From assembly GCF_000186345.1 (NCBI RefSeq), contig NC_014962.1, positions 3,376,450 to 3,440,449 of the forward strand: DNA of 64,000 nucleotides. The letters are read 5' to 3'. Positions 1 to 64,000 of this stretch are shown in pieces (the first letter of the stretch is position 1; each line of letters starts with the position of its first letter). Source of the DNA: Isosphaera pallida ATCC 43644. GTDB taxonomy: Bacteria > Planctomycetota > Planctomycetia > Isosphaerales > Isosphaeraceae. The notes under the pieces were generated by a model that was not told the DNA's origin, did not search any database, and saw only the letters and a list, made by a program, of their open reading frames with translations. A program made the position numbers and the translations under genes.

Positions 1-238
1 TTCCCATCCCATCCCCCGGCGCAGTCCGTCTCGGTTCACGTCAAGTCCAGTCGATGAGACGCCGATGAGGACGAGTGAAACATCGCCAAAAGCGTGTCGC
101 GGCCTGGAGGACTGGCCGTTTTCTTTCTCGGAAGGAAGACCACAATCATAATCGAATCGTCGGTATGGCATCCGCAACCGGATTGAGGTTGACCGCCTCC
201 AACGACGTGGAGAGAGCGAGGGCAAGGGAGAGGTTCAG
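1..238. other. Left edge, no gene recognised
   Basis: I see no convincing gene here. The stretch is the upstream region of the carbon-nitrogen hydrolase. Its last bases hold the purine-rich ribosome-binding site (AAGGGAGAGG, about 223-232) used by that gene. Long open frames on the minus strand are antisense to the hydrolase and have no domain content. Confidence 0.5.
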
Positions 239-1096
239 GTGAGCCACGCCATCGCGGCCGTTCAAATTGCCACGACTCCTTTTGAGACGGCGGCCAATCT
301 CGAGGCGGCAGATGACGGTCTGCGCCGCGCGTGGGAACACGGCGCGGTGCTGGCGGTGTTGCCCGAACTATTCCACTCTGGATACTGCCCGGGTTGTCCC
401 TATCACACCGTCGCCGAAACCCTCGAAGGCCCCGTCGCCTCCTGGCTGATCGACCGCGCCCGTCGCTTTGGAATGATGATCGCTGCTGGGTTGGTAGAAC
501 GCGATGGCGAGGATGTTTACAACGCTTTGATCCTGGTGGACGCCTCGGGATTGCTGGCGCGGTATCGTAAGCGTCACCTCGTCTTCTGGGAGCGGCGGCG
601 GTTCCGTCCCGGACGTTCCCAGGTGGTGGCGAGAACCCGTTGGGGTCGGATCGGATTCGCCATTTGTGCGGATATGCTTTATCGTCGAGTTTGGCGTGAT
701 TATCGTGACCAAGTGGATTTGATGGTGGTGGGTGCGGCATGGCCGGAGTTTGTCCACCGTTCCACCAATCGCCCCCATTGGCTTTTGGGTCGTTTGGGGC
801 CGTTGGTGGGGGAATTGCCGCGACTGGCCGCGGCCGATCTGGGGGTGCCGGTGGTGGTGGCCAACCAGAGCGGTCCTACTCATTCGCGGGTGCCGGGGCT
901 GCCTTGGATGGGGTTCGAGGACCGGTTCGCCGGTCGCAGCGCGGTCGTTGATCCGATCCACGGCGTGATCGCCCGAGCCGGTCTGGACGCGGAAATCGTA
1001 GTGGGCGAAGTGAACTTGAAGCATCGGGAGCCATCCGCATGGGCTATTACGTCGCCTTGGGACCGTGGGCGGTCGTCTATCGTTTCGGGACTCTGA
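239..1096 (+). CDS. Carbon-nitrogen hydrolase (nitrilase superfamily amidase)
   Basis: A 285-residue protein of the nitrilase superfamily, a cytosolic amidase or amide hydrolase using a Glu-Lys-Cys triad. The three residues are visible: Glu43 in LPELF, Lys111 in RYRKRHL, and Cys143 in FAICADM. A second glutamate (Glu118) follows the lysine, as is common in the family, and length is normal (260-330 residues). The start is GTG, supported by a purine-rich Shine-Dalgarno sequence about 6 bases upstream. No signal peptide is seen. It precedes the asparagine synthetase on the same strand, but a 440-bp gap argues against a tight operon. The substrate cannot be told from sequence; omega-amidase, N-carbamoyl-putrescine amidase and similar roles are all possible. 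Confidence 0.9.
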   Translation: MSHAIAAVQIATTPFETAANLEAADDGLRRAWEHGAVLAVLPELFHSGYCPGCPYHTVAETLEGPVASWLIDRARRFGMMIAAGLVERDGEDVYNALILVDASGLLARYRKRHLVFWERRRFRPGRSQVVARTRWGRIGFAICADMLYRRVWRDYRDQVDLMVVGAAWPEFVHRSTNRPHWLLGRLGPLVGELPRLAAADLGVPVVVANQSGPTHSRVPGLPWMGFEDRFAGRSAVVDPIHGVIARAGLDAEIVVGEVNLKHREPSAWAITSPWDRGRSSIVSGL

Positions 1097-1540
1097 TCTC
1101 GACACTAGGGGGAGCAGTGGTGTATTGGAAAACCCACCGTTGGCGGCGCGCTCGCTCGGGGCGTTGAAATCAGCCTGGATTCAAAACCTCCCCAACGCAG
1201 TGAAGGACCCCTCGGTGTCGGGGGGGGGCGGAGCGTCGAACAGGTGTTCCCAGCGCTCTATCGGATTGGCCTGGGACCGGAACCCGGCATGGCGTTCGAG
1301 TTTCCACTTCCGCTGCGAGATCGGCACCCTCGAATGCCAAGGTCTTGGATCATGTCGAATTCGACTGTCCACTCCTACGCTGTGAATGATTCTGGTTAGA
1401 CGACTCCGCGATGCGACACCGGAGGCGGCCCCCGCCGGGAGGCTAAACCCGCGATTGACCGCGTCGTCCACGTTCAGGCGGCGGGCGACCTTGAAGGAAG
1501 TGAAAGCAACGCGCCGAGTCGCGCGGAAAGGTGTTTGACG
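1097..1540. other. Intergenic region upstream of asnB, no feature recognised
   Basis: About 440 bases without a convincing gene. A 106-codon plus-strand frame (1065-1385) overlaps the hydrolase end and has no domain-like composition. A TTGACC hexamer at 1455-1460 has no matching -10 box at normal spacing. A GGAAAGG Shine-Dalgarno sequence near 1525-1531 serves asnB. Confidence 0.4.
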
Positions 1541-3526
1541 ATGTGTGGAATCGCCGGCGCGTTGGATTTGACTGGTCGCCGCGACTTCGACCGGGCCCGC
1601 CTGGAGGCGATGGCCCAAGCGATTGTTCACCGCGGTCCCGACGACGGCCATTGCTACCTTGAACCCGGTGTCGCCTTGGCGGCTCGACGCCTGGCGATCG
1701 TGGACCTGGAGGGGGGCCGTCAGCCCCTTTCCAACGAGGATGGCTCGGTTTGGGTCGCTTTTAATGGTGAACTGTTCGACTATCCCGACCTTCAAGCCTC
1801 TCTGACCGCCCGCGGGCACCGCTTGGCGACCCGCTGCGACACCGAACTTTGGGCGCATCTTTGGGAGGATCACCGCGAGGCGATGTTCGACCACGCCCGC
1901 GGCCAATTCGCCGTCTCGCTGTGGGACCGCCACCAACGCACCCTCATTTTGGGACGCGACCGGATCGGCATCGCCCCCCTGTACGTCGCCCAGACCGACG
2001 GCTGGTTGCTTTGGAGCTCCGAAATCAAAGGGCTGCTCGCCTCAGGCATGGTTCCATCCCGTCCCGACCCCAAAGGAATCCTTCACTTCTTCACCTTCTT
2101 TTGCGCCGGCACGCCCCGCACCTTCTTCGAAGGGATTGAGTTGATCCCGCCGGGGCACTATTGGAAGGTCCGCGACGGCCGGATGGAAATTCATAAATAT
2201 TGGGATTTAGACTTCCCCGACCGGGGAGACGAGGTTCGGGCCGATGATCCGACCCCGCTGATCGACGAGTTGGAAGCGCGTCTGGTAGCGGCGGTGGAGC
2301 GCCGTTTGCGGGCCGATGTGCCGGTGGTTTCCTACATCAGCGGGGGTCTGGATTCCACGATGGTGCTGGGAACGACCACGCGGTTGCGGGGACGCGGCGT
2401 GCCGTCCTTCACGATCGACCTGAAACGCGCCGGACCCAACGAGCGGGACGCCTCGACCGACGCGGCCCAAACCCTAGAGTCGCCCCTCACCACTCTGACG
2501 ATGGACAAACGGTCAATCGTCGCCGGTTATCCCGACCTGATCACCGCCGCGGAGGGGCCGGTGCTGGACACCTCCTGCGTTTGTCTGATGCGGTTGGCCG
2601 AGAAGGTCCACGAGCAGGGGTACAAGGTCGTTCTCACCGGCGAGGGAGCCGACGAAGCCCTGGCGGGTTATGTTTGGTTCAAGTCGCACAAGCTCCGCGA
2701 GTGGCTGCGCGGTTTGGTAGGCGATCGTCTGATGCGGACGCTACGCGGGGTCATCCCGCTGGCCGTCGGCGGCGATCGGACCATCCTTCCTCCCCCTCTG
2801 GGGATTGGAGGGGCTCGACCGGCCCAGCAGGAGATGTACGAGGCGTTCCTGTTGGGGTCGTGGCAACTCCTGAACCCCGACCTCAAAGCAACACTCAAGA
2901 ATCATGATCCCTTCACCGAACTGTTGATAACAAACGAACGAATGACCAAATGGCATCCGCTTAATCAGTCGCTCTACGTCGGCTATCGGGCGATGTTGGC
3001 GGGTCTGCTTATGATCGGCAAGGGGGATCGGATTGCGATGAGGTCGTCGGTCGAGACCCGTTACCCCTTCCTCGACGAGCGCGTGGTTGAGTTTTGCGTG
3101 ACGTTGGACCCGGAACTTAAACTTAAAAGGTTGACGGAGAAATGGATTCTCCGCAAGGTGGCCGAGCGGATTTTGCCGGCGAGGATCGCCAATCGCCCCA
3201 AGACGATGTTCCGGGCCAGTCGTTCCGAGGCGTTTCTGGGACCCGATCGTCCCTCTTGGGTCGATCAGCTGCTCAGCCCCGAATCGCTGACGCGCACCGG
3301 GTTGTTCGACCCCGAGGCAGTGGCCCGTCAGGTCAAATGGCAGCGGACGCTTCCACGGATCACTCCCCGGCGGGCGGTGTTCGACATCTCTCTGGTCTGC
3401 GTAGCCGCGACTCAGTTGTGGCATCATCTTTACCTCGGCGGCGGCTTGTGCGACCTGCCGGTGTGGTCTCCCCCCGCGATCGAGTCTGTCGGGACGGCCC
3501 GCGCTATTTCGGTCGCAGTGGGCTGA
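1541..3526 (+). CDS. asnB: Asparagine synthase (glutamine-hydrolysing)
   Basis: This enzyme makes asparagine from aspartate, ATP and glutamine-derived ammonia. The class II glutaminase domain fills about residues 1-215: it starts MCGIAGAL, with Cys2 as the nucleophile exposed after Met removal, and contains the HRGPDD motif. The synthetase domain follows, with the PP-loop SGGLDST near residue 266 and the acceptor-side motif GEGADE. Length (661) fits AsnB-family proteins. The frame opens two codons earlier at a TTG (1535), but only the ATG at 1541 places the cysteine correctly, so that start is chosen; GGAAAGG lies about 9 bases upstream. Such proteins also act in peptide or cell-surface glycan amidation, so a biosynthetic role outside asparagine supply is possible. 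Confidence 0.95.
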   Translation: MCGIAGALDLTGRRDFDRARLEAMAQAIVHRGPDDGHCYLEPGVALAARRLAIVDLEGGRQPLSNEDGSVWVAFNGELFDYPDLQASLTARGHRLATRCDTELWAHLWEDHREAMFDHARGQFAVSLWDRHQRTLILGRDRIGIAPLYVAQTDGWLLWSSEIKGLLASGMVPSRPDPKGILHFFTFFCAGTPRTFFEGIELIPPGHYWKVRDGRMEIHKYWDLDFPDRGDEVRADDPTPLIDELEARLVAAVERRLRADVPVVSYISGGLDSTMVLGTTTRLRGRGVPSFTIDLKRAGPNERDASTDAAQTLESPLTTLTMDKRSIVAGYPDLITAAEGPVLDTSCVCLMRLAEKVHEQGYKVVLTGEGADEALAGYVWFKSHKLREWLRGLVGDRLMRTLRGVIPLAVGGDRTILPPPLGIGGARPAQQEMYEAFLLGSWQLLNPDLKATLKNHDPFTELLITNERMTKWHPLNQSLYVGYRAMLAGLLMIGKGDRIAMRSSVETRYPFLDERVVEFCVTLDPELKLKRLTEKWILRKVAERILPARIANRPKTMFRASRSEAFLGPDRPSWVDQLLSPESLTRTGLFDPEAVARQVKWQRTLPRITPRRAVFDISLVCVAATQLWHHLYLGGGLCDLPVWSPPAIESVGTARAISVAVG

Positions 3527-3576
3527 GGGACTCGATGGGAGCAATCCAGGCCCGCATTCGCGCAACCCTTCGATGC

Positions 3577-4398
3577 TTATGAACCCAGTCCTGCTCGAAA
3601 AGCGGCAAGGATTGAGGAGGCGAATTGCTCGCCGGTCAGTAACAGCGCCGCGACGACTGCGGCAAACCGCAACGGCATGGTGGCCGCCAGCGCGCCGACG
3701 TGGGGCAACGCGCGGGCGGTCCAAGCCAGACCAACCGCCGCGACAATCAGCGCCGCAGCGGGAATTGCGGCCAATTCCAGACAAAGGGTCAATGCGTGGC
3801 AAATCTGATTAAGCAGCACGGCGAGGAGGTCAGCGAGGGGTTCGGTGGAGAGGGGGGCATTCCACCAGGTTCCCGGAGGATGCTGGCGAAGCCCGCGCCA
3901 CAGGGCGCGGGTCAGCGCTAGGGGTCCGTCTAGGGTGATGAAGATCGCCACGGCGGTCCAGCCGTGAAGGCGTCCGAGTGGCGAGGCGTCGGGATCGTCG
4001 CCGTTGGGAGCCAACCAGACGTCGGGCGAGAGTCCCGCCTGCACCGCCAACAGATCCCCCGCGCGTCGTGCGGCGGCGACAACCCATCCGGTGCCAAGTC
4101 CCAAAACGCCGCCGTAGACCAGTTCCAGAGGCAGCAGGACGCCCCAGTGTTCCAGCGCGACGCTGGACTCGCCGATCGTCGAGGCGGAAGGTTCGTCGGT
4201 CGCCGCCGCCGATCCCGAACCCGTGGCGGCGAGGACGGCAGCGAGGAGAGCCAGCATAAGGCGCGTTCGCCAATCCAGACCCCAACTCGATCCCCCCCAG
4301 GCCGCCGCGGTTAAGGCCAGTCCCAACCCCCGCGCCGCGGCCAACAAGGGCAGGCCGCCGTGTTCGAAAAACCAGGCCATTCCTCGATCCCAACTCAT
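3577..4398 (-). CDS. fliR: Flagellar/type III export gate protein FliR
   Basis: A 273-residue hydrophobic protein matching FliR/SctT, the polytopic component of the export gate in the inner membrane. Several strongly hydrophobic stretches are visible, including the N-terminal segment around residues 15-35, a central one with GLGTGWVVAAARRAG, and two near the C-terminus. Length is typical (250-270). It is the last gene of the leftward fliF-fliG'-fliO-fliP-fliQ-fliR cluster, 82 bp behind fliQ. FliR is the most divergent of the three gate proteins, so family assignment leans partly on position directly after fliP and fliQ. No clear Shine-Dalgarno precedes its ATG, which suggests dependence on upstream translation or leaderless-like initiation. 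Confidence 0.85.
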   Translation of the reverse strand: MSWDRGMAWFFEHGGLPLLAAARGLGLALTAAAWGGSSWGLDWRTRLMLALLAAVLAATGSGSAAATDEPSASTIGESSVALEHWGVLLPLELVYGGVLGLGTGWVVAAARRAGDLLAVQAGLSPDVWLAPNGDDPDASPLGRLHGWTAVAIFITLDGPLALTRALWRGLRQHPPGTWWNAPLSTEPLADLLAVLLNQICHALTLCLELAAIPAAALIVAAVGLAWTARALPHVGALAATMPLRFAAVVAALLLTGEQFASSILAAFRAGLGS

Positions 4399-4480
4399 GG
4401 CATGTCATGTTCTGAACGGGTCATGGCCCAGTCGTGGGCGTAGCGAAGATGATGTTAATATTCTCAAAATCACAAAAGGG

Positions 4481-4750
4481 TCAGAGCAGATAATCGGGTA
4501 AGGATTCGATCAAACGCGCGGCGAAGGTTCCCCAGGTGGCCGCCATCCAGGGAGCGAGCGCGAAGATCGCCGCGGCGATTGCCAACAACCTCGGCACGAG
4601 ACCGACGACTGGATCGTTGAGTTGGGTCATGGTTTGCATCGCGCCGACCACCAGACCGACCACCAGACCGACCGTCAGCAGCGGCCCTCCCAGCCAGAAG
4701 GCCATGAGGATCGCGTCGCGGGTCCATTGCGTTGCCGTTGTGGCATCCAT
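4481..4750 (-). CDS. fliQ: Flagellar/type III export gate protein FliQ
   Basis: An 89-residue protein with two membrane-spanning hairpin helices, the classical FliQ/SctS size and shape. The first helix region reads AFWLGGPLLTVGLVVGLVVG, followed by the conserved turn AMQTMTQLNDP, which matches the family pattern Q-x-x-T-Q-x-N-(D/E). The second helix contains LPRLLAIAAAIFALAPWM-like residues. It forms the export gate with FliP and FliR. An AAGGAG Shine-Dalgarno sits 9 bases before the ATG. The 82-bp spacers on both sides are the only gaps in the export operon. Confidence 0.93.
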   Translation of the reverse strand: MDATTATQWTRDAILMAFWLGGPLLTVGLVVGLVVGAMQTMTQLNDPVVGLVPRLLAIAAAIFALAPWMAATWGTFAARLIESLPDYLL

Positions 4751-4832
4751 GCCATGGGACTCCTTGCGTGTTTGAAGGACTTGGGTTGGCCGCTTTGCGA
4801 GCCGAGGGGATCCAGGTTTCGACCTGTCGCGC

Positions 4833-5576
4833 TCACGACTCGAAGGAGCGCAACAAGGTTTGGGCCACCAGCCACCAGCCTTCGGCCAGAACGAAAACCA
4901 TCAGTTTGAGTGGAATGGCGACCTGGGCTGGCGGCAGGAGATAAAGCCCCATCGCTGCCAGCACCGCGGCGGTAACCAGGTCGATCACCAGGAACGGCAA
5001 ATAGATCGCAAAGCCCATCCAAAGCGCGACGTTGATCTCGCTGATGAGAAAGGCGGCGGCCACCACCCGCAAAGGAAGTTCGTCGAGATATTCCGGCTGA
5101 TGGGTCCGGGTCTCGGGCGGTTCGGCCAGGTCGTGCAGCGTGATTAGGTAACGCTCGTTGCTGCAGGCGACGATCTGTTTGACCATGAACCGCTTTACTG
5201 GCTCAGCTCCCGCGGCGAACGCCTGGGCGTAGTCAAGTTCGCCGGCCGCGAACGGGCGGATCGCACGCTCGGCCACCACGTCGGCCACCGGCTTCATGAC
5301 CAGGATCGTCAAGAGGATCGAAAGCATCATGACCACCTGATTGCCTGGAATCTGGGGAGACCCCAGCGCCTGGCGGAGCAGAGCCAGCACAATCGAGATC
5401 CGCACGTAGGCGGTGAGCATCAGCACGGCGGCGGGGGCGAGGGAAGCGATGGCGACCACCCCCACCGAGGCGGCGGAGCGGGCCAGATCGGGAGGCAGCG
5501 GTCCCCAGCCTTCACTGGCTCCGGCCGACGTTTGAGCGAACCAAACCGCGGCCGCGGTTGCAACCACCATCGTCAT
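4833..5576 (-). CDS. fliP: Flagellar/type III export gate protein FliP
   Basis: FliP/SctR forms the core of the secretion gate. The diagnostic segment with RISIVLALLRQALGSPQIP, then NQVVMMLSILLT, is present near residues 60-95. The C-terminal signature with IYLPFLVIDLVTAAVLAAMG and LPPAQVAIPLKLMVFVLAEG is nearly canonical. The N-terminus (about 20 residues) looks like a cleavable signal sequence, as in E. coli FliP. The frame can start at GTG 5579 or ATG 5576; the ATG lies 8 bases from AGAGG and is preferred. The start overlaps the fliO stop codon, so translation is probably coupled. Length (247) is normal. Confidence 0.95.
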   Translation of the reverse strand: MTMVVATAAAVWFAQTSAGASEGWGPLPPDLARSAASVGVVAIASLAPAAVLMLTAYVRISIVLALLRQALGSPQIPGNQVVMMLSILLTILVMKPVADVVAERAIRPFAAGELDYAQAFAAGAEPVKRFMVKQIVACSNERYLITLHDLAEPPETRTHQPEYLDELPLRVVAAAFLISEINVALWMGFAIYLPFLVIDLVTAAVLAAMGLYLLPPAQVAIPLKLMVFVLAEGWWLVAQTLLRSFES

Positions 5577-6175
5577 CACGCCGACCTCTTGGGGGATGCA
5601 GTGGAGATCGTCAAAGACGACCCGTTGAAACGACTCGTGATCGCCGGGGTTTCACCTTGCTCTTGGGCGGAGGGGGGCGTCGTCGTCCGTTCTGCCTCCT
5701 CGATCCACTGATCCAGCAGACTCGGGGCTCCGTCGCCGCCCATGCCGATTAACCAGACGCGGTTCCGTTGACGAACCAGGCAGGCGTGATGACGACCGGA
5801 GAGACGAACCCGCTGGGTGATTCGCAGAGGCGCGTCGTGGTTGGAACCCTCGTCGTGGAGGGAACCGGGACCGAAATCGATCCGCCAAGCGGCTCCCCGT
5901 CGGCCTCGCCAGCCTAGTCCCAAGGCGAGAACAGCCAGTCCCAACGCCAGGGTTCCGCTCCAGGAGAGCGTCGAGGTTGTCTTTTCACTTGAAACGGATG
6001 TGTCATTCGCTGTCGCCGGAGCGTATCGAGGACGTTCCATCGGGCCGGACGTTTGAGCCTGGGCATCTCGCCCGATGGAGAAGATCATTGCGATGAGACC
6101 CAAAAGTGTTGGGACCAACCGACGACGCGATCGCATGCGACCGTCTGGTGGCCGCAGAGCGGTCGTGATGGTCAT
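5576..6175 (-). CDS. fliO: FliO-like export assembly protein
   Basis: A 199-residue protein with an N-terminal signal or anchor helix (about residues 20-40), a second membrane helix (WSGTLALGLAVLALGLGWRG, about 70-90) and a small C-terminal beta-rich domain containing RITQRVRLSGRHHACLVRQR and VWLIGMGG. That last pattern (basic strand, 'LVRV..R.WLIGV') is the FliO/FliZ fold that helps FliP assemble. The fold is also shared by C-terminal FliN-type domains, so the name rests on the helix arrangement and position directly before fliP. Both ends overlap neighbours by four bases (ATGA with the fliG-like gene, TGA/GTG with fliP), a sign of strict co-translation. Confidence 0.75.
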   Translation of the reverse strand: MTITTALRPPDGRMRSRRRLVPTLLGLIAMIFSIGRDAQAQTSGPMERPRYAPATANDTSVSSEKTTSTLSWSGTLALGLAVLALGLGWRGRRGAAWRIDFGPGSLHDEGSNHDAPLRITQRVRLSGRHHACLVRQRNRVWLIGMGGDGAPSLLDQWIEEAERTTTPPSAQEQGETPAITSRFNGSSLTISTASPKRSA

Positions 6176-6723
6176 GGCGAGGATCCTCCCGAAGGGGCAT
6201 TGAAGGGGGGACGGTTTGGAGGGGGCGGCGGCAGGGTGATGCGGCCCAAGTCGTGAAGCCGGCCAGCGCGTCGGACGATCTCGCGTTGGGCATCGATGGC
6301 TTGATCAATCCGCACTCGACGGAACCGAGCCAAGGCGCGTCGGAGGGGTTCAGAGCGTGAGGGGGGGCGTTCTAGGGCTTCCAGGACCCGGCGGGTCAAG
6401 GCTCTGGGGGCGGCGGCCAGGGCAACGGCCCAGAGATCGGCCTCCTCGGGCCGGGCCAGGTCGCGGAGCGCATCGGTGTCGAGCCGGGCGAGGTCTTCGA
6501 AGCCGAACCGCAACCGTCGCTCCGCTTCGGCGAGGAACTGGTCGCGGACCCGCTCGCGTTCGTCCGGGTCGATCTGATCGAGTTCAGACATCGCCTGGGT
6601 GAGGGCGTCCACCGAGGCGGCATCCAGACGGTCCCAGACGGGGCCGAGGGATTCTGGTTCCAAGCTGGCTAACAGGATCGCCGCCTGGCGGGTGGGGTTG
6701 GACGCGGGGACGTCGGTGACCAT
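6172..6723 (-). CDS. Shortened FliG-like rotor/switch protein lacking the middle domain
   Basis: Only 183 residues, against about 330 for FliG. Residues 10-60 match the FliG N-terminal domain that binds FliF (RQAAILLASLEPESL, then a helical segment ending IDPDERERVRDQFL). Residues 72-165 match the C-terminal motor domain (GFEDLARLDTDALRDL, LWAVALAAAP, RVRIDQAIDAQREIVRR). The middle domain with its EHPQ motif is absent. In the torque helix, the aspartate pair of the usual LRDDL is replaced by LRRAL, and the LKGA lysine is alanine, so torque generation as in E. coli is unlikely. It lies 6 bases after fliF with a GGGAG Shine-Dalgarno, and overlaps fliO by 4 bases. A C-terminal proline-rich tail is unusual. 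Confidence 0.8.
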   Translation of the reverse strand: MVTDVPASNPTRQAAILLASLEPESLGPVWDRLDAASVDALTQAMSELDQIDPDERERVRDQFLAEAERRLRFGFEDLARLDTDALRDLARPEEADLWAVALAAAPRALTRRVLEALERPPSRSEPLRRALARFRRVRIDQAIDAQREIVRRAGRLHDLGRITLPPPPPNRPPFNAPSGGSSP

Positions 6724-6729
6724 GGCGGC

Positions 6730-8553
6730 TCACTCCCGCGACCCGAAACGGGGGAAACCGGAGGGACCGCCCGCCGCGACTCCCACTGGGATTGGTTCGA
6801 GGTCGAACTCGCGCGCTGAGTCGGGGGGGCAATGAGCCACGCCCGACTTCAGCCAACGCGACAGCACCCCGGCGGCCACTTCGGGATGGTCGCGTACGAT
6901 CCGGCGGACCCGTTCCCACGGCGGCAGTTCGGTTTGGGATGGCGCAGGGGCGTTTGGGTGGTGTCCTGCGGTTCCTCTCAACCGACTTCGACCCCATCGC
7001 CAACCCAGAATCAACCCCAGCGCCGCGGCGGCCAGTCCCAAGGCTGCGGCGATCGCCTCCGGCCAGGCTTGAGCATAGCGCTCCAGGTGATCCAGCCATG
7101 ATGAAGCGCGACTGGGGTAGGCATTTGAAGGGGGACTAAGAGGGGAGCGGGAGCCCGAGACGGTTGAAGAGCGGCTTGAGCTTGAAGAGGAGGGAGGGGG
7201 GGACGACGACGTGGACGGGCTGGAGGGGGTGGGTTCGATTTCGACCCGAACCGCGCCTCGACGGTTATCGGGAATTTCCTCGGCGACGATCCGCCGCACC
7301 TCGGCATCGAGTCGTTGGCGGGCGTCGGGGGGAGCGCCAGGTGAGGAGCCTCCAGTCTTGGCGTCGGGAGACACCACCACCACGACGTCGTAACGTGGAC
7401 CCGAAGCGGTGGAATGACCCGACCCGGCGGCCTCGTCGGGATTAGCGAAGGGGAGACGGATCGGCGTGTTGAGGGTGAGCGTCGGTGCCGGGGAGGAGGC
7501 GGAGGCGGCGGACGGCGCGACCTTGGGATCGCCGTCGGGTGAATGTGGCGCGCCGACCGATTGGGGATCGATCTCGACCCGCACCACGGCGTGTGGCAAC
7601 CAACCTAGGCGTCGAGCCAGACGGGTTTGCAGGTCGCGGACTTCGCTGTTGGTCTGCGTGTCGGCATTGGCCAAACTGGTCTGGGACTCGTCGGAGTGGG
7701 TTTGGGCGAGGGATGGAGAGGCTTGGGCCGGCAAAGGTTTGAGACGGTCGGAGCGGGCGGCGATCGCTTGGGGTGGGGCGTCGGAATCGTGGGACCACTC
7801 GAAGCGGGCCAGAGTGCGGGCGTCGAGCAGCACCAGTTCCCGGAGACCGGGCACCAGACCCCGCAGGATGGCCAGAATGGTGTCGGCAGTGGCCGGGTCG
7901 AGGATGAGGTCGGGCTCCATCTCGACTCGAACGAAACCGCTGACGGGTTCGGATCCCGAAGAACCTAGTCCCCGGGGGCGTTCCAGATGGAAACGGACGT
8001 AGGTGGAGAGGATGCCGGGACACTCCTCTAACAGCAAGCGGGCCTCCTCCTCGCGGGCTTCGTGGAGACGCCGGGCACGGTCCTCGGGAAGCTCGAAGAT
8101 CGAGCCGCCCTGGGCCAGGCGTCGTCGGGTGTCTTCGAGCGAGCGGGGAGCCAACTTCTGAGCTTGAAGCAGTTCTTGGGCTTGAAGGCGTTGTTTCAAA
8201 GGCACACGAACCACGCCGTCGGGGTCGATGGCGGTCGGGATCGCTTTGGTGCTCAGGAGAGCCTCAACCTGAACCCGTTCGGCGACACTGAAGCGATGGC
8301 CTCCGAACAACGGGGTCTCCGGCGTCCCACTCTCTTTCGTGGTCCAAATTACCCACCCCACCATCCCAAGAACCGCCAAGCTGGCTAAAACGACGACGAT
8401 CGGGGTGGGCAGGGGGAAGGGCGAAAGGTGGACAGTGGACGTTCGGGCCGCGCGGTCGAACCGCCAGGACAAGAGGCGACGCGGAGGATCGTTGGCTGAA
8501 CCATTTGACGGGGGAGCCGACGAGGTCGGCACGGCGTTGGATTCGGTTGACAT
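6730..8553 (-). CDS. fliF: MS-ring protein FliF (divergent)
   Basis: FliF forms the membrane ring of the flagellum. The 607-residue protein has a first membrane helix at about 51-72, then a YscJ/FliF-like periplasmic domain that includes the family-typical SIFELPEDRARRLHEAREEE and a ring-building region with ILSTYVRFHLERP. A second helix lies at about 497-518. The C-terminal tail has VRRIVRDHPEVAAGVLSRWL, matching the FliF segment that binds FliG. The central domain is interrupted by long Ser/Pro/Ala-rich tracts, including a near-homopolymeric serine stretch before the second helix. The ATG at 8553 is chosen because GAGAGGTGG lies just upstream; the frame is open 44 codons further, without a site. 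The gene heads the export operon. Confidence 0.85.
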   Translation of the reverse strand: MSTESNAVPTSSAPPSNGSANDPPRRLLSWRFDRAARTSTVHLSPFPLPTPIVVVLASLAVLGMVGWVIWTTKESGTPETPLFGGHRFSVAERVQVEALLSTKAIPTAIDPDGVVRVPLKQRLQAQELLQAQKLAPRSLEDTRRRLAQGGSIFELPEDRARRLHEAREEEARLLLEECPGILSTYVRFHLERPRGLGSSGSEPVSGFVRVEMEPDLILDPATADTILAILRGLVPGLRELVLLDARTLARFEWSHDSDAPPQAIAARSDRLKPLPAQASPSLAQTHSDESQTSLANADTQTNSEVRDLQTRLARRLGWLPHAVVRVEIDPQSVGAPHSPDGDPKVAPSAASASSPAPTLTLNTPIRLPFANPDEAAGSGHSTASGPRYDVVVVVSPDAKTGGSSPGAPPDARQRLDAEVRRIVAEEIPDNRRGAVRVEIEPTPSSPSTSSSPPPSSSSSSRSSTVSGSRSPLSPPSNAYPSRASSWLDHLERYAQAWPEAIAAALGLAAAALGLILGWRWGRSRLRGTAGHHPNAPAPSQTELPPWERVRRIVRDHPEVAAGVLSRWLKSGVAHCPPDSAREFDLEPIPVGVAAGGPSGFPRFGSRE

Positions 8554-9145
8554 CCCCACCTCTCCCGTTGGGGTTGGTCCGGCGTAAGTCGCGGCGCCGC
8601 GGTCTTGTGACCGATTTGAGCTGAGTTGTCGGTCGGATGAGATTCGGACGCGACGACCCCTCCCTGGGTTCACCCCGCGGTGCATGGTCCAGGCGGTGGG
8701 GTGTGCTACCTCAAGCCGCCCATAGCGTCAACTCCAATCATCCGTGAGCGGCGTGGGCGTGGAGTGGAAGGTTGAATTTTCGAGGACGATCGGCAGCGGA
8801 AGGTTCTTTCGATGGAAGGGAAGAAATCCAAACAGGTGAGGATTGAAGGGGGCTGGCGGTTCGCGTGACAGAATCGCTATGCGGTGGGGTTGTGAGGCTT
8901 GGGTTGACGGCGAACGCGGACCTGATAGGGTTCACCTCGTGTCGCGGGGGTGGGCTTCGCTTCTTGGGTGAGTGAGGACCGTCGCGGCGACGTCCGACGA
9001 ACTTGCCCCTCGGGCTGTTTTCTCGGATTCGTTCAGTCCGCTCGTCACTCCAACCAACACAGGGTTAGGAGGGCCAATCGGTCGAGAGCGAGTGGGTGGT
9101 TCGATCGACTCCCAGTTTGGTTTCGTCAGGAAGGAGTTCGCGCCG
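8554..9145. other. Divergent intergenic region between fliF and a lipoprotein gene
   Basis: About 590 bases that must contain the leftward promoter for the export operon and the rightward promoter for the lipoprotein. I see no convincing -35/-10 pair. A TTGACG hexamer at 8904-8909 lacks a matching -10 box at 16-18 bases. No gene or repeat is recognised. Confidence 0.35.
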
Positions 9146-9505
9146 ATGGATCGGCCTCGTTTTTGCCGCTTGGAATGGACGCTCGCCCTGATCGCTTTGA
9201 TGGCGACCATCTCGGCGGGTTGCAACTCGGCGCGCCGTCAGGTGCCGCCACCGATCAACTACGCGCCGGGGACGATGCCCGAGCCTATGACTCCCGGTGC
9301 CGTTTCATCCATGCCCACGATTCCGCAGGTCGGGGGAGATTATTCTGGAACGAGAGGGAACTCCGCCACCACATCGGGAACGGTTCCCTATGGCGCTCCG
9401 GCCTCGGCTCCGTTTTCGATTTCGCCCGCTCCGGCGGGGTCGCCGCTGCCGACCCCTTACGACGCTTCGGTGCCGGGGATGCCAATGATCGGCGGCGGGT
9501 CGTAA
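9146..9505 (+). CDS. Small proline-rich lipoprotein
   Basis: A 119-residue secreted lipoprotein of unknown function. A basic N-terminus (MDRPRFCRLEW) leads into a hydrophobic helix and the lipobox ISAGC, so Cys28 or so would be lipidated after signal peptidase II cleavage. The rest is low-complexity, rich in Pro, Gly, Ser and Thr, without a folded-domain pattern; such tails are common in planctomycete envelope proteins. ATG 9146 has AGGAAGGAG about 9 bases upstream; the longer upstream frame has no such site. It stands alone and ends about 100 bp before a perfect hairpin terminator. Confidence 0.75.
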   Translation: MDRPRFCRLEWTLALIALMATISAGCNSARRQVPPPINYAPGTMPEPMTPGAVSSMPTIPQVGGDYSGTRGNSATTSGTVPYGAPASAPFSISPAPAGSPLPTPYDASVPGMPMIGGGS

Positions 9506-9609
9506 CGCGCACCGAAACAGGATGGGAATGTGAAGTGACGCGGACGCGACCACTCCGGTTGGGCTCGTCGTGGTGGGATGGGAGGCGCGTCTGTGTTTGT
9601 GTTGAAACG

Positions 9610-9652
9610 ACCACCTCCGGTTCGACCCTGGCGGAGTTGAACCGGAGGTGGT
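9610..9652. terminator. Perfect 14-bp hairpin between convergent genes
   Basis: Arms ACCACCTCCGGTTC (9610-9623) and GAACCGGAGGTGGT (9639-9652) are exactly complementary, with a 15-base loop. It lies between the lipoprotein gene (plus) and greA (minus), so it can serve both as a bidirectional transcription end. There is no strong T-tract; the minus-strand side continues with TCGTTTC. Function as terminator is inferred. Confidence 0.6.
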
Positions 9653-9722
9653 AATGGGTTGGTTAGTTTGGATTCGTTAGTTTGGATTCAGGGACATAGG
9701 ATCGAACGGTTTCGAGCCGGTC

Positions 9723-10196
9723 TCACGCGACATTGATTTCGAGAATGCGGAACCGCAACACCCCTTTGGGAACGTTGACGCAGACCTCGTCGTTGACCGA
9801 CTTGCCGAGTAGTCCCTGACCAATTGGGCTGCTGAGCAGAATCTTGTTGTTGTCGTAATCCTCTTCGCCGGGACCGACGAAGGTGAACTCCTCCTCGTCG
9901 TCGCAATCTAAGTCGAGTACCTTGACGCGGGTGCCGAAGACGACCCGATCGGTGGTGACGGCGTTCTTATCGACGATGATGGCGCGACTGAGCTTGCTTT
10001 CCAGATCGTTGATCTTGGCCTGGAGCATTCCCTGAGCTTCGACCGCTGCGTCGAACTCGGCGTTCTCGGACAGGTCGCCGAAGCCCCGGGCCAAGGCGAT
10101 CTGTTCGGCGATCTTGGGCATCTCCTCATTCTTCCAGTGATCGAGCTGGGCGCGGAGCTTGTCGTAGCCCTCCTTCGACATCGGAACTTTGTCCAT
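9723..10196 (-). CDS. greA: Transcription elongation factor GreA
   Basis: GreA rescues backtracked RNA polymerase by stimulating cleavage of the nascent RNA. The 157-residue protein has the N-terminal coiled coil with the conserved tip ARGFGDLSENAEFDAAVEAQ (residues about 37-56), including the acidic residues needed for cleavage, and the C-terminal FKBP-like domain ending in SPIGQGLLGKSVNDEV. A GTG two codons upstream could start the frame, but GGAGGT lies 8 bases before the ATG at 10196 and only 2 before the GTG, so the ATG is chosen. It is a single-gene unit with its own upstream region. Confidence 0.96.
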   Translation of the reverse strand: MDKVPMSKEGYDKLRAQLDHWKNEEMPKIAEQIALARGFGDLSENAEFDAAVEAQGMLQAKINDLESKLSRAIIVDKNAVTTDRVVFGTRVKVLDLDCDDEEEFTFVGPGEEDYDNNKILLSSPIGQGLLGKSVNDEVCVNVPKGVLRFRILEINVA

Positions 10197-10800
10197 CGTC
10201 ACTGACCTCCGAAGCGATCCTGAACGACCGCGTGTTGCGATACGATGCGGGACGGGGAGTGCAAAGAGAAGCGAAGGCGGCGGGTTCGGCGTGCGATCCG
10301 GAACGATCCCGCCGATTCGGCCGCGGTAGGACGGTAGCCTCGAATCGAGTCAACTCAAGCCAACCTCAATTGAGTCCACTGAGTCCACGCCAGTCGAGTC
10401 GAGTTTAGTCCAGTCCGGTCGAATCGGGTTAGGTTACGTCGAAACACACCGCCACGGTTCGGAACGCTTCTCGGAGTCGTCGGGTTGGGTTTGGGTTCGC
10501 ATCAACTGGATCTTCGCAGCTCAAACCAACCCATAGTCCTCACGAGACGAGCAAACGCGCCGAACCCGACTTCCCAACCGGGAGAACCACGGTGAACCCC
10601 ACGCTCTCCCGGACGAGATCGATCGATTGGGCCGAAACGAAGCGGAATGAAGCGTCATGGTGTCCCACGCTTGCGTTGTTGGCCCTCGCTTCCCTGCGAG
10701 TTCCGCCATTCCGATCTCAAACACCCCTCCGAATCGATCCAAGGAATTCGATATGGTGAGGTTGGCGGACGCCCACGAGCTAGCGCGTGCTTGGTTCGCG
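10197..10800. other. Gene-free region upstream of greA
   Basis: About 600 bases with no convincing gene. The stretch 10340-10440 is unusually rich in GAGTC/AGTCC/ACTCA-like words (many five- to eight-base near repeats in both orientations), giving a simple-sequence look. No -35/-10 pair is obvious for greA. A plus-strand frame beginning at 10753 runs into the terminator and the 3' end of the ABC permease and is not accepted as a gene. Confidence 0.4.
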
Positions 10801-10855
10801 GCGATTCAAACAAAGACCGCGACTTCGGCCGCGGGAACCGCGGGCGAAGTCGCGG
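10801..10855 (-). terminator. Strong hairpin with T-rich tail ending the ABC efflux operon
   Basis: The arms at 10817-10834 and 10838-10855 pair over 18 positions with one mismatch and a three-base loop (GAA). Read on the minus strand, the hairpin is followed at once by TCTTTGTTTG. It lies about 150 bases downstream of the permease stop at 11007 and is the right strand and shape for an intrinsic terminator. It also makes the overlapping plus-strand open frame unlikely to be a gene. Confidence 0.75.
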
Positions 10856-11006
10856 GCGAGATCGGAATACCTCAGCCTAGTGTCTCGGCTTCGGTTTGGC
10901 AAGGTCAATCGAATGGATCCGGCGACGAAAACCAACGGGCGATGCCGGGGGGAATCGGCGTGGAGCGAGCGGGGACGACCTGGATCGAGTTCGGGGAGGA
11001 TTGGGG

Positions 11007-12287
11007 TTATTCGTGGCGCAGCGCTTCAATGGGATCCATAGCGGCGGCGCGAACGGCGGGATAGAGACCGGAGAGCAGACCGACAATCACCGAGATGGCG
11101 AACGCCAGCAGGACCGATTCGGTCGTGACGTAGGCTTTCTGATCGGGCAGCCAGACTTGAATGAAGACCGGCATCAGAACCCCCAGAGCCACCCCGAGGA
11201 GACCGCCGACCCCCGAGAGGACCACGGTTTCGATCAGAAACTGCTGGGTGATGTCGCGGCGCTTGGCTCCCAGGGCGCGTCGAATGCCGATTTCACGGGT
11301 CCGCTCGGTGACGGTGGCGAGCATGATGTTCATGATGCCGATGCCGCCGACCAGCAGCGAAATGGCGGCAATGCAACCCAGCAGCAGTTTGCCTTGAAAC
11401 GCCTCGCGTTGCGCGGCCAGCAAAAGGTCGTAGGGAATGGTCATCTCCACATCTTTTTTAGCGCTGTGGTAGGGCAGGTAGGCCCCTTTGACCACTTCGG
11501 AGGTGGGCATCACCTCCTCCATCGAGCCGAGTTGGAGGGTGATTTGGCTGAGTTGGTACTCCTCGGCCTGGAACGCGCCGGAGCGTCGCTCGATGACCTT
11601 GTCACCGAAGCGGATGCGGGCGGTTTCCAGGGGGATGTAGACGTCTCTGTTGTAGTCTTGGGCGGCGAGCGAGCCGCCGATGCCGGCGGTGCTAGCGCGT
11701 TCGCGGGTGACGCCCACCACGGTGTAGTAGTCGCCGCCCAGGCGGACTGACTGGCCGATCGGGTTTTCGAACGGGAAGAGGACCTGGGCCGTTTCGTGGG
11801 CCAGGACCGCCACGTTGTCGCGGTTTTTGCTGTCGTTTTCAGTCAGGAATCGCCCCCTGGCCATCTTGAGGGAGTTGAACTCCAGATAGTCGGCTGTGGT
11901 GCCGACCACGCGGCCTTCTAACATGTAGGGGCCTCGGCGGATCTCCTTGCGGATCTCGCGGATCGGCAGCGCTTTACGGAGGTTGGGCACGGTCTCCAGA
12001 ATCCGTTCGTAATCGGCGTATTTCAGACCGTAGGTTAGGATCGAAGGGCCGCGGGTGGTGCTGGACAAGGTATCCTGAGCCGGTTTGACCGAGCGGAGGA
12101 TGATGTTGGTGGCTCCCAGTTCTTTGATCGCCTCCTGGGCGGCGCGACTTTTTCCTTCAGACAGCGCCATCATGGCGATGACCGCGCCGACACCAAAGAC
12201 AATCCCCAGCACAGTCAGGCCCGAGCGGAGTTTGTGCAGCAACAGGCTTTTCATGCCCAGGCGGATGCTGCGGGTCAACCGTCCCAT
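11007..12287 (-). CDS. MacB-type ABC transporter permease
   Basis: A 426-residue permease of the MacB/FtsX family. It begins with a conserved cytoplasmic segment and membrane helix (SLLLHKLRSGLTVLGIVFGV, about residues 14-33) and the following EGKSRAAQEAI segment. Then come a large periplasmic domain and three C-terminal helices around residues 300-410, with the ERTREIGIRRALGAKRRDI loop that contacts the ATPase. A GAGGA Shine-Dalgarno lies about 9 bases before the ATG. It is the last gene of the tripartite efflux operon, 270 bp after the ATPase, and is followed by a strong terminator hairpin. Substrate is unknown; macrolide, peptide or envelope-lipid export are typical of the family. Confidence 0.92.
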   Translation of the reverse strand: MGRLTRSIRLGMKSLLLHKLRSGLTVLGIVFGVGAVIAMMALSEGKSRAAQEAIKELGATNIILRSVKPAQDTLSSTTRGPSILTYGLKYADYERILETVPNLRKALPIREIRKEIRRGPYMLEGRVVGTTADYLEFNSLKMARGRFLTENDSKNRDNVAVLAHETAQVLFPFENPIGQSVRLGGDYYTVVGVTRERASTAGIGGSLAAQDYNRDVYIPLETARIRFGDKVIERRSGAFQAEEYQLSQITLQLGSMEEVMPTSEVVKGAYLPYHSAKKDVEMTIPYDLLLAAQREAFQGKLLLGCIAAISLLVGGIGIMNIMLATVTERTREIGIRRALGAKRRDITQQFLIETVVLSGVGGLLGVALGVLMPVFIQVWLPDQKAYVTTESVLLAFAISVIVGLLSGLYPAVRAAAMDPIEALRHE

Positions 12288-12557
12288 CGCGGGGGGTCCT
12301 CAAGCACAATAGAACGAGATGATCGGAAACATGGAGGGGGGAAAACGCGGGGTGGTTGGGGTGAGTGGAGTGGAGTGCCAGCCAACGGCGAAGGCGAGGC
12401 GGGGGAGGCGCGGTGGTGGGTGGCGGAGTGAGATGGCTGTCCGGTCCATCCCGACCATCCCGGCACCAAGAATCCAAAACCGTAGGAGTTCGAAGCCCTG
12501 GCGAGGGTTGCACCTTGCCGAAAACGAGAACGCGAGGGGGGAGGCCGTCGGGTCGCG

Positions 12558-13394
12558 TCACACGGCGGCCATTGCTACCTGGGCACCGGTGACGTGGCAG
12601 GCCGGATGGTCCTCGCCTTGCATTCGCCGGCTAGGACCGTCGTCGATGATTCGACCGTCGCGCATGCGGATGATCCGTTTAGCCCATTGGGCGATATCCT
12701 CCTCGTGCGTCACCATGATGATAGTTTTGCCGCCGTTGTTGAGGCGGGTCAGCATCGTCATGATTTCCTCGGAGGTCTTAGAGTCGAGGTTGCCGGTCGC
12801 TTCGTCGGCCAGGATGATTTTGGGGTTGTTGATCAGCGAGCGAGCGATGGCCACCCGCTGCTGTTGGCCGCCGGAGAGTTGGTTGGGCTTGTGATCCAGA
12901 CGTTGGCCCAGCCCGACCAGGTTGGCCAACTCCAGGGTGCGGGCCTCGTGTTCGGGGGTGATTTCCCCGGACCCCTGATAAGTCAAGGGGATTTGAATAT
13001 TCTCAACCACAGTGTACTGCTGAATCAGGTTGTATGACTGGAAGATGAAGCCAATGTCGTGCGAGCGTACCTCGGAGAGTTGATCGTCGCTCATGCGGGC
13101 CACATCCTGGTCACCTAGGAAGTATTGGCCCGAGGTGGGACGGTCAAGGCACCCCAGCACGTTGAGCATGGTGGATTTGCCCGAGCCGGAGGTGCCCATA
13201 ATGGCGACGAATTCCCCTTCGTGGAAGGTGACCGTCACGCCCCGGAGGGCGTGGACGGTGATCACCTCCTGCTGTTTGGAGCGGCCGAACAAGCCGCTCC
13301 CACCGCGGTGGCCCATCACATAGGTTTTCTTGACGTCGATCAACCGGACGATCGGTCGGGCGTTGGAACGGACCCCCACGGCCATGCCGCTCAT
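12558..13394 (-). CDS. MacB-type ABC transporter ATPase
   Basis: The ATPase subunit, 278 residues. Walker A is GTSGSGKST (about residue 67), the signature is LSGGQQQRVAIARSL, Walker B is IILADEATGNLDS, and the H-loop is MVTHE. These match the MacB/LolD family, which couples to FtsX-like permeases. Compared with LolD it has an insert after strand 1 (HRGGSGLFGRSKQQ) and a 30-residue C-terminal extension. The start codon overlaps the stop of the HlyD-like gene (ATGA), so the membrane-fusion protein and ATPase are translated together. The permease gene is separate and downstream, unlike the fused E. coli MacB. Confidence 0.95.
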   Translation of the reverse strand: MSGMAVGVRSNARPIVRLIDVKKTYVMGHRGGSGLFGRSKQQEVITVHALRGVTVTFHEGEFVAIMGTSGSGKSTMLNVLGCLDRPTSGQYFLGDQDVARMSDDQLSEVRSHDIGFIFQSYNLIQQYTVVENIQIPLTYQGSGEITPEHEARTLELANLVGLGQRLDHKPNQLSGGQQQRVAIARSLINNPKIILADEATGNLDSKTSEEIMTMLTRLNNGGKTIIMVTHEEDIAQWAKRIIRMRDGRIIDDGPSRRMQGEDHPACHVTGAQVAMAAV

Positions 13395-15415
13395 GAGCCA
13401 CCTCCGAAGCCGCCGCCACCGCCAAAGCCGCCGCCCATGCGGGCTTTCATCTGTTCGATCATCTTTTGGCGTTCTTCGGGGGTAGCGTTCTTCATCGCCT
13501 CCATCATCGAGGGGTCGATGCCACGTTTGCGCATTTCGGCTTGGATCATGGCACGGCGTTCCTCAGGCGAGGCGTTTTGCATTTTCTGGATGAGAGCTGG
13601 GTCCATGCCACCCATCATGCCGCCGCCAGGAGGTCCGCTGCCCAGGCCGCCCCGCTCGCCTTTCTTCTTGGCGGCTTCATCCTTGGTGGCCGCGTCCCCT
13701 TTGGCTTCGGGCGCGTCCGAACCAGCGGCACCCACCACCTTGAGCGCTGTTGGTCCCACCAGCGCGGCCGAATCGGTCGGGGGCGGAGCGTTTTCACCGC
13801 CCTGGGTGCTGGCTTGGTTGACCACCCGGAGCATTTGATCTTTCTCTTCGGGGGTCAACAACGAGACCGGGTTGAGCGCGACCTGTTCACCCTCCTTCAG
13901 ACCTTCGACGATTTGGATGGCCGCGTCGTTGTAGGTACCGACCTTGACGAACCGGCGTTGCGGTCCCTGGGGGGTCAGCACGTAAACGGCTGTCTTGCCT
14001 TCCCAGGGCAGGATAGCTTGCTGAGGCACCGAGAGGCAGTCCGGCACAGTTTCAACATAAATCTTGACCTGGGCCGAAAGGCCGGGACGCAGACGGGGAT
14101 CGGCCTGATTGACCCGCACATACGCGGTGTATTGCTTGACGTCAGAGGCCAACCAGCCGGTGGGGTCCGGCAAGGGAGCGACGTAATCGACCACACCGGC
14201 CAGCGGTTGGTCGGGGAAGGCGTCCACTTGGATCTCGGCCCGCAGGCCGGGTCTGACCCGCGCGACCATCGATTCGTGAATCTTGGTATTGACCCGCATG
14301 TTGTTGATGTCGGGCAGGCGGATAATGGTCTGACGCTGGCGGACCGCGACACCCTCGGCGATGATCACTTCCTGACCACCCCGGCCCCCAGTCTCGTTGG
14401 CGTACACCACCAGACCGTCGCCCGGCGCATAGATCGTGCAATTCTCGATCTGTTCTTCCAACCGCTTCTGCTTATCACGTTCAATTAGCAAGGCCGACTG
14501 TTTGGAGGCTTCGTCGGCCTTGAATCGTTCGACGTTGCTTTGCAACTCCTTGAGCATCTTGGGCTTGGTGTATTTCTCCAGCACCTCGATCCGCTTTTTG
14601 GCGTTCTGCAGCTGGAACATGTAATTGTCCAGCGAGCGTTGTTCGGCCAGCAGCTGCGAACGCGACAAGTAGCCCTTGCGGGTCATCCGCTCGGTCCATT
14701 CGACCCGATCCTTGCCGCGGGTCACGTCCGACTCGGCCAGAGCAATCTCGCCTTCAAGTGATTGAAGATTCTGAAGATAAGTCCCTTCCTCGTATTCCAC
14801 CACACTGGTCTCGGCCACCTCACGGTTGAGACGGGCCTGCTCGTAGGCGCTGACCGCCTGATCGGTGTTGATCTTCTGCTGAAGCAGACTGTCGCGGAGC
14901 GAGGCCGAATCGAGTTCGACGATCTTCTCGCCTTTCTTGACCCGGGTGCCCTCCGGGACGATCCAGATGATCGTGGGGTTGCCTTCGACCTGGCTCTTGA
15001 CCTCGATGTTGTTAGCGCTTTCTAGCGTTCCTTTTTCTTTGACTAAAACTTCAAGTTTACCCCGCGTGACCGTGAATGGCACGACATCGGTGCGTGACGA
15101 GGCACCGAAGACGTTGGCCATCAGGGTGTTGGAGGGACCCAGCACTCCTGAGAACAGCACTCCAGCCAACGCGGTTAGAACTAAAGCCGCCAGGGCGGCC
15201 GTCTTGAGGCCGTTTCGGGTCCGCCGGGTCGGTTCAGGGACGGAGGGCTTGGCTACCGGCAAGTCCCAATTCAAAATCGGCGGGGGGGAGGTCGGTGGCG
15301 GGAGCGGTCCGGAGGCCGACGCCGTTGCGGAGCCCGCCGGGGTTGGGGAGGGGCCCGCCATCCCCGGGGGGGGACTCAGCACGGGCCGAGTCTCGTCCTG
15401 GAGCGAAAAATTCAT
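13391..15415 (-). CDS. HlyD/MacA-type periplasmic adaptor (membrane fusion protein)
   Basis: A 674-residue adaptor that links an inner-membrane ABC transporter to a TolC-like channel. It has a proline-rich cytoplasmic front (1-60), a membrane helix at about 69-90, a lipoyl half-motif (NNIEVKSQVEGNPTIIWIVPEGTRV-type region), a long coiled coil, a second half-motif (APGDGLVVYANE) and a beta-barrel region. The C-terminal tail is odd: two copies of an A(S/T)PEER(R/Q)xMI repeat, then a Gly-rich end. GGGAGG lies 6 bases before ATG 15415, so this start is preferred even though it sits inside the preceding gene by 182 bp. Confidence 0.88.
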   Translation of the reverse strand: MNFSLQDETRPVLSPPPGMAGPSPTPAGSATASASGPLPPPTSPPPILNWDLPVAKPSVPEPTRRTRNGLKTAALAALVLTALAGVLFSGVLGPSNTLMANVFGASSRTDVVPFTVTRGKLEVLVKEKGTLESANNIEVKSQVEGNPTIIWIVPEGTRVKKGEKIVELDSASLRDSLLQQKINTDQAVSAYEQARLNREVAETSVVEYEEGTYLQNLQSLEGEIALAESDVTRGKDRVEWTERMTRKGYLSRSQLLAEQRSLDNYMFQLQNAKKRIEVLEKYTKPKMLKELQSNVERFKADEASKQSALLIERDKQKRLEEQIENCTIYAPGDGLVVYANETGGRGGQEVIIAEGVAVRQRQTIIRLPDINNMRVNTKIHESMVARVRPGLRAEIQVDAFPDQPLAGVVDYVAPLPDPTGWLASDVKQYTAYVRVNQADPRLRPGLSAQVKIYVETVPDCLSVPQQAILPWEGKTAVYVLTPQGPQRRFVKVGTYNDAAIQIVEGLKEGEQVALNPVSLLTPEEKDQMLRVVNQASTQGGENAPPPTDSAALVGPTALKVVGAAGSDAPEAKGDAATKDEAAKKKGERGGLGSGPPGGGMMGGMDPALIQKMQNASPEERRAMIQAEMRKRGIDPSMMEAMKNATPEERQKMIEQMKARMGGGFGGGGGFGGGS

Positions 15416-18400
15416 TGTAAGCCTCCCATTCATCGTAGGGCATCGTCCCAAGATCCCGATACAGGGCCAACCGGGACTGCTGATACTGTACCCACAAGTC
15501 GATCAGCGCGTTTTGCGAACCGAGTAGAATATTTTGCTGCTGAAGAAGGTTGTTGGTCTGGGCGATCTGATCGGCCCCCACACCGCCAGGTTGTGGCGGC
15601 GCGTAGATTCGTTCGATCGTCGCGTCGATGTTCCGAACGTTCAACTCCAACTGCAATTTGACGATCTCATACTGCACCCGCGCCTGAGTGAGGCTGCGCA
15701 CCAGTTGGCGGATGCTAAGTTTGACCTGGTCTTCCTGTTGCATGAGAGCACGTTGCGCCCGCTGGTAGTTGACGCGGGCAGTGGCGAACTGGTTCCGTTC
15801 GGCCAGACGCACCAACGGCAGTTCACCGTTGATCGAAATCTGAAACTGGTTGGAGCGACTGTCAAAACCAAACGGATTGAGAACCCCGGGAGGGGTAAAG
15901 GTCTGGTTGGACCCCTGAATGTTGAGCGTTCCTTGCAACCGGTTGGCGGTCACCGCCAACTGTCTCCAGGCATCATAGAGGGCGGCCCGCGCGTTCTGGA
16001 GGTCCAGGCGGTTCTCGAGCGCCACGCGCTGGGCGATCAGAATGAAGTTGTCGATTTCGCCTGTGGTGTCTTCTACAATCGCGGCCAGGGACCGCCCTTC
16101 GATCACGATGTCCGGGAATTCGGGCAATTCCCGAATGTATTGCCGAACCTCCTCGATCTCTCGATCCTCCTTTTCCGACCAGCGCTGGATATCCCGAAAC
16201 ACTTTGACGAAGCCTTCGATCGGCTTCCGGTCCAGGGTCAGGGGCAGATCGGGCGGCAGGCCCAGCTGAATCTTATACTGATCGAGCTGGTTACGTAGGG
16301 CGATCGTCTGGCTGATCAGCTGCGAGCGGTTTTGCTGAAGCTGAATCCGCACTTGGTCCACGTTTTGCTGGGTCAGACCCGAGGCTTCTCCACCGGCGAG
16401 TTCCTCGTATTGTTGGGCGAATCGTTGCAGTTCCAGCACGTTGCGCAAGGTGTTCTCGGTGACGACGAATTGACGCAGGATCGGCAGGTAGCCCACGGTG
16501 GGGTCGCCCCCTCCCGCACCTGCGGCTCCGATTCCTCCCGCGAGGACGGCGTTGAAGAACGTCTGGCGGAATCGGGTGAAGTCACGCACCTGAGCCAGCA
16601 GGTCGCGTTCGGCCTGGGTGAGGTTCTCCAAGGTCACCGCTTTGCCCCCGTTGCGCAGCAGGGGAATCACGAACTGGATCGGCAGGACCGACGAGACATT
16701 GGGCCGCCTTGGGTTGGAGGCATTGAAGTTGAACACCACCGAAGTGGCGATGCCACCCAGAATCTGCGCGCCGTTGGACAGCACTTTGCCGACCCCTGCG
16801 GCGGTTCCCAGGCTAAGGTTCGACGCCTGGCCCCCGGCGGTGCGGGTGGTGCGGTAGGTGTATTGGAACGGCCCGCCCGACAAGCCGCCGGCTGCGGTGC
16901 CTTGACCGCCGCCGAGGTTGGCGAAGAACTGCGGTTGCAGGTTGAAACGCTGGAGCGTCACCCCCAGACTCACCAGATAGATTTGCTCGATTTGGGTTTG
17001 ATACGCCCGGCTGTTGATCAACGCCAGGGTCAGTGCCTCCTCGGGACCGATCTCGTAGAGCTTGAGGTCAGCGTTGAGTCCGAGAATTTCGTGGTCATCG
17101 AAGAGCGTTTCGCCAGGCGTGGCGGGCTCGGGATCGACCAGATTTTGGGGTTCCTGGTCTTGCAGCGGTTGGGGGAGGGCGGTCAGGGGATTGACCGGCG
17201 GTCGCGGTCGCTGGTCGCCTGGGTCGGCCTCGACTTCAGCTTGGCTTGGGGGGCGATCTTGAGCCTCTGAGGGCGAATCGGGGTTGGGCGGGGTCGCGTC
17301 CAGCGAGGGATCGGTGGCCCCCGACGGCGGTTCAGCGGCGGCGTCCGGGGTTGGCGTTGATTCCGGAGTGGCCGCATCCTCGGCGGGGGGTTGGGCTTGA
17401 GCGGGGACGGCGTCCACTACCGCCGCCGGTTGAAAAGCGGTATCCGACTCCGAGGCGGGGTGAGCCGCGGGCGCAGCGGCCACCGGCTCGGGTTGCGAGT
17501 CGGTGTGGAAAGGCGCGTTGGGATCGACCATCCGGGGCGAGGAGGGCGCGACCGACGGTGCCATCGTGGTCTTGGAACCCTGGGCGATCGTTGGATCAAG
17601 GGGCGCGGGAGGAGCGACAGGGGTTGCCGAAGGCAATCCAGTCGGGGTCGGCTCTAGACGATCCAGGGTCTCCAGGGAAGCCGCGCTGAGCCTCACGGTG
17701 GGATCGAACCTCGGTTGGATGGGGGATGACGAGGAGGGAGAAGCGGGAACTACCGCGTCGGCGGCGGTGTCTGACGTCGGGAGCGTCCCGGCGTTGGTGT
17801 TGGAAGGGAGAGAATTGGAGCGTGCCATGCGAGCGATCTGGGCGATTCGCTGATCGGTCACGGCCCGCTCATAGTCTTCAAGCGACATCGCGCGGTCGGC
17901 GGGCAGCAGAATTCCGTCGCCAAGACCAAAGACGGCGATTGAGGCGGGATGGGATGAGCTGACCCGCCGTGAGTCGGCGGGGCCGACCACTGGAACGGCG
18001 ATCGGGGCGTCGTTGGACGAGGTAGCCGGATCGTCGGGATCGATCAGCGCTCGGGGAGGGTTGTCGAGGATGGCCCCCGGAGTTGGCTCGGGGGCGGTCG
18101 CGCCGTTGGGTGGGGTGGGAATGGGCAGGGGGGTCGCTTCGGGTTGGTCGGGAGCGACGGCCTCACGTGGGGTGGGAGTGGCGGTTGGTGACTCGTCCTG
18201 GACTGCGTTGGCCTCCTGCCTGGCCCTGGCTTCGGCCTCCTCGCGCTTGGTCTGTTCCTCTTCGATCAACCTCTCCAGCGCCCGTTCTTGACGCCACCCT
18301 TCGAGCATCTCCAGGTAACCTGTTCCTTCCGAGGGTGTGAGGAGCTGGAACTTGGGGATTTGAGGCTTGGGCGAGAGAGCATCGGCGGCGGGGTCGTCGG

Positions 18401-18668
18401 GGGGAGCTGGGGGATAGTCGGGGTCGAACGGGTTGGCGAACCGGGACATCGCCGGCGGTTCGATTGAGAACATGTCGATCCGGAACCGGGGATCGCGGCT
18501 TTTCTCAAAGACCGCTTCGGTTACATCCTGGTTGGCCCATTGGCGGAAAAATTCCCGCCCGCAACCCGAACTCGCTGCCAACGCCACTAGGAACAGGCCC
18601 CGAGGCGCGACCTTGGCCAGCGATCGAGTCGAACATACGCGCCATCGTCGTCGTGGCTGGATCGTCAT
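15234..18668 (-). CDS. TolC-like outer-membrane efflux lipoprotein with long proline-rich N-terminus
   Basis: A 1144-residue protein. The start ATG 18668 is chosen because it gives a lipoprotein signal (basic N-terminus, hydrophobic stretch, lipobox AASSGC) and has GGGAG upstream. About 480 residues of Ala/Pro/Asp-rich low-complexity sequence follow, including a charged helix rich in Glu/Arg (ERLIEEEQTKREEAEARARQ). The last 600 residues are a TolC/OEP-type helical channel domain with two similar halves, for example VALENRLDLQNARAALYDAW and RVNYQRAQRALMQQEDQVKL. The long spacer may span a wide periplasm. It is first gene of the efflux operon; its 3' end overlaps the adaptor gene by 182 bp. Confidence 0.88.
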   Translation of the reverse strand: MTIQPRRRWRVCSTRSLAKVAPRGLFLVALAASSGCGREFFRQWANQDVTEAVFEKSRDPRFRIDMFSIEPPAMSRFANPFDPDYPPAPPDDPAADALSPKPQIPKFQLLTPSEGTGYLEMLEGWRQERALERLIEEEQTKREEAEARARQEANAVQDESPTATPTPREAVAPDQPEATPLPIPTPPNGATAPEPTPGAILDNPPRALIDPDDPATSSNDAPIAVPVVGPADSRRVSSSHPASIAVFGLGDGILLPADRAMSLEDYERAVTDQRIAQIARMARSNSLPSNTNAGTLPTSDTAADAVVPASPSSSSPIQPRFDPTVRLSAASLETLDRLEPTPTGLPSATPVAPPAPLDPTIAQGSKTTMAPSVAPSSPRMVDPNAPFHTDSQPEPVAAAPAAHPASESDTAFQPAAVVDAVPAQAQPPAEDAATPESTPTPDAAAEPPSGATDPSLDATPPNPDSPSEAQDRPPSQAEVEADPGDQRPRPPVNPLTALPQPLQDQEPQNLVDPEPATPGETLFDDHEILGLNADLKLYEIGPEEALTLALINSRAYQTQIEQIYLVSLGVTLQRFNLQPQFFANLGGGQGTAAGGLSGGPFQYTYRTTRTAGGQASNLSLGTAAGVGKVLSNGAQILGGIATSVVFNFNASNPRRPNVSSVLPIQFVIPLLRNGGKAVTLENLTQAERDLLAQVRDFTRFRQTFFNAVLAGGIGAAGAGGGDPTVGYLPILRQFVVTENTLRNVLELQRFAQQYEELAGGEASGLTQQNVDQVRIQLQQNRSQLISQTIALRNQLDQYKIQLGLPPDLPLTLDRKPIEGFVKVFRDIQRWSEKEDREIEEVRQYIRELPEFPDIVIEGRSLAAIVEDTTGEIDNFILIAQRVALENRLDLQNARAALYDAWRQLAVTANRLQGTLNIQGSNQTFTPPGVLNPFGFDSRSNQFQISINGELPLVRLAERNQFATARVNYQRAQRALMQQEDQVKLSIRQLVRSLTQARVQYEIVKLQLELNVRNIDATIERIYAPPQPGGVGADQIAQTNNLLQQQNILLGSQNALIDLWVQYQQSRLALYRDLGTMPYDEWEAYNEFFAPGRDSARAESPPGDGGPLPNPGGLRNGVGLRTAPATDLPPADFELGLAGSQALRP

Positions 18669-19550
18669 CCCCGGCGATCTCCCGTGATTGGCGCGGCGAG
18701 TAGATTGGGTGGCGATCTCCAAAATCAAGTCATCCCACTTGGTTCGATTCACCACCCCACCCTTCCTCCTCGCTTGGAAATTCAAGGTCCGTTGGTCTTC
18801 GATCGAGCCGGCCAGTCCCTCAACCCGCCACGGGGTTGGCGAGACAATCGCCGATCGAAACAAACGATCGAAGGACCACAGCGCGTTGGAGAACGGCCCG
18901 AATGCCGATGGGCCGACCTCCGCCGAGGCGATGAAAGGGAGAGGGTTGGGTCACGCGGAATCGAGTTGGTCGAATCGCAACCGCTGGACTCGTCGCAAAA
19001 AGACAGCGTCCTTGACATCCTTGAAATCAGGCGTCGCAACCGCGCGGCTCCGCCCACGCGAGGCGACGCCGGCGGTCCACGGCCGCGGCCGCGCGCTCTA
19101 CCCACGTTGTTGCGACAACAAGAGGGTAGGCGGCTCCGGCTGGGCCGCTTGACGTGGTTCGTTGGTTTGTATCGGTCAATCTGGTGGTTGGGGTTGAAGT
19201 GGATAGGCGTGGCATTGGGTTTTCACTCCCCGGTCTGTCAAGAGGGATTTGGTGGAGAGGGTGGGTGAGGTGGCCGATTTCCAACAACATGACGCGACCG
19301 CCGGCGTCGGTTCGTCCCACCCGCCTCGCCCTGGCTTGGGTCGAACCCGTTGGGGACGATTCGCGCTGGAGTCGCGTGTCAAGGGAAGGGATGGTTCGGG
19401 AGCCTTGCCACCGGGCAAAGCCCGGCGCTTTCGAACCGGCGAAGGAGCATTTGACGACGGTCACTCACGCGATCACATCGCCCGATGATCCCGAGTCATC
19501 GCGCCGCGACCGCGCCCGGGGGCCGCTCGAACCCAGGAGGGTCTGTAGGT
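18669..19550. other. Divergent gene-poor region between efflux operon and FG-GAP gene
   Basis: About 880 bases between the divergent efflux operon and the FG-GAP protein gene. Open frames on both strands here are arginine/proline-rich shadows. TTGACA at about 19013 and TTGACG at about 19149 are seen, but neither has a good -10 box at 16-18 bases. AGGAGG at 19535-19540 is the ribosome-binding site of the following gene. Confidence 0.4.
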
Positions 19551-21962
19551 ATGAGGAAACGCAACTGGTTCGGGACGGCGGGGCCGGATTTGGTGGTCCC
19601 AGCCTGCTCCCGACGCGAACGAGGCGGTCGGAACCGCCCTAAGCGGACCTTCCGTCCCACCGCCGACGGCCTGGAGGCCCGGGTGGTGATGGCCCAGTCC
19701 AACTTGGCGCTCATCGGTGGCAACCTGGTCAGCAACGACAACAACACTCCGCCGGTAGCTTTTGGCGTCGAGCTTCGGGGAACTCAGGCCAACGGTGGAT
19801 TGGGTGCGATCGTCGAGTACGTTGGCGACGTGGATGGCGGTACCCCCTCCTACCAAGATTTCGTGGTCGTCGAGCCGAATCTTGCCACCTTGCCTTTAGG
19901 GATCGATGAGGCGTTTCAACCGACCAACGCCCGGGTTTATCTGGTCTTTGGGTCGCGGGACACCAGTGGGATTCGGGATTGGCGGACGATTTTGCCCCAG
20001 GAGCGCACCGGCGTTCTCAACGATCCGGCCCGCAGCACGCCTCCGACCTTCACGGAAGCCGGTCAGGTCAACCCGCTCAATAATCAGCCCGGATTCAACT
20101 TCGACGGCGTGGTCTTCACCTCCAACGCTCCCGGCTTCGGCGCGGCGGTGGCTCGGGCGGGCGACCTCGACGGCGACGGCCGCGACGACTTCCTCATCAG
20201 CGCGCCTAACGCCGACGGCGGTGGCTTGGTCTATGTCATCTTCGGCACCCAGGCGTTGCGCGACGTGACCTCGCCGGTGAACCTACCGATTCCACCGGCC
20301 GGCGCGACCTCGATACCCACCTCCGACCTGCCCGCGGGGGTTCGGGTGGGCGTGATCCGTTATGCCGCCAATCTGCCCAACTCGCGGTTGGGAACCTCTC
20401 TGGCTGGCGTGGGCGAGGTGATCCGCGCGCCGGATGCCACCACCAGCGCCCCCGAGATTCTCATTGGTGATCCCAACTACGAAGACAATCGAGGCGCGGC
20501 CTTCTTGATCGACGGCCAAATTTTCCGCCAGGCCGGTCCACGCCCAGTTTTCACGATTGAAAACGCGCTGGACGCCTCTGACAACGCCCGGTTCCCCAAC
20601 ACCTTCAGCGTGGGCTTCCTCGGCGAAGTAACGCTGCCCCCCGAGCGACTCGGCGTCGATGTGGACATGGCGAGCGATGTCAACAACGATGGCCTCAACG
20701 ACATTCTGATTGGTTCGCCGCGGTCTTCGGTCGACAACGCCCCCAACGCGGGACGCGCCTATCTCATCTATGGCAGCCAGACCGCCAGCGGACCGTTCAA
20801 CGTCCAGAACGTGAGTTTCGTAGGCTCGAACAACTTCCGTCTGATCCCGGTGACCAATCTCAACAACACCGCGGTTAACCAACCGAATGTGACGGCCGCC
20901 ATCTTCCTGGGAACCGAGGCGGGAGCCGGGTTGGGCTATCGCGTCGCGCCCGCGGGCCGCTTCGACGACAACAACAACGAAGATTTCATGATCGCGGCTC
21001 CGTTCTCCAGCGCCAACACCGGACGGGTGACCTTGATTTATGGTCGCCCCGACACCAGCGCTGACTTCTTGGTGGGACGTTATTCGGTGGGGGCCGCCGG
21101 GGTCGCGTCCTTGGAGGGTCAGCCGACTCCCGCCGCGACCACCTTCTTCGGCGAGACCGGTTCACGCGCCGGCTTCTCGATTTCGGTGACTTCGCCGGTC
21201 AACGACAACCCGCCTCGAAACAACGCCATCCTCATCGGCGCTCCGACGTTCAACTTGCCCGAAACCACTCCCAACAACGACGGCGCGGCTTACCTAATCC
21301 CGGGGATCCGCAACCCGAGCGATCTAGGCACGTCGTTCAACTTGGATACGGTCGCCAACGCCGCTGACGACACAGGGCAGCGCCGTTTCGTAACCATCAA
21401 CGACGAGGCCACCAAGTTCGTGGGGTACTCGGTTAGCGGGATGTACGATCTGAACAATCCTAGCCGCCGATTCACTCCCACGGTGGACAACGACCGGTTC
21501 GGCGACCTGCTTATTGGTGGTCCCGGGCGGCTGACTCCCGATAATGCCGGAGCCGTTGCGGTGGTGCAGATGGGTCGGCTGGTCGACGGCGGAGCACCTC
21601 CACCGCCTCCTCCGCCACCGCCTCCTCCGCCGCCGCCGGGCGGCAGCCGACCCGAGACCCGGTCGGCCAATCTCCGGGTGGTCGATTTCACTGGACCCCG
21701 CTTCGGCGAGCGGTTCGTGCCCACCCTGCAATCGCTCTCGCGGTTCCGTTATCGTCCCCTGCCCCGAAGCGTGGTCAACTTCAACTACCTCCCCTCGCTG
21801 GACTTCCGCGACCGCCTCAATCCCCAAGCCAACACCTCGCGGATTCTCCGCAAACCAATCTTCCCCGGCGGAGCCACCAGCAGCGTCTTCCACCGGGGTC
21901 AAGACCCCTCAGCCTTCCGCGACTTCAGTCACGGCATCCCCACGATTCCCCCTACCTTCTGA
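19551..21962 (+). CDS. Secreted FG-GAP/integrin-alpha-like repeat protein
   Basis: An 803-residue protein likely on or outside the cell surface. The N-terminus is basic and carries FRPTADGLEARVVM, the planctomycete 'LExR' export-associated motif, instead of a classical signal peptide. The body has at least five FG-GAP-type blade repeats, each with a Gly/Ala-rich strand, a calcium-loop such as DLDGDGRDDFLISAP, DVNNDGLNDILIGSP or RFDDNNNEDFMIAAP, and a YVIFG/YLIYG strand, suggesting a seven-bladed propeller. A run of 14 prolines (near residue 683-697) separates it from a 105-residue basic C-terminal part. AGGAGG lies 10 bases before the ATG. It stands alone and is followed by a hairpin. Confidence 0.85.
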   Translation: MRKRNWFGTAGPDLVVPACSRRERGGRNRPKRTFRPTADGLEARVVMAQSNLALIGGNLVSNDNNTPPVAFGVELRGTQANGGLGAIVEYVGDVDGGTPSYQDFVVVEPNLATLPLGIDEAFQPTNARVYLVFGSRDTSGIRDWRTILPQERTGVLNDPARSTPPTFTEAGQVNPLNNQPGFNFDGVVFTSNAPGFGAAVARAGDLDGDGRDDFLISAPNADGGGLVYVIFGTQALRDVTSPVNLPIPPAGATSIPTSDLPAGVRVGVIRYAANLPNSRLGTSLAGVGEVIRAPDATTSAPEILIGDPNYEDNRGAAFLIDGQIFRQAGPRPVFTIENALDASDNARFPNTFSVGFLGEVTLPPERLGVDVDMASDVNNDGLNDILIGSPRSSVDNAPNAGRAYLIYGSQTASGPFNVQNVSFVGSNNFRLIPVTNLNNTAVNQPNVTAAIFLGTEAGAGLGYRVAPAGRFDDNNNEDFMIAAPFSSANTGRVTLIYGRPDTSADFLVGRYSVGAAGVASLEGQPTPAATTFFGETGSRAGFSISVTSPVNDNPPRNNAILIGAPTFNLPETTPNNDGAAYLIPGIRNPSDLGTSFNLDTVANAADDTGQRRFVTINDEATKFVGYSVSGMYDLNNPSRRFTPTVDNDRFGDLLIGGPGRLTPDNAGAVAVVQMGRLVDGGAPPPPPPPPPPPPPPGGSRPETRSANLRVVDFTGPRFGERFVPTLQSLSRFRYRPLPRSVVNFNYLPSLDFRDRLNPQANTSRILRKPIFPGGATSSVFHRGQDPSAFRDFSHGIPTIPPTF

Positions 21963-21974
21963 TCTCGTCTTCCC

Positions 21975-22012
21975 CCGCGCCGCCATTTTCCCGAATCCCA
22001 CAAGCGGCGCGG
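21975..22012. terminator. Hairpin after the FG-GAP protein gene
   Basis: CCGCGCCGC (21975-21983) pairs with GCGGCGCGG (22004-22012) around a 20-base loop, just after the stop codon at 21962. The plus-strand side continues ATTCTCTC. It lies between convergent genes (FG-GAP protein and RsmB-like) and could end transcription from the left. Confidence 0.45.
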
Positions 22013-22191
22013 ATTCTCTCGACGGTGGGAAGATGGGTGGGTTTCGTGCCACGCCCTCTTCCCCGTCGCTTTGCCTCCCCCGTCCCGACATGCGACTCCG
22101 GCGCGATCCCGCGGGCCACCCGTCCGTGGGGGCGTTCCGGAGTCGTGGTTATTGTCAGGGTTGGTCCGGATCTTCTTATTTTATTCTCTTC

Positions 22192-23661
22192 TCATGTCGA
22201 TGCCCGACGCCGCAAACGCGCCACGAAATGACCATCTGAATCGGCCAGGTGGGGCCAGATCCAGAGCAGGCCGGAGGTTGGTTGGCCGGTGAGCGGATCG
22301 TCGAATGGTTCGGGGGCGAACTCAGGGCGCGTTTTGAGGAACGAGGCGATTACGTCGGTGGTTTCCGCGATCGTCAGCGAGCAGACCGCGTAGATGAGGA
22401 CCCCTCCGGGCGCGACGCCCTGGGCGGCTCGTTCGAGCAGACGCCGTTGCTTGTGACCAAGTTCCTCGATCGCCGCGACGGGGGTTCGCCAGCGGGCTTC
22501 AGGGTTGCGCCTCCAGGTGCCCATCGCGGTGCAAGGCGCGTCGATCAGCACGCCGTCGAACTGACCTGGTGGGGGCGGTTCGGGGGCGGTCACAAGGTCG
22601 TATTCGAGAGGGCGGATATGGCTGAACCCCGCGCGGCGTTGGCGGCGGGTAAGTTCTTTGAGCCGCCCGGCGTGGTGGTCAGTGGCCACGATGAGACCTT
22701 TGCCGCGCGTTAGGTCGGCCAGGTGGAGCGTTTTGCCGCCAGCCCCAGCGCAGGCGTCCCACCAACGTTGGCCCGGCTTCGGCGCGGCTACCCAGCCAAT
22801 CGCCTGCGAACCAAGATCCTGCACCTCGAACCGACCGGCTTGAAACAACGGATCATGAGGCGTGTCGGCGTCTGGCCCCAGACGCGCCGCGGTGAGCAAA
22901 CGCCGGTGAATCCAGGGGGCCAGTCCCCGCGCCCTTAGTTCGCTCAGGATCGGCTCGGGGGGACCGCCCTGGGTGCGAATCCAGATGCTAGGACGCTTTT
23001 GGATGCCTTGAATCAACTCCAACCAAGCCGCCTTCTCGCCATGTTCGCCGGGAGGCTCGACCACCTTGCGACGGAACCAGTCGGGCACCAGACGCCACGG
23101 ATCGGCCGCGACGTGGGCGTTTTGGAAGGGACGCGCGCGTTTGATTGCCTCGGAGCGGGCCGGCCAGGAGGGGGCATCACCCAGAGGGACTAGGTCGTGG
23201 GGGTCGTAGCCCAGACTCCGCGCCCAGACCCGAACCGCGGGCGGCAGGTGATCGGCGTCGAGCAGCCAGGCCAAGAGCAGGCGAGCGGTGAGGTCGGGCA
23301 CCCTTTTGGGGGAGATCCAGCCCTGCCATCGCGCCAGGGCCATGACTGCTTCGGCGGCGAAACGCCGTCCAGCCCGTCCTAGCTGATGGCGTGGCCTCAG
23401 CGCGGCGGCCAACGCTTGATCGAGCCGTCCCGCCGGGCCCCGTTCCTCCAGGTGGGCCAGAACCTCGGCGGCCACCTCCACCACGGCGTCGGCCAGTGGA
23501 CCGGGCAGCAACCGCGGCTCTGTTTCCAATGGGGCGACCGCTGGCGTTGGGGCGAACCACTCCCGCGACACCTCACGCCCTAGGGAGGGCGTGGGCGGGA
23601 CCAGCCGGTTGGGTTGGGAGTTCGCGCCGCGGGACGCGGGACGACGGGGACGGCCGGGCAT
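22192..23661 (-). CDS. rsmB: RsmB/Sun-type 16S rRNA cytosine-C5 methyltransferase
   Basis: Transfers a methyl group from SAM to a cytosine of small-subunit rRNA. The 489-residue protein has an N-terminal NusB-like helical part, then a Rossmann methyltransferase domain: motif I region VWDACAGAGGKTLHLAD-like, motif IV DAPCTAMGTWRRNPEARW and motif VI YAVCSLT, which supply the two catalytic cysteines of the NOL1/NOP2/Sun family. The PUA-like extension is not obvious. ATG 23661 is preferred to a TTG 12 codons earlier. It follows the ceramidase-like gene in a leftward run. Whether the target is C967, as in E. coli RsmB, or another site cannot be told. Confidence 0.87.
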   Translation of the reverse strand: MPGRPRRPASRGANSQPNRLVPPTPSLGREVSREWFAPTPAVAPLETEPRLLPGPLADAVVEVAAEVLAHLEERGPAGRLDQALAAALRPRHQLGRAGRRFAAEAVMALARWQGWISPKRVPDLTARLLLAWLLDADHLPPAVRVWARSLGYDPHDLVPLGDAPSWPARSEAIKRARPFQNAHVAADPWRLVPDWFRRKVVEPPGEHGEKAAWLELIQGIQKRPSIWIRTQGGPPEPILSELRARGLAPWIHRRLLTAARLGPDADTPHDPLFQAGRFEVQDLGSQAIGWVAAPKPGQRWWDACAGAGGKTLHLADLTRGKGLIVATDHHAGRLKELTRRQRRAGFSHIRPLEYDLVTAPEPPPPGQFDGVLIDAPCTAMGTWRRNPEARWRTPVAAIEELGHKQRRLLERAAQGVAPGGVLIYAVCSLTIAETTDVIASFLKTRPEFAPEPFDDPLTGQPTSGLLWIWPHLADSDGHFVARLRRRAST

Positions 23662-23786
23662 CGTTGAGGGACTCGTCAAATTCAACAATCCAACCAACCA
23701 ACGATCGGGACTCGATTCCTCAAGCCGTCAGACCCGAGGCGGAGTTCCCCGACGAAGGGGAACGCCAAGCGAGGCTGGCGGAAGGG

Positions 23787-25244
23787 TCAACGGTCGGCGG
23801 GTTGCGAGGCAGCGCGGGCTTCGGCGATCCGGTCGGCCAGCACGCGATGAATGACCGGAGCGGCCTCGGGACCGACCGAGTTGATTTCGCCGTATTGGTT
23901 CTTGTCCCGGCCATAGGCGAAGGGGGCTTTGTCGTCCCATTGGCGTTTGGGAATGATGTAGCCGATTTCGTCGTTGGCCAGGCCGAGGATCAGCACTTTG
24001 TCGCCGGGGAGCAGCTTGAGCAGGGGTTCCTCCAGAGGGGCATCCGGGAAATCGACGTTGGGCTCGACGGGCTCTTGATAGCGGCCATTGACGAGTTCCG
24101 GGTAGAGTTCGCCGGGGATCGCCGCGACATGCAGCTCGCCGAGTCTCAGGTAGGCCACCTCGGTTTCCACCGCCACCTTGAGGTCGCCCCGGATGGTGAC
24201 TGGACCAAAGCGGTACGGGTCGCCGGTGTCCTCGAAGGCGTCGCGTTTGAGCACGCCCACGGCCTTGAGCAGTTTATAGGTGGGGTTGCTCAAGGGCAAC
24301 GCAATCGGCTTGGCGAAGGCGGCCAGCGGAGTCAGCGTCAGGGGTTGCGCCTGGGCGTCGGCGCGCTTGGCCAAGTCGGCCACCGCCGCGCCGTACACCT
24401 CGGCAAACTCGAAATCCCCCTCGCGCAATGGATGGCCTGCCCGGCCCTTGAGGAGCCCCTCCGGCGCGCTCATCAGACCGCCCAGCGCTCCGGTGACATA
24501 GACAACCGGGCACTCCCAGGCCGTCTCCAGATCGCGCACGGTGGCCCAGCAAAAATCGGCGGTGATTTGTTGATTTTTCGATCCCATATTCTCGGGGTGG
24601 CAGTTCCATTGGACCAGACCGGCCAGGGGTCGGCCGTCGGGGTGGAACCATCTGACGGTGCGCAACACGTCGTCCTTGACGATCGGCAAGCGACTGTCGT
24701 GCAACAATTCCTCCGAGCGTGCGGTGCCGTAGCGGGCGACGGCGGGCGCTTCGGCGGCGACGGCTTCGCCTAGAGCTTGGACAATCTGGACGATCACTCC
24801 GTCGAGCCAGGGGCGATCGACCCCCGAGCGCACCGGCGAGGGTCCCCACAGGCCCATCGTGTCGGGTCCCTCGTGGTTGTGGGTGGCGGCGACCAGGATG
24901 TATTCGAACTCCAGACCCACCTTGGCAGCCTGGGCGCGAACCTGCTTGGTGTCGGGATACATGAATCCGATCAGATCGACACTCACCAGGCCGATTCGCC
25001 GTTGGCCGTCGTGCAAGGTCAGGACGCGGGCGAAAAGCGGGTCGTGAATCCCTTTGGCCTTGCGGTTTTGCCCATAGCCGGCCAACCAGACGTCACGTTG
25101 GGTGGGGTCGGGGGTGATGTCCTGCTTGGCGAAGCCGACCTTGAGCGTTGGTGGGGGATCGTCGGTGGCCTGGGCAGCGGCACCAGTGGCCGCCGCTGCG
25201 GCGAGAGCGGCTCGAATGACGAGGTGGTTCCAGCGCGGATTCAT
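23787..25244 (-). CDS. Neutral/alkaline ceramidase-like secreted hydrolase
   Basis: A 485-residue protein with an N-terminal signal peptide (about residues 1-27) and the neutral ceramidase N-terminal fold. Typical patterns are visible: KVGFAKQDITPDPTQ at the start of the mature protein, VSVDLIGF, ATHNHEGPD (zinc-binding histidines), NCHPENM, and GALGGLMS. It lacks the C-terminal domain of full-length ceramidases (which reach 650-700 residues), as usual for the many planctomycete paralogues, which may act on other amides or lipids. It lies 68 bp behind the M16 peptidase gene and 125 bp before the rRNA methyltransferase, all on the minus strand. Confidence 0.85.
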   Translation of the reverse strand: MNPRWNHLVIRAALAAAAATGAAAQATDDPPPTLKVGFAKQDITPDPTQRDVWLAGYGQNRKAKGIHDPLFARVLTLHDGQRRIGLVSVDLIGFMYPDTKQVRAQAAKVGLEFEYILVAATHNHEGPDTMGLWGPSPVRSGVDRPWLDGVIVQIVQALGEAVAAEAPAVARYGTARSEELLHDSRLPIVKDDVLRTVRWFHPDGRPLAGLVQWNCHPENMGSKNQQITADFCWATVRDLETAWECPVVYVTGALGGLMSAPEGLLKGRAGHPLREGDFEFAEVYGAAVADLAKRADAQAQPLTLTPLAAFAKPIALPLSNPTYKLLKAVGVLKRDAFEDTGDPYRFGPVTIRGDLKVAVETEVAYLRLGELHVAAIPGELYPELVNGRYQEPVEPNVDFPDAPLEEPLLKLLPGDKVLILGLANDEIGYIIPKRQWDDKAPFAYGRDKNQYGEINSVGPEAAPVIHRVLADRIAEARAASQPADR

Positions 25245-25312
25245 CTTGGTGCGCCTTTGAGTTCAAAAGGAGGGTTGGGTTTGAGTGGGGGTTGTTGGAC
25301 TTGGGAATCGTT

Positions 25313-28054
25313 TCATTTGGCGGCGGGCCGGTCCCAACCGTGGGGTTGGCCGACGACTTGAACGAGTCGATCGGGGTGAATGTGGCGACGGATGGCGGCG
25401 TGGATTTGGTCGGGGTCGAGATGGTCGAGGTGATCAAGCCAGCGTTCCAGCGCGTTGGCGGGCAGGCCGTGGCGCTCCATTTCCACCAGACGGTCAGCCC
25501 GCTGGTCGTCCCCCTGGAACTCGAAGACCCAGGCGTGCTTGAGGAACTCGCGGGCCCGCTCGAGTTCGTCGGGCCGGGGCGGTTGAGCGACGAAGGAGGC
25601 GATCAGGTCGCGGGTGGTAGCAACCGCTTCAGCGAGACGAAGGGGATCGGTGGCGAAGCCGACTCGGAACAGCCCGGGTTCCAGATCGGCCGAGTCGGCG
25701 ATTCCCCCCCCCACCGAATAAACCAGACCACGCTCGTCGCGTAGGGTGGCGTTGAGACGATCGGCGAAGCCGCCGCCGCCAGAGAGAACTTGATCAGCGA
25801 CCACCAGCGCGGCGAAGTCGGGGTCGCAACGACGAATCCCCAAATGACCCAACGCAACGTGCGCTTGTTCCGAACAGACGTGTATGATTTTGGTTTTGGC
25901 CAGGAGACGAGGCGGGGCTGGGATTGCCAGTTGTTTCAGAGGAGGGGCAATCCAGTGGTTGGAGAGGGTTTCGACCTGTTGGATGAGTTGGGCGGGGTCG
26001 AAGTCGCCGGAGGCGGCGAGGATCGCGTTGTCGGGCCGCGCGGTGTCGCGCCATTGCTGGTGAAGGGTGCCGCGGTCGAGATTCTTGATGGAGCGGGGCA
26101 GGCCGCGGGGGTCGCGGGCGTGGGGATGACGACCGTAGACCAAAGCCCGGAAGGCGGTCTCGACCTGGAAGGCGGGGTCCTCGGCGTCGGTTTCGAGATC
26201 GGCCAGCAGACGCTCCTTGATCCAAGCCAGACGAGCTGGTTCCAGCTTGCGGAGATCGGCGGCGATCAGCGAGCCAATCACCTCCAGACCCAGATCAAGG
26301 TCTTCGGATCGCAAACGCAGAGACGCGCCGGTGGTCCCCAAGGCGAGGACGCCGCCGCGCTCTTCGATCACCTCGACGGCTCGCTCCCGGCCGTATTCCC
26401 GGCCCAGTTTGAGGGTTTCCTCCAGGGCGCGCCCCGCTAGGAACGCCGCGCCGGGCAGACGTTCGCGGGTGGGGCCGGTCTCGACATGGAATTCCAACGC
26501 CACCGTTCCAGACCCTTCAGGTCGGGGGTCCAGGCAGACCCGCAGGCCGTTGGAAAGGACCACCCGTTTGGGGGCGAATCGGATCCGGTTTCTCAGGGCT
26601 ACCCGATTATTCGAGCCGATAGGGGATTCGGGTTGCTCCGCGTGGTCGGTTTCCTGGTTGTCGGGGGGAGTTGGGGCGAGCGAGGGGGGGGGGGACACCG
26701 CGTCGTCGGAAAAGACGGGGTCGAGGGGACGAATGAGACGCCGCGCCGTGCCGGGGACGACCCAGCCGACCGTCAGACGATCATTGGTCAGGTGGGCGCG
26801 GAGGGCCGCGCGGATCTGGTCAGGACCGACCCGACAGGCGGCGCGGTGGTCCTCGATCCAGTCGGTCCAGTGTCCTAGGACCGCGGCATAGCCAATCCCC
26901 ACGGCCAGACCGGCCAGGTCTTGACGTGACCAACGCCAGGCGGCGTCGAGCCGTCGTCGGGCGCGGTCGAGTTCCTCGGGGGTGGGTCCCCGGTCGGCCA
27001 GTTTGGCGAGCTCTTGATGAATGGCCGCGTCGATGCGATGACGGTCGGCGTCGTTGGGGGCTTCCAGGCCGATGAGGAACTGGCCGTCCAACCGGGCCAG
27101 GTCGTGACTGACATCCAGCGAGGCGACCAAACGGTCGCGTTCGACCAGACGCCGCCAAAGACGCGCGCCGCGTCCTCCGCCCAGAAGGTCGGCGGCCACC
27201 GTCAGCGCCGGGCCGTCAGGGTGTCCCCAGGGGACGGTTCGCCAGCCGTAAAGCCCGCGCAGGATGGGTTCGCGGTCCTCCAGCACGAACTCACAGCGTC
27301 CCGAACGTTCCCAGGTAGGAACCTTGGCATGGTCGTCAGCGACTTCGGGCTCAACCTTAGGTCGGGCGGGCCAGGGATGGGTGTCCCAGTGGGCTTCGAT
27401 TCGATCGAGCGCTGCGGCGGGTTCCAGGTCGCCGACCACCACTAGAGTGGCGGTCTCGGGACGGTGAAACCGGCGATGGAACGCCTTGAGGCTCTCGGCG
27501 TCCAGCCGTTTCAGGCTCTCGGGCCAACCGAGGATTGGGTTGCGGTATGGGTGCCGTAGGTAGCTGAGAGACTGGTGGTGGCGATCGAGACGACCTAGGG
27601 GCGAGTCGAGGTCGGCGGCGAGTTCCTCAAGGATGACCTTGCGCTCCAACTCGACTTCGGCGGGGTCGAACCGGGCGTGGGCCATGCGGTCGATTTCGAC
27701 CTCCAACGCGAGTTCCCAACAGTCGGCGGGCAGCTCGAACCAAAAGTGAGTCAAGTCGAAGTCGGTTTCGGCATTAGTTTGACCGCCGACCATCGCCACA
27801 GCGCGGTCGATCCAGCCCTTGGGGCGGCGCGGGGTGCCCTTGAACACCATGTGTTCGACGAAGTGGGCAGTCCCCTCTAGACCGGGGGGGTCGCAGGTGG
27901 AGCCGGCGGGGATGAACAGGTCGGCGACGACCACGGGGGCCAGCGGCTCGGCCAGGACCAGCGCGTGCAGACCACAGCGAAGGGTCCGTGTGACGACCTT
28001 CTCCTCGACGGGACCGGAGAGATGTCCAGGGGCGCTCCGTCGGCGGTTCATCAT
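25313..28054 (-). CDS. M16 (insulinase-like) zinc peptidase, two fused halves
   Basis: A 913-residue tandem M16 peptidase. The first half carries the inverted zinc motif HFVEH, followed about 75 residues later by the third-ligand helix (ERKVILEELAADLDSP). The second half, from about residue 460, is the usual inactive partner: its motif position reads AGRALEE and has no zinc ligands. Both halves show the R/Y loop (for example GLVYSVGGG), which shapes the substrate pocket. The start is ATG 28054 (a second ATG follows), with AGGA just upstream; the 35-codon upstream extension looks untranslated. No signal peptide is seen, so a cytosolic role in peptide turnover is likely. Confidence 0.9.
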   Translation of the reverse strand: MMNRRRSAPGHLSGPVEEKVVTRTLRCGLHALVLAEPLAPVVVADLFIPAGSTCDPPGLEGTAHFVEHMVFKGTPRRPKGWIDRAVAMVGGQTNAETDFDLTHFWFELPADCWELALEVEIDRMAHARFDPAEVELERKVILEELAADLDSPLGRLDRHHQSLSYLRHPYRNPILGWPESLKRLDAESLKAFHRRFHRPETATLVVVGDLEPAAALDRIEAHWDTHPWPARPKVEPEVADDHAKVPTWERSGRCEFVLEDREPILRGLYGWRTVPWGHPDGPALTVAADLLGGGRGARLWRRLVERDRLVASLDVSHDLARLDGQFLIGLEAPNDADRHRIDAAIHQELAKLADRGPTPEELDRARRRLDAAWRWSRQDLAGLAVGIGYAAVLGHWTDWIEDHRAACRVGPDQIRAALRAHLTNDRLTVGWVVPGTARRLIRPLDPVFSDDAVSPPPSLAPTPPDNQETDHAEQPESPIGSNNRVALRNRIRFAPKRVVLSNGLRVCLDPRPEGSGTVALEFHVETGPTRERLPGAAFLAGRALEETLKLGREYGRERAVEVIEERGGVLALGTTGASLRLRSEDLDLGLEVIGSLIAADLRKLEPARLAWIKERLLADLETDAEDPAFQVETAFRALVYGRHPHARDPRGLPRSIKNLDRGTLHQQWRDTARPDNAILAASGDFDPAQLIQQVETLSNHWIAPPLKQLAIPAPPRLLAKTKIIHVCSEQAHVALGHLGIRRCDPDFAALVVADQVLSGGGGFADRLNATLRDERGLVYSVGGGIADSADLEPGLFRVGFATDPLRLAEAVATTRDLIASFVAQPPRPDELERAREFLKHAWVFEFQGDDQRADRLVEMERHGLPANALERWLDHLDHLDPDQIHAAIRRHIHPDRLVQVVGQPHGWDRPAAK

Positions 28055-28733
28055 CGTTTTCCTTTCCCCCGGAACGCGGCGACAACCGACCGGAGACCGG
28101 CTCGACGTGCTTTGTCGGGTCGGGCCTCCGTCAAGGGGATTGTGGAGCCTTCTTTCCACCGAATCAAGGTTGTGTGTGGGAAGGTTATGGGTTGGGCGGC
28201 CTCGTAGCTTGTGGTTGGGAGCGCCGCCGTCTCAAGCCAACGCCTGTAGGATGGCCCGTCGCGTTCTCTGATTCTTGACACGCTCCTTGACCCCCCTGGT
28301 GCGCCGGGGGGCCACTTGGCAACGCGGCCCACGTGGGATTGACTTCCTCTTGATAAACAACCTCCATTTTTCGTTTCGTTTGAGTTTCGCCTAATCTCTC
28401 TCGACTCCCTTCCCTTTCCCTCCCTTGGAAACTGTTGATGGATGATGATGACCACCATGACAACGACTCGATACGCCACCACCCACCATCCACCACCCGT
28501 TTGGACACGCTGGGCGTCCAGCTTGCCGTCGTGATCGTGTTGGGTGTCTGGGGGTGGAATCCTAAGTCTCGACCGGAGACGCCTTGGCGGACCAGACCTC
28601 GGCGACAGGCTGGCTCAATAGAATTGTGGTGATCCCGACAGACAGATAACGTGACTTGGAACGGGCCGGTCGGGACCGCGGACGCGCGCTGGATTCCCTC
28701 GACCTTGGCGGCCACGGTAGACCGTTTCACGCG
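28055..28733. other. Gene-poor divergent spacer
   Basis: About 680 bases without a gene I can support. A minus-strand frame of 407 codons (28185-29408) runs across this spacer, a small plus-strand gene and a glycosyltransferase start; it has no domain-like pattern and is rejected. A run with ATGATGATGACCACC near 28437 is simple sequence. Confidence 0.35.
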
Positions 28734-29060
28734 ATGATCTGGCAACCTCGGGTAGGTCAACGAGTGCGGTTGCGTTACGGGCTGACGCGCGCTTTGGCGC
28801 GGGCCCGTCGTCACGCAGCGCGGGGGCGTCGCCGCGACGCCGCGCTGGAGGAGCGGGTCCGTCGCCTGTTTCCTCATCAAGACCGGATTGGGACGGTCGT
28901 GGCCTTCGGTAACCGTGGCCGAGGACCACGCAACGTGTTGGTGCGTCTGGAAATGGTGATTGCGCCCGACGCAACAGGAGTGGACGTGGCGGGGAAAGGT
29001 CAAGACGAGGGCGAGTTGGTGATCGTGTCCCGTGGTCATTTGGTGGTGTGCGAATCGTGA
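28734..29060 (+). CDS. Small conserved-looking beta-rich protein, function unknown
   Basis: A 108-residue basic protein. The pattern RVGQRVRLRYG near the start, then a basic helical insert, then RIGTVVAFGNRGRGPRNVLVRLE and VIVSRGHLVV resembles an SH3-like/KOW small barrel, a fold often used for RNA or protein contacts. The frame could extend upstream to 28656, but the ATG at 28734 begins the ordered part. No strong Shine-Dalgarno is seen. Composition (alternating hydrophobic residues, few stops avoided by chance) favours a real gene, but this is the least certain of the stand-alone genes. Confidence 0.5.
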   Translation: MIWQPRVGQRVRLRYGLTRALARARRHAARGRRRDAALEERVRRLFPHQDRIGTVVAFGNRGRGPRNVLVRLEMVIAPDATGVDVAGKGQDEGELVIVSRGHLVVCES

Positions 29061-29394
29061 TGGGCGGCCCCGGCAGGCTATTCCGCCGACGATCACCAAG
29101 TCATGGCTTGGAACACGGGGGAACCTCGGAAAAATCGAGCTTTGCGATGCGATCGTCCGATGATAAACACGTTCTCTCACTGGCTTGACCCGATTTGGCC
29201 GCGCAGGATGCGTGTTGGGGGCGATTTGGCTGGGTTGGATCAGATCAACGTTTCGATCCAAGGTTAGTCGGGACGCGAGGAGGAGGAAGGGGTAGCGTCG
29301 CGCGGGGCAGAGTTGACCGCGAGGCGCTGGTCTTGGACGGTCCTCGTGGTCTTGTTCCACCCGGCCCGGACGAGCGACGGACAGGAGGTCCGGT
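29061..29394. other. Spacer upstream of the glycosyltransferase
   Basis: About 330 bases without a gene. A TTGACC hexamer occurs near 29185 with no acceptable -10 box. AGGAGG at 29383-29388 is the ribosome-binding site that decides the TTG start of the next gene. Confidence 0.4.
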
Positions 29395-30792
29395 TTGAAC
29401 GTCTGCATGGTGACGACCTTTTTCGGGTCGCGGAGCTTCGGAGGCGACGCGGCCTATGTGGATCGACTGTCCCGAGCTTTGTTGCGCGCTGGTCATCGGG
29501 TGGAGGTGATCCACTGCGGCGACGCTTTCGAGGCGGTGCGGGGTGCCCATCCCCCTCGTCCCTACGAGGCTCCCGAAGGGCTCAGAATCCACACTCTGGC
29601 CAGCCGTTTCGGGTTCCTTTCTCCGTTGGCGACTCAGCAGACGGGGCGTCCCTGGTTCAAGACGAGCCGCCTGAAGGCGTTGCTGGACCGTCCCGACTGG
29701 GATGTGATCCACTTTCACAACATTTCGTTGGTGGGCGGGCCGGGGGTGCTAGAGTTGGGTCGTCCCGAGGCGGTCAAGCTCATGACTGCTCATGAGCATT
29801 GGTTGATTTGTCCGATGCATTTGCTCTGGAAGGAGAATCGCAAGCCGTGCGACTCCCCCCAGTGTGGGCGTTGCATGATTCGGGGGCGGCGTCCTCCCCA
29901 GCTTTGGCGATTCGGTTCGAGTATGGCCCGCGGGTTGAGCCACCTGGACGCCCTACTGTTTCCCTCCCAGTATGCGTTGGACGAACACGCCCGCCGCGGT
30001 GTGACGGGCAACCTCGTGAAACTCCCCTACTTTTTACCTGAGGACTGGGCCGGCACGCGGGGCGCGATCACGCCGCCGGGTCGCTCTGGAGCCGCTGATT
30101 CACCCGCCAAGGCTCGGCCGATTCTGGCCGCTGCTGGCAGACTGGTTAAAATGAAGGGCTTCCAGACCCTCATTCCCCTGATGGACCATCTGCCCGAGGC
30201 CGATTTGGTGATCGCCGGAACCGGACCCTATGAAACGACCTTGCGACGGTTGGCTCAGCCGTTGCCCAACGTGATTTTCGCGGGGTTATTGAGTGGATCC
30301 GGCCTGGCCGATCTTTTCGCTCGGGCACGGGCGGTGGTGGTGCCTTCGCTCTTTCCCGAGACCTTCGGCTACGTGGTGGCGGAGGCGTTTTCAATGGCCA
30401 CCCCGGTGGTGGCCCATCGGGGCGGCGGCGCGATTGTGGAAACCGCCGTCGAAACCGGCGGGGGACTTGGGTACGACACTCCCGACCAGTTGCTGACCGC
30501 GTTGCGGCGGATGATCCACGACGACCGACTGCGTGAGCGTCTGGCCCGCAACGCTCTGGAGACCTGCCGCACCGTCTGGTCCGAATCGGCTCATCTGGAG
30601 CGTTATTATCAGTTGATCGAGTCGCTTCGCCGCCGCAAACGCGAGGGACGCGCAAGCGGCCCGGCAGTGCGGTTCGATGCCGCCGCGGTGGCCTTCGCCC
30701 CCCCCCACGTGGCGACCACGCCAGCAGGTCAGCCGCTGGTGACGCTCGGCCCCCCTCCCCATTCTCGCTCGTCCGTGGTCAGGGAGTCGTGA
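29395..30792 (+). CDS. GT4-family glycosyltransferase (group 1)
   Basis: A 465-residue GT-B glycosyltransferase that transfers an activated sugar in the cytosol, probably for surface polysaccharide or glycolipid. The N-terminal domain begins MVTTFFGSRSFGGDAAYVDRL, with the Gly-rich donor-side loop. The C-terminal domain has ILAAAGRLVKMKGF, the VIAGTGP strand and the EX7E element PSLFPETFGYVVAEAF. A cluster of cysteines (CPMHLLWKENRKPCD, then QCGRC) marks a subgroup insert that may bind metal. The start is TTG, chosen because AGGAGG lies 6 bases before it; the next ATG is four codons in. It is followed after 2 bases by an acyltransferase gene. Confidence 0.92.
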   Translation: MNVCMVTTFFGSRSFGGDAAYVDRLSRALLRAGHRVEVIHCGDAFEAVRGAHPPRPYEAPEGLRIHTLASRFGFLSPLATQQTGRPWFKTSRLKALLDRPDWDVIHFHNISLVGGPGVLELGRPEAVKLMTAHEHWLICPMHLLWKENRKPCDSPQCGRCMIRGRRPPQLWRFGSSMARGLSHLDALLFPSQYALDEHARRGVTGNLVKLPYFLPEDWAGTRGAITPPGRSGAADSPAKARPILAAAGRLVKMKGFQTLIPLMDHLPEADLVIAGTGPYETTLRRLAQPLPNVIFAGLLSGSGLADLFARARAVVVPSLFPETFGYVVAEAFSMATPVVAHRGGGAIVETAVETGGGLGYDTPDQLLTALRRMIHDDRLRERLARNALETCRTVWSESAHLERYYQLIESLRRRKREGRASGPAVRFDAAAVAFAPPHVATTPAGQPLVTLGPPPHSRSSVVRES

Positions 30793-30794
30793 CC

Positions 30795-32228
30795 ATGAGC
30801 AACGCGACCTCCAGACCTGACGTTCCAACGTCCACGCCGCCGCCATTGACCCATGCCCGCGCGTCCGTCGAGACTGTGGTTCGAACCCCAGGGTTGGACG
30901 CGCTTCGTTGCGGAGCGATGTTCCTGGTCTTGATGCTGCACGCGGCGATTCCCTACGGCAACCACCGCATCCCCCACCTGCTTTGGGGCGTCTGGAACGA
31001 ACGGGGACACTGGGCGCTCGACCTGTTCTTTTGGGGAGGGGTCGCCCTAACGATGCCAGTGTTCTTCTTCCTCAGCGGCCTCTTCACCGCCCGCGCCGTG
31101 GCCACTAAAGGAATCGGACCGGTGGTCCGCGAGCGGATTCAGCGGATTCTCGTGCCCACTGTGGTCGCCACGTTCACTATCCTGCCCTTGACCCTGCTCG
31201 TTTGGAACCTAGGTTGGTTCGTTTCAGGACGCTGCTCCGCCCGCCAGGCGCTCTATTTCGTCTATCTCGATCCCGAGATCAACGCCAACCGTTGGGGACC
31301 AGCCCACTTGTGGTTCCTCTACTACCTCATCCAGCTCACCGCCTTGTTTTTGGCCGCCGCGCGTTGGATTCCCACCGCATTCAATCGACTGCTCGACCGC
31401 CTGGCCGCTCTGGTGGATCGGGGAACGACCCGGTGGTTGGTCCTCACGATCCCAACCACCCTGCTCCTGTGGTTGGGATATCAGCGCGCGGGCATTGATC
31501 CGATCATGGGAATGCACAACATTCTCACCCTGGACCTGATCCGGTTCGCCCACCACGGTTGGTTCTTCCTCATCGGTCTGGCAATGGCGCGACGCTGGTC
31601 CTCATTGGACCCGGCCCCGGTTTGGTTGACCCAGTCGCTCCGGTTCCACCTAGTCCTTGCCTTCGTTGCCTTCGCAGCGCGAGCCTGGCTGCTGGACCGC
31701 GACCTCGACCCCGAATCGAGCCTCTCGCTGACCGAACAGATTCTCATGTGTATAGCTGCCGCTTTGACTGGTTGGTTCGGTCTGTTCGCCGCGTTGGGGT
31801 TGGCGTTGCGTCTGATTCGAACGACCTCGCCCATCCTGCGCTGGTTGACTGATTCCTCCTACTGGGTGTATTTGGTTCACTTTCCGATCGTCGGATTGGC
31901 CCAGGTCAATTTGCATCCGCTGGATTGGTCTCCTTTCTTGAAATTCCTCATCGTGGCCGCGAGTTCCTGGATCATTTGTTTGGCCAGTTACCAGTTGTTT
32001 GTTCGGTACACCTTGCTGGGCTCATGGTTGCACGGGGTTCGGTTGCGCGAGCCCCACGCGGGAGTTCGCCGATGGCCGTCTGTCAGCGCGCCGTCGTTGT
32101 TTGGGTCGGTCGATCGCCCTGCGAACCCGGCATCCGAGCCGATCTCCTCGGGTGTCGCTCCGAACCTGCCGCCTCCCCACGCCATGCGCGGGGAGGCCGT
32201 TGCGGCTGGTCCAGCCCGGTCTCGTTAG
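30795..32228 (+). CDS. Membrane acyltransferase 3 family protein
   Basis: A 477-residue integral membrane protein with about ten hydrophobic segments. The family start is visible: GLDALRCGAMFLVLMLHAAI (residues about 35-55), which carries the catalytic-type arginine and histidine, followed by FFFLSGLFTAR and the RIQRILVPT segment of the acyltransferase 3/OpgC family. These enzymes acylate surface sugars or glucans. The ATG at 30795 is chosen because AGGGAG lies 8 bases upstream; a GTG at 30789 is too close. The gene starts 2 bases after the glycosyltransferase stop, so the two likely build and modify one glycan. The C-terminal 60 residues are low-complexity. Confidence 0.9.
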   Translation: MSNATSRPDVPTSTPPPLTHARASVETVVRTPGLDALRCGAMFLVLMLHAAIPYGNHRIPHLLWGVWNERGHWALDLFFWGGVALTMPVFFFLSGLFTARAVATKGIGPVVRERIQRILVPTVVATFTILPLTLLVWNLGWFVSGRCSARQALYFVYLDPEINANRWGPAHLWFLYYLIQLTALFLAAARWIPTAFNRLLDRLAALVDRGTTRWLVLTIPTTLLLWLGYQRAGIDPIMGMHNILTLDLIRFAHHGWFFLIGLAMARRWSSLDPAPVWLTQSLRFHLVLAFVAFAARAWLLDRDLDPESSLSLTEQILMCIAAALTGWFGLFAALGLALRLIRTTSPILRWLTDSSYWVYLVHFPIVGLAQVNLHPLDWSPFLKFLIVAASSWIICLASYQLFVRYTLLGSWLHGVRLREPHAGVRRWPSVSAPSLFGSVDRPANPASEPISSGVAPNLPPPHAMRGEAVAAGPARSR

Positions 32229-32720
32229 TCGATCGGTTGACCGCCTTGACGCCACGAAGGGCAAGACGAGGCACACCGGTTTTGTTAAAGAACCTTCTTG
32301 AAGTTGTTCGGAAGATCGTTCAAGCTCGTCTGGACAACCGGCCGATGGGACAGCCACCGATGGTCCCTTCGCGCTGGTTTTCCTTCCCCTTGCTCGACAC
32401 TTTGCGGTTTTTGAGGCGACGCGGGCTTGGCTTGACCAAGCAACTGGTTGCCGTCTCAAGACAGCTCTTATCAACCCACGTCACATCTTCACCTCTCAAG
32501 CGCTTTCCTCCGCTCGGGGAGGCGAGGTGGTTTCCGCCGACGCCTTTTGACCCGAGTAGACGGCGTTTCATGCGTCCCGGCCAGGTGGGGTTGCGGTTCC
32601 AGGTCGAGTCGCGTCTTAGGATCAAGCCGCCTTGCGCGGTTTGGTTCGATGGCGTTTGGGGTGTTGGGGGGAGGCGATGACGACACCATCTCGCCCCGCC
32701 TGGGACCTGACACTTTGGCT
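32229..32720. other. Convergent intergenic region, nothing recognised
   Basis: About 490 bases between convergent genes. Frames here are shadows with low-complexity Arg/Pro/Ser content. No hairpin stronger than about five base pairs was found. Confidence 0.4.
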
Positions 32721-33911
32721 TCACCACCATTGGCGGGGATCGACTACCCGATGCTCGCGGGCGGCGACTAGAACGGCCTCGCAGAGCGCCAGGGTTTTCA
32801 GGTTATCGGCTCCATCAATATCGGGAGGTTGATGGGTCTCCAATGCGCGGGCCAGGCCGAACAGGGGACCGCGGAAGGCGTCGGGAAACCAGCACGAGGA
32901 CCAAACCGGAGCACGCCAGCCTTGACGATCCTCGGGGGGATGGGGATCGTCCAGACTGGTGAACCGCAGGGTGCTGGGTCGGCGCTGCGGCCAATCGGGC
33001 CAGCCGATCGTCCCCAGAGCGACGCCTCGGGTTCCCTCCACCCGCCAGCGGATCTCGATCGCCTGGCCAATTCTCCGGCGCGGTCCTTCTCCATGAGGAT
33101 CAGGGGACGGTCCGCTCCAAACGTCGTCCCACGTCGAGGCGCGGGGACCGGCGTCGTATTCCAAAATCGCCAGGTTGATGCCGTCATGGTGGTCGAAGGA
33201 AGTGCGGGGGTCGGGTCGGGTCGAGGCCAGCACGCGGTCGGGGTCGCCAAGCCAGTAACGAAACGTATCGAGATGATGGATGCTCATAATATAGGTGGCG
33301 AGCGACCGTCCTCCTTGGGCCCAGGGCATCCAGTGGGGGATGGCTCTCATGTCGATGGTGGCCAACACCGGTTCGCCTAGCACACTGCGATCCAACAGGG
33401 TCTTGAGGCCACGGATTGATTGATCGAACCGCATGTTCTGGTTGACTTGAAGCCTCACCCCTGCCTGCTGGCATGCCTGGACGATTGCCTTACCCTCGTC
33501 GGGACTCATGGCCAGGGGCTTCTGGGCGAGGATCCCGCGAGGCTTGCGGCGATGGCCCACTGCTCGTTCGATCAGGCCGCGTTGCGCCTGGGGAGGGACC
33601 GCCACGTCGAGAATCTCGACATCGGCCTGGTCGAGCATTTGCTCAAGGCTGTCGTAAACCCGTTCGACGCCGTGAAGGGCGGCGACCTCCTCGGCGGAGC
33701 GACGGTGCCGCGAGACGATCCCGACGGCGTGGAGACCAGCGGCCGCGTAGGCGGGCAGGTGGCAGTCCCGCATGATGAAGCCGGCCCCCACCGCGCCGAT
33801 GCGCCAATCGCGTCGGACGGGGGGAGACGGTTCGAGGTTCAGCCAGTCACTCCATCGGGGGTCGTCGTCGGCGTCGGGCCAGTCGGGATGGGGCAAAGAC
33901 AAGGAGGTCAT
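32721..33911 (-). CDS. Gfo/Idh/MocA family NAD(P)-dependent oxidoreductase
   Basis: A 396-residue oxidoreductase that acts on sugars or sugar-like polyols. The nucleotide fold begins IGAVGAGFIMRDCHLPAY (residue about 37), preceded by a 35-residue extension. The catalytic EKP motif appears as AQKPLAM, with Gln in place of Glu and the lysine kept. The C-terminal domain has SIHHLDTFRYWLGDP, matching the conserved substrate-side histidine and aspartate. It is the last of three leftward genes (ceramidase-like, helical repeat protein, this one). Substrate unknown. The family is strongly expanded in planctomycetes. Confidence 0.9.
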   Translation of the reverse strand: MTSLSLPHPDWPDADDDPRWSDWLNLEPSPPVRRDWRIGAVGAGFIMRDCHLPAYAAAGLHAVGIVSRHRRSAEEVAALHGVERVYDSLEQMLDQADVEILDVAVPPQAQRGLIERAVGHRRKPRGILAQKPLAMSPDEGKAIVQACQQAGVRLQVNQNMRFDQSIRGLKTLLDRSVLGEPVLATIDMRAIPHWMPWAQGGRSLATYIMSIHHLDTFRYWLGDPDRVLASTRPDPRTSFDHHDGINLAILEYDAGPRASTWDDVWSGPSPDPHGEGPRRRIGQAIEIRWRVEGTRGVALGTIGWPDWPQRRPSTLRFTSLDDPHPPEDRQGWRAPVWSSCWFPDAFRGPLFGLARALETHQPPDIDGADNLKTLALCEAVLVAAREHRVVDPRQWW

Positions 33912-34027
33912 AACGGGGGTCCAGGAGAGGTGGGCTTGGTCTGGTGCGGCGTCCCGTCCGATCTGGTCAGGACTTGGGGTGAGGAGGACGGGGGTCGCGT
34001 CGGCGTGTCGGCTTGCTTGTCGGTGTG

Positions 34028-36820
34028 TTAGCGGAGCTGTTGGCGGAGGATGGCGACCCGGGTTTGGAGACGCCCGCCTCCCAGTTCGGGAACAAGGACG
34101 GCGGCGGCTTCAAGAACGCGACGGGCATCGCGAGGGCGACCCAGACGTTGCAGGCTGACGGCCAGGTGGAACCGCGCGTCGAGCCAGTCGTTGGTGCCAG
34201 AGGTCAGGGTGCGGGAGTAGGCGTTCCAGAGGAGGGCTGCCTGATCGAACCGCGCGATCGCGTCGGCCACTTCGGCGGCCAGACGGATTGTCGAGGGAGT
34301 GCTTCGGAGCAACGACGAGAGGTTGGGGGGGGGCGGGGTTTGGGACAGGGCATCGGTGGGCGTTCGGGTCAGTTCGTCCCACTCGCGACGGGCGGCAGCG
34401 CCGTCGCCCAGGCGTTGCAAGGCAAGGATGCGCCGCAGGCGGGCTTCGCGGAACAATCCCTCCTCGGGCGAATGACGCGCTTGGGGATCGTTGAGGATCG
34501 ACTCGATCACCATCAAGGCGAGGTGGGCAAATCGCCGCTGTTCCGAATTCGACAGACGTTCCGCGGCCTGAAGATCCAATCGTCGCGCTAGGTCGAGCCG
34601 CTCCTCCAAAGGAGCGGGTGAGATGATGGGAGAAGCGTTGGATTTCGAGTCGTCAGGTTTGAGGTTGGTGAGGTGGGGATTGGATGAGGAAGGTGGTTGA
34701 CCGGTGAGTTGACGGGTCATCTCTTCGGCTTCGCGTTGCCGGTTGAGCAACGCCAGCGCCACCACCTTGAACTTCAGGGCGGCGCGGGTGGCGGCTGGAT
34801 TGCGATCCACCTGCGGCCGGGTTTGTTCGGCCTCGATCAGACGATCGGCTTCCAAACGAGCTTCCTCGGCCCGACGGACCGCGGGATGGACTTGCCACTC
34901 CAGTTGTTTCAACTCCAGACGGCGGCGGCGGTTCGGGTCGGCGGCCACCTGGTGGAGCGAATCGGCAATCAATTGAGTGATCGCCATATTGGTGGAGTCC
35001 ACCGTGTCGCGGTCGGCGTCACGATGGTCGCGGTGAAGTTGGTCAAGCATCAGGTCCAAGCGCGCCAGGCGGGCGTCAAGCCAGCGGGGGGATTCGTTTG
35101 GGATCGCCGCCCAGAGTTCCAAAGCCTCTTTGGGGTCTTGAGCGGCCCGCAGCCCGCCCAGCAGCCAGCGCGCCTCGTTGAGCGAGGGGTCGTGGGGAAA
35201 GCGCTGGAGTTGATCGCGCAACGCTTGTTCATATCCGTTTCGGTCGAGGTTCAGGCCGACGGCGGCGGGGTCGGAGATGGGTTGGGGTAGGGAAGCGGCC
35301 TGGCCCCGAATCAAGGCGCGGAGCATTCCAAGCCGGGGGCCGTGGGGGCCGAGGCGTTCGTCGGGCAGAGTCCAGATTGGTTCGAGCCAGGCGGCGGCCC
35401 GGATCGGATCGCCCGCGCGTCCGGCGGCCCCGGCGGCCTGAATCCAAAGTTCGACCCAACGGGCGCGGGTGGCCGGGTCGTCGGGAGGCGCGGCGGGATG
35501 GAGCGGTGGGTTGGCTTTGGCGTCGGACTGCGGAGCGGTTTGAACATTCGCGTTGGCTTGGGGGGGGGCTTGTTCCAGAGCGACCGCCGCCGCTGCAAAG
35601 AAGTCGGCGGCGGCGGAGGGGTCGTTGAGTAAGAGACGACCCTGGGCGACCCGCGCCGCCAAGTCGCTTCCCAACGCGGGGCTGGGTTTAAGGACGCGAC
35701 AGGCTTCGATCAGTCCCAGGCGTCCCCAGGCGGTGTCGCCCGCGAGGCGATCCAATTCGGCCAACGCGGTGATAAGAACGTTAGGCGATGGGAGGAGGAG
35801 GTCTTGATCCCGGCTGGTGGTTCGTCGCAACGCCAAACGAACTCGCTCCAGCGCTTTGAGTGGTACCGAGGCATTCGATTGGTTCAAAAGCGTCTCGGCG
35901 CGTTGAAGTCGCCCGGCGGTTTGTTCCAGACGCATTCGAGGGGTGAGAGTCTCGTCGGGTTCCAGAACGGCCTCCGCTTGGGAAAGTTGGCGATCGGCTT
36001 CGTCGAGACGCCCCAGACCTATCAACGCCCGCGCCCGCACCAACGCGGCCAGCGCGGCCAGGCGGGGTTCCTCGATTTTGAGTTGAAGGACGGCTAGCAC
36101 CCGGTTCCACTCATCGGTGCCTGTCCGACGATCCGCAGTCAGTTGCCCCTCCTTGCGTTGTGAGCCGGAGGCAACTCCAAACCGTTGAGCCTCCTCGGCC
36201 AGTTCGACCCGATCGGCCAACGCCAGGGCCAGGCGGTAGCGTAAGTTCCAAGTGATCGCGTCGGGAGACAACGACGCTTCCTCGACCATGACCGCTTCAG
36301 CCCGGCTCACCACGTCGTCCAGCGCGCGGGCAGCCTCAGCGCGGAGGGCTTGGTGAGCTGGGTCGAGGCGAGCGGTCCAAACCAGGGTGTCGGCGGCGGC
36401 CCAGCGGAAGATGATGATCTGGAGACGGGATTGACGGATTTGAGGATGCTTGGGGTGAATCTGATTGAATTCCTCCAGCAACTCAGCAGCCTGGAGCCAG
36501 CGACGCCGACGAATGGTTGGGTCGTTGGCCGATTTGGCCAAGCGGTCGAGTCCCGCCGCGGCCTGAAGGGCGATGCCGGCTCGTTCGAGAATTGGCCGCG
36601 AGGTGTCCAGCACCTGACGACGGCGAAACGCCAGCATGCGCTCGACATCGGCTTCGTCGCTAGCCAACGCCTTCTCAATTTCAGCGTGATCCTGTCCACG
36701 CGCCGGGTGCGGGATTCCCTCCCGCCCACTTCCCACGCCCAGCAGCGACAAGGTCCCAATGATCCCGGCTCGCCAAGTGTTTGATCGCGGCGTTGAACCT
36801 CGAAGGATTTGGATCATCAT
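34028..36820 (-). CDS. Large helical (TPR-like) repeat protein, probably exported
   Basis: A roughly 930-residue, almost wholly alpha-helical protein with degenerate 34-residue TPR-like units, for example ALIGLGRLDEADRQLSQAEA, ARWLLGGLRAAQDPKEALEL and HLAVSLQRLGRPRDARRVLE at the C-terminus. The start is taken at the ATG pair near 36820, because a short basic N-terminus and a hydrophobic segment (AGIIGTLSLLGVG) follow it, like a signal sequence; the frame is open another 61 codons, but those residues look untranslated. Arg, Ala, Leu and Gln are abundant. No enzymatic motif is seen. A scaffold or adaptor role is only an inference from the repeats. Confidence 0.75.
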   Translation of the reverse strand: MMIQILRGSTPRSNTWRAGIIGTLSLLGVGSGREGIPHPARGQDHAEIEKALASDEADVERMLAFRRRQVLDTSRPILERAGIALQAAAGLDRLAKSANDPTIRRRRWLQAAELLEEFNQIHPKHPQIRQSRLQIIIFRWAAADTLVWTARLDPAHQALRAEAARALDDVVSRAEAVMVEEASLSPDAITWNLRYRLALALADRVELAEEAQRFGVASGSQRKEGQLTADRRTGTDEWNRVLAVLQLKIEEPRLAALAALVRARALIGLGRLDEADRQLSQAEAVLEPDETLTPRMRLEQTAGRLQRAETLLNQSNASVPLKALERVRLALRRTTSRDQDLLLPSPNVLITALAELDRLAGDTAWGRLGLIEACRVLKPSPALGSDLAARVAQGRLLLNDPSAAADFFAAAAVALEQAPPQANANVQTAPQSDAKANPPLHPAAPPDDPATRARWVELWIQAAGAAGRAGDPIRAAAWLEPIWTLPDERLGPHGPRLGMLRALIRGQAASLPQPISDPAAVGLNLDRNGYEQALRDQLQRFPHDPSLNEARWLLGGLRAAQDPKEALELWAAIPNESPRWLDARLARLDLMLDQLHRDHRDADRDTVDSTNMAITQLIADSLHQVAADPNRRRRLELKQLEWQVHPAVRRAEEARLEADRLIEAEQTRPQVDRNPAATRAALKFKVVALALLNRQREAEEMTRQLTGQPPSSSNPHLTNLKPDDSKSNASPIISPAPLEERLDLARRLDLQAAERLSNSEQRRFAHLALMVIESILNDPQARHSPEEGLFREARLRRILALQRLGDGAAARREWDELTRTPTDALSQTPPPPNLSSLLRSTPSTIRLAAEVADAIARFDQAALLWNAYSRTLTSGTNDWLDARFHLAVSLQRLGRPRDARRVLEAAAVLVPELGGGRLQTRVAILRQQLR

Positions 36821-37012
36821 ACGTTTCACTCGATCGAACGATTCCCATTCGTCGAACAAATTGACGCGATTGGTTCCACCCCACGCTACGTGGCAATTCA
36901 AGCCATCCGGAACATGACTTCGTGGTTCGGGCTGGGTTGGCGTCGTTCTGGTCTGAGCAATGACGATCGACCCCGTGGGGTCGGTGGACGGAGCCAATCC
37001 CACCCCCCAGGT

Positions 37013-38377
37013 TCAAACGGCGTCGAGTTGCGCAACAATGGCAGCGCGATAGGGTTGCTCGGCTTCGGGACCGACGAAGGCGACGGTGGGTTCATAACCG
37101 CCTTCGCGGAAGGAGCGGGCCAGAGGAATGTACCAGGGGCCGCCGTCGCCGTAGGCGGCCACGGCCACCTCCAGGTCGGGCCGACGCGCCTTGGCGTCGA
37201 GTTGGTACTCGACAAAGGTCTCTCCCGGCAGAAACAGACCCACCGCGTTATTGATCCGCAGGGTTCCTAACGAAATCGGCACGCTCTGACGACAACGCTC
37301 CACCCACGATGCCGCCAACGCGGCGCGATGACGCTCGGCGGGCGACAACGTGGCGTCCGCGATTGTGGCCCGCAGACGTTCCGGATCGAGGTCGGTTCGC
37401 GGCGGTAACATCAGGTCAGCCACGCTCCAGTCGAGCCGCGCGAGAGGAACGGCCCGCGCGTCAGCCTCCGCGTCGGCGCGTCGCAGGGCGTCATGGTAGC
37501 GGTCGGTCAGTTCGCCCCGGCGTCGCTTAAGACCATCATTGTATTTGCCAGCGGTGATGTTTCCCGCTGCGCCGGTGAAACATAGGTGGAGGACGCCCGG
37601 CTCCTCCCAATCCCGTCGGCAACGGGCCAGCCCCACGAAATCGGCCGACACCCGACCGTCGCCGTAATAGCTCATGGGATGAACTGCGTAGAAGCTCACC
37701 CGTGCCAGCGGGTTCCCGTCAGCGTCGTGGAATGCCCAAACATTCATCTCTCGATCAATCACGCCCTCCGGCGCGTCGCGCAGCGCGGGGTCGCGGGTCG
37801 AGGAGAAACGGATCCCCACGACGGTTCCCTCGGGTCCCAGGATGCGACGGTTGGAGGCGATCCGCTCGACCTCCGACCGCGCCGCGCTGAAGCGGGCCAC
37901 CACCCGAGCTTGGGCCAACGACCTCCGCGCCGCGGCTTCAGCGCGGTTCATCAGGTCGTCCAGGTGGGCAGGGTCCATGATGCCCGCCGTCGGCTCCAGA
38001 CCGGCATGTTGGACCAAGCGGTGCGCGTCGCGGTCGAAAAAGACGGCGTTGTGCTGATGGACGCAATGCAGCGCGACCCGTTGCGGGGTGGTGCCGACCG
38101 CGCGGGCCAACCGTTCGCAGAACGCCACGTGGTCGCGGTTGAGCAATCCGGTGGCGTCGAGCGTCGCCAGCACCACGGGATCTCCCGCCCCCAGCACCAC
38201 CAAACCACGCAGCGACAGCGGGTCGTCCACCCCTTCGACCGGCTTGATCCAGCCGCCACACAGCGGATGACCCATCGGCGGCGTGGCCTCAATCGCAAAG
38301 CGGGCCAAACGAATGTCATCCCTTCGCCAAAACGTCGCACGGAGCGACCGATTCCGATGTGAGAGGATATTGGTCAT
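37013..38377 (-). CDS. Ceramidase-like hydrolase, cytosolic form
   Basis: A 454-residue paralogue of the neutral ceramidase N-terminal domain family. The expected landmarks occur in order: FAIEATPPMGHPLCGG, VVLATLDATG, ALHCVHQHNA (histidine cluster in place of the THTH-type metal motif), AVHPMSYYGDG and FTGAAGNITAGKYN. Unlike the gene at 23787 it has no signal peptide, so it should stay in the cytosol. The ATG at 38377 is chosen; the frame is open 104 codons more, but those residues look non-coding and a GAGG lies upstream of the chosen start. Downstream, after 190 bp, comes the helical repeat protein. Confidence 0.8.
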   Translation of the reverse strand: MTNILSHRNRSLRATFWRRDDIRLARFAIEATPPMGHPLCGGWIKPVEGVDDPLSLRGLVVLGAGDPVVLATLDATGLLNRDHVAFCERLARAVGTTPQRVALHCVHQHNAVFFDRDAHRLVQHAGLEPTAGIMDPAHLDDLMNRAEAAARRSLAQARVVARFSAARSEVERIASNRRILGPEGTVVGIRFSSTRDPALRDAPEGVIDREMNVWAFHDADGNPLARVSFYAVHPMSYYGDGRVSADFVGLARCRRDWEEPGVLHLCFTGAAGNITAGKYNDGLKRRRGELTDRYHDALRRADAEADARAVPLARLDWSVADLMLPPRTDLDPERLRATIADATLSPAERHRAALAASWVERCRQSVPISLGTLRINNAVGLFLPGETFVEYQLDAKARRPDLEVAVAAYGDGGPWYIPLARSFREGGYEPTVAFVGPEAEQPYRAAIVAQLDAV

Positions 38378-38685
38378 GGCGATCGGCGACCTCGTCCGAC
38401 GGGGACAATTCGGCTTGGGAGGCACGACACTCAACACCTTGGCGACGCGATTGATTTCTCTAAGCGTGGCGTGGTCTCGCGTCGGCCTCCATCCTTCTCC
38501 ATCGATTGTCCGGCTTCGGCCCCTCCTTCGCAACCGCTTCGTCCTTGTCACGGTCACGCCGGCTCGACCTCCAATCGCGGCTCGATCGAGGAGGCATCCC
38601 AACCAGTTGGGAACCGTGCCCGTCAAGCGTTGAAATGCGCATTGCTCGCGTGTCGAGTTCGAGGCGTCCCCAAGAGCGTCTCCTA
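38378..38685. other. Spacer between nuclease gene remnant and ceramidase-like gene
   Basis: About 310 bases; no gene, hairpin or promoter recognised. Frames here are extensions of the flanking gene. Confidence 0.35.
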
Positions 38686-38689
38686 TCAA

Positions 38690-38728
38690 GAATCGTTGGT
38701 TGCGCGAAAAGAATCGTTGGTTGCGCGA
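38690..38728 (-). repeat. Two-copy 21-bp-period repeat at the nuclease 3' end
   Basis: The 18-base word GAATCGTTGGTTGCGCGA occurs at 38690-38707 and again at 38711-38728. The period of 21 bases keeps the reading frame, so the protein gains a second RATNDS just before the stop codon. It looks like a recent slippage duplication. Confidence 0.85.
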
Positions 38729-40541
38729 GGATGAGCCGCAAAGACAAAAGTATAATCATTCTCTGAAACACCCATGCAGTCCGCGATCTTTTTCAAACGC
38801 CGCTTGAGTTCATACACGGACGCATGAGTGTTGAAATAGACGCCGCTGACATACGCCTTCGATCGAGAAAATCGCTCGGGATCGGCGGAAAGCTCACTGG
38901 CGAGTTCGCCTCTGGAAACCAGGGAGGCAAGCGTGCCGGGTTGGGCGACCTCGAAGAGCTCGATCAGCTTGACCGTTCCCTGTTTCCAGGTTGTGATCGG
39001 ATAGGTTTTGCCACGAAAACGGATGGCAACGGGTCGTTGGGAGCCGATGACCGGATCGACCGGATCGCGTCCGTGGCGTCCGACATCGGGCCAGATTTTG
39101 AGGGCTCGTTCTGCCAACAACTTGGCGCGTTCGTGGATGGCGGCGGGGGTCCAACGTTCCACTTGATCGAAGTAACGATTGAGTTCGAAGTGACTCTGTC
39201 TGAGCAAATCCCGTTTCTGTGCGAATGGCTTGTTGGATAGTTCGGAGTTGTAACTGGTCAGGGTGAGGTTACCTAGGGTATGGAGTAAACGGACATGGTG
39301 CTCGCGCGCGTTGTCTCCCAGTTCCTCAGCCCATTCGGGTGTGAGTGCCTGGGGCATGATGTGTTCGATTTGCGCTTGAGAGAGATCGGCCGGTTCCCTG
39401 TGTTCGAATGATTTCTCAAGACGTTCAAGCATGAGGCGCAGTCGGGTGTTCCGTTTGGACGTGGCGTAAAGCGGTTCCTTCATCAACGCGTTGGTGAAGG
39501 TTTCGTCGTCGGGACAGCGTCTTCCTCCAAGGTGCTCGCGGAGAGCGGCGATGAATGACTCGCTGGGTCCGCCCACGAGGTCGAAGATCGGCGGCAGCAG
39601 CTTGCGAAGCTGGTTGGACGGATAGCCGCACACCGAACGGCGGATGAGGAACGATTCCAGGATGTTCAGGACTGCAAGCTGTTGATCGCGGGTCAACGCT
39701 CCCTGATCAACCGCGTCAAAGACACGCAAAAGCAGGGGATAGGCCACGGTGGCCTCGATGACACGTAGACGGTTGAGCGCGGCGGAGATTTCGGAGTTGG
39801 GTTCGTATTTGTCCGGGTTGACGAATCGGGCGTAGTGCATCCCATGTCGATGCAGGTCGTCGAGAAACCGCTTGGTCTGCTCGGACGTGTCGTTGGCTAG
39901 CCGAAGACGGTCCTTCAACTCGAAATAGATGTCGGAGGATTTGATGATTTTGCCTTCCTTCATCAAGTGATGCCGCACGAATTCGGTGAGCTGGTCGCCC
40001 AGGGCGTCCTGAATTGGCCGCCAGCAGCGATCAAAGACGTTCTGTTGCTCGTTGACGTGAATCCGCATGAGGAGGAAGTTGCGGATGAGATCGGCGGCGG
40101 TGAGTTTGGCCCCTTTGGCATTGAGGCTCTCGAAGATCAGGTGCGGGTTGTCTTGCTCGTCGCAGGTGATACCCACCAGAGTGAGCCGATCCACAACGGC
40201 GGAATAAAGACGCTCTAGGTAGGTCAAGTCACCGGAGGTACCGGACGTTCGCTTTTGCTTTTCGAGACGCGAGACGAAGTAGGTATGGCAATCGGTCAGA
40301 CGCGAACTCTTAGGAGGATCTTCGCGGTGGATGATGGCGCGGAATGCCTCGCGGTCGCCTTGGGTTGGAAGAACTTTGAGTTGTTCGTCGCCTTCTTCAT
40401 AAGGGGTGAGTAAGCTCTGGCCTTCGATTTTCTCGGCAAGTTTGTGTTCGCCGCTCTGGGTTGCAACATCCCGCAAAGCGGCGAGCAACAGCTGTGTTGT
40501 GGTCAGGCGTTGTTGGCCGTCGATGAGAAGCCACTTGCCCA

Positions 40542-40547
40542 CCCCCC
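40542..40547 (-). other. Six-base homopolymer at the nuclease frameshift
   Basis: A run of six C on the plus strand (six G on the coding strand) is the point where the two frames of the DUF262 gene must be joined. Five G would restore one continuous frame. Homopolymer runs of this size are frequent places for slippage during replication or for sequencing error. Confidence 0.75.
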
Positions 40548-40750
40548 TGCGGGACGCTTCGGGCTGGCGCGGTGACGGTGGAGCCGAAAAAGTGCGGCCG
40601 GGCGTCGGGGTCGTCCACCAACTCGACAACGTCCTCCCAGAGTGTGGACCAATTCTTCTCGTTCCACGAGTAAGGTCGTTGAAACAAGGGGACGACGTAC
40701 TGCTTGGACCCCTCGATCAGCTTACGGATGGTGGTTTCGGAGGCTTGCAT

Positions 40751-41184
40751 GTGTGTCGGTCCCGTGATCCGCTTGCCATTCCGATATGAGATTTCGCGTT
40801 GCCGATGGGGTTTACTGCGCTGTCTTGACACGCGCACAGTATGGCCATGATTTCTTCCCAAGGCAAGTTTGGGGTCACTTGCCGAGTGGAACTTGCTTGG
40901 GGAGGGGGGCGTTCCCGCCTTGGGTTTTCCAACTTCCGGGCCAATCCGGTTACAATGCCGCGGCCCGAGCAGCGAACGACGGAGGGAGGGTCCGAAGAGC
41001 GGCCGGGAATTGGCGTGGGTGTGCGGTCCGGAAGAGGAAGCGGCTTGAGGTGGCGTGGCGCGTCGTTTCCTGGGCGGCCTCGTTTCGGAGTGGTCACGCC
41101 GCGGCCTCGTTTCGGAGTGGTCACGCCGTGGTTGGATTGGGAAACCCTCCCGAAACCCCGGAGGAGTTCGCGGGGTAATCTCGT
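40751..41184. other. Divergent spacer between nuclease and sigma factor genes
   Basis: About 430 bases between the divergent nuclease and ECF sigma genes, without a gene. It holds the 27-bp direct repeat described separately. A TACAAT hexamer at 40951-40956 resembles a -10 box, but its -35 region is poor (TCCAAC). Confidence 0.4.
41074..41127 (+). repeat. Perfect 27-bp tandem repeat upstream of the ECF sigma gene
   Basis: Two identical 27-base units, GCGGCCTCGTTTCGGAGTGG plus TCACGCC, lie at 41074-41100 and 41101-41127 with no gap. They end about 58-78 bases before the sigma factor start, where a regulator could bind. Function is unknown; a simple slippage duplication is equally possible. 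Confidence 0.85.
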
Positions 41185-41205
41185 TTGAAGGAACCGACCC
41201 GACGG

Positions 41206-41862
41206 ATGAGGAAGCAACGCCTCGTGGCGGGACCGGACCCCCACCCTCTGAACGCCTCGCTCAAGGAGGCCGCGGCCCCCGACGACCCAGCGGTGGATGG
41301 TGCCGCCGAGGAGCGTCGGGCTGTGAGCAGGCTGCGTTCGGGCGATCCGGGGGCGGCCCGCTGGTTGATCGAGACCTTTCAGGGGGTCGTGCTAGGGGTC
41401 TGTCTGCGGATGCTTGGGCATCGTCACGACGCGGAGGATGTCGCCCAGGAGGTCTTCCTGAGGGCCTTGCGGGCGATGCCCGGCTTCGACCCCGAGCGGC
41501 CGTTGCGGCCCTGGTTGGTGGGGATCGCCGCCAACCGCTGCCGCACCGCGTTGGCCCGTCGCGCCCGTCGGCCGGTTTCGATCGAGCCGCCGTTGGATCG
41601 TCCCGATCCTCGCCCCTCCCAGGCTGATCCCGACGACCTCGCCGGCGAACTCGAACGCGCGTTGAGGTTGCTCCGTCCCGAATACCGCCAGGTTTTCAGC
41701 CTTTACCATGAACACGGTCTGGATTACGACGCCATCGCCAAGGCAGTCGGCCGTCCGGTCGGGACGGTCAAAACCTGGCTCCATCGGGCCCGCGGCCAAC
41801 TCGCCCGCGAACTGGCTCAACGCGGCGTCGATTGCCCCAGCACGCCCGCTTCCGAAGAATGA
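41206..41862 (+). CDS. ECF-type RNA polymerase sigma factor
   Basis: A 218-residue sigma factor of the extracytoplasmic function class. Region 2 covers SRLRSGDPGAARWLIETFQG and the promoter-melting helix DAEDVAQEVFLRALRAM; region 4 is LLRPEYRQVFSLYHEHGLDY plus AIAKAVGRPVGTVKTWLHRA, the helix-turn-helix that reads the -35 box. The frame can start at TTG 41185 or ATG 41206; AAGGA lies 13 bases before the ATG, so neither start is certain. The N-terminal 35 residues are low-complexity. It heads an operon that also encodes a zinc-binding anti-sigma factor two genes on, its likely partner. Confidence 0.92.
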   Translation: MRKQRLVAGPDPHPLNASLKEAAAPDDPAVDGAAEERRAVSRLRSGDPGAARWLIETFQGVVLGVCLRMLGHRHDAEDVAQEVFLRALRAMPGFDPERPLRPWLVGIAANRCRTALARRARRPVSIEPPLDRPDPRPSQADPDDLAGELERALRLLRPEYRQVFSLYHEHGLDYDAIAKAVGRPVGTVKTWLHRARGQLARELAQRGVDCPSTPASEE

Positions 41863-41941
41863 GCATGACCCACCAGGACGTTCCGCGCTCCGCCGGAGCC
41901 GGGACGCTCGCTCGTCCCAACCTCTTCGGAGCCTCCGCCCC

Positions 41942-42670
41942 ATGACGTCGCCAACCGGTCCCGTCACCCCTTCCAACGATTCACCTGCGTCCGATGCCGG
42001 CTTGGAGACCGACCCCCGCTTCCCCTCCGGACCCTGGGTCGGCTTTTTCAAGCAACGTTACCCCCTGGTAGGCCGGTTCGACATGGAACTGCGCCTCACC
42101 TTTCGCCAAGGGGTCGTCACCGGCGAAGGACGCGACCGGATTGGTCCGTTCGACATCGTGGCCGGACGCTATAACCTCGAATCGGGCGAATGCCGCTGGA
42201 CCAAACGCTACCGCCGCCGTCACGACGTTTTCTATCGCGGCTTCAACGAAGGTCGGGGCATCTGGGGACTTTGGGAAATCCCGCCCCTGTTACGCGATGG
42301 GTTTCACATCTGGCCCGAGGCGATGGGCGACCCGACTCGTCCAGCTCAATCGGCTCAGGCTGAGCGAACCGAAGAGGACGACGCCGGGTTGCCGTTGGAT
42401 TCAGAGACCACCCTCGCCGAAGAGATTGGGGTGGGCGTTGAAGTCGAAGTGGGCGCGGGGGCGGGCGCGCTGGGACGCGACCCCACGCCGGCGCGGAGAC
42501 AGCAACGGAGACGGGGATGCAACCGGCGTCAGGGGCAAGTCCTCCTCGTGGGCTCGCCGCGGCCCCGTTTCTCCGACGACGCTTGCGGTTCACGTTGCGA
42601 TCCGAGTATCCCGGATTCCTGCCTCCGACCCCACCCCCTTCACCCCACTCCACGGAGGGCTGGTCCATGA
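41942..42670 (+). CDS. Conserved protein of unknown function between sigma and anti-sigma genes
   Basis: A 242-residue protein. Its first 120 residues look folded and conserved: WVGFFKQRYPLVGRFDMELR, then VTGEGRDRIGPFDIVAGRY, CRWTKRYRRRHDVFYRG and GIWGLWEIP. This repeating Gly/aromatic beta pattern (GxGxDxxGxF...GxY...W.K.Y...YxG...GxW) recalls small lipocalin-like or antiparallel beta-barrel domains of unknown function. The remaining 120 residues are disordered-looking and may have lost constraint. Its stop codon overlaps the start of the anti-sigma gene (ATGA), so it is translated with it. Insertion of an unknown gene between sigma and anti-sigma suggests a role in signal sensing, which is only an inference. 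Confidence 0.65.
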   Translation: MTSPTGPVTPSNDSPASDAGLETDPRFPSGPWVGFFKQRYPLVGRFDMELRLTFRQGVVTGEGRDRIGPFDIVAGRYNLESGECRWTKRYRRRHDVFYRGFNEGRGIWGLWEIPPLLRDGFHIWPEAMGDPTRPAQSAQAERTEEDDAGLPLDSETTLAEEIGVGVEVEVGAGAGALGRDPTPARRQQRRRGCNRRQGQVLLVGSPRPRFSDDACGSRCDPSIPDSCLRPHPLHPTPRRAGP

Positions 42671-43590
42671 GCGCGTCTTGTCGGATCGTGGAGCGGGCCG
42701 TGACCCGGCGGTTGGACGACCGCCTCGACCCTGCCCTCTGGTTGGTCGAAACTCCTGGCGACCCCGTCGGCGAGATCGAGGCGATTCGGCGTCATCTCGA
42801 CGCCTGCCCCCACTGTCGCGCTTCTTGGGAGAACGCCCAGCGGTTGGCGCGCGCTTCGACCGCGTTAGCTCGACGCACCGCGCGCGTGGCGGAGACTCTG
42901 GGTTCGCCCGAGTTCGTCGAGCGGGTCTGGACCGCCTGGCGCGACGCGGAGAAGACAACGGCCGCTCCGTTGATTGTGGTGGGTCGGGTCGGGTCGCGGG
43001 ATGAACGCCGCCGGGTGGTCGGCATAGCCCTGGTCTGGGCGGCGGTTTTGGTCCTAGCGGTGGGGTTGGGGTGGCGTTTGGGAGCGCGTCTGAGCGGGGT
43101 GGGAGAGAAGGTTGATCCCGCCTCGCCCAACCTGGCGGGGCGGCAAGTGGGTTCAGATCGGCCCACGTCGGCCTCGGCGATGGCAACCGTGGCGGTCGAT
43201 CGGGAGTTGGTTCGGGTGACCACCGCCACGTTGGGGTTGGTACGTCGCGCCTCGGAACCAGCCGCGCGGGTGGGCCGCGACTTGCTGGAGGTGTCCCGCG
43301 TCTTGCCGGAAACGCCTGGCTCCTCTTCCACGCCGCGCTTCCATCTGCTGCCCTTGAAGGGTTGGAATGGAACCGAGCCTTCCAGCGAGTCTTCCAGTTT
43401 GGAGTCTGGAGGTCGGGATTCGGGTGAACTCGAACCCCAGGCGGTCGCGTTGGCCGATCTCGGGACGCGCGTCCCATCCGCGACCGTTTCGGCCCAGACC
43501 GAGGACTCCTGGGCCGTCCCGGCCTTGCGGGCTTTTCGTTTCGTTCTGCCCCACGCCGACGTCTCCTCCACGCACAAGGACCACGACTGA
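42667..43590 (+). CDS. Membrane zinc-binding anti-sigma factor
   Basis: A 307-residue protein likely to hold the ECF sigma factor at the membrane. The cytosolic N-terminus has the zinc-binding anti-sigma signature His43-x3-Cys47-x2-Cys50 (HLDACPHC), with Cys5 as the probable fourth ligand. A single membrane helix spans about residues 117-137 (VVGIALVWAAVLVLAVGLGW). The 165-residue extracytoplasmic part is Ser/Pro/Val-rich with no recognised domain. The start overlaps the preceding stop (ATGA), and its stop overlaps the next ATG by one base (TGATG), a tight translational chain. Confidence 0.88.
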   Translation: MSASCRIVERAVTRRLDDRLDPALWLVETPGDPVGEIEAIRRHLDACPHCRASWENAQRLARASTALARRTARVAETLGSPEFVERVWTAWRDAEKTTAAPLIVVGRVGSRDERRRVVGIALVWAAVLVLAVGLGWRLGARLSGVGEKVDPASPNLAGRQVGSDRPTSASAMATVAVDRELVRVTTATLGLVRRASEPAARVGRDLLEVSRVLPETPGSSSTPRFHLLPLKGWNGTEPSSESSSLESGGRDSGELEPQAVALADLGTRVPSATVSAQTEDSWAVPALRAFRFVLPHADVSSTHKDHD

Positions 43591-45572
43591 TGTTGGGCTT
43601 GATCCGTTGGCCGTGTTCCGCTCGCAGGGTTCTTGCAATCGTCGTCGTGATCGGGGCAAGCCCGACGCCGGACGGCCAACTCATTGCGCGCGGGGGCCAA
43701 CTGGGCGCAGCGGTGATCGAGCCGGGCGAGCCGCCACGACCGGCCGCGATCGGTTTCGACTGGAACGGACCGCTGCTCCGTTTGGTGCCGGAGGGGGCCG
43801 CCGCGGTCCTGATGCTCCACGACCTGGCTGACCATCGCCGCGCCTGGCTCGATTCAACCCCCGCGCGACGCTTGGCCCAAACGGAGGTGATGCGGGATTG
43901 GCTCGATTCCGAGGAGGGCCGTCAGTTCGAGCAGGCCCGGGGCGCTCTTAGGGCGGTCTTCGGCCTCGAACTCGGCGACCTGATCGACGCCGTGGTGGGA
44001 CGGGACGCGGTGTTGGCGTTGCGTTTAACCCGGCCCGACCAACCCGAAGGGCTGATTCTAACCCGCGTCAACCCAAACGACCGTGACCTGGTCGAGCGGC
44101 TCATTGAAGGACTCCACCCCTCGGTTCGCTTCGTGGATCGCCCCGTGGTCACCTCGCGGGGAGCCACCACGATCCGCACGCGGTTGGGGATCGACGCCCA
44201 CACGTTTCTGAACTCGGCTGAAGCGGGACTAGGCGAGGACGGCACGGCGATTCTAGTTTGGTCCAACCTGGTCGAGCCGATCGAGGAAGTGATTCGCGCC
44301 GTCGATGCCGTGCTCGCCAACGAGGCTGGAATCCCACCCCGTTTCGCCTCGGTTGAGGATTTGGTTCACTTGGGACGCGATTGGCCGGCTCGTCCGCCGC
44401 TGGCGTTGGTGGTGAGTCCCGAGCGTTTGGGCATGTCGTTTCCGACCGATTCCGCCGATCCGGTCGAAGCTTGGTTGAGCCGAGTTTGGGGGGCCGCTGC
44501 CTGGGTGGGTCTGGCCCTGTCCTGGGAGTCCGACGACGGTTTGCAAGAGGTGTTGCGTCTGCGTTGGGCCGAGCAGCACCGGGTCGAAAAGCTGCCGGAC
44601 TCCTTAAGGCGTTTCGCCTCGTCGCCAACGAATCCTCCGGTCGAACCCAACCAAGTTGAACGACTTCTGGAACACGCGCCTGCCGAGGCGGTGGCGGTTT
44701 GGCTTGCTCAGGGGGATTGGGGCGCGTTGGCCGACGTGCTGCTCGAAGTGGTTGGTCCCCTGCCCGCCTCGCGTCATCAGGCGTTCTGGGTGGCCTTTGA
44801 GGGGTTGGCCGGCGGCCGGCGGCCGCCACGCGAGCTTTTGAGTAGTCTGCAACCCTCCTGGCTCATGTGGGCGAGCGTCGATTGGCCCAAGCCGGGCGAC
44901 CGCGCACCGACAGGACCCGCCGCGGTCGCCGAGATCGCTCCTCCCTCGCCCAAACTCACCTGGGGGAACTGGCGTTTGGCGTTGTCGCTGACCGCCGCGG
45001 ATCAAGCCGCCGCCCTGGCCTGGGAGAATCTGGGACGCACCTTGTTGGCGCTTCGCAAGCTCGACGACTCGGAGGATCACCTGCTGTTGACCGTCGAATC
45101 CGACCCCACCGCGCCTGGACAAATCGCGCCGCCGGTTCGGTCGGTCACCGGGTTGCGTCGTCGGGTGGGAACCCCTTGGTCGTTGGTTTGGGAGCGGAGC
45201 GATCGGGTGTTGCGATTGACTTATGCGCCTCATGCGACATTCAAGCCAACCGATTCGTTATCGCCTTTGGTCGCGTCAACGAATCGGTCGCGTTGGGCCG
45301 CGCTCAAAGACCGTGACGCTCCCGAGGCCAGCACCATTTTGATGATCGATGTAGCGCGCCTGGCCTCATGGGTTCGGGCGTGTGAGCCTACGCTGCTGGA
45401 TTGGCTGGGCGGGTTAGAGGATCGTCCCGCCGCCGAGCTCCTCCGTGATCTCCGCCATGTGCGCGATCTGCTGGATCAGTTTGACACCCTCACCCTTAGC
45501 CAGTGTCTGGAACCCGATCACGCCACTGTCCGCCGCGTCTTGACCCTGCGTTTTCGAGGCAATCTCGAATGA
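43590..45572 (+). CDS. Exported 660-residue protein of unknown function
   Basis: Starts at ATG 43590, sharing one base with the anti-sigma stop. A hydrophobic N-terminus (ARRVLAIVVVIGASPTPDG) looks like a signal peptide. The mature protein has mixed alpha/beta composition with several paired segments, for example DLIDAVVGRDAVLALRL, LVERLIEGLHPSVRFVDRP and LLRDLRHVRDLLDQFDTLTL; this resembles the DUF3352-like proteins found in planctomycetes, but I cannot confirm membership. No catalytic motif is seen. As last gene of a sigma/anti-sigma operon it is a candidate for the sensor or the target of this stress response. Its stop codon lies in the first unit of a heptamer repeat array. Confidence 0.7.
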   Translation: MLGLIRWPCSARRVLAIVVVIGASPTPDGQLIARGGQLGAAVIEPGEPPRPAAIGFDWNGPLLRLVPEGAAAVLMLHDLADHRRAWLDSTPARRLAQTEVMRDWLDSEEGRQFEQARGALRAVFGLELGDLIDAVVGRDAVLALRLTRPDQPEGLILTRVNPNDRDLVERLIEGLHPSVRFVDRPVVTSRGATTIRTRLGIDAHTFLNSAEAGLGEDGTAILVWSNLVEPIEEVIRAVDAVLANEAGIPPRFASVEDLVHLGRDWPARPPLALVVSPERLGMSFPTDSADPVEAWLSRVWGAAAWVGLALSWESDDGLQEVLRLRWAEQHRVEKLPDSLRRFASSPTNPPVEPNQVERLLEHAPAEAVAVWLAQGDWGALADVLLEVVGPLPASRHQAFWVAFEGLAGGRRPPRELLSSLQPSWLMWASVDWPKPGDRAPTGPAAVAEIAPPSPKLTWGNWRLALSLTAADQAAALAWENLGRTLLALRKLDDSEDHLLLTVESDPTAPGQIAPPVRSVTGLRRRVGTPWSLVWERSDRVLRLTYAPHATFKPTDSLSPLVASTNRSRWAALKDRDAPEASTILMIDVARLASWVRACEPTLLDWLGGLEDRPAAELLRDLRHVRDLLDQFDTLTLSQCLEPDHATVRRVLTLRFRGNLE

Positions 45573-45668
45573 GTGGGGAGTGGGGAGTGGGGAGTGGGGA
45601 GTGGGGTGTGGGCAGTGGGGTGTGGGGAGTGGGGAGGTGATATGGGGTGTGGGGAGAGTGGGGTGTGA
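45571..45668 (+). repeat. G-rich heptamer repeat array (GAGTGGG-type)
   Basis: At least four exact tandem copies of GAGTGGG open the array at 45571, followed by degenerate units GGGTGTG, GGCAGTG and a spacer GGTGATATGG. It begins on the last base pair of the preceding coding sequence. Together with the C-rich array at 45882-46050 it forms a long imperfect inverted repeat; GTGGGGAGTGGGGAGGTGAT here is complementary to the matching stretch near 45929-45955. Confidence 0.9.
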
Positions 45669-45881
45669 TGCAAGTCTTGGGAAGCAGTGGGCGTGATTCG
45701 AATAGGTTATCAACCAACCCTGTGATCGCGTTTAGTTGCGTTTCTTTCCCGAATCCAACGGGGCCGACAAAGCAGCGCGTCTTACCTTCAACCTTCGACC
45801 CACTCTTCCCAATTCTCACCCTTTCCTTCCAAAACTCCACATTCCCATATCATTCCCAATTCTCACCTTTCTCCTCCAATT
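45669..45881. other. Spacer between the two heptamer arrays
   Basis: About 210 bases with lower GC and a pyrimidine-rich plus strand, containing CCCAATTCTCACC twice (about 45808 and 45855). No gene is seen. It would be the loop if the flanking arrays paired. Confidence 0.5.
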
Positions 45882-46050
45882 ACCCCACACCTCACTCCCC
45901 ACACCCCACTCCCCACTCCCCACTCCCCATATCACCTCCCCACTCCCCACACCCCACACCCCACACCCCACTCCCCACACCCCACTCCCCACTCCCCACT
46001 CCTCCTTATGAGCCACACCCCACTCCCCACTCCCCACTCCTCCTTATGAG
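45882..46050 (-). repeat. C-rich heptamer repeat array (CCCCACT/CCCCACA)
   Basis: About twenty heptamers of the type CCCCACT or CCCCACA, interrupted by CCCCATATCACC. The array ends with two exact tandem copies of a 38-base unit (45975-46012 and 46013-46050) that finish in CCTCCTTATGAG. In orientation it is the reverse complement of the G-rich array 210 bases to the left. Heptamers of this composition are a known class of short tandem repeats (STRR) in cyanobacteria. Confidence 0.9.
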
Positions 46051-46204
46051 GTTGACCGTTCGATGACCTTGACGAATAATTGAAGCCATTCGATCGGACA
46101 GGTGGAGTCCGATTTGCGGAGGGTTGCCTCATCAAGAAAGAGGGGTGACGCGCCGCCCCGCCCCGGCCCGTTTTGTCCCGCCGTCTACGGAGGAGAGTTC
46201 CTCG

Positions 46205-47626
46205 ATGATCGCATTGCACCGCGACGCGCCCCGGATCGTTGGTCCCTTGCCCGGTCCCGAAGCGCGGGCCTGGTTGCATCGGGACGACTCGGTGATGTCG
46301 CCCTCCTACACCCGGACCTATCCGTTAGTGGTCAAACGGGGTTTGGGGGCGATGATCGAAGACGTGGACGGCAACCGGTTCCTCGACTTCACCGCCGGAA
46401 TCGCCGTCACTAACGTGGGGCATTGCCACCCCCGGGTCACTCGGGCGATCCGCCAGCAGGCGGGTGAGTTGGTCCACATGTCGGGGACCGACTTCTATTA
46501 CTTGCCCCAAATTCAACTCGCCGAACGACTGGCCAAGCTCGCGCCCGGCGACGAACCTAAACGGGTCTTTTTCACCAACTCGGGAGCTGAGGCCAACGAG
46601 GCAGCGCTCAAGCTGGCCCGCTACCACACCCGTCGCGCCCGGGTAATCGCGTTCTTCGGCGCGTTTCACGGGCGGACCTACGGCGCGTTGTCACTATCAG
46701 GTTCCAAGCCAACTCAACGCAGAGGATTCGCGCCACTGGTTCCGGACATCCACCACGCCGGTTACGGTTGCCTGGAGTCGGTCAAGCGTTTGTTGAGAAC
46801 GGTCTGCCCGCCTGAGGATCTAGCGGCGATCTTCGTTGAGGCGATCCAGGGCGAAGGCGGCTACATCGTACCTCCGCCCGACTTCCTGCCGGGGATTCGT
46901 CGGTTGTGCGACCAGACCGGGGCTATCATGGTGGTAGACGAGGTGCAGTCGGGCATGGGCCGAACCGGCAAACTGTTCGCCCAAGAGCACTTCGGGGTCG
47001 CCGCCGACATCACCTGCGTCGCCAAGGGGATTGCCAACGGGTTGCCTCTGGGAGCGATCATCGCCAAGGCGTCGATCATGAATTGGGTGCCCGGCTCACA
47101 CGCCTCGACCTTCGGCGGCAACCCCGTCGCCTGCGCTGCGGCCAACGTGGTACTGGACCTTCTGGAGGAAAAATACCTGGCCAATACCCGTCGGCGGGGT
47201 CGGCAGCTGATGAAGGGCCTCAGCGCGTTGGCCGCCAAACACCCTGAGACGATTCATCAGATCCGCGGCAAAGGGTTAATGGTGGGGATGGAGGTTCGGC
47301 ATCTGGGTCAACCCCATCCGGGTTTCCGCGATCGGATCATCGACTTGGCGTTCGAGCGTGGTCTGCTGCTGCTGCCCTGCGGGACCTCGACGGTGCGGTT
47401 TTGTCCGCCATTGTGCGTCAACCAGCGTCAGGTCGAGACCGCCCTGGAGTTGACCGCCGCGGCGCTGGAGGCGGCGGAGGTCGAGTTGCACGCGGGTCGG
47501 ATCCCGGCCCCCTATGATCCGTTCGGTCCCGAGTTGGGCCATCATCAGGCGAACACGCCCACCAACAGTCACGCCTGCCTGACCACCTCTCCCACGAGCA
47601 CCTACCCGGGACATTCCCACTCATGA
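46205..47626 (+). CDS. Class III PLP-dependent aminotransferase
   Basis: A 473-residue omega-aminotransferase (ornithine, acetylornithine, 4-aminobutyrate or related substrate). Key marks are FTNSGAEANEAALKLAR, the AFHGRTYGALSLSGS segment, the cofactor aspartate in VVDEVQSGMGRTGK, and the Schiff-base lysine at about residue 274 in CVAKGIANGLPLGAI. The FHGRTYGALSLSGSK version is commoner in GabT-like and archaeal ornithine/lysine aminotransferases than in ArgD. ATG 46205 has GGAGGAG 9 bases upstream. Its stop overlaps the next start (ATGA), so the unknown partner is made with it. The C-terminal 45 residues are a low-complexity tail. Confidence 0.9.
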   Translation: MIALHRDAPRIVGPLPGPEARAWLHRDDSVMSPSYTRTYPLVVKRGLGAMIEDVDGNRFLDFTAGIAVTNVGHCHPRVTRAIRQQAGELVHMSGTDFYYLPQIQLAERLAKLAPGDEPKRVFFTNSGAEANEAALKLARYHTRRARVIAFFGAFHGRTYGALSLSGSKPTQRRGFAPLVPDIHHAGYGCLESVKRLLRTVCPPEDLAAIFVEAIQGEGGYIVPPPDFLPGIRRLCDQTGAIMVVDEVQSGMGRTGKLFAQEHFGVAADITCVAKGIANGLPLGAIIAKASIMNWVPGSHASTFGGNPVACAAANVVLDLLEEKYLANTRRRGRQLMKGLSALAAKHPETIHQIRGKGLMVGMEVRHLGQPHPGFRDRIIDLAFERGLLLLPCGTSTVRFCPPLCVNQRQVETALELTAAALEAAEVELHAGRIPAPYDPFGPELGHHQANTPTNSHACLTTSPTSTYPGHSHS

Positions 47627-49077
47627 AGACATCCACTCCTTCGGCTTCCACCTTGTCTGCCGCCTCCTCCGCCGCGACCTACCAGTTCGACTGGCGGTGC
47701 TGGCCAGAGACTGAAGAGGCGATTCTGCACTGGATTGGCCAGGCGGTTGCCGGTCATCCGCTGATCGGTTCGCTAGCCCAACGCCTGCCTGAGGAAACCG
47801 GTACCCGGTTAGCCGACTGGGTGGATCACCTGGTGTTGCGCGACCAACCCGGCCTGACCGATCGGCTCGAACGTCTGGGGTTCGTTCGTCAGGAAGCCGC
47901 CTACGCCCTGGACGCGCCGGCCTATCACCACCCCGGCGCGATCTTTCCGCGGATCGCCGTGACACCCGCCAGTGGCGTGGGAGCCGTCGGCGAGGTGGTC
48001 GAACTCGCGCTCAAGGTCGAGTCAATCGCCGAGTTTTCAAGCGCTCATAATTTGGGGCTGACCATCGCGGGCTACCCGCTGGGTCCTTATCGGGTGGCGA
48101 AAGTGGAGACGCCGGGAGCCACGGTGGGGTTCGCGGTGGTCGAGCGCCGCGGCTACGTTGGGTTCGACCCATTCGACGGCGACCTCGCCCGGTTGGGCCG
48201 ACTAACCCCCCACGCCGCCCGCGACGCTCTGGCCGCCCGCGACCTTTGGCGCGGCCGTCGCCGCCGGTTCGCCGACGACGCTGAGGGATTCGACTTTACC
48301 GAAGCCCTGCTGGCGCGGGTCATCGCCACCGCCGGCGACCGCGATCTGGCCTGCCACCTGGTTTTCGAGGTCGAACGCGACTACTGGATGAGCCGCAACC
48401 GAGCCGCGCGGGTGCAGAAGTTCCGCCAAGACCGACTCGGCCTGGGCTGGGCCAATCACGATCATCACACCTTCCGCTGCTCACGCGCCTTCTTCCCCCG
48501 CACCATCGGGATCTTCCGCGAACTGGGCTTTCTCCTCCGCGAGGCATTCCACGCTGGCCAGGACGCCGGTTGGGGTGCGCAAGTGTTAGAACATCCCACT
48601 ACAGGGATTGTCATTTTTGCCGACCTTGATCTTTTGCCCGAGGAACTCGACGACGACTTTTCCCACCACCCCCTCAAGCCCCTGCCCCGCCCCAACACAG
48701 TGGGACTTTGGGTCGCCCTGCACGGTGAGTCGATCCTGGACGCCGGAATGCACCACCTCGAAGCCCAATTCGAGTTCGACCTGTTGCGCGATCAACTTCA
48801 GGCCGAGGCGGGGATCGAGACTATGAAACCATTTTCGGATTTCCCCTTCCTGCGCCAAGCCTTTACCAAGGGCGAGACCTGGCCCGTTGCGCCTCATCGA
48901 GCCGATTACGCCCTCGCCCAAGGCTGGATCGACGCCGAGCAGCACGCCCGCTTCCTCCGGGAAGGAGCATTAGGCAGCCACCTGGAAAACCTCCAACGTC
49001 GCCAAGGTTACAAAGGCTTCAACCAACAGGCGGTCGGCCTCATCATCGCCGCCACCGACCCCCGGCTGGCACACTGA
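47623..49077 (+). CDS. Unknown protein coupled to the aminotransferase, possible metal-binding fold
   Basis: A 484-residue cytosolic protein that I do not recognise. It is clearly coding: compact, mixed alpha/beta, rich in His and aromatic residues. Two histidine clusters stand out, NHDHHTFRCSR (about residue 280) and GMHHLEAQFEFD (about residue 375). The segment from the first cluster through IFRELGFLLREAF, GWGAQVLEHP and IVIFADLD has the strand-helix-strand pattern of a vicinal oxygen chelate module, which would suit a metal-dependent dioxygenase or isomerase; this is an inference. The ATGA overlap with the aminotransferase implies one pathway, perhaps handling the oxo-acid or aldehyde that the aminotransferase makes. 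Confidence 0.7.
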   Translation: MKTSTPSASTLSAASSAATYQFDWRCWPETEEAILHWIGQAVAGHPLIGSLAQRLPEETGTRLADWVDHLVLRDQPGLTDRLERLGFVRQEAAYALDAPAYHHPGAIFPRIAVTPASGVGAVGEVVELALKVESIAEFSSAHNLGLTIAGYPLGPYRVAKVETPGATVGFAVVERRGYVGFDPFDGDLARLGRLTPHAARDALAARDLWRGRRRRFADDAEGFDFTEALLARVIATAGDRDLACHLVFEVERDYWMSRNRAARVQKFRQDRLGLGWANHDHHTFRCSRAFFPRTIGIFRELGFLLREAFHAGQDAGWGAQVLEHPTTGIVIFADLDLLPEELDDDFSHHPLKPLPRPNTVGLWVALHGESILDAGMHHLEAQFEFDLLRDQLQAEAGIETMKPFSDFPFLRQAFTKGETWPVAPHRADYALAQGWIDAEQHARFLREGALGSHLENLQRRQGYKGFNQQAVGLIIAATDPRLAH

Positions 49078-49453
49078 ACTGGAAGCGCGTTGAGGGGGCA
49101 TGAAGGCGAATCCCGTTCGAGCAAGTGCAACAGGCTCCGCTGCCCACCCCCTTGGGTTGCTCGAAGTTGAGAACCCATGTCGGCGAAAGCCGTTCCCCAG
49201 AGCTTGTATTGGTGTTCTGATCTATCGGAAGACCCCCCCGCCGTCGGGGATCACCAGAAAACGCACTGTCGGAGGGATGAGATCCCCCTTTGGGTCTTGA
49301 ACTGGAACGCCTGGCTCTTGTCGGCACACCTCGAAGCTTGGTAACGCTCCCTACGCGGGTTCTCGAACAGCGGGGGAGCGTTGTTTCGAGGAGAAAACTG
49401 CGCAAGGCGATCTTGCCGCTGCGCTTGGCCAAGACCCACCGCAGTCTGCTCTC
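49078..49453. other. Gene-free region with an inverted repeat
   Basis: About 375 bases without a gene. AACGCTCCC (49343-49351) and GGGAGCGTT (49374-49382) form a nine-base-pair stem around a 22-base loop followed by GTTTCG, a possible but distant terminator. A 203-codon minus-strand frame (49043-49654) crosses the promoter of the next operon and is rejected. Confidence 0.4.
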
Positions 49454-49482
49454 TTGACCCACACGTGTTGCGAACCCATAAT
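49454..49482 (+). promoter_or_regulatory. Sigma70-like promoter of the DUF58-TgpA-MoxR operon
   Basis: TTGACC (49454-49459) and CATAAT (49477-49482) are spaced by exactly 17 bases, each with five of six matches to the consensus. Transcription would start near 49489, leaving a leader of about 75 bases before the GTG start of the DUF58 gene. This is the clearest promoter seen in the window. Confidence 0.65.
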
Positions 49483-49565
49483 CAATAGGGCTAGAATGGC
49501 GGGCTGAGTGGAGCGCGGTTCGCACGGAGATAAGGGGTCGGGGGATTCGATGTCGGAGGGCGTTC

Positions 49566-51065
49566 GTGGCGAGGAACGGCGAGCCGGCGGCGATCGAGTC
49601 GGAAGAGACCCCAGAGCGGCGGGATTGGGGGGCGTGGTTGGCCGCCTGGCTCACCTATGATTTCGCTGCGAAATATGATAAATATTGGATTGATCGAATC
49701 AAGCATCCGGCCACCTTGCTGGCGTTAGCGGCATTGACGGCGGCGGTTTGCGGCGCGTATTTGCACGCACAGGGTTACCTGGTAGCAATTGTGTTGGCGA
49801 CGGCGTTGGGGTTGGGTTTGGTGTGGCCCTGGGTGTCGATCCGGGGATTGAGCGGGACGGTCGAGTTCGATCGGGTGCGGGCGGTGGAAGGAGAGGCGGT
49901 GACGGTCACGGCGCGGGTGCGCAACCGCAGTCCGCTAGCGGTCTGGGGGGTGGCGGCTGAGGAGGGACTGGGCCGTTCACCCGACGCCCCGCCGCTGGCC
50001 TCGCTGGCGTTTCTCGGGGCGTTGGCCCAACGCGAGGCGACTTGGGTTTGGTGTCCCGAACGTCGCGGCGAGTTCCCCAACCCCAACGGAACCGACCCCC
50101 TTCGACTAACCACCGGCTTCCCGTTTGGTCTATGGAGGGCAGGTCGCGCGTTGTCGTGCGAACGTCCCATCGTGGTCTGGCCACGTCCCGCGTACGTCGG
50201 AATCGACCCCCATGTGGGCGAAGTCGAGGATGTGCGCAGTCTCTCGCCCACCAACAAGGTTGGAACCACCGGCGACGTGCTGGGAGTGCGTCCCTATCGC
50301 CGGGGCGATCCGCTTCGCCGTATCCACTGGGCACAAACGGCGCGGGTGGGGGCGTTGATTGTCTGCGAGGTCCAAGCCCAAGCGTTGCCACGGTTGCGCG
50401 TCGTGCTAGACGCTGACCCCAACGCCCACCGGGGAAGCGGCCCTCAAAGTTCCCTCGAGTGGGCCATTCGCATCACGGCTGGGATCATCGACCAGGCGAT
50501 CGCCCGAGGCGCGGTGGTCGAGGCGACGCTAGGCAGCTGGGTGATCCCTCCTCGAGGCGGCGAGGCGCAACGAAGTCTCATCATGGACGCCCTAGCAAAA
50601 CTCGCGACGTCCGATCAACCCTCCTTGACCGAGGTTCTCGAGGCGCTCCACTGGGGAGGCGTGCGTGCCGGGCGAACCGCCGGTGACGCGACCACCGCGA
50701 CTGTTGTGGTGACCACTGACCTCGCGTGGTTGGATCCCCGCCCCGAGGCGGTCGCCGCCCGCGACCAGCTGTCGCGTGTCGAGTCCGAAACCACTGTGCT
50801 GGCGTTACAGGCCGACACCTTCGCGGAAGAGGCCGACTGGTCTCCGACCGCCCGCGCCCGGTTGGTCGAAGCGCCATCGTGGTCCAACTCGTCGGGACGC
50901 GGTCCACAGGTGCGCTTGATTCCAGCCTGGGAGTTGATCGAAGCCGAAACCCGGCGGGATGAGGCCGAGACCCCGCCGGTACGAACCGCGGCGGTCGCCT
51001 CGTCGGAACCACGACATGCCGCCGTCGAGCCGCGACCGCGGTTGGTTGAAGTCGGGACCGATTGA
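49566..51065 (+). CDS. DUF58 membrane protein
   Basis: A 499-residue protein. Two hydrophobic helices lie at about residues 48-85 (LLALAALTAAVCGAYLHAQG onward). The C-terminal half carries the DUF58 signature GVRPYRRGDPLRRIHWAQTA followed by a vWA-like fold (LRVVLDADPNAH, ATVVVTTDLAWL). DUF58 proteins act with MoxR ATPases and transglutaminase-like proteins in envelope or extracellular protein maturation; all three occur here. The start is GTG, supported by GGAGGG 5 bases upstream and a good promoter about 90 bases away. The next frame starts before this one ends, but its better start lies 33 bases past the stop. Confidence 0.9.
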   Translation: MARNGEPAAIESEETPERRDWGAWLAAWLTYDFAAKYDKYWIDRIKHPATLLALAALTAAVCGAYLHAQGYLVAIVLATALGLGLVWPWVSIRGLSGTVEFDRVRAVEGEAVTVTARVRNRSPLAVWGVAAEEGLGRSPDAPPLASLAFLGALAQREATWVWCPERRGEFPNPNGTDPLRLTTGFPFGLWRAGRALSCERPIVVWPRPAYVGIDPHVGEVEDVRSLSPTNKVGTTGDVLGVRPYRRGDPLRRIHWAQTARVGALIVCEVQAQALPRLRVVLDADPNAHRGSGPQSSLEWAIRITAGIIDQAIARGAVVEATLGSWVIPPRGGEAQRSLIMDALAKLATSDQPSLTEVLEALHWGGVRAGRTAGDATTATVVVTTDLAWLDPRPEAVAARDQLSRVESETTVLALQADTFAEEADWSPTARARLVEAPSWSNSSGRGPQVRLIPAWELIEAETRRDEAETPPVRTAAVASSEPRHAAVEPRPRLVEVGTD

Positions 51066-51097
51066 GTGAGCATGGTTTGCAACGAGGTCACCCAACG

Positions 51098-53836
51098 ATG
51101 AGTCGCCATCCTGCCGGGTTCCTAGCCAACGCGACCGGCACCCCTCCATCCCCGCGACGACCCTCCGCGCTGGGGTGGGCGACCTGGTGTCTGACCGCGG
51201 TGGCCACCTTCGGAGCCGAAGCGGCCATCGCCGAGCCAGACGCGCCGTCTTGGCTGACTCCAACCAAGGTGACGACTGCACTCGTTGCGATGACCATCCC
51301 GTTTCTGTGGATCACGCGGCGGGTTGGATCTGACATCGACTGGGAACTGGTCCACAACCAAAAGCCCTGGCAAACCCGGTTCACCCGTTCCCCTCAGACC
51401 AACTCGTCATCGGGTTCGGGAGTGGGCGGGACCGCGGCCGCGTGGTTTGTGGCGCTCGCGGTTCTGCCCCTGCTTGGCGACTTGCTCGCGGCCCGGATTC
51501 AGAGTCGGGGCATCATGCTGGAAATAGGGGCGATTGCCGCTCTACGCAACCTGGGACTGGCATTGACCGGGCTGGCAGCCTGGTCGCTTTGTCGGGATGC
51601 CGCGGCCTTGGTGAGTTTGTTCCTAGCGCTGGTGGCGGCCTCGCTGGGCGAGGGAGCGTGGATTCCTCCGTTCCTAGGAGCTTACGCGGCGATTGGTTCG
51701 ATCTGGTTGACGCTGGCCTACTGGCGGCAGTTGCGGTTGGCTTCGCACGCCATGAAACTCAAGGGACGAGGCGGCGCTGGACGCGAAGGCGGACGGCGTC
51801 CACCGGTCTCCTCGCTGGTGGCCGTCGGGGCGATGCTGCTGGCCCTCGCCGTGGGCCTGGCAATGGGACCACGCGGGCCGGCAGGCGTCTTGTTCGAGTT
51901 GGTGGCCAGTTCAGGGGGCACCGGCGCGATGGACGAGGACGCCCGCTCCGGCGTCAACGACGGTCCCAACGAGGTCGAAGGTACCGAGTCGGCCCAATCC
52001 ACCGGCTTCACCCAAAGCGAAGTCTATCTCGAATCCAAACAGGACAGTCTCTATGACGTGTTCAACGAACTTTATGGAAAGCCATACGTCCCTAAACATC
52101 GTGAAATGATGATGTCGTTGGATTCGGACAAGGTTCGTGAGACCGACTCCGAGCCTCGGGAAAATCTCAAAGGGGGCCGCGAGTTTCCGCTGACCCGACG
52201 CAAGCCGACGCGAAGTCGCTTGACCGACCGTCCCGCTGAGGCGCTGTTCCACCTGGTTGGTCCCATTCCTGCCCATGTGCGTCAAACCGCCTACGACCGC
52301 TTCGACGGCCTGACCTGGAGTCGTTCGTTCGACCAGACCTCTCCTTCGCCGATTTATCAGGTTGAGGGGGGACCGTGGTTCGAGACCGTCGTGGAGAATC
52401 AACCATTTCTGGCTGGAACGGTCAAGCATGAGTTCAAGATTGGCAACCTCAAGAGCCGGGTGGTGCCCTCCCCTGGGCCGCTGGTGGCGTTTCGGGTGGG
52501 CAGTCTGAATCGGTCCGACTTCTTCGAGGGGGACCTGCAGGGGTTGGTCGGAATGGTCCGCACAATTCCTCCGGGAACCGTGGTGGAAACGGTGAGCTAC
52601 ACCTTCGACCCCCGGGAATTGCGCCGCTTTGCTGTGCCCCTGCCCTCCCACCCGGTGTTGCGTCGCCACCTTGAACTGCCGGGGCGTCCCTTCGAGACGA
52701 TCCTCGACCCGGCGGCCTCCACGAAAGGTCGATCCACAACGGTGTTAGCGACGACGTCGCAGGAGCAGGGGGCGGCGTTGGAATCGCCCGGACTCGATCC
52801 TCGGATCGCCGCATTGGCCCGCGAGTGGACCCGGGGGACACCCCGAGGCTGGATTCAGGTGGAACGGATCGTAGAGGGTTTGCAATCCCATTGCCGTTTG
52901 GATTGGGAGGCGACCCTGCCCGACGATTGCAACGACGCCGTGTCGCACTTTCTCTTCGAATCCCGCGCCGGTCCCGACAGTTGGTTTGCTTCGGCGGCGG
53001 CGGTGATGCTCAGGCAGTTGAACTATCCCGCGCGGGTGGTGGGGGGCTATTACGCTGACCCGGCCCATTACGACCTCCGGGAGCGCCGGGTCTCAGTCAC
53101 CGAGTTGGACGCCCATGTATGGGTTGAAGTGCTGGTGGGGCAGCGAACCTGGGTGACCGTCGAGCCGACTCCCGGTTACCAAATCGCGCCGCCTCGGCTA
53201 GACCTTTGGAGGATGGCGCGGGATGGCTTCTTCGCGGCGTTGGCCTTGGCCAATCGTCATCGTCTGGAGCTGGGTTTGGGATTGATCCTGGCAGCGTTGT
53301 TGGCGGCGAGTCGGGCGATGTGGCTGGATGGCGTGCGTATCCTGATTTGGCGCGCGCGTCTCATCGAGGCGATCCGACGGCGTGATGGGCGTCGGGCGGT
53401 TTGGGCCACGGTGCGATTGATTGACGGACGGTTGAAGGCCGCCGGTTTGGAACGTCCCGTCGGCGTGACCCCCTCGCGTTGGTTCGCTGGGGTGGTGGCC
53501 GCCAACCCCGAATTGCTCGCCGACCTGGACCCGGTCCAGCGGGCGCGTCTGGAACGGTTGCCGTCGTTGATTCGCTCAGCTCTCTTCGACCCACGAGCCG
53601 ATTGCTTGGGACGAACCGCCGCGGAGATCGAGGCGATCGTGGCGGTTTGCGAGGCGGCACAGCACGTCTTCGCACGCTCAGCCCTCAACGATCTGGAGGC
53701 AATCCCCCGCCGCCTGCGGCCGCGCTGGTCGAGTTCGGGAGGGAATGCGTCTCGTCGGCAGATTCTCCGCGTCTTCTCGGCTCCACCGCTGTTTTCAAGA
53801 GGCCCAAGTGGCCCCAATGTCGTTCGAACCGCGTAG
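51098..53836 (+). CDS. TgpA-like membrane transglutaminase-fold protein lacking the catalytic Cys
   Basis: A 912-residue protein with an N-terminal membrane block (about 20-260), an exported transglutaminase-like domain (about 540-700), a further membrane helix (LELGLGLILAALLAASRAMW) and a cytosolic C-terminal helical domain (DUF4129-like). The family motif RxGxCxxFASA reads RAGPDSWFASA: the nucleophile cysteine position is Asp627. The histidine is kept (His673 in DAHVWVEV), and the acidic residue is Glu689 (VEPTPG), so cysteine-protease-type chemistry is not possible. ATG 51098 (GAGG upstream) is preferred over a TTG 12 codons earlier. It sits between DUF58 and MoxR genes. Confidence 0.88.
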   Translation: MSRHPAGFLANATGTPPSPRRPSALGWATWCLTAVATFGAEAAIAEPDAPSWLTPTKVTTALVAMTIPFLWITRRVGSDIDWELVHNQKPWQTRFTRSPQTNSSSGSGVGGTAAAWFVALAVLPLLGDLLAARIQSRGIMLEIGAIAALRNLGLALTGLAAWSLCRDAAALVSLFLALVAASLGEGAWIPPFLGAYAAIGSIWLTLAYWRQLRLASHAMKLKGRGGAGREGGRRPPVSSLVAVGAMLLALAVGLAMGPRGPAGVLFELVASSGGTGAMDEDARSGVNDGPNEVEGTESAQSTGFTQSEVYLESKQDSLYDVFNELYGKPYVPKHREMMMSLDSDKVRETDSEPRENLKGGREFPLTRRKPTRSRLTDRPAEALFHLVGPIPAHVRQTAYDRFDGLTWSRSFDQTSPSPIYQVEGGPWFETVVENQPFLAGTVKHEFKIGNLKSRVVPSPGPLVAFRVGSLNRSDFFEGDLQGLVGMVRTIPPGTVVETVSYTFDPRELRRFAVPLPSHPVLRRHLELPGRPFETILDPAASTKGRSTTVLATTSQEQGAALESPGLDPRIAALAREWTRGTPRGWIQVERIVEGLQSHCRLDWEATLPDDCNDAVSHFLFESRAGPDSWFASAAAVMLRQLNYPARVVGGYYADPAHYDLRERRVSVTELDAHVWVEVLVGQRTWVTVEPTPGYQIAPPRLDLWRMARDGFFAALALANRHRLELGLGLILAALLAASRAMWLDGVRILIWRARLIEAIRRRDGRRAVWATVRLIDGRLKAAGLERPVGVTPSRWFAGVVAANPELLADLDPVQRARLERLPSLIRSALFDPRADCLGRTAAEIEAIVAVCEAAQHVFARSALNDLEAIPRRLRPRWSSSGGNASRRQILRVFSAPPLFSRGPSGPNVVRTA

Positions 53837-53925
53837 CCATTCCATCGGCCTTCCCGCGCCGGCGCGGCTGGTCTGTTCTGGCTGGCCGCGTGGTCACCTG
53901 ATCCCGTTGCGACGAGTTGCCACCC

Positions 53926-54957
53926 GTGACGCCCCCGACCGATTCCTCCACCGCTTCTCCGGTCTCGTCCCACGCCGTCGAGCCGTCTGCCGCCGAGGCA
54001 CGCCGTCACCCTCACCCCGAGTTGGCTCGGCTGCGCGACATGCTCAACCAAGCGCTACGGGGCAAAGCGGAGGTGGTCGAGCAGACGATCACCTGTCTGT
54101 TAGCCCGTGGTCATTTGTTGTTGGAGGATCTGCCGGGTCTGGGCAAGACGACCTTGGCCAAAGCCCTCGCGCGGGGCATTGGCGGCAAGTTCGCCCGGGT
54201 GCAATGCACCCCCGACCTGCTCCCCGGCGACATCACGGGCTTTCGGATGTACAACCAAAAAACCCAGGAGTTCGAGTTCCTCCCCGGCCCGGTCTTTGCA
54301 GACGTGTTGCTGGCCGACGAAATCAATCGAGCCACCCCACGCACCCAAAGCGCGCTACTGGAGGCGATGGCGGAACACCAAACGACCATCGACAATGTCA
54401 GGCATCGGTTGTCGGACACCTTCTTTGTGATCGCCACCCAAAACCCAATCGAACAGCACGGCACCTATCCGCTTCCCGAAGCGCAGCTGGATCGGTTCGC
54501 CATGAAGCTGAGCATCGGCGCGCCGGGTCGGGAGTCGGAGTTGGAACTGCTGGCCGCGGGGATCGGCTCGTTGGGACCTTCAGCGACCTTTCGAGACGAG
54601 GACCCCCCCGTGTTGTCACCCGGCGACCTTGCCCGCTTGCAGCGTCAGGTGGCCGAGGTGGCGGTGGCCCGCCCGGTGCGGGAATATCTGGTCGATCTGG
54701 CCGCGGCGGTGCGCGCTCACCGCTTGGCCACGCTGGGCCTGTCGCCCCGCGGGGTGCTGATCTGGCAACGTCTGGCCCAGGCGCGGGCCTTTCTCGAAGA
54801 GCGTGACTTCGTCACCCCCGACGATATTCAGGATGTGGCGGTTCCAACCTTGGCCGTTCGCCTCAACCTGGACCTGGAAACGACCGATCGTCTCGCCGGC
54901 GAGATCTTTGAAATGGTCGCGGTGCCGCGCGACATCACGAACGTCGTCGAAGCCTAA
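53926..54957 (+). CDS. MoxR-family AAA+ ATPase
   Basis: A 343-residue AAA+ ATPase, thought to work as a chaperone for vWA-type partners. Walker A is LPGLGKTTLAKALARG (about residue 67), Walker B VLLADEINRATPRTQSALLE, and sensor 1 FVIATQNPIEQHGTYPLPEA; the second region ends with the arginine-rich LDRF and a lid domain (LSPRGVLIWQRLAQARAFL). The start could be TTG 53917 or GTG 53926; both begin a low-complexity 35-residue front, so the exact start is uncertain. MoxR usually precedes DUF58 in such operons; here it is last, 90 bp after the TgpA-like gene. Confidence 0.95.
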   Translation: MTPPTDSSTASPVSSHAVEPSAAEARRHPHPELARLRDMLNQALRGKAEVVEQTITCLLARGHLLLEDLPGLGKTTLAKALARGIGGKFARVQCTPDLLPGDITGFRMYNQKTQEFEFLPGPVFADVLLADEINRATPRTQSALLEAMAEHQTTIDNVRHRLSDTFFVIATQNPIEQHGTYPLPEAQLDRFAMKLSIGAPGRESELELLAAGIGSLGPSATFRDEDPPVLSPGDLARLQRQVAEVAVARPVREYLVDLAAAVRAHRLATLGLSPRGVLIWQRLAQARAFLEERDFVTPDDIQDVAVPTLAVRLNLDLETTDRLAGEIFEMVAVPRDITNVVEA

Positions 54958-55032
54958 GCCGCGTCATCGTCCTCCAAACCGCGACGACGCACGCAAGACG
55001 ATGGCAACTCAACTCAACTCAACTCAGGTTGA

Positions 55033-55075
55033 ACCGAACCGATCTAAATGGGATCGGTCGGCATATTTCGATTTT
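55033..55075 (+). terminator. Hairpin and T-rich tail after moxR
   Basis: CCGAACCGATC (55033-55043) pairs with GATCGGTCGG (55051-55060) with one bulged base and a seven-base loop. It is followed by CATATTTCGATTTTTGCC, with a run of five T. The position, about 75 bases after the moxR stop, suits an intrinsic terminator of the DUF58-TgpA-MoxR operon. Just upstream are four tandem AACTC pentamers (55006-55025). Confidence 0.55.
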
Positions 55076-55097
55076 TGCCTTGAATTTTTCTGGAATC

Positions 55098-55126
55098 GGG
55101 ACAATCGCGCCGGTTCGTGCTACAAT
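55098..55126 (+). promoter_or_regulatory. Candidate extended -10 promoter facing into the response regulator
   Basis: GGGACA (55098-55103), a 17-base spacer and TACAAT (55121-55126) preceded by TGC form an extended -10 pattern. Transcription would run rightward, antisense to the minus-strand response-regulator gene whose stop is at 55154. A 43-codon frame at 55142-55273 follows, but it has no proper ribosome-binding spacing. Low certainty. Confidence 0.35.
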
Positions 55127-55153
55127 CCAATCAAACGAGGGATGGCCGAACGA

Positions 55154-55873
55154 TCAGCGCAGTTGGGCCAATTCGGACTGAGCCAACGAGCGAAGCGACT
55201 GGAGGTGAAAGTGAGCCTTGTCCCATTGGCCGTGTCCCACCACGCGACCCAAGATGGCCGCTTCGCGGGCTAGATCCTCCATGCCGAAGGTTTCGGCGAG
55301 ACCGGCGACCTGGCGACTCATCGCGCGAACCGGTTCGGCGACGTGGCGGGCGAAGGCGTCGGCGATGATGTTGGAGGAGTCGGGCAGATCGACCAGATAG
55401 GTGAGCAACGTGCGGCGATGGGCCAAGGTTTCTGTAGAGGAGGGTTCCAGCATTTCGGGTGGCCAGGTCGTGGACGGCAACAGCTTAGACACCACGGCGC
55501 GAAGTTGGTCGCCGGCGATTGGTTTAAGGATCACCGCCGCGAATCCATCCGTGGTCGCGTCCCTGATTCCGGTTTCGGTGACGAGAAGATCGCCGAAGGC
55601 GGTCACGGCCACGATGGGTTTGGTGAATCCTTGGCGGCGAAGTTGATCGGCAGCTTCCGTACCATTGAGGCCCGGCATGACCAGGTCCATCAGAACCAGA
55701 TCAAACGGCTTTTCCAACGCAGTGCGGACGGCGGACAGGCCGTCAGCCACAAATTCGGCCTCAACCCAAAGACCATTGAGGTGATGACGATAAATCGGCC
55801 AAAGATCGGGTAGGTCGTCGGCGATCAACACCCGGCGTTTGCCAGGAAGAACCGCGGTGTCAAGATCGGTCAT
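55154..55873 (-). CDS. Response regulator with degenerate HPt-like output domain
   Basis: A 239-residue signalling protein. The receiver domain (about 12-130) is complete: acidic pair Asp19-Asp20, phospho-acceptor Asp63 (LMDLVMPG), Thr91 region and Lys117 (ILKP). The C-terminal 85 residues form a helical bundle in which SRQVAGLAETFG lines up with the histidine phosphotransfer motif 'aHtLKGsartfG'. The phosphorylated His position is Arg187 and the Lys position is Ala190, so it should not carry phosphate; it may act as a docking module. ATG 55873 is chosen (another ATG is nine codons upstream). It is a lone gene convergent with the MoxR operon; no kinase is adjacent. Confidence 0.85.
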   Translation of the reverse strand: MTDLDTAVLPGKRRVLIADDLPDLWPIYRHHLNGLWVEAEFVADGLSAVRTALEKPFDLVLMDLVMPGLNGTEAADQLRRQGFTKPIVAVTAFGDLLVTETGIRDATTDGFAAVILKPIAGDQLRAVVSKLLPSTTWPPEMLEPSSTETLAHRRTLLTYLVDLPDSSNIIADAFARHVAEPVRAMSRQVAGLAETFGMEDLAREAAILGRVVGHGQWDKAHFHLQSLRSLAQSELAQLR

Positions 55874-56281
55874 GGCGGAGGGGAATCTCCCGAAGCCCAT
55901 CCAAATTCAGGGACTGGTTGGGAAGTGTTAGTTCGGGTTAACCCTCAAAATTAAGCGGGACAACCGCCGACGACAAGACCCGGAGGGTCGTTGGTGGCGC
56001 TTCAATTGCCCGGAGTGAGAACAACGCGCGTCTTGACATTGCCCGGCACGAGGGTCATTGTAAAATAGTGTCCAGAGGTTCCAGCCGCATCCGCTATTGC
56101 CGTCCCCACCCAGCCAGTTGCGGATTCGGGTGAGATCCTCTTGAGAAACGCTCAACCCTTGGTTGTGTTCCTTGTCCCGCCTCTCTTAGCTTGCTTAATG
56201 TTTCGCGGGAATGAAGCACGGGCGTGTGGTTGGGGATGTTTTGATCCGACTTTGGTTCTTCTTTGCACCGAGCGTGATCCC
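55874..56281. other. Divergent promoter region between the response regulator and a secreted protein
   Basis: About 410 bases. TTGACA at 56033-56038 is a perfect -35 box, but TAAAAT lies 22 bases away (56061-56066) and the hexamer at 17 bases is CATTGT, so the promoter is uncertain. An open frame upstream of the next gene (from 56141) is an in-frame extension with no start signal. Confidence 0.35.
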
Positions 56282-57907
56282 ATGACGAATCCGTCGTTCC
56301 GTTTGACCGGCAGGATCGCCGGATCGCCGTCGTTGCGTTGGCTCGCGGCCTTCGCGGTCACCACTGCGCTGGTTCTCGGGTGGACCGTGATCCCCGCGGG
56401 CGGACCTCGGGTCGCCCAGTCTCAACCACCTGCCGGTCGGGACGACCCTGCCAAGAAGCAGACCCCCGCCCCCGCCAAGAACGAGGCCGAGCCACCCGAC
56501 ATTGATGAGGAAGAGGATCAGGACGCCCCGGTGGTGCCGAGTTCCGACGAAATCGTCTACGATCCCGCCGCCCGGAAACTGCTCGACAACAACTTTCCCG
56601 AATTGCCTGATCCGGGCGCTCCCTCGCCTGCCGAGGAGGAGCGTCTGCGGCGTGCCGCCGAAGTTGCCGGTGGTCGGATCGAAGGGGCCTTGGTTGACAA
56701 ATATGTCAAACACTACGCCTCCGAGTTGACCAAGCGGGAGATCCTCAAAACCTGGTTGGAAGGTCGGACGCAAATTGATCCCGAAGGCAAGCTGAGCGCC
56801 TCGCAAGCCCGGGCGGCTCAGGAGGTTGAAGACCGCAAGTACCGCATGATCGAGACCGCGGCCGCCAAGCTGCTCGAACCGGCCCGTTTGGCCGCGGCCG
56901 CCAAGAACTCCACCTTCGCCAACGCCTACGTGACCAAATTGGTCGAGGTTCTCACCCCCCTGCTCCAAGGCAACCTGTTCACCCGGGTTCAAGCAGCTCA
57001 AGTCCTGGCCCGTTGCGAGAACTCGCGGGCGGTGCCGGCGTTGGTGGCTATTTTGAACGACCCCACCCAGCCCTACGCCGTCAAGGACGTGGCAATGGCC
57101 GGAATCGTGGTCATGTCCAACGAGGGCCGGGATGAACAACCTTTGCGAGGTGAGGCGGTCAATCTGGCCACCGGTTTGACCAACTTTCTTGAAGCTAACC
57201 CCCCGCCGCCTTGGCCATTCCAAACCCGCGCTCTTCAAGCGATCGGTTCGCTGCGGCTGAGTTATCTCGATATCCGATCAAACAAAGCCGAAGTCGCTGC
57301 CGCCGCTCTGGCAGTGCTCGCCGATCCTAACGCCCGCTCCATCGCCCGCGCCTGGGCCGCCTGGGCGCTGGGGATGATGCGGATTCCTGACGAACTGGCC
57401 GATTACAATTTTACCCTGCCCGCCTATTGGACCGGACGGCTCGCGGTGGAGATTGGCAACGAAGCGGTTCGGATTAGTCGGATTCGGGTCGCCATCGAAG
57501 AGGAGAAAACGGCTGAATCCGGCAGCGCTTCCACAAGTGGGAAGACCGTCAAGGAGAAGGCCGATTTTCCGGTCTCCCGAGTGCGTGGTCAGGCGGGGTT
57601 GCTCATTTATCCCATCACCAAGGCGTTCATCGGCGATACCGCCGCGCTCGAGTCAGGATTCACCCGGGGTTCCACCACCCATCCCGGCATTTCCAAGCAC
57701 CGGGTCGCCATTGCCGCCATCGCCGACAAAGTCAAAGCGGTCGCCCGCGCGTCGCTGGAATTGTCCAACTCCGCCGGTGGTTTGATTCCTCAATCCCGCG
57801 CCAAGCTGGAACAAGCGGTGGCCGATCTAGCGGCCCATCTTGACAAGAATCCGCCTCCCTCCTGGAAGCTCACCCCGAGCACCCGTGAGTTCAAACCCGC
57901 TCCATAA
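56282..57907 (+). CDS. Secreted HEAT-like helical repeat protein
   Basis: A 541-residue exported protein. The N-terminus has a signal peptide or anchor (LRWLAAFAVTTALVLGWTVI, about residues 17-36), then a Pro/Glu/Asp-rich linker (DIDEEEDQDAP). The rest is helical, with HEAT-like repeats such as TRVQAAQVLARCENSRAVPA and ARAWAAWALGMMRIPDELA, a pattern used for protein-protein contact. The ATG at 56282 is chosen because the signal peptide follows at once; the frame is open 47 codons further. A weak Shine-Dalgarno is present. No enzyme motif is seen. Function unknown. Confidence 0.8.
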   Translation: MTNPSFRLTGRIAGSPSLRWLAAFAVTTALVLGWTVIPAGGPRVAQSQPPAGRDDPAKKQTPAPAKNEAEPPDIDEEEDQDAPVVPSSDEIVYDPAARKLLDNNFPELPDPGAPSPAEEERLRRAAEVAGGRIEGALVDKYVKHYASELTKREILKTWLEGRTQIDPEGKLSASQARAAQEVEDRKYRMIETAAAKLLEPARLAAAAKNSTFANAYVTKLVEVLTPLLQGNLFTRVQAAQVLARCENSRAVPALVAILNDPTQPYAVKDVAMAGIVVMSNEGRDEQPLRGEAVNLATGLTNFLEANPPPPWPFQTRALQAIGSLRLSYLDIRSNKAEVAAAALAVLADPNARSIARAWAAWALGMMRIPDELADYNFTLPAYWTGRLAVEIGNEAVRISRIRVAIEEEKTAESGSASTSGKTVKEKADFPVSRVRGQAGLLIYPITKAFIGDTAALESGFTRGSTTHPGISKHRVAIAAIADKVKAVARASLELSNSAGGLIPQSRAKLEQAVADLAAHLDKNPPPSWKLTPSTREFKPAP

Positions 57908-58160
57908 ACAACGAGGGACGAGTCTCAGAGAACCGGCGCGGTTGGCCAATTTGTGACCACCCGCGGTTGGTCCCGCCGCCCGCCGACGAGAGGAATGGCG
58001 TATTCCAGTCCAGGACGAACGCGAACGATTTGCTCGTTGGCGTGGTGGATTCAAGGCGTGTCCGACGCTTCCATCCTCTGATGGATTCCCCATGTTCCTC
58101 CCACCGGACAGATTCTGCATCCCTTCAAACCCATCTCCCACCTTGGAGGGGGCCGCGATC

Positions 58161-58655
58161 GTGCCTCATCCCTCCCCGTTGCGGTTGCCCGTGCTTCCGA
58201 TCTGGGCAAGCGTCGCGGCACCTCCATCAGCGAACCGGCGTTGGACCTGGAGCGGTCTTGCGCGATGGGTGAGCGTCGGGGTGGCGATGTTGAGCTTAGG
58301 TTGCTCGGAGGAATGGGCGGAGGAGCGTCCGCCTACCACTTGGTTGGAAGGCCGCGCCTTGGTCGCGGGGGTTCCGCTAACGCGGGGCTGGGTCGAGTTG
58401 AGTCCGGTTCCCGGCACGGTCGGCACCTTCCGTTCGGGTCGGATCGGGAGCGATGGTCGGTTTCGCGTGGATGGTTTGACCGTGGGGCGACATTCCGCGC
58501 GGATCGTTCATCCCCCCGCCGGGGTGATGATCCCGCCGGTCGCCTATCAGCTTGGCTCGCCGCTGGTGGTGGAGGTGAGGGCGCCGGGACCTAACCGAAT
58601 GGACCTCGACTTCTTTGGGCTGACAGCCCGTCCTTGGGGAGACTCCGAACCATGA
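58161..58655 (+). CDS. Small lipoprotein with a beta-sandwich-like domain
   Basis: A 164-residue lipoprotein. A GTG at 58161 with GGAGGGGG about 10 bases upstream is the likely start; the signal ends in VAMLSLGC, whose cysteine would be lipidated. The mature part (about 115 residues) reads TTWLEGRALVAGVPLTRGWV, then GRIGSDGRFRVDGLTVGRHS, matching the transthyretin/carboxypeptidase-regulatory-like domain often seen in planctomycete lipoproteins. An upstream ATG (58092) is possible. Its stop overlaps the recJ start by ATGA, so it is translated with recJ, an unexpected partner. Confidence 0.7.
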   Translation: MPHPSPLRLPVLPIWASVAAPPSANRRWTWSGLARWVSVGVAMLSLGCSEEWAEERPPTTWLEGRALVAGVPLTRGWVELSPVPGTVGTFRSGRIGSDGRFRVDGLTVGRHSARIVHPPAGVMIPPVAYQLGSPLVVEVRAPGPNRMDLDFFGLTARPWGDSEP

Positions 58656-60607
58656 CGGGTTCCAAAATCGCTTCTTCCGGTCTCCACTCCGCCGCCGCTT
58701 CACCTACGGCGGCGATCACGCCTTCGCCGCCGCGACGTCGCGCCCAAACGCCTCCGGTGGTCTGGCGCATCCTCCGCCATGACCGCGACCGGATCCAGGA
58801 GTTGGCGTCAGCCCTCAAAGCACCCATGCTGATTGGACATCTGTTACTTAATCGCGGCATCTGTGACGTTTCGGCCGCCCGTGTTTTCTTCAATGACGAC
58901 CTGCTCAGCCTTCACGACCCCGCCACCTTGCCAGGCGTTCCCGAAGCGGCGGATCGTCTGGTTCATGCGATCCGCAACAACCGTTCGATCGTCATTTACA
59001 GCGACTACGACGCCGACGGGGTTTGCGGCGCGGGGGTCCTTTATCGCATCCTCAAGCAGTGTGGTGCGCGTCGGCTCAGTTACTACATCCCCAGTCGTTT
59101 TGAAGAAGGGTACGGGCTCAACGCCGAGGCTCTGAGAACCTTGGCGAGGCAACGACGTGAAACCCACCGGAACGGCTTAGAAGGCGATCGTTCCAGCCTC
59201 AAGACGTCGCAAACGTCGGAGGCGCATCGGGCCGATCTGGTGGTCACGGTTGATTGCGGGATCACTGCGGTTCGAGAAGCCGAGCTCGCCCGCGAGCTGG
59301 GTTTGGAGTTGATCATCACCGACCACCACCACTTCGTGGGCGATCCGCCCCGCGCCGACGTGGTGGTGCATCCTCGTTTGCCCGGCTCGCGCTACCCATT
59401 CGATTCGCTATGTGGAGCCGGCGTGGCCTATAAACTGGCCTGGGAGGTGGCCCGGCGGTGTTATCCCAATTCGGCCCCCTTGGCGCTTCGCCGCCAACTC
59501 GACGAATGCCTCGCGCTCGTCGCGCTGGCGACCGTCACGGATGTGATGCCGCTTAAAGGCGAGAATCGGATCATCGTCCAGCATGGCCTGGACTTGATGA
59601 ACCAGGACCCTGGACCAGGTCTGGCGGCGTTGGTCGAATTGATTGCCAAACGGCCGATCACCAGTGGCGTCCTAGGATTTCATTTGGGGCCGCGGATCAA
59701 CGTGGCAGGTCGGTTGGAGTCGGCCTACAAGGCGTTGGATCTGTTGATCGGCGACGATCCCGAACGCGCTCGGTCGATCGCCCAGGAACTCGATCAATTC
59801 AACCAACAACGTCAGCAGGTGGAGCGGGAGATGGTGGAACACGCCCGCGCCAAGATCGAACGTCAAGGCGATCCCGCCACGCGGGGCGGTCTGGTGGTGG
59901 TCGATCCCTCTTGGCATGTGGGCGTTGTGGGGATCGTCGCGTCCCGCTTGACCGAGATCTTTCACCGCCCCACCTTGGTAGGGGTCGAACGCGATGGCCT
60001 GATTTCCGGCTCGGGACGGAGCGTCCCCGGCTTTTCGCTCTACGACGCCCTGGCCTCTTGCCGCGACCTGTTTGAAAGCTTTGGCGGTCACTCCGCCGCG
60101 GCTGGCTTCAAACTCCCCGCCAATCGACTCGCCGACCTCATCCAACGCTTCGACGACTATTGTCAAGCCCATCTGACCCCCACCCAGCGCAAGAAACAGA
60201 TTCTCATCGACGCCGAAACGCCTCTCGCTCTCTTGACGCTCAACCTAGTCCGCTGGATCGACCGTCTGGCCCCGTTTGGCCTGGGCAACCGCGAGCCGGT
60301 CCTGCTGGCCCACGATGTCAAGGTGGTGGATTCGCCCAAGGTGGTTGGTTCCCAACAGTCCACCCTCAAATTCAAAGTGTGTCAGGCCGGTTCGCCCGTC
60401 TTCAACGCCATTTGCTTCAAACGCACTGACCATTTTGCCGAAATCCTGAAGCCCGGAACCACCGGTTCCCTGGTCTTTCAAGCTCAACTCAACTCCTACC
60501 GCGGCCAGGATTCCGTCCAGTTGGAGGTTCTGGATTTCCGCCGACCGCAACAGGATCCAGTCGAAATCGTGGTTGAACATAGCCCTCCACAAGGAGACTC
60601 CATGTGA
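58652..60607 (+). CDS. recJ: Single-stranded-DNA exonuclease RecJ
   Basis: A 5'-3' exonuclease acting in recombination and mismatch or base-excision repair. The 651-residue protein has the DHH phosphoesterase core: DYDADG (118-123), the VTVDCGITA strand and the DHHHF motif near residue 225. The DHHA1 domain carries GRSVPGFSLYDAL, then GGHSAAAGF near residue 480. A C-terminal OB-like domain follows. A 40-residue Ser/Ala/Pro-rich front precedes the core. An insert after ALRTLARQRRE (about 165-190) is not typical. The start (ATGA) overlaps the preceding lipoprotein stop. The stop codon region overlaps the next gene (GTGA). Confidence 0.95.
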   Translation: MTGSKIASSGLHSAAASPTAAITPSPPRRRAQTPPVVWRILRHDRDRIQELASALKAPMLIGHLLLNRGICDVSAARVFFNDDLLSLHDPATLPGVPEAADRLVHAIRNNRSIVIYSDYDADGVCGAGVLYRILKQCGARRLSYYIPSRFEEGYGLNAEALRTLARQRRETHRNGLEGDRSSLKTSQTSEAHRADLVVTVDCGITAVREAELARELGLELIITDHHHFVGDPPRADVVVHPRLPGSRYPFDSLCGAGVAYKLAWEVARRCYPNSAPLALRRQLDECLALVALATVTDVMPLKGENRIIVQHGLDLMNQDPGPGLAALVELIAKRPITSGVLGFHLGPRINVAGRLESAYKALDLLIGDDPERARSIAQELDQFNQQRQQVEREMVEHARAKIERQGDPATRGGLVVVDPSWHVGVVGIVASRLTEIFHRPTLVGVERDGLISGSGRSVPGFSLYDALASCRDLFESFGGHSAAAGFKLPANRLADLIQRFDDYCQAHLTPTQRKKQILIDAETPLALLTLNLVRWIDRLAPFGLGNREPVLLAHDVKVVDSPKVVGSQQSTLKFKVCQAGSPVFNAICFKRTDHFAEILKPGTTGSLVFQAQLNSYRGQDSVQLEVLDFRRPQQDPVEIVVEHSPPQGDSM

Positions 60608-61083
60608 AATTGAAATTCGTTATTGGGTTTGGCTTACTCGCATGGGCGTCGTGGGGATCGTTGTTGGTCGCGGTTCCTCACGCCGCGACGATCAGTCCGG
60701 CCAGTGTGGTGGCCGCGTCGAGCGGGCAACAGATTGGTGTTCCAGCGACCGAGACGGTGCGTTTGGTGATTCGTCACGGCGACGGCACCGAGACCCATTA
60801 CCCCGGATTGCCCCACCGCGCGGAGATGACGGTTCACGACGCGATGCGGGCCGCCTCCCGTCTGAACAGTCCACGGGCTTTGAAGTTCGAGGCGACCGGC
60901 CAGGGCGAACTGTTGTTCGTCAACTCAATCGCCGGTCAAGCCAACGAAGGCAATCGCGGCGGCAAACGGAACTGGATTTATCGAATCAACGGCAAGCTCG
61001 GCACCGTCTCGTGCGGAGTGGCCAAAGTTCAACCCGGCGACGAGATCACCTGGACCTTCACTGACGCCGGGCTCGCCCCCTGA
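60604..61083 (+). CDS. Secreted DUF4430-like protein
   Basis: A 159-residue protein with an N-terminal signal peptide (FVIGFGLLAWASWGSLLVAV). The mature part has TVRLVIRHGDGTETHYPGLP, TVHDAMRAAS and NWIYRINGKLG, followed by VQPGDEITWTF; this pattern (a small beta-grasp-like domain ending in GDxIxWxF) is the DUF4430 / transcobalamin-C-terminal type. Ligand is unknown. The start is GTG 60604, 7 bases after AAGGAG, overlapping the recJ stop. A short hairpin-like CTGGGA/TCCCAG occurs just downstream before the convergent CBM9-like gene. Confidence 0.8.
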   Translation: MKLKFVIGFGLLAWASWGSLLVAVPHAATISPASVVAASSGQQIGVPATETVRLVIRHGDGTETHYPGLPHRAEMTVHDAMRAASRLNSPRALKFEATGQGELLFVNSIAGQANEGNRGGKRNWIYRINGKLGTVSCGVAKVQPGDEITWTFTDAGLAP

Positions 61084-61117
61084 CCCTGACCTGGGAATCC
61101 CAGTTCCTCCGGACCGC

Positions 61118-62194
61118 TCAAGGGTTTGAAGAGGTCGATTTCAAGAAGTCTTCAGGGGTGATGACAACCTTGCGTAACAGGGAGTCTTGACGAACCTCCC
61201 ACCCGCCCTTTTGGGCAACGAAGCCGGCCCGAGTGAGGATCAAAGTGACGCCAAGAGGGGCCAGACCGAGTTCGTCGGTGGTCGCGGCGTAGGTTCCCCG
61301 CGCGTGTTTGTGGTCGGTCTGAGCCTGAAAGACCGCCATGACCGCCGCGCGGTCGTTCCAGTCGGCCAGAGGACGAGGTCGGGTCGTGGCCAGGTCGGCG
61401 TCAGCGTCGGCGAATTCGACGACACCCCAGAGTTCAGGACGATGCATGTCGATAACCCCCTGAGGCGACCAGACCCAGTTGTCCTCGGGCGTGTCGGGCG
61501 TCTTGCGGTAGGCTCCGTCCACGATGTCGTACTTCCATTGAACCCGTGAGAAATTGACCCGCCATTGATCGCCAGGACAGGGAGGCGCGGGCTTGCCGGC
61601 GTGTTCGGCCAGAACCGCCCAGGGAAACGCCAGCTCCAAGGTCCAACCCCGATCGGTGTCGGCGGGGTCGTTGATGGTACCCTGGATCGCCACTGCTGTG
61701 CGCAGACCGGGAATCTCCCAGGAATCGACTGCGACGCCCCCCGCGCGATAGGGACGCGGCAGGAACAGATCCCAGCCGGTGTTCAGCGCATTGATCTCAA
61801 ACTCGTAATACCGGTGAGTATCTCCGTCCGGATCAATGAACACTTCAAAGTCATTGTCTTGAAAGATTACTGAGTCATGACGAGTGAGGAAGCCGTTGAC
61901 GTGGGGCTCCTCCATCTCGGCTGCGACATAGAAAAACCGGTCGTCCCAGAGCATCTTGGCCCGGGTTCGGAAGCGGGGTCGCGGCCGTCGATCGCCCTGG
62001 ATGTCTTGGAAGTCGTCGGTCCAGGGGGCGTGGGTCCAGGCGGGATCGTCGAGCGACCCATCAAGAACCGGCGGGGTCTCGGTTTTGAGGCAAAGGTAGG
62101 AGGCAGGATGGGGTGGCAGGGCGGGAGCCGGGTCGTCGCCGGGTTTGGCCAACCCCATGATCAGGAACACAGCAGTTGCGACATGATGGCACAT
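61118..62194 (-). CDS. Exported CBM9-like (carbohydrate-binding family 9) domain protein
   Basis: A 358-residue secreted protein. Its signal peptide (HHVATAVFLIMGLA) is followed by a beta-sandwich of the CBM9-like type used by many planctomycete and acidobacterial proteins for sugar binding: PPVLDGSLDDPAWTHAPW, then ARFRTRAKMLWDDRFFYVAAE-type strands, and FEVFIDPDGDTHRYYEFEIN, where the aspartates and Arg/Tyr form the calcium and ligand sites. ATG 62194 has GGAGGAG 9 bases upstream. The last 100 residues contain RPRPLADWNDRAAVMAVFQA and look like a helical tail. Stand-alone gene, convergent with the recJ operon. Confidence 0.88.
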   Translation of the reverse strand: MCHHVATAVFLIMGLAKPGDDPAPALPPHPASYLCLKTETPPVLDGSLDDPAWTHAPWTDDFQDIQGDRRPRPRFRTRAKMLWDDRFFYVAAEMEEPHVNGFLTRHDSVIFQDNDFEVFIDPDGDTHRYYEFEINALNTGWDLFLPRPYRAGGVAVDSWEIPGLRTAVAIQGTINDPADTDRGWTLELAFPWAVLAEHAGKPAPPCPGDQWRVNFSRVQWKYDIVDGAYRKTPDTPEDNWVWSPQGVIDMHRPELWGVVEFADADADLATTRPRPLADWNDRAAVMAVFQAQTDHKHARGTYAATTDELGLAPLGVTLILTRAGFVAQKGGWEVRQDSLLRKVVITPEDFLKSTSSNP

Positions 62195-62426
62195 GGGCGT
62201 GTTCTCCTCCGGTTGCGCGCCCATTTGGAACAGTACGCAACCATGCCGAGTCGTTGGGAGTCGAAATTGGGAAGATTGGGAGCACGTTAGCGAAGTCAGG
62301 GTAATCCCTATGGTGACGTGATTGGATCTTGCAATAACCTAGGCAGGCGACGAATCATCAAAGCGTTTGAGATCGGTTCGCCATGTTCGGAACAAGGATG
62401 TTCTTGCTTCAAAGAGGCTTGATCTT

Positions 62427-63401
62427 ATGTGGTGTGTGCGGTTTCTCCGGTGCTGGTTGTTGGTGTGGATGGGGATTGGCCTGGGAGCCTGTCCCACGCC
62501 CGCGCGATCGGCCGTGATTGTATCATGGGCCAATTCCGTCTTTGATCACTCCGCCTTCGGGGGTTCGGCCAATTCGATGGGTTGGGAGCAAGGGCGGTTT
62601 GGCGGCTCGACCGTGACGACCTTCGGACCCAACTCGATTCGAGTGGACATCGCCTACCTGAATTATGGAACAGCAGCGGGACAGCATCTTTCCGTGGCAC
62701 CTTTCGGTCCCGAGCGTACCTCAGCCAACTTTTATTCCACCGCAGGGATTGGCAACTCGTTGGCGTTGGGGAACCGAACCGACTTCAACGGACCCAACGA
62801 CGGCACGGCCACACTCAGCAACTACTCGCTGTTGCGGGTGAGCTTCACCGACGTGTCCACCAACTTGCCGGTGGGAGTGGACCTCAATTCATTCTTGATT
62901 GGCGACATGGACCGGGCCAGTGGTTCCCAGTGGTCCGACTTTCTGTTCGCGCGGGGAACCCGCAATGGAAATCTGGTCAGTTCCACCTCGTCGATTCCAT
63001 CGCCGAGTCCCACTGTGGGGGTGTTGACCTATCAATTCGCGGCGATCACCGGCGACCCCGCCTTTGCCACGGCAAGTCCCACGACGTTGAGTGGGTTCGT
63101 CGGGATTGGCTCCACGTTGAACAACAACATTCAGGGAACCAATGGTGATGTGATCTTCAGCTTCGCCGCTCCAGTGGATCGGGTGGAGATTCTCTTCTTC
63201 CAGGGTCCCAGCGGCAGCGGAAGGGCTAACCACGCCATTTGGCTCGATCCTCTTGAGTTCACCCCGACCGACTTTCCCGTTCCGCTCCACTCTCTTCCTG
63301 AACCAGGAATTTGGTTGCTGGAAGCAGTCGTAGGAGTGGCGGGTTTGGCACTGGTTCGACGCCGTTTGGCTCGTCGCAGTCCAACCCCGCGCGACGTGTG
63401 A
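62427..63401 (+). CDS. PEP-CTERM-sorted surface protein
   Basis: A 324-residue secreted protein with a signal peptide (FLRCWLLVWMGIGLGACPTP) and a C-terminal sorting signal: LPEPGIWLLEAVVGVAGLAL followed by VRRRLARR, i.e. PEP motif, membrane helix and basic end. Such proteins are cut by exosortase and linked to extracellular polysaccharide; no exosortase gene is in this window. The body is Asn/Thr/Ser/Gly-rich with beta pattern. AGAGG lies 9 bases before ATG 62427. The molecule lacks cysteines after the signal region. An 8-bp hairpin follows its stop at about 63448-63468. Confidence 0.85.
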   Translation: MWCVRFLRCWLLVWMGIGLGACPTPARSAVIVSWANSVFDHSAFGGSANSMGWEQGRFGGSTVTTFGPNSIRVDIAYLNYGTAAGQHLSVAPFGPERTSANFYSTAGIGNSLALGNRTDFNGPNDGTATLSNYSLLRVSFTDVSTNLPVGVDLNSFLIGDMDRASGSQWSDFLFARGTRNGNLVSSTSSIPSPSPTVGVLTYQFAAITGDPAFATASPTTLSGFVGIGSTLNNNIQGTNGDVIFSFAAPVDRVEILFFQGPSGSGRANHAIWLDPLEFTPTDFPVPLHSLPEPGIWLLEAVVGVAGLALVRRRLARRSPTPRDV

Positions 63402-64000
63402 GAAAAATCGAGGCGGACAATCCGAGTTGGTTGTCACATGGAATAGAGTCGCCCGTTGAACGGGTGACGTGACACTAACCATGAACGTGGAGGGTGGTGC
63501 ACGTCCTAGGAGACCACCACATCTCGTGGGGCACGGAGCAATGGGAAATGTCATGTCCGGAGTTGGGGTTGACCTGACTCTGTGAGATCAGCATCGGGTC
63601 CAGCGTCCGTCCCGGGACCGCCATCTTAAGAAAGTGGGACTGGGACCACGCCCGAGAACCAGGTCCGCCGCGATTTGCGAGACGGGGGAACGTCGCCTCA
63701 ACCCGGCGCGTCACGCGATCGCGGTGGACTTGGACAAGGTGAATCATTCGGCATGGGATTGTGGTTATTGGCGCAAGGGCGTTTCGCCAAGGAATCGCGC
63801 TCACGAGCCGCCCGCCCCACGGGGACGCTGGCGAGGGATGGACGACCACGGCTTTAGGGAAGCTAAAGCCGCCGGCGGGTCTGCCGTCGGGTTTGAAGCC
63901 GGCGAAGGGGAGGGCTGGCCCGAGTGATGGTCGGGCCATCGGCCGCGTGGTCTAGATGCACGCGGTTCCGATGAGGGTGGCGGTGAAACGGCCAGGGGCA
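63402..64000. other. Right edge, no gene recognised
   Basis: About 600 bases without a gene I can support. A hairpin GTCGCCCG/CGGGTGAC (63448-63468, one wobble pair, TTGAA loop) follows the PEP-CTERM gene and may end its transcript. Frames at 63634-63927 are short and have no domain-like pattern; a complete gene could still begin outside the window. Confidence 0.4.

Follow-up and report, generated by a model that had tools for sequence, protein, structure and literature searches.

The fliF–fliR operon of Isosphaera pallida, a candidate non-rotating export apparatus of flagellar descent

The descent of non-flagellar type III secretion systems from flagella is usually taken as a single event (PMC3459982). 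Flagellar parts are retained without swimming in other bacteria: Chlamydia pneumoniae keeps FliI, FlhA and FliF (PMC2830194), and the basal bodies of Buchnera comprise basal-body structural proteins together with export machinery (PMC8109811). Lysobacter enzymogenes, which is non-flagellated, keeps flagellar export genes including fliI and secretes flagellin if it is supplied (PMC7277350). In Myxococcus xanthus, the 'needleless' T3SS* (the Myxo group of Abby and Rocha) has an export core related to that of the flagellum but neither needle nor secretin, and is described as a complex that resembles a sorting platform (PMC12075869, PMC3459982). Flagellar export without the ATPase is known in Salmonella (PMC4230889). 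For the Isosphaeraceae, earlier comparative work had recorded only a 'poor representation' of flagellar genes (PMC5352709). The set of genes described here shares with Lysobacter, Chlamydia and Buchnera the retention of flagellar parts, and differs from that of Lysobacter in having no FliI and a remodelled FliG, and from those of Chlamydia and Buchnera in which parts are retained; Myxococcus has the SctN ATPase, whereas the Isosphaeraceae have no FliI but possess FliG and core proteins of the flagellar type.

The operon and its short FliG

The operon lies on the minus strand of a 64-kb stretch of the I. pallida genome (the window), at positions 3577–8553, where Pfam searches give the gene order fliF-fliG-fliO-fliP-fliQ-fliR (Table 1). 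Pfam and sequence thus agree with the sequence-only reading, which had described a FliF with its FliG-binding tail, a short FliG, FliO, FliP, FliQ and FliR. All genes of the operon are open frames with a coding signature, and the locus order is conserved in about 20 genomes. The YscJ_FliF match is far better in a FliF homologue of the same family (L039, 9e-19), GGAGAGGTGGGG stands before the fliF ATG, and the FliG-binding motif of the FliF tail is kept in nearly all Isosphaeraceae FliFs.

Table 1. Features of the operon (window coordinates)
Feature	Position	Strand	Evidence
fliF, MS-ring protein, about 607 aa from ATG at 8553 (ORF extendable to 8685)	6730..8553	-	YscJ_FliF Pfam 1e-4 (weak)
FliF C-terminal FliG-binding tail, ERVRRIVRDHPEVAAGVLSRWLKSG / LPPWERVRRIVRDHPEVAAGVLSRWLKSG	6841..6927	-	sequence
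fliG, short, 183 aa, partial FliG_N fused to FliG_C	6172..6723	-	Pfam FliG_C 3.8e-17, FliG_N 1.1e-11
FliG torque-helix segment LRRAL (E. coli LRDDL; flagellated planctomycetes LREEM)	6331..6345	-	sequence
fliO, 199 aa, divergent; 4 bp overlap with fliG	5576..6175	-	FliO Pfam 0.0021 (weak) and operon position
fliP, export-gate pore protein; 4 bp overlap with fliO	4833..5579	-	Pfam 1.8e-58
fliQ	4481..4750	-	Pfam 1.3e-19
fliR (alternative start 4380)	3577..4398	-	Pfam 1.9e-22

FliG had been read as an N-domain plus a C-domain with no middle domain, and this holds with a refinement: only about 60 residues of FliG_N remain, joined to FliG_C at the helix 'RRL(R/C)FVFDD', and the deletion has removed the end of the N domain, the whole middle domain (including EHPQ) and also the beginning of the C region. 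The replacement of LRDDL by LRRAL and of the LKGA lysine by alanine, likewise pointed out before, corresponds in E. coli numbering to D288>R, D289>A and K264>A; with R281>S, the alignment shows four torque charges lost and R297 as the only one of the five retained. When FliGs were compared across planctomycetes, both the lysine of LKGA and the pair of acids proved to be lost in 13/13 short FliGs sampled from the Isosphaeraceae, whereas R281 and an acid at 288 are present in 19/19 full-length planctomycete FliGs. Judged from these alignments, I. pallida appears to have no FliG of the kind expected in a flagellum, one bearing both the middle domain and the torque charges. The short FliG would stay on the FliF ring by means of its FliG_N core and the FliF tail, both of which are retained; having neither the charges that face MotA nor the middle domain that binds FliM, it would be unable to generate torque. 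The joint retention of FliF and FliG_C could be read as the sign of a filament-less rotary machine powered by some other stator; we regard this as highly improbable, given that every family FliG sampled has lost K264 and the acid pair and that MotA_N was found in 0/36 Isosphaeraceae genomes, the latter point being weak since the model also misses 10/23 genomes of other Planctomycetia, flagellated ones included.

An export gate of the flagellar type without FliI

The window contains neither flhA nor flhB, as had been remarked, though both occur at other genomic sites, flhA at C2:1975216-1977417 and a truncated flhB at C2:1241092-1241865. I. pallida has in this way all five export-gate proteins of a flagellum (FlhA, FlhB, FliP, FliQ, FliR), and flhF and a FliA-type sigma factor are also encoded elsewhere. 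Of flhA, flhB, fliM, fliN, motA (by the insensitive MotA_N model), flagellin and hook genes, profile searches of the genome found only the first two. FliM/FliN (SpoA) was detected neither by PF01052 nor by the family profile A2, profile searches across the genome gave no match for FliI and MotA_N, and the rod, hook and filament models PF00460 and PF00669 had 0 matches in I. pallida and are present in 20/23 other Planctomycetia. There is a single FliG, and neither a second, full-length copy nor the full flagellar set that would have made the short gene redundant turned up genome-wide. The proposal that ring and export gate have ceased to turn a filament thus extends from the window to the whole genome. 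Searches for a sigma-28-type promoter upstream of fliF, flhA, f12 and spoA (for the last two genes, see below) gave zero consensus matches, and anti-phage defence models had no match.

The proteins score higher with flagellar than with injectisome NCBIfam models (FlhA 685 bits versus SctV 472, FlhB 48 versus SctU 40, FliP 189 versus SctR 139, FliQ 60 versus SctS 43), all gate and ring proteins falling below the equivalog cut-offs; the core proteins are not of the injectisome type. The SctQ-like FliM–FliN fusion of the relatives is shared with injectisomes and is absent in I. pallida, which has no fused C-ring protein of the SctQ type. Unlike injectisomes, the Isosphaeraceae have FliG, FliO and FlhF and no SctN: TIGR01026 is above cut-off in 0/36 genomes, and the SctN model reaches 213 bits (cut-off 605) on F1 beta. 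Secretins, for their part, serve pili and T2SS too. With the planctomycete flagellar export apparatus the family shares FliF with its tail, FliO, FliP, FliQ, FliR, FlhA, FlhB, FlhF and the FliA-type sigma factor; it differs in having no rod, hook, filament or FliI, no detected MotA_N, a reduced FliG, a FliM and FliN that are fused in the relatives and absent in I. pallida, and an FlhB predicted not to self-cleave. This prediction comes from the NPTH cleavage site, lost in all Isosphaeraceae FlhBs aligned; in I. pallida the FlhB C-terminal domain itself is missing. FlhA retains the charge cluster required for export, and its motifs RISEVAARFxLD and DGAGKFVRGD are intact.

These features suggest how the apparatus might work. 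FliF would make the ring, and FliPQR with FlhB and FlhA would make the gate. As there is no FliI, export, if any, must use the proton motive force, for which the intact FlhA charged cluster would serve; the gate is probably proton-driven, ATPase-free and of flagellar descent. Since rod, hook and filament are not among the exports and the substrate switch site of FlhB is lost, there is probably one putative substrate class, or a short non-homologous structure.

The absence of FliI and of the FlhB switch would also fit a loss of export, the proteins having come to serve gliding or type IV pili as a regulator or as a scaffold in the membrane, in the manner of Lysobacter enzymogenes, a non-flagellated species in which flhA, flhB, fliI and fliR affect twitching (PMC7277350). 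I. pallida IS1B is reported to glide and to bear many pili and no flagella. However, in relatives purifying selection acts on the gate proteins and on the charged cluster of FlhA, related species that carry the same system are described as without motile swarmer cells, and no pilus gene was recognised adjoining the locus among the loci read, so that we hold this explanation to be fairly unlikely. Nanotube biology is disputed. That the apparatus builds membrane tubes or another inner-membrane body, as proposed for nanotubes and 'hat' structures, is in our opinion very unlikely: FliPQR, FlhA, FlhB and the ring do include the export core linked to nanotubes and hat-shaped structures (PMC9380563), but the short FliG and the SctQ-like parts are unneeded in the nanotube model, and the Isosphaeraceae are not known to have such a structure.

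Distribution and selection in the Isosphaeraceae

We compared 36 Isosphaeraceae genomes with 23 genomes of other Planctomycetia. FlhA and FlhB are each present in 35/36 Isosphaeraceae, FliG in 34/36 (most matches beginning at profile position 9–15) and SpoA (PF01052) in 30/36. Flagellin is found in 0/36 versus 20/23 genomes, FliI above cut-off in 0/36 versus 21/23, and profile searches detected no rod or hook genes in 34/36 Isosphaeraceae, versus their presence in 20/23 of the others. Three weak FliI matches were checked and proved to be beta subunits of F1 ATP synthase. In most relatives there are in addition a fused, SctQ-like FliM–FliN protein, f14 as its family-specific partner, and f12, a linked secreted protein; SpoA, f14 and f12 are all missing from I. 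pallida. Isosphaeraceae FlhAs form a single clade among planctomycete FlhAs. Because the pattern spans the whole family, the sequence-only reading is stronger than could be seen from the window. We consider it rather probable that the operon specifies the membrane core of an export apparatus that descends from the flagellum, does not rotate and has been kept by the Isosphaeraceae since before the family radiated; its new role may be that of a secretion or surface device.

The apparatus genes are under purifying selection in Isosphaeraceae relatives: in a Singulisphaera pair dN/dS is 0.06 for FlhA, 0.085 for FlhB, 0.12 for FliG and 0.045 for FliQ, compared with 0.12 for lgt and 0.13 for panC. 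The I. pallida copy is the most reduced version seen in the family, with stepwise losses (SpoA, f14, f12 and the FlhB C-terminal domain), and it has the longest FlhA branch within the Isosphaeraceae (1.3); FlhA branches are also long in genomes G010 and G005, which like I. pallida have no SpoA. These losses and the branch length indicate that this copy may be under relaxed constraint, and they could even denote a decaying, functionless flagellar remnant, at least in I. pallida. We find such decay unlikely: every gene is open with a coding signature, the same subset occurs in 35/36 genomes, the dN/dS values of relatives match those of housekeeping genes, and two Singulisphaera species with a dS of 0.2 have the same FliG2 sequence over 102 aa. 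Furthermore, two genomes of another planctomycete family that have no flagellin (G052 and G058) lost the whole set, therefore keeping the Isosphaeraceae subset is not the default end state.

A proposed cytoplasmic part in relatives

The FliM–FliN fusion of the relatives has a degenerate SpoA1, a SpoA2 and an internal start which, together with a Shine-Dalgarno-like sequence, is conserved in about 10/11. Its best NCBIfam model is SctQ (one protein scanned), and in a PDB search the SpoA2 domain is nearer FliN; therefore the fusion probably arose separately from injectisome SctQ. Together with f14 it would make the cytoplasmic part in most relatives; I. pallida has lost both proteins and keeps only ring and gate. 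The Isosphaeraceae case looks like a flagellum converted to another device, separately from the injectisome. A more detailed scenario, which we put forward tentatively and hold to be somewhat short of an even chance, is that the family made its own conversion of the flagellum to ATPase-free type III export, in which FliM and FliN were fused to an SctQ-like protein with an internal start, the FlhB switch and torque were lost, and the FliG middle domain was removed and perhaps replaced by f14, which adjoins the fusion, with I. pallida further reduced to ring plus gate. If true, this would be a second, family-wide conversion with living stages that have or do not have the SctQ-like part, so that the order of losses becomes testable. 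A flagellar-type gate under selection without FliI is relevant to the question whether the proton motive force is enough by itself, and planctomycetes without motility, for which no secretion or surface-assembly system has been named, would acquire a candidate for one.

As to f14 itself, the PDB gave only weak FlhB and alphaRep matches, which were not accepted, and Pfam a weak HEAT match at best (0.049). Since the hhalign probability with FliG is 5.7 and the canonical FliGs taken by themselves are not prominent (19.2 versus 19.4 for reversed FliG), f14 as a FliG middle domain is a lead only. Against our own profiles, FliG alignments ranked first three of 52 with 27.7 bits, versus 19.9 bits for the next non-FliG profile and a column-shuffled maximum of 17.6, and the f14–FliG alignment falls on the EHPQ part of the FliG middle domain.

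The shortened FliG and its operon

Alignment of the 183-residue Isosphaera pallida FliG with 19 full-length FliGs from other planctomycetes shows that it retains ~60 residues from the start of the N-domain, fused to the C-domain at the helix RRLxFVFDD, and that the end of the N-domain, the entire middle domain including EHPQ, and the start of the C region have been deleted. In place of the five torque residues of Escherichia coli FliG (K264, R281, D288, D289 and R297), the I. pallida protein has A, S, R, A and R, respectively. All 13 sampled Isosphaeraceae FliGs have A or G at position 264 and have lost the acid pair, whereas R281 and an acid at 288 are retained in all 19 full-length proteins. 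The sequence-only reading, which described a FliG devoid of its middle domain and motor charges, therefore holds, and holds family-wide. A second gene, FliG_C-only and ~102–108 codons long, directly follows the short fliG and overlaps its end in about ten genomes of the family; its product is identical across 102 residues in a pair of Singulisphaera species.

Within the operon, 4-bp overlaps are present at two junctions, fliG/fliO and fliO/fliP. The fliF start at 8553 has a good ribosome-binding site and agrees with the coordinates of the sequence-only reading. The C-terminal end of FliF, its FliG-binding tail, is kept in nearly all relatives.

Coordinates of the genes discussed (window positions unless a contig or locus is named; C2, main I. 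pallida contig; L numbers, loci from compared genomes)
Gene	Position	Strand	Remarks
fliF	8553 to 6730	-	Pfam, weak; long ORF starts 8685
fliG	6723-6172	-	Pfam, strong
fliO	6175-5576	-	Pfam, weak
fliP	5579-4833	-	Pfam, strong
fliQ	4750-4481	-	Pfam, strong
fliR	4398-3577	-	Pfam, strong
flhA	C2:1975216-1977417		within cluster flhA-flhF-fliA
flhB	C2:1241092-1241865		
FliG_C-only second gene	L034:10591-10899	-	equivalents in L035, L042, L043, L045, L046, L049
f14	L054:10796-11680 and equivalents	-	adjoins SctQ-like gene
f12	L039:4308-4931 and equivalents	+	predicted secreted

Flagellar genes kept and lost

The I. pallida genome (two contigs, 5,529,304 bp in total, main contig 5,472,964 bp) encodes a single FliG. 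Profile searches of this genome gave no match for rod or hook proteins, flagellin, MotA_N (a model that misses some flagellated genomes too) or FliMN_C (a family profile for the latter likewise gave none). FliI was not found either: the best FliI-like match is the F1 beta subunit, which scores 780 bits with TIGR01039 and 223 with FliI. Of the flagellar genes reported missing from the window, flhA and flhB lie elsewhere in the genome. Strain IS1B is reported to have numerous pili, to lack flagella and to move by gliding (PMC3072084). A comparison table with flagella marked ‘Yes’ in the column bearing the genome size of I. pallida (PMC12288469) conflicts with this strain description, which is followed here.

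We compared I. pallida and 35 other Isosphaeraceae with 23 genomes from other families of the class Planctomycetia, absences being profile-search results on assemblies 85–100% complete. FlhA and FlhB are each present in 35/36 Isosphaeraceae, FliG in 34 and a single SpoA protein in 30, and the profiles detected flagellin and FliI in 0/36 and no rod or hook gene in 34/36; G003, a poor-quality genome, lacks the gate, and G015 has one weak, partial rod/hook match. In the other families flagellin, FliI and rod/hook genes were found in 20, 21 and 20 of the 23 genomes. Two genomes of another family (G052 and G058) have lost FlhA, FlhB, FliG, SpoA, rod and flagellin together; full loss is therefore possible, and the subset kept by Isosphaeraceae is a distinct outcome. 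A comparative study of four Isosphaeraceae noted only a poor representation of flagellar genes (PMC5352709), and we found no published description of the system in the literature searched, whose reach mostly excluded subscription journals.

In the FlhA tree all 20 sampled Isosphaeraceae form one clade (100/100) beside flagellated planctomycetes, the longest branch in the family being that of I. pallida. The tree fits a vertical descent of the system from a planctomycete flagellum, in which the axial parts would have been lost once. The apparatus is under purifying selection in the relatives: dN/dS values (Nei–Gojobori, simple pairwise estimates between close relatives) are low for every apparatus gene and comparable to those of neighbour genes. 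In the Singulisphaera pair they are 0.060 for FlhA, 0.085 for FlhB, 0.155 for FliR, 0.045 for FliQ, 0.31 for FliP, 0.12 for FliG and 0.21 for FliF, with 0.12 for lgt and 0.13 for panC, neighbours at the SpoA locus. The FlhA motifs RISEVAARFxLD and DGAGKFVRGD, which hold residues essential for proton-coupled export in Salmonella, are intact.

Remodelled and family-specific components

All 12 FlhBs compared from flagellated genomes of other families carry NPTH or a closely similar motif (NPTE, NPLH), against 0/21 of the aligned Isosphaeraceae FlhBs; several of the latter, including that of I. pallida, have no C-terminal domain. Since rod, hook and the FlhB switch are missing, ordered flagellar assembly is excluded within the reach of the profiles.

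The relatives' SpoA protein (~400 residues) has a FliM-like core and a C-terminal SpoA2, the architecture of SctQ, which is also its best NCBIfam model, below cut-off; its closest PDB sequence is FliN. From our reading of the alignment SpoA1 seems degenerate, and in about 10/11 of these genes a start codon and a Shine–Dalgarno-like sequence lie immediately 5' of SpoA2. The likeliest reading is that this protein represents a separate FliM–FliN fusion. Immediately upstream lies the gene for f14, a protein of ~290 residues found in 30/36 Isosphaeraceae and 0/23 others; in I. pallida, G005, G009 and G010 both it and SpoA have been lost. A faint resemblance to the FliG middle domain, at a conserved ESPAV/EHPQ-like motif, is its sole hint of kinship and is too weak for a relationship to be claimed. 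The I. pallida flhB (L051:8940-9872, minus strand; G000:C2:1240939-1241871) adjoins genes that flank SpoA/f14 in relatives (two that by eye resemble lgt and panC, plus a small ferredoxin-like one), and therefore occupies the expected place of that locus. The second family-specific protein, f12, is small and Cys-rich, with an apparent signal peptide and a conserved EWVLKKK; its gene, single-copy in 34/36 Isosphaeraceae, present in 0/23 others and missing from I. pallida, often adjoins fliF or flhA and a gene whose product, a large membrane protein, looks like ArnT by eye.

Possible mode of action

We propose that the FliF ring would carry the attached short FliG, that the FliPQR–FlhBA gate would sit inside this ring, and that export through the gate would be powered by the proton motive force. 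Given suitable conditions, Salmonella can secrete via its flagellar gate even when ATPase activity is lacking (PMC4230889), and the absence of FliI therefore does not rule out export. Alternatively, the apparatus might regulate pili or gliding or serve them as a scaffold, for which Lysobacter provides a precedent (PMC7277350), might be a dying remnant, or might form nanotube-like bodies. As an export system, it belongs neither with flagella nor with injectisomes by the features tested. The nearest in working would be the needleless T3SS* of Myxococcus (PMC12075869); unlike it, the Isosphaeraceae system lacks an ATPase and has a flagellar-type core. Its component families are already known; we rate the system as a probable new form of flagellum-derived type III export.

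A second reduced system is present in G053, a genome of another family (f5), in which flagellin and rod/hook genes were not found. Its FliF and FliG are apparently fused (L069:12631-14973, minus strand; 780 residues) with the EEHPQ of FliG_M present, FliI, FliH-like and FliJ-like genes are retained, and FlhB is without its cleavage domain.

Follow-up and report, generated by a model that had tools for sequence, protein, structure and literature searches.

Paired convergent arrays of a G-rich heptamer at gene ends in the planctomycete Isosphaera pallida

G-rich heptamer repeats in bacteria

Among long repeats, heptamers are the most frequent kind in many bacteria and have been associated with slippage (quoted in PMC4692102). 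Most relevant in this respect is the study of Rehm et al. 2015, which described the G-quadruplex (G4)-forming heptamers GGGNATC and GGGGA(C/T)T in Xanthomonas and Nostoc, where they lie on the sense strand at stop codons (PMC4692102). Xanthomonas genomes hold 70-75 convergent heptamer pairs each, and the repeats of Nostoc are mostly unpaired, with few pairs (PMC4692102). Transcripts start or stop more often in the G4-capable Xanthomonas repeats, and the authors sought a regulatory role for the heptamers and found none (PMC4692102). For the STRR repeats near hydrogenase genes, a role in transcript stability or termination has been proposed (PMC2670836). Independently of repeats, a ribosome termination structure (RTS) has been defined as a structure immediately behind the stop codon that reduces re-initiation (PMC7518266).

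The genome of I. pallida IS1B consists of a chromosome of 5,472,964 bp and a plasmid of 56,340 bp (PMC3072084). A survey of DNA structure patterns found G-patterns strongly over-represented in this organism, likewise in Microcystis, Anabaena and Nostoc (PMC4060949). A paper describing the I. pallida arrays themselves was not found in the open-access literature searched.

The paired array of the window

The window, that is, the whole 64-kb stretch of DNA that was analysed (chromosome 3376450-3440449), contains two opposed heptamer arrays. The left arm (45571-45666, plus strand), delimited by TRF, pattern search and array mapping, consists of G-rich GGGG(A/T)GT units. The right arm (45883-46041, minus strand), delimited by TRF, array mapping and its hairpin with the left arm, is the inverted array and reads CCCCACT/CCCCACA on the plus strand. 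TRF called GAGTGGG 9.4 times at 45571-45636 and CCCCACT 22.3 times at 45883-46040, and together with the pattern search this confirmed the original prediction of a large inverted repeat of these units; the spacer, which had been put at 210 bases, measures 216 bp (45667-45882). Chance is ruled out for the window array, since the 18-mer pattern GGGGWGTGGGGWGTGGGG, allowing up to three mismatches, occurs 33 times in the window, whereas 0.7 occurrences are expected from shuffled sequence. Direct reading of the sequence shows an odd unit common to both arms, GAGGTGATATGGGG, at 45634-45647 on the plus strand and as its complement at 45925-45938 on the minus strand. The outer edge of the right arm is closed by a 38-bp tandem duplication (45975-46050), whose two copies of CCACACCCCACTCCCCACTCCCCACTCCTCCTTATGAG occupy 45975-46012 and 46013-46050.

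The left arm follows the last gene of a sigma-factor operon, a 660-aa gene at 43590-45572 (plus strand; called by open reading frame and codon usage) that matched no Pfam family, and the G-rich strand of this arm is the coding strand of that gene. As had been predicted, the array touches the stop codon: the TGA at 45570-45572 overlaps the first GAGTGGG. The gene behind the element, a class III aminotransferase gene (argD-like; 46205-47626, plus strand; PF00202, E 6.3e-122), runs in the same direction and starts 167 bp past the second array. Further upstream in the window, a perfect 27-bp tandem duplication (GCGGCCTCGTTTCGGAGTGGTCACGCC) lies at 41074-41128, just in front of a sigma-factor-like gene.

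A dispersed family in the genome

A search of the genome for further arrays of the same heptamer, which had been proposed as a check, retrieved 108+106 exact 20-mer matches and 76 BLAST pieces. Grouping of these matches gives about 25 loci, of which 23 are chromosomal and two lie on the plasmid; the counts rest on pattern and BLAST searches, which very degenerate arrays may escape. The earlier reading of the window array holds for its type, rarity and structure potential, and missed that the locus is one of many with a strict layout. The window locus very probably belongs to a dispersed family of paired convergent arrays that is specific to Isosphaera and falls into the known class of G4-capable repeats at gene ends. 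That the array could be an assembly artefact, named earlier as a possible refutation, is judged unlikely, because the arrays sit on a finished chromosome as well as on the plasmid, and another genome shows the layout too.

Array mapping showed a single polarity: the C array lies to the right of the G array at each of the 14 paired loci, with no reversed case. The variable position of GGGG(A/T)GT between intact units is A in 151 cases and T in 139. Fifteen of the 23 chromosomal loci fall within 1.12 Mb (chromosome 2.55-3.67 Mb, about one fifth of its length; simulation gave P about 1e-4 for an interval width chosen post hoc). Only about 1% of the I. pallida genes bear the element, and according to Pfam their functions are diverse; genes were called by codon usage, and Pfam matches back most of the neighbours tested.

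The edges of the arrays differ in character. The outer edges are abrupt, and inward the heptamer identity fades gradually into sequence that remains purine-rich (0.69 vs 0.48 outside). At several loci, near-perfect inverted repeats prolong the arms past the heptamers (61 bp at 98%, 217 bp at 91%, 74 bp at 93% and 48 bp at 98% identity). Spacers recur as well: BLAST against the own genome and a masked all-against-all BLAST relate the window spacer to two copies about 34 and 40 kb away (88-89% identity), which lie at chromosome 3.456 and 3.462 Mb, and BLAST gives further groups at 3.059/3.071/4.130 Mb, 3.299/3.307 Mb and 2.549/2.950 Mb. The arm palindromes, the shared spacers and the clustering are consistent with, and fall short of proving, a copying between arrays by recombination or template switching.

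Some further observations were made during this mapping. The plasmid arrays lie at 49485-49535 and at 56170-56340, the latter continuing into 1-75 (about 247 bases across the start of the record), and a CRISPR-like repeat array on the plasmid ends shortly before the array at 49485-49535. At chromosome 2966366-2966670, heptamer-like units inside one element form a higher-order tandem repeat whose copies follow in 28-base steps and are about 94% alike. The sole Y1_Tnp (RAYT-like) domain of the genome (chromosome 4939391-4939621) is part of a very long reading frame, in which methylase-like sequence flanks it on either side, and the region around it contains other REP-like palindromes, of the GGGAGCGTGGGCATCTTGCCCGCTC type.

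Position relative to stop codons

The contact with the stop codon is real at the window locus; what had looked like a peculiarity of that locus is a rule of the whole family. Among 39 array ends examined, 27 point towards a gene's 3' end; their distance to the stop codon is at most 8 bp in 23 cases, at most 20 bp in 24 and at most 50 bp in 25. For uniform intergenic insertion, a simple null that ignores how the elements arose, the chance of an end lying within 8 bp is 0.025. The median length of convergent gaps without an array is 145 bp, and array ends that face the 5' end of a gene keep a distance of 17-752 bp. The G-rich strand is the coding strand at all 27 ends facing a 3' end. For a pair of this polarity it follows by geometry, so that the informative facts are the polarity itself and the proximity to the stop.

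The stop is TGA at 22 of 24 array junctions (background 72.5%, P 0.02), and AATGA occurs at six of the 24 as compared with a background of 3.5%, an about sevenfold excess that was noticed post hoc. Four unrelated genes among these junctions have the stop context GAATGA followed at once by GTGGGG. The phase of the heptamer varies at the array ends. Convergent neighbours are enriched at array loci (9/23 vs 43/283), and at eight of the 14 pairs the neighbours are co-directional.

The idea that the element truncates genes by supplying their stop is ruled out at polA, where the full C-terminus is kept in comparison with relatives. The array is absent from the polA locus of the 29 relatives compared, in which the neighbouring gene is not conserved either.

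Predicted RNA structure

The original prediction of hairpin or G-quadruplex potential was borne out in silico. An energy model folds the plus-strand RNA of 45571-46045 into one long hairpin of -262 kcal/mol; for the G arm by itself it favours G-quadruplexes (-62 vs -1.9 kcal/mol), and G4Hunter scores this arm at 2.15, compared with at most 1.41 elsewhere in the window. G-quadruplex formation by the Isosphaera G arm is thus predicted both by the energy model and by G4Hunter. The C arm is C-rich and almost free of G, and the same model leaves it unfolded when alone (-0.9 kcal/mol).

Tests of 24 stops that bear arrays revealed no intrinsic terminator, defined as a short GC hairpin with a U run, in the following 100 nt, and this identity was therefore rejected. 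As the arrays start 0-8 nt past the stop, there is no space for another terminator in between. In the I. pallida genome as a whole, intrinsic terminators are rare and barely exceed their frequency in shuffled sequence.

Occurrence in other genomes

No array match was detected in 44 other Isosphaeraceae genomes; the array is thus not common to the family, which would have marked it as an old native repeat. That such arrays are unusual in planctomycetes also stands, as the pattern was present in one of the 392 genomes sampled, I. pallida itself, and in none of the other 391. Among GTDB species contigs, one 27-mer of the array was matched in one other planctomycete MAG and in five cyanobacteria.

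In the planctomycete MAG, LaPlata-b bin-0686, a similar array lies behind the stop of a minus-strand gene, and the convergent plus-strand gene opposite it seemingly ends with an ordinary hairpin-plus-U terminator, as read by eye.

The cyanobacterial genomes reached contain about 100 to 860 heptamer matches each, and one Oscillatoria genome has 410+441 exact matches, in agreement with the assignment of the heptamer to a cyanobacterial type. On a 335-kb contig of this Oscillatoria, adjacent arrays are G-then-C in eight cases, C-then-G in none and C-C in three. Fifteen outer ends on this contig lie within 50 bp of a stop and three within 50 bp of a start, compared with none of the 37 inner sides for either. 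In a second cyanobacterium, UBA11370, the arrays are not paired and the stop rule is followed in part: inner sides are never close, and five of seven outer ends that face a 3' end lie within 50 bp of it. Several arrays of UBA11370 are preceded by the common flank ACAAATT(G/C/T)CTAGGTTTT, which suggests, from the sequence, that a separate dispersed element may carry the array there.

Origin and possible role of the arrays

We propose that the heptamer array pair may act as a gene-end insulator at the RNA level. The arrays would grow by slippage, and their arms would be kept alike and copied between sites via recombination or template switching between inverted repeats. On the transcript, the RNA just past the stop would fold into G-quadruplexes and, after the other arm has been transcribed, into the long hairpin, and such structure would hold back ribosomes that drift beyond the stop as well as RNA polymerase in read-through, and would block 3' exonucleases. 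The account as a whole, in which a G4-capable gene-end repeat family expands by slippage and recombination and has an insulator role, seems to us to have an even chance of being right; the insulator role taken for itself is put forward tentatively, somewhat below even. It is supported by the uniform polarity of the pairs (14/14), the 23 ends within 8 bp of a stop and the enrichment of convergent neighbours, by the missing terminators at array stops, the RNA models and the recurring arms and spacers, and by the comparison with Oscillatoria, which shares the polarity (8:0) and the stop rule, and with Xanthomonas, which shares the positional rule and the pairs (PMC4692102). Against it stand the negative result of Rehm et al. 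on a regulatory role (PMC4692102) and UBA11370, where pairing is missing. As the element occurs at about 1% of genes with diverse functions and relatives lack it, it is not required for gene ends in general, and at the eight pairs with co-directional neighbours a two-way barrier is unneeded.

The strongest rival to the insulator is a functionless, mutation-driven repeat, which we consider possible though doubtful. Polymerase slippage would expand the heptamers, foldback template switching would make the inverted partner, and selection would purge copies from coding and promoter DNA, so that the survivors lie behind stop codons. The few copies, their diverse host genes and their absence from relatives agree with this, as do the gradual inward decay of heptamer identity, the clustering on the chromosome, the relatedness of copies chiefly to near neighbours and the abundance of slippage-linked heptamers in many bacteria (quoted in PMC4692102). 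Tolerance alone, however, fails to explain why 23 of 27 ends are found within 8 bp of a stop, given the 145-bp median of array-free convergent gaps, and it leaves the fixed pair polarity unexplained. The origin of the contact with the stop codon is accounted for by neither the insulator nor the slippage view. Rho could be involved instead if the C-rich second arm served on the transcript as a rut-like site and halted read-through before the convergent gene. I. pallida encodes Rho, its intrinsic terminators are scarce, and the C arm, nearly G-free and unfolded alone, has a suitable composition, but the arm is expected from the energy model to pair with the already transcribed G arm, single arrays place only the G-rich strand in the transcript, and cyanobacteria, which are generally held to lack Rho, share the layout; we regard a Rho-assisted terminator as improbable.

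Two explanations concern where the repeat came from. A recent gene transfer from mat cyanobacteria, which the heptamer and layout common to cyanobacteria, the lack of the array in planctomycete relatives, the two loci on the 56-kb plasmid and the habitat of I. pallida, given as algal mat and hot spring, would all fit, is in our opinion unlikely. Between the Isosphaera spacers and those of one Oscillatoria contig only heptamer-like matches were found, and a transfer of the spacer from Oscillatoria was therefore rejected; carriage by phage or plasmid was rejected likewise, as a search of viral contigs for the array and of PLSDB (a set without the pISOP01 record) for the window spacer gave no match. 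Moreover, convergent arrays of other heptamers in Xanthomonas make an independent origin plausible. A transposable palindrome of the REP/BIME kind, mobilised by a RAYT (Y1 transposase), is very improbable and largely refuted. Extragenic inverted pairs, recurring spacers and the presence of one Y1_Tnp domain speak for it, but that domain, inside its long methylase-like frame, is accompanied by different palindromes with no heptamer nearby, and the variable heptamer phase at the array ends means that there is no fixed element end.

The insulator reading could be extended much further. Convergent G-rich heptamer palindromes might be a general, unrecognised class of two-way gene-end insulators that arose or spread in three or more phyla (Xanthomonas, cyanobacteria, Isosphaera), which form or insert exactly at stops and whose RNA would start out as G-quadruplex and change to the long hairpin with transcription of the second arm; at present we think this is rather unlikely. 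The same layout in an unrelated cyanobacterium nevertheless suggests that the origin or the action of such repeats is general, which turns the function of G4 heptamers at the ends of bacterial genes into a testable question. The class has been known since 2015 without a function, and in Isosphaera its layout is unusually clean, with a sharp edge at the stop, fixed polarity, palindromic arms and shared spacers, and the copies are few enough to be studied one by one.

Comparison with known systems

REP/BIME and REPIN elements are likewise extragenic inverted pairs scattered in one genome, but the units in Isosphaera are tandem heptamers and not short palindromic REPs, and no RAYT is linked. With the RTS (PMC7518266), the arrays share a stable RNA structure directly behind the stop that is favoured at operon ends and convergent genes. 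However, an RTS is any local hairpin and occurs at many genes, whereas the Isosphaera element forms a family of repeats that span hundreds of bases and occur at about 1% of genes; the position fits an RTS by analogy, and the RNA structure is a predicted one.

The cyanobacterial STRR repeats (e.g. PMC2670836) are closer, as they are seven-base tandem repeats near gene ends that can form hairpins, and the GGGGAGT/GGGGTGT unit is found in cyanobacteria too. Like these, the Isosphaera arrays are heptamer tandem repeats dispersed in intergenic DNA; they differ in their planctomycete host and in a pairing that is stricter than in Nostoc.

The repeats of Rehm et al. 2015 agree in most features: they are tandem, G-rich, intergenic and dispersed, lie on the sense strand at or overlapping the stop of diverse host genes and, in Xanthomonas, form convergent pairs. 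The Isosphaera arrays correspondingly consist of G-rich heptamers in tandem and contain four or more G tracts, have the sense strand within 50 bp of the stop at 25 of the 27 ends facing a 3' end, and form 14 convergent pairs of one polarity. They differ in the unit GGGG(A/T)GT, in the small number of loci and in arrays that are mostly much longer than four units, and also in arms that are often palindromic past the heptamers, in spacers that recur and in copies that are found on a plasmid as well. The Isosphaera arrays are thus a known and functionally unexplained element class in a new phylum, with a cleaner layout, to which palindromic arms and recurrent spacers are added.
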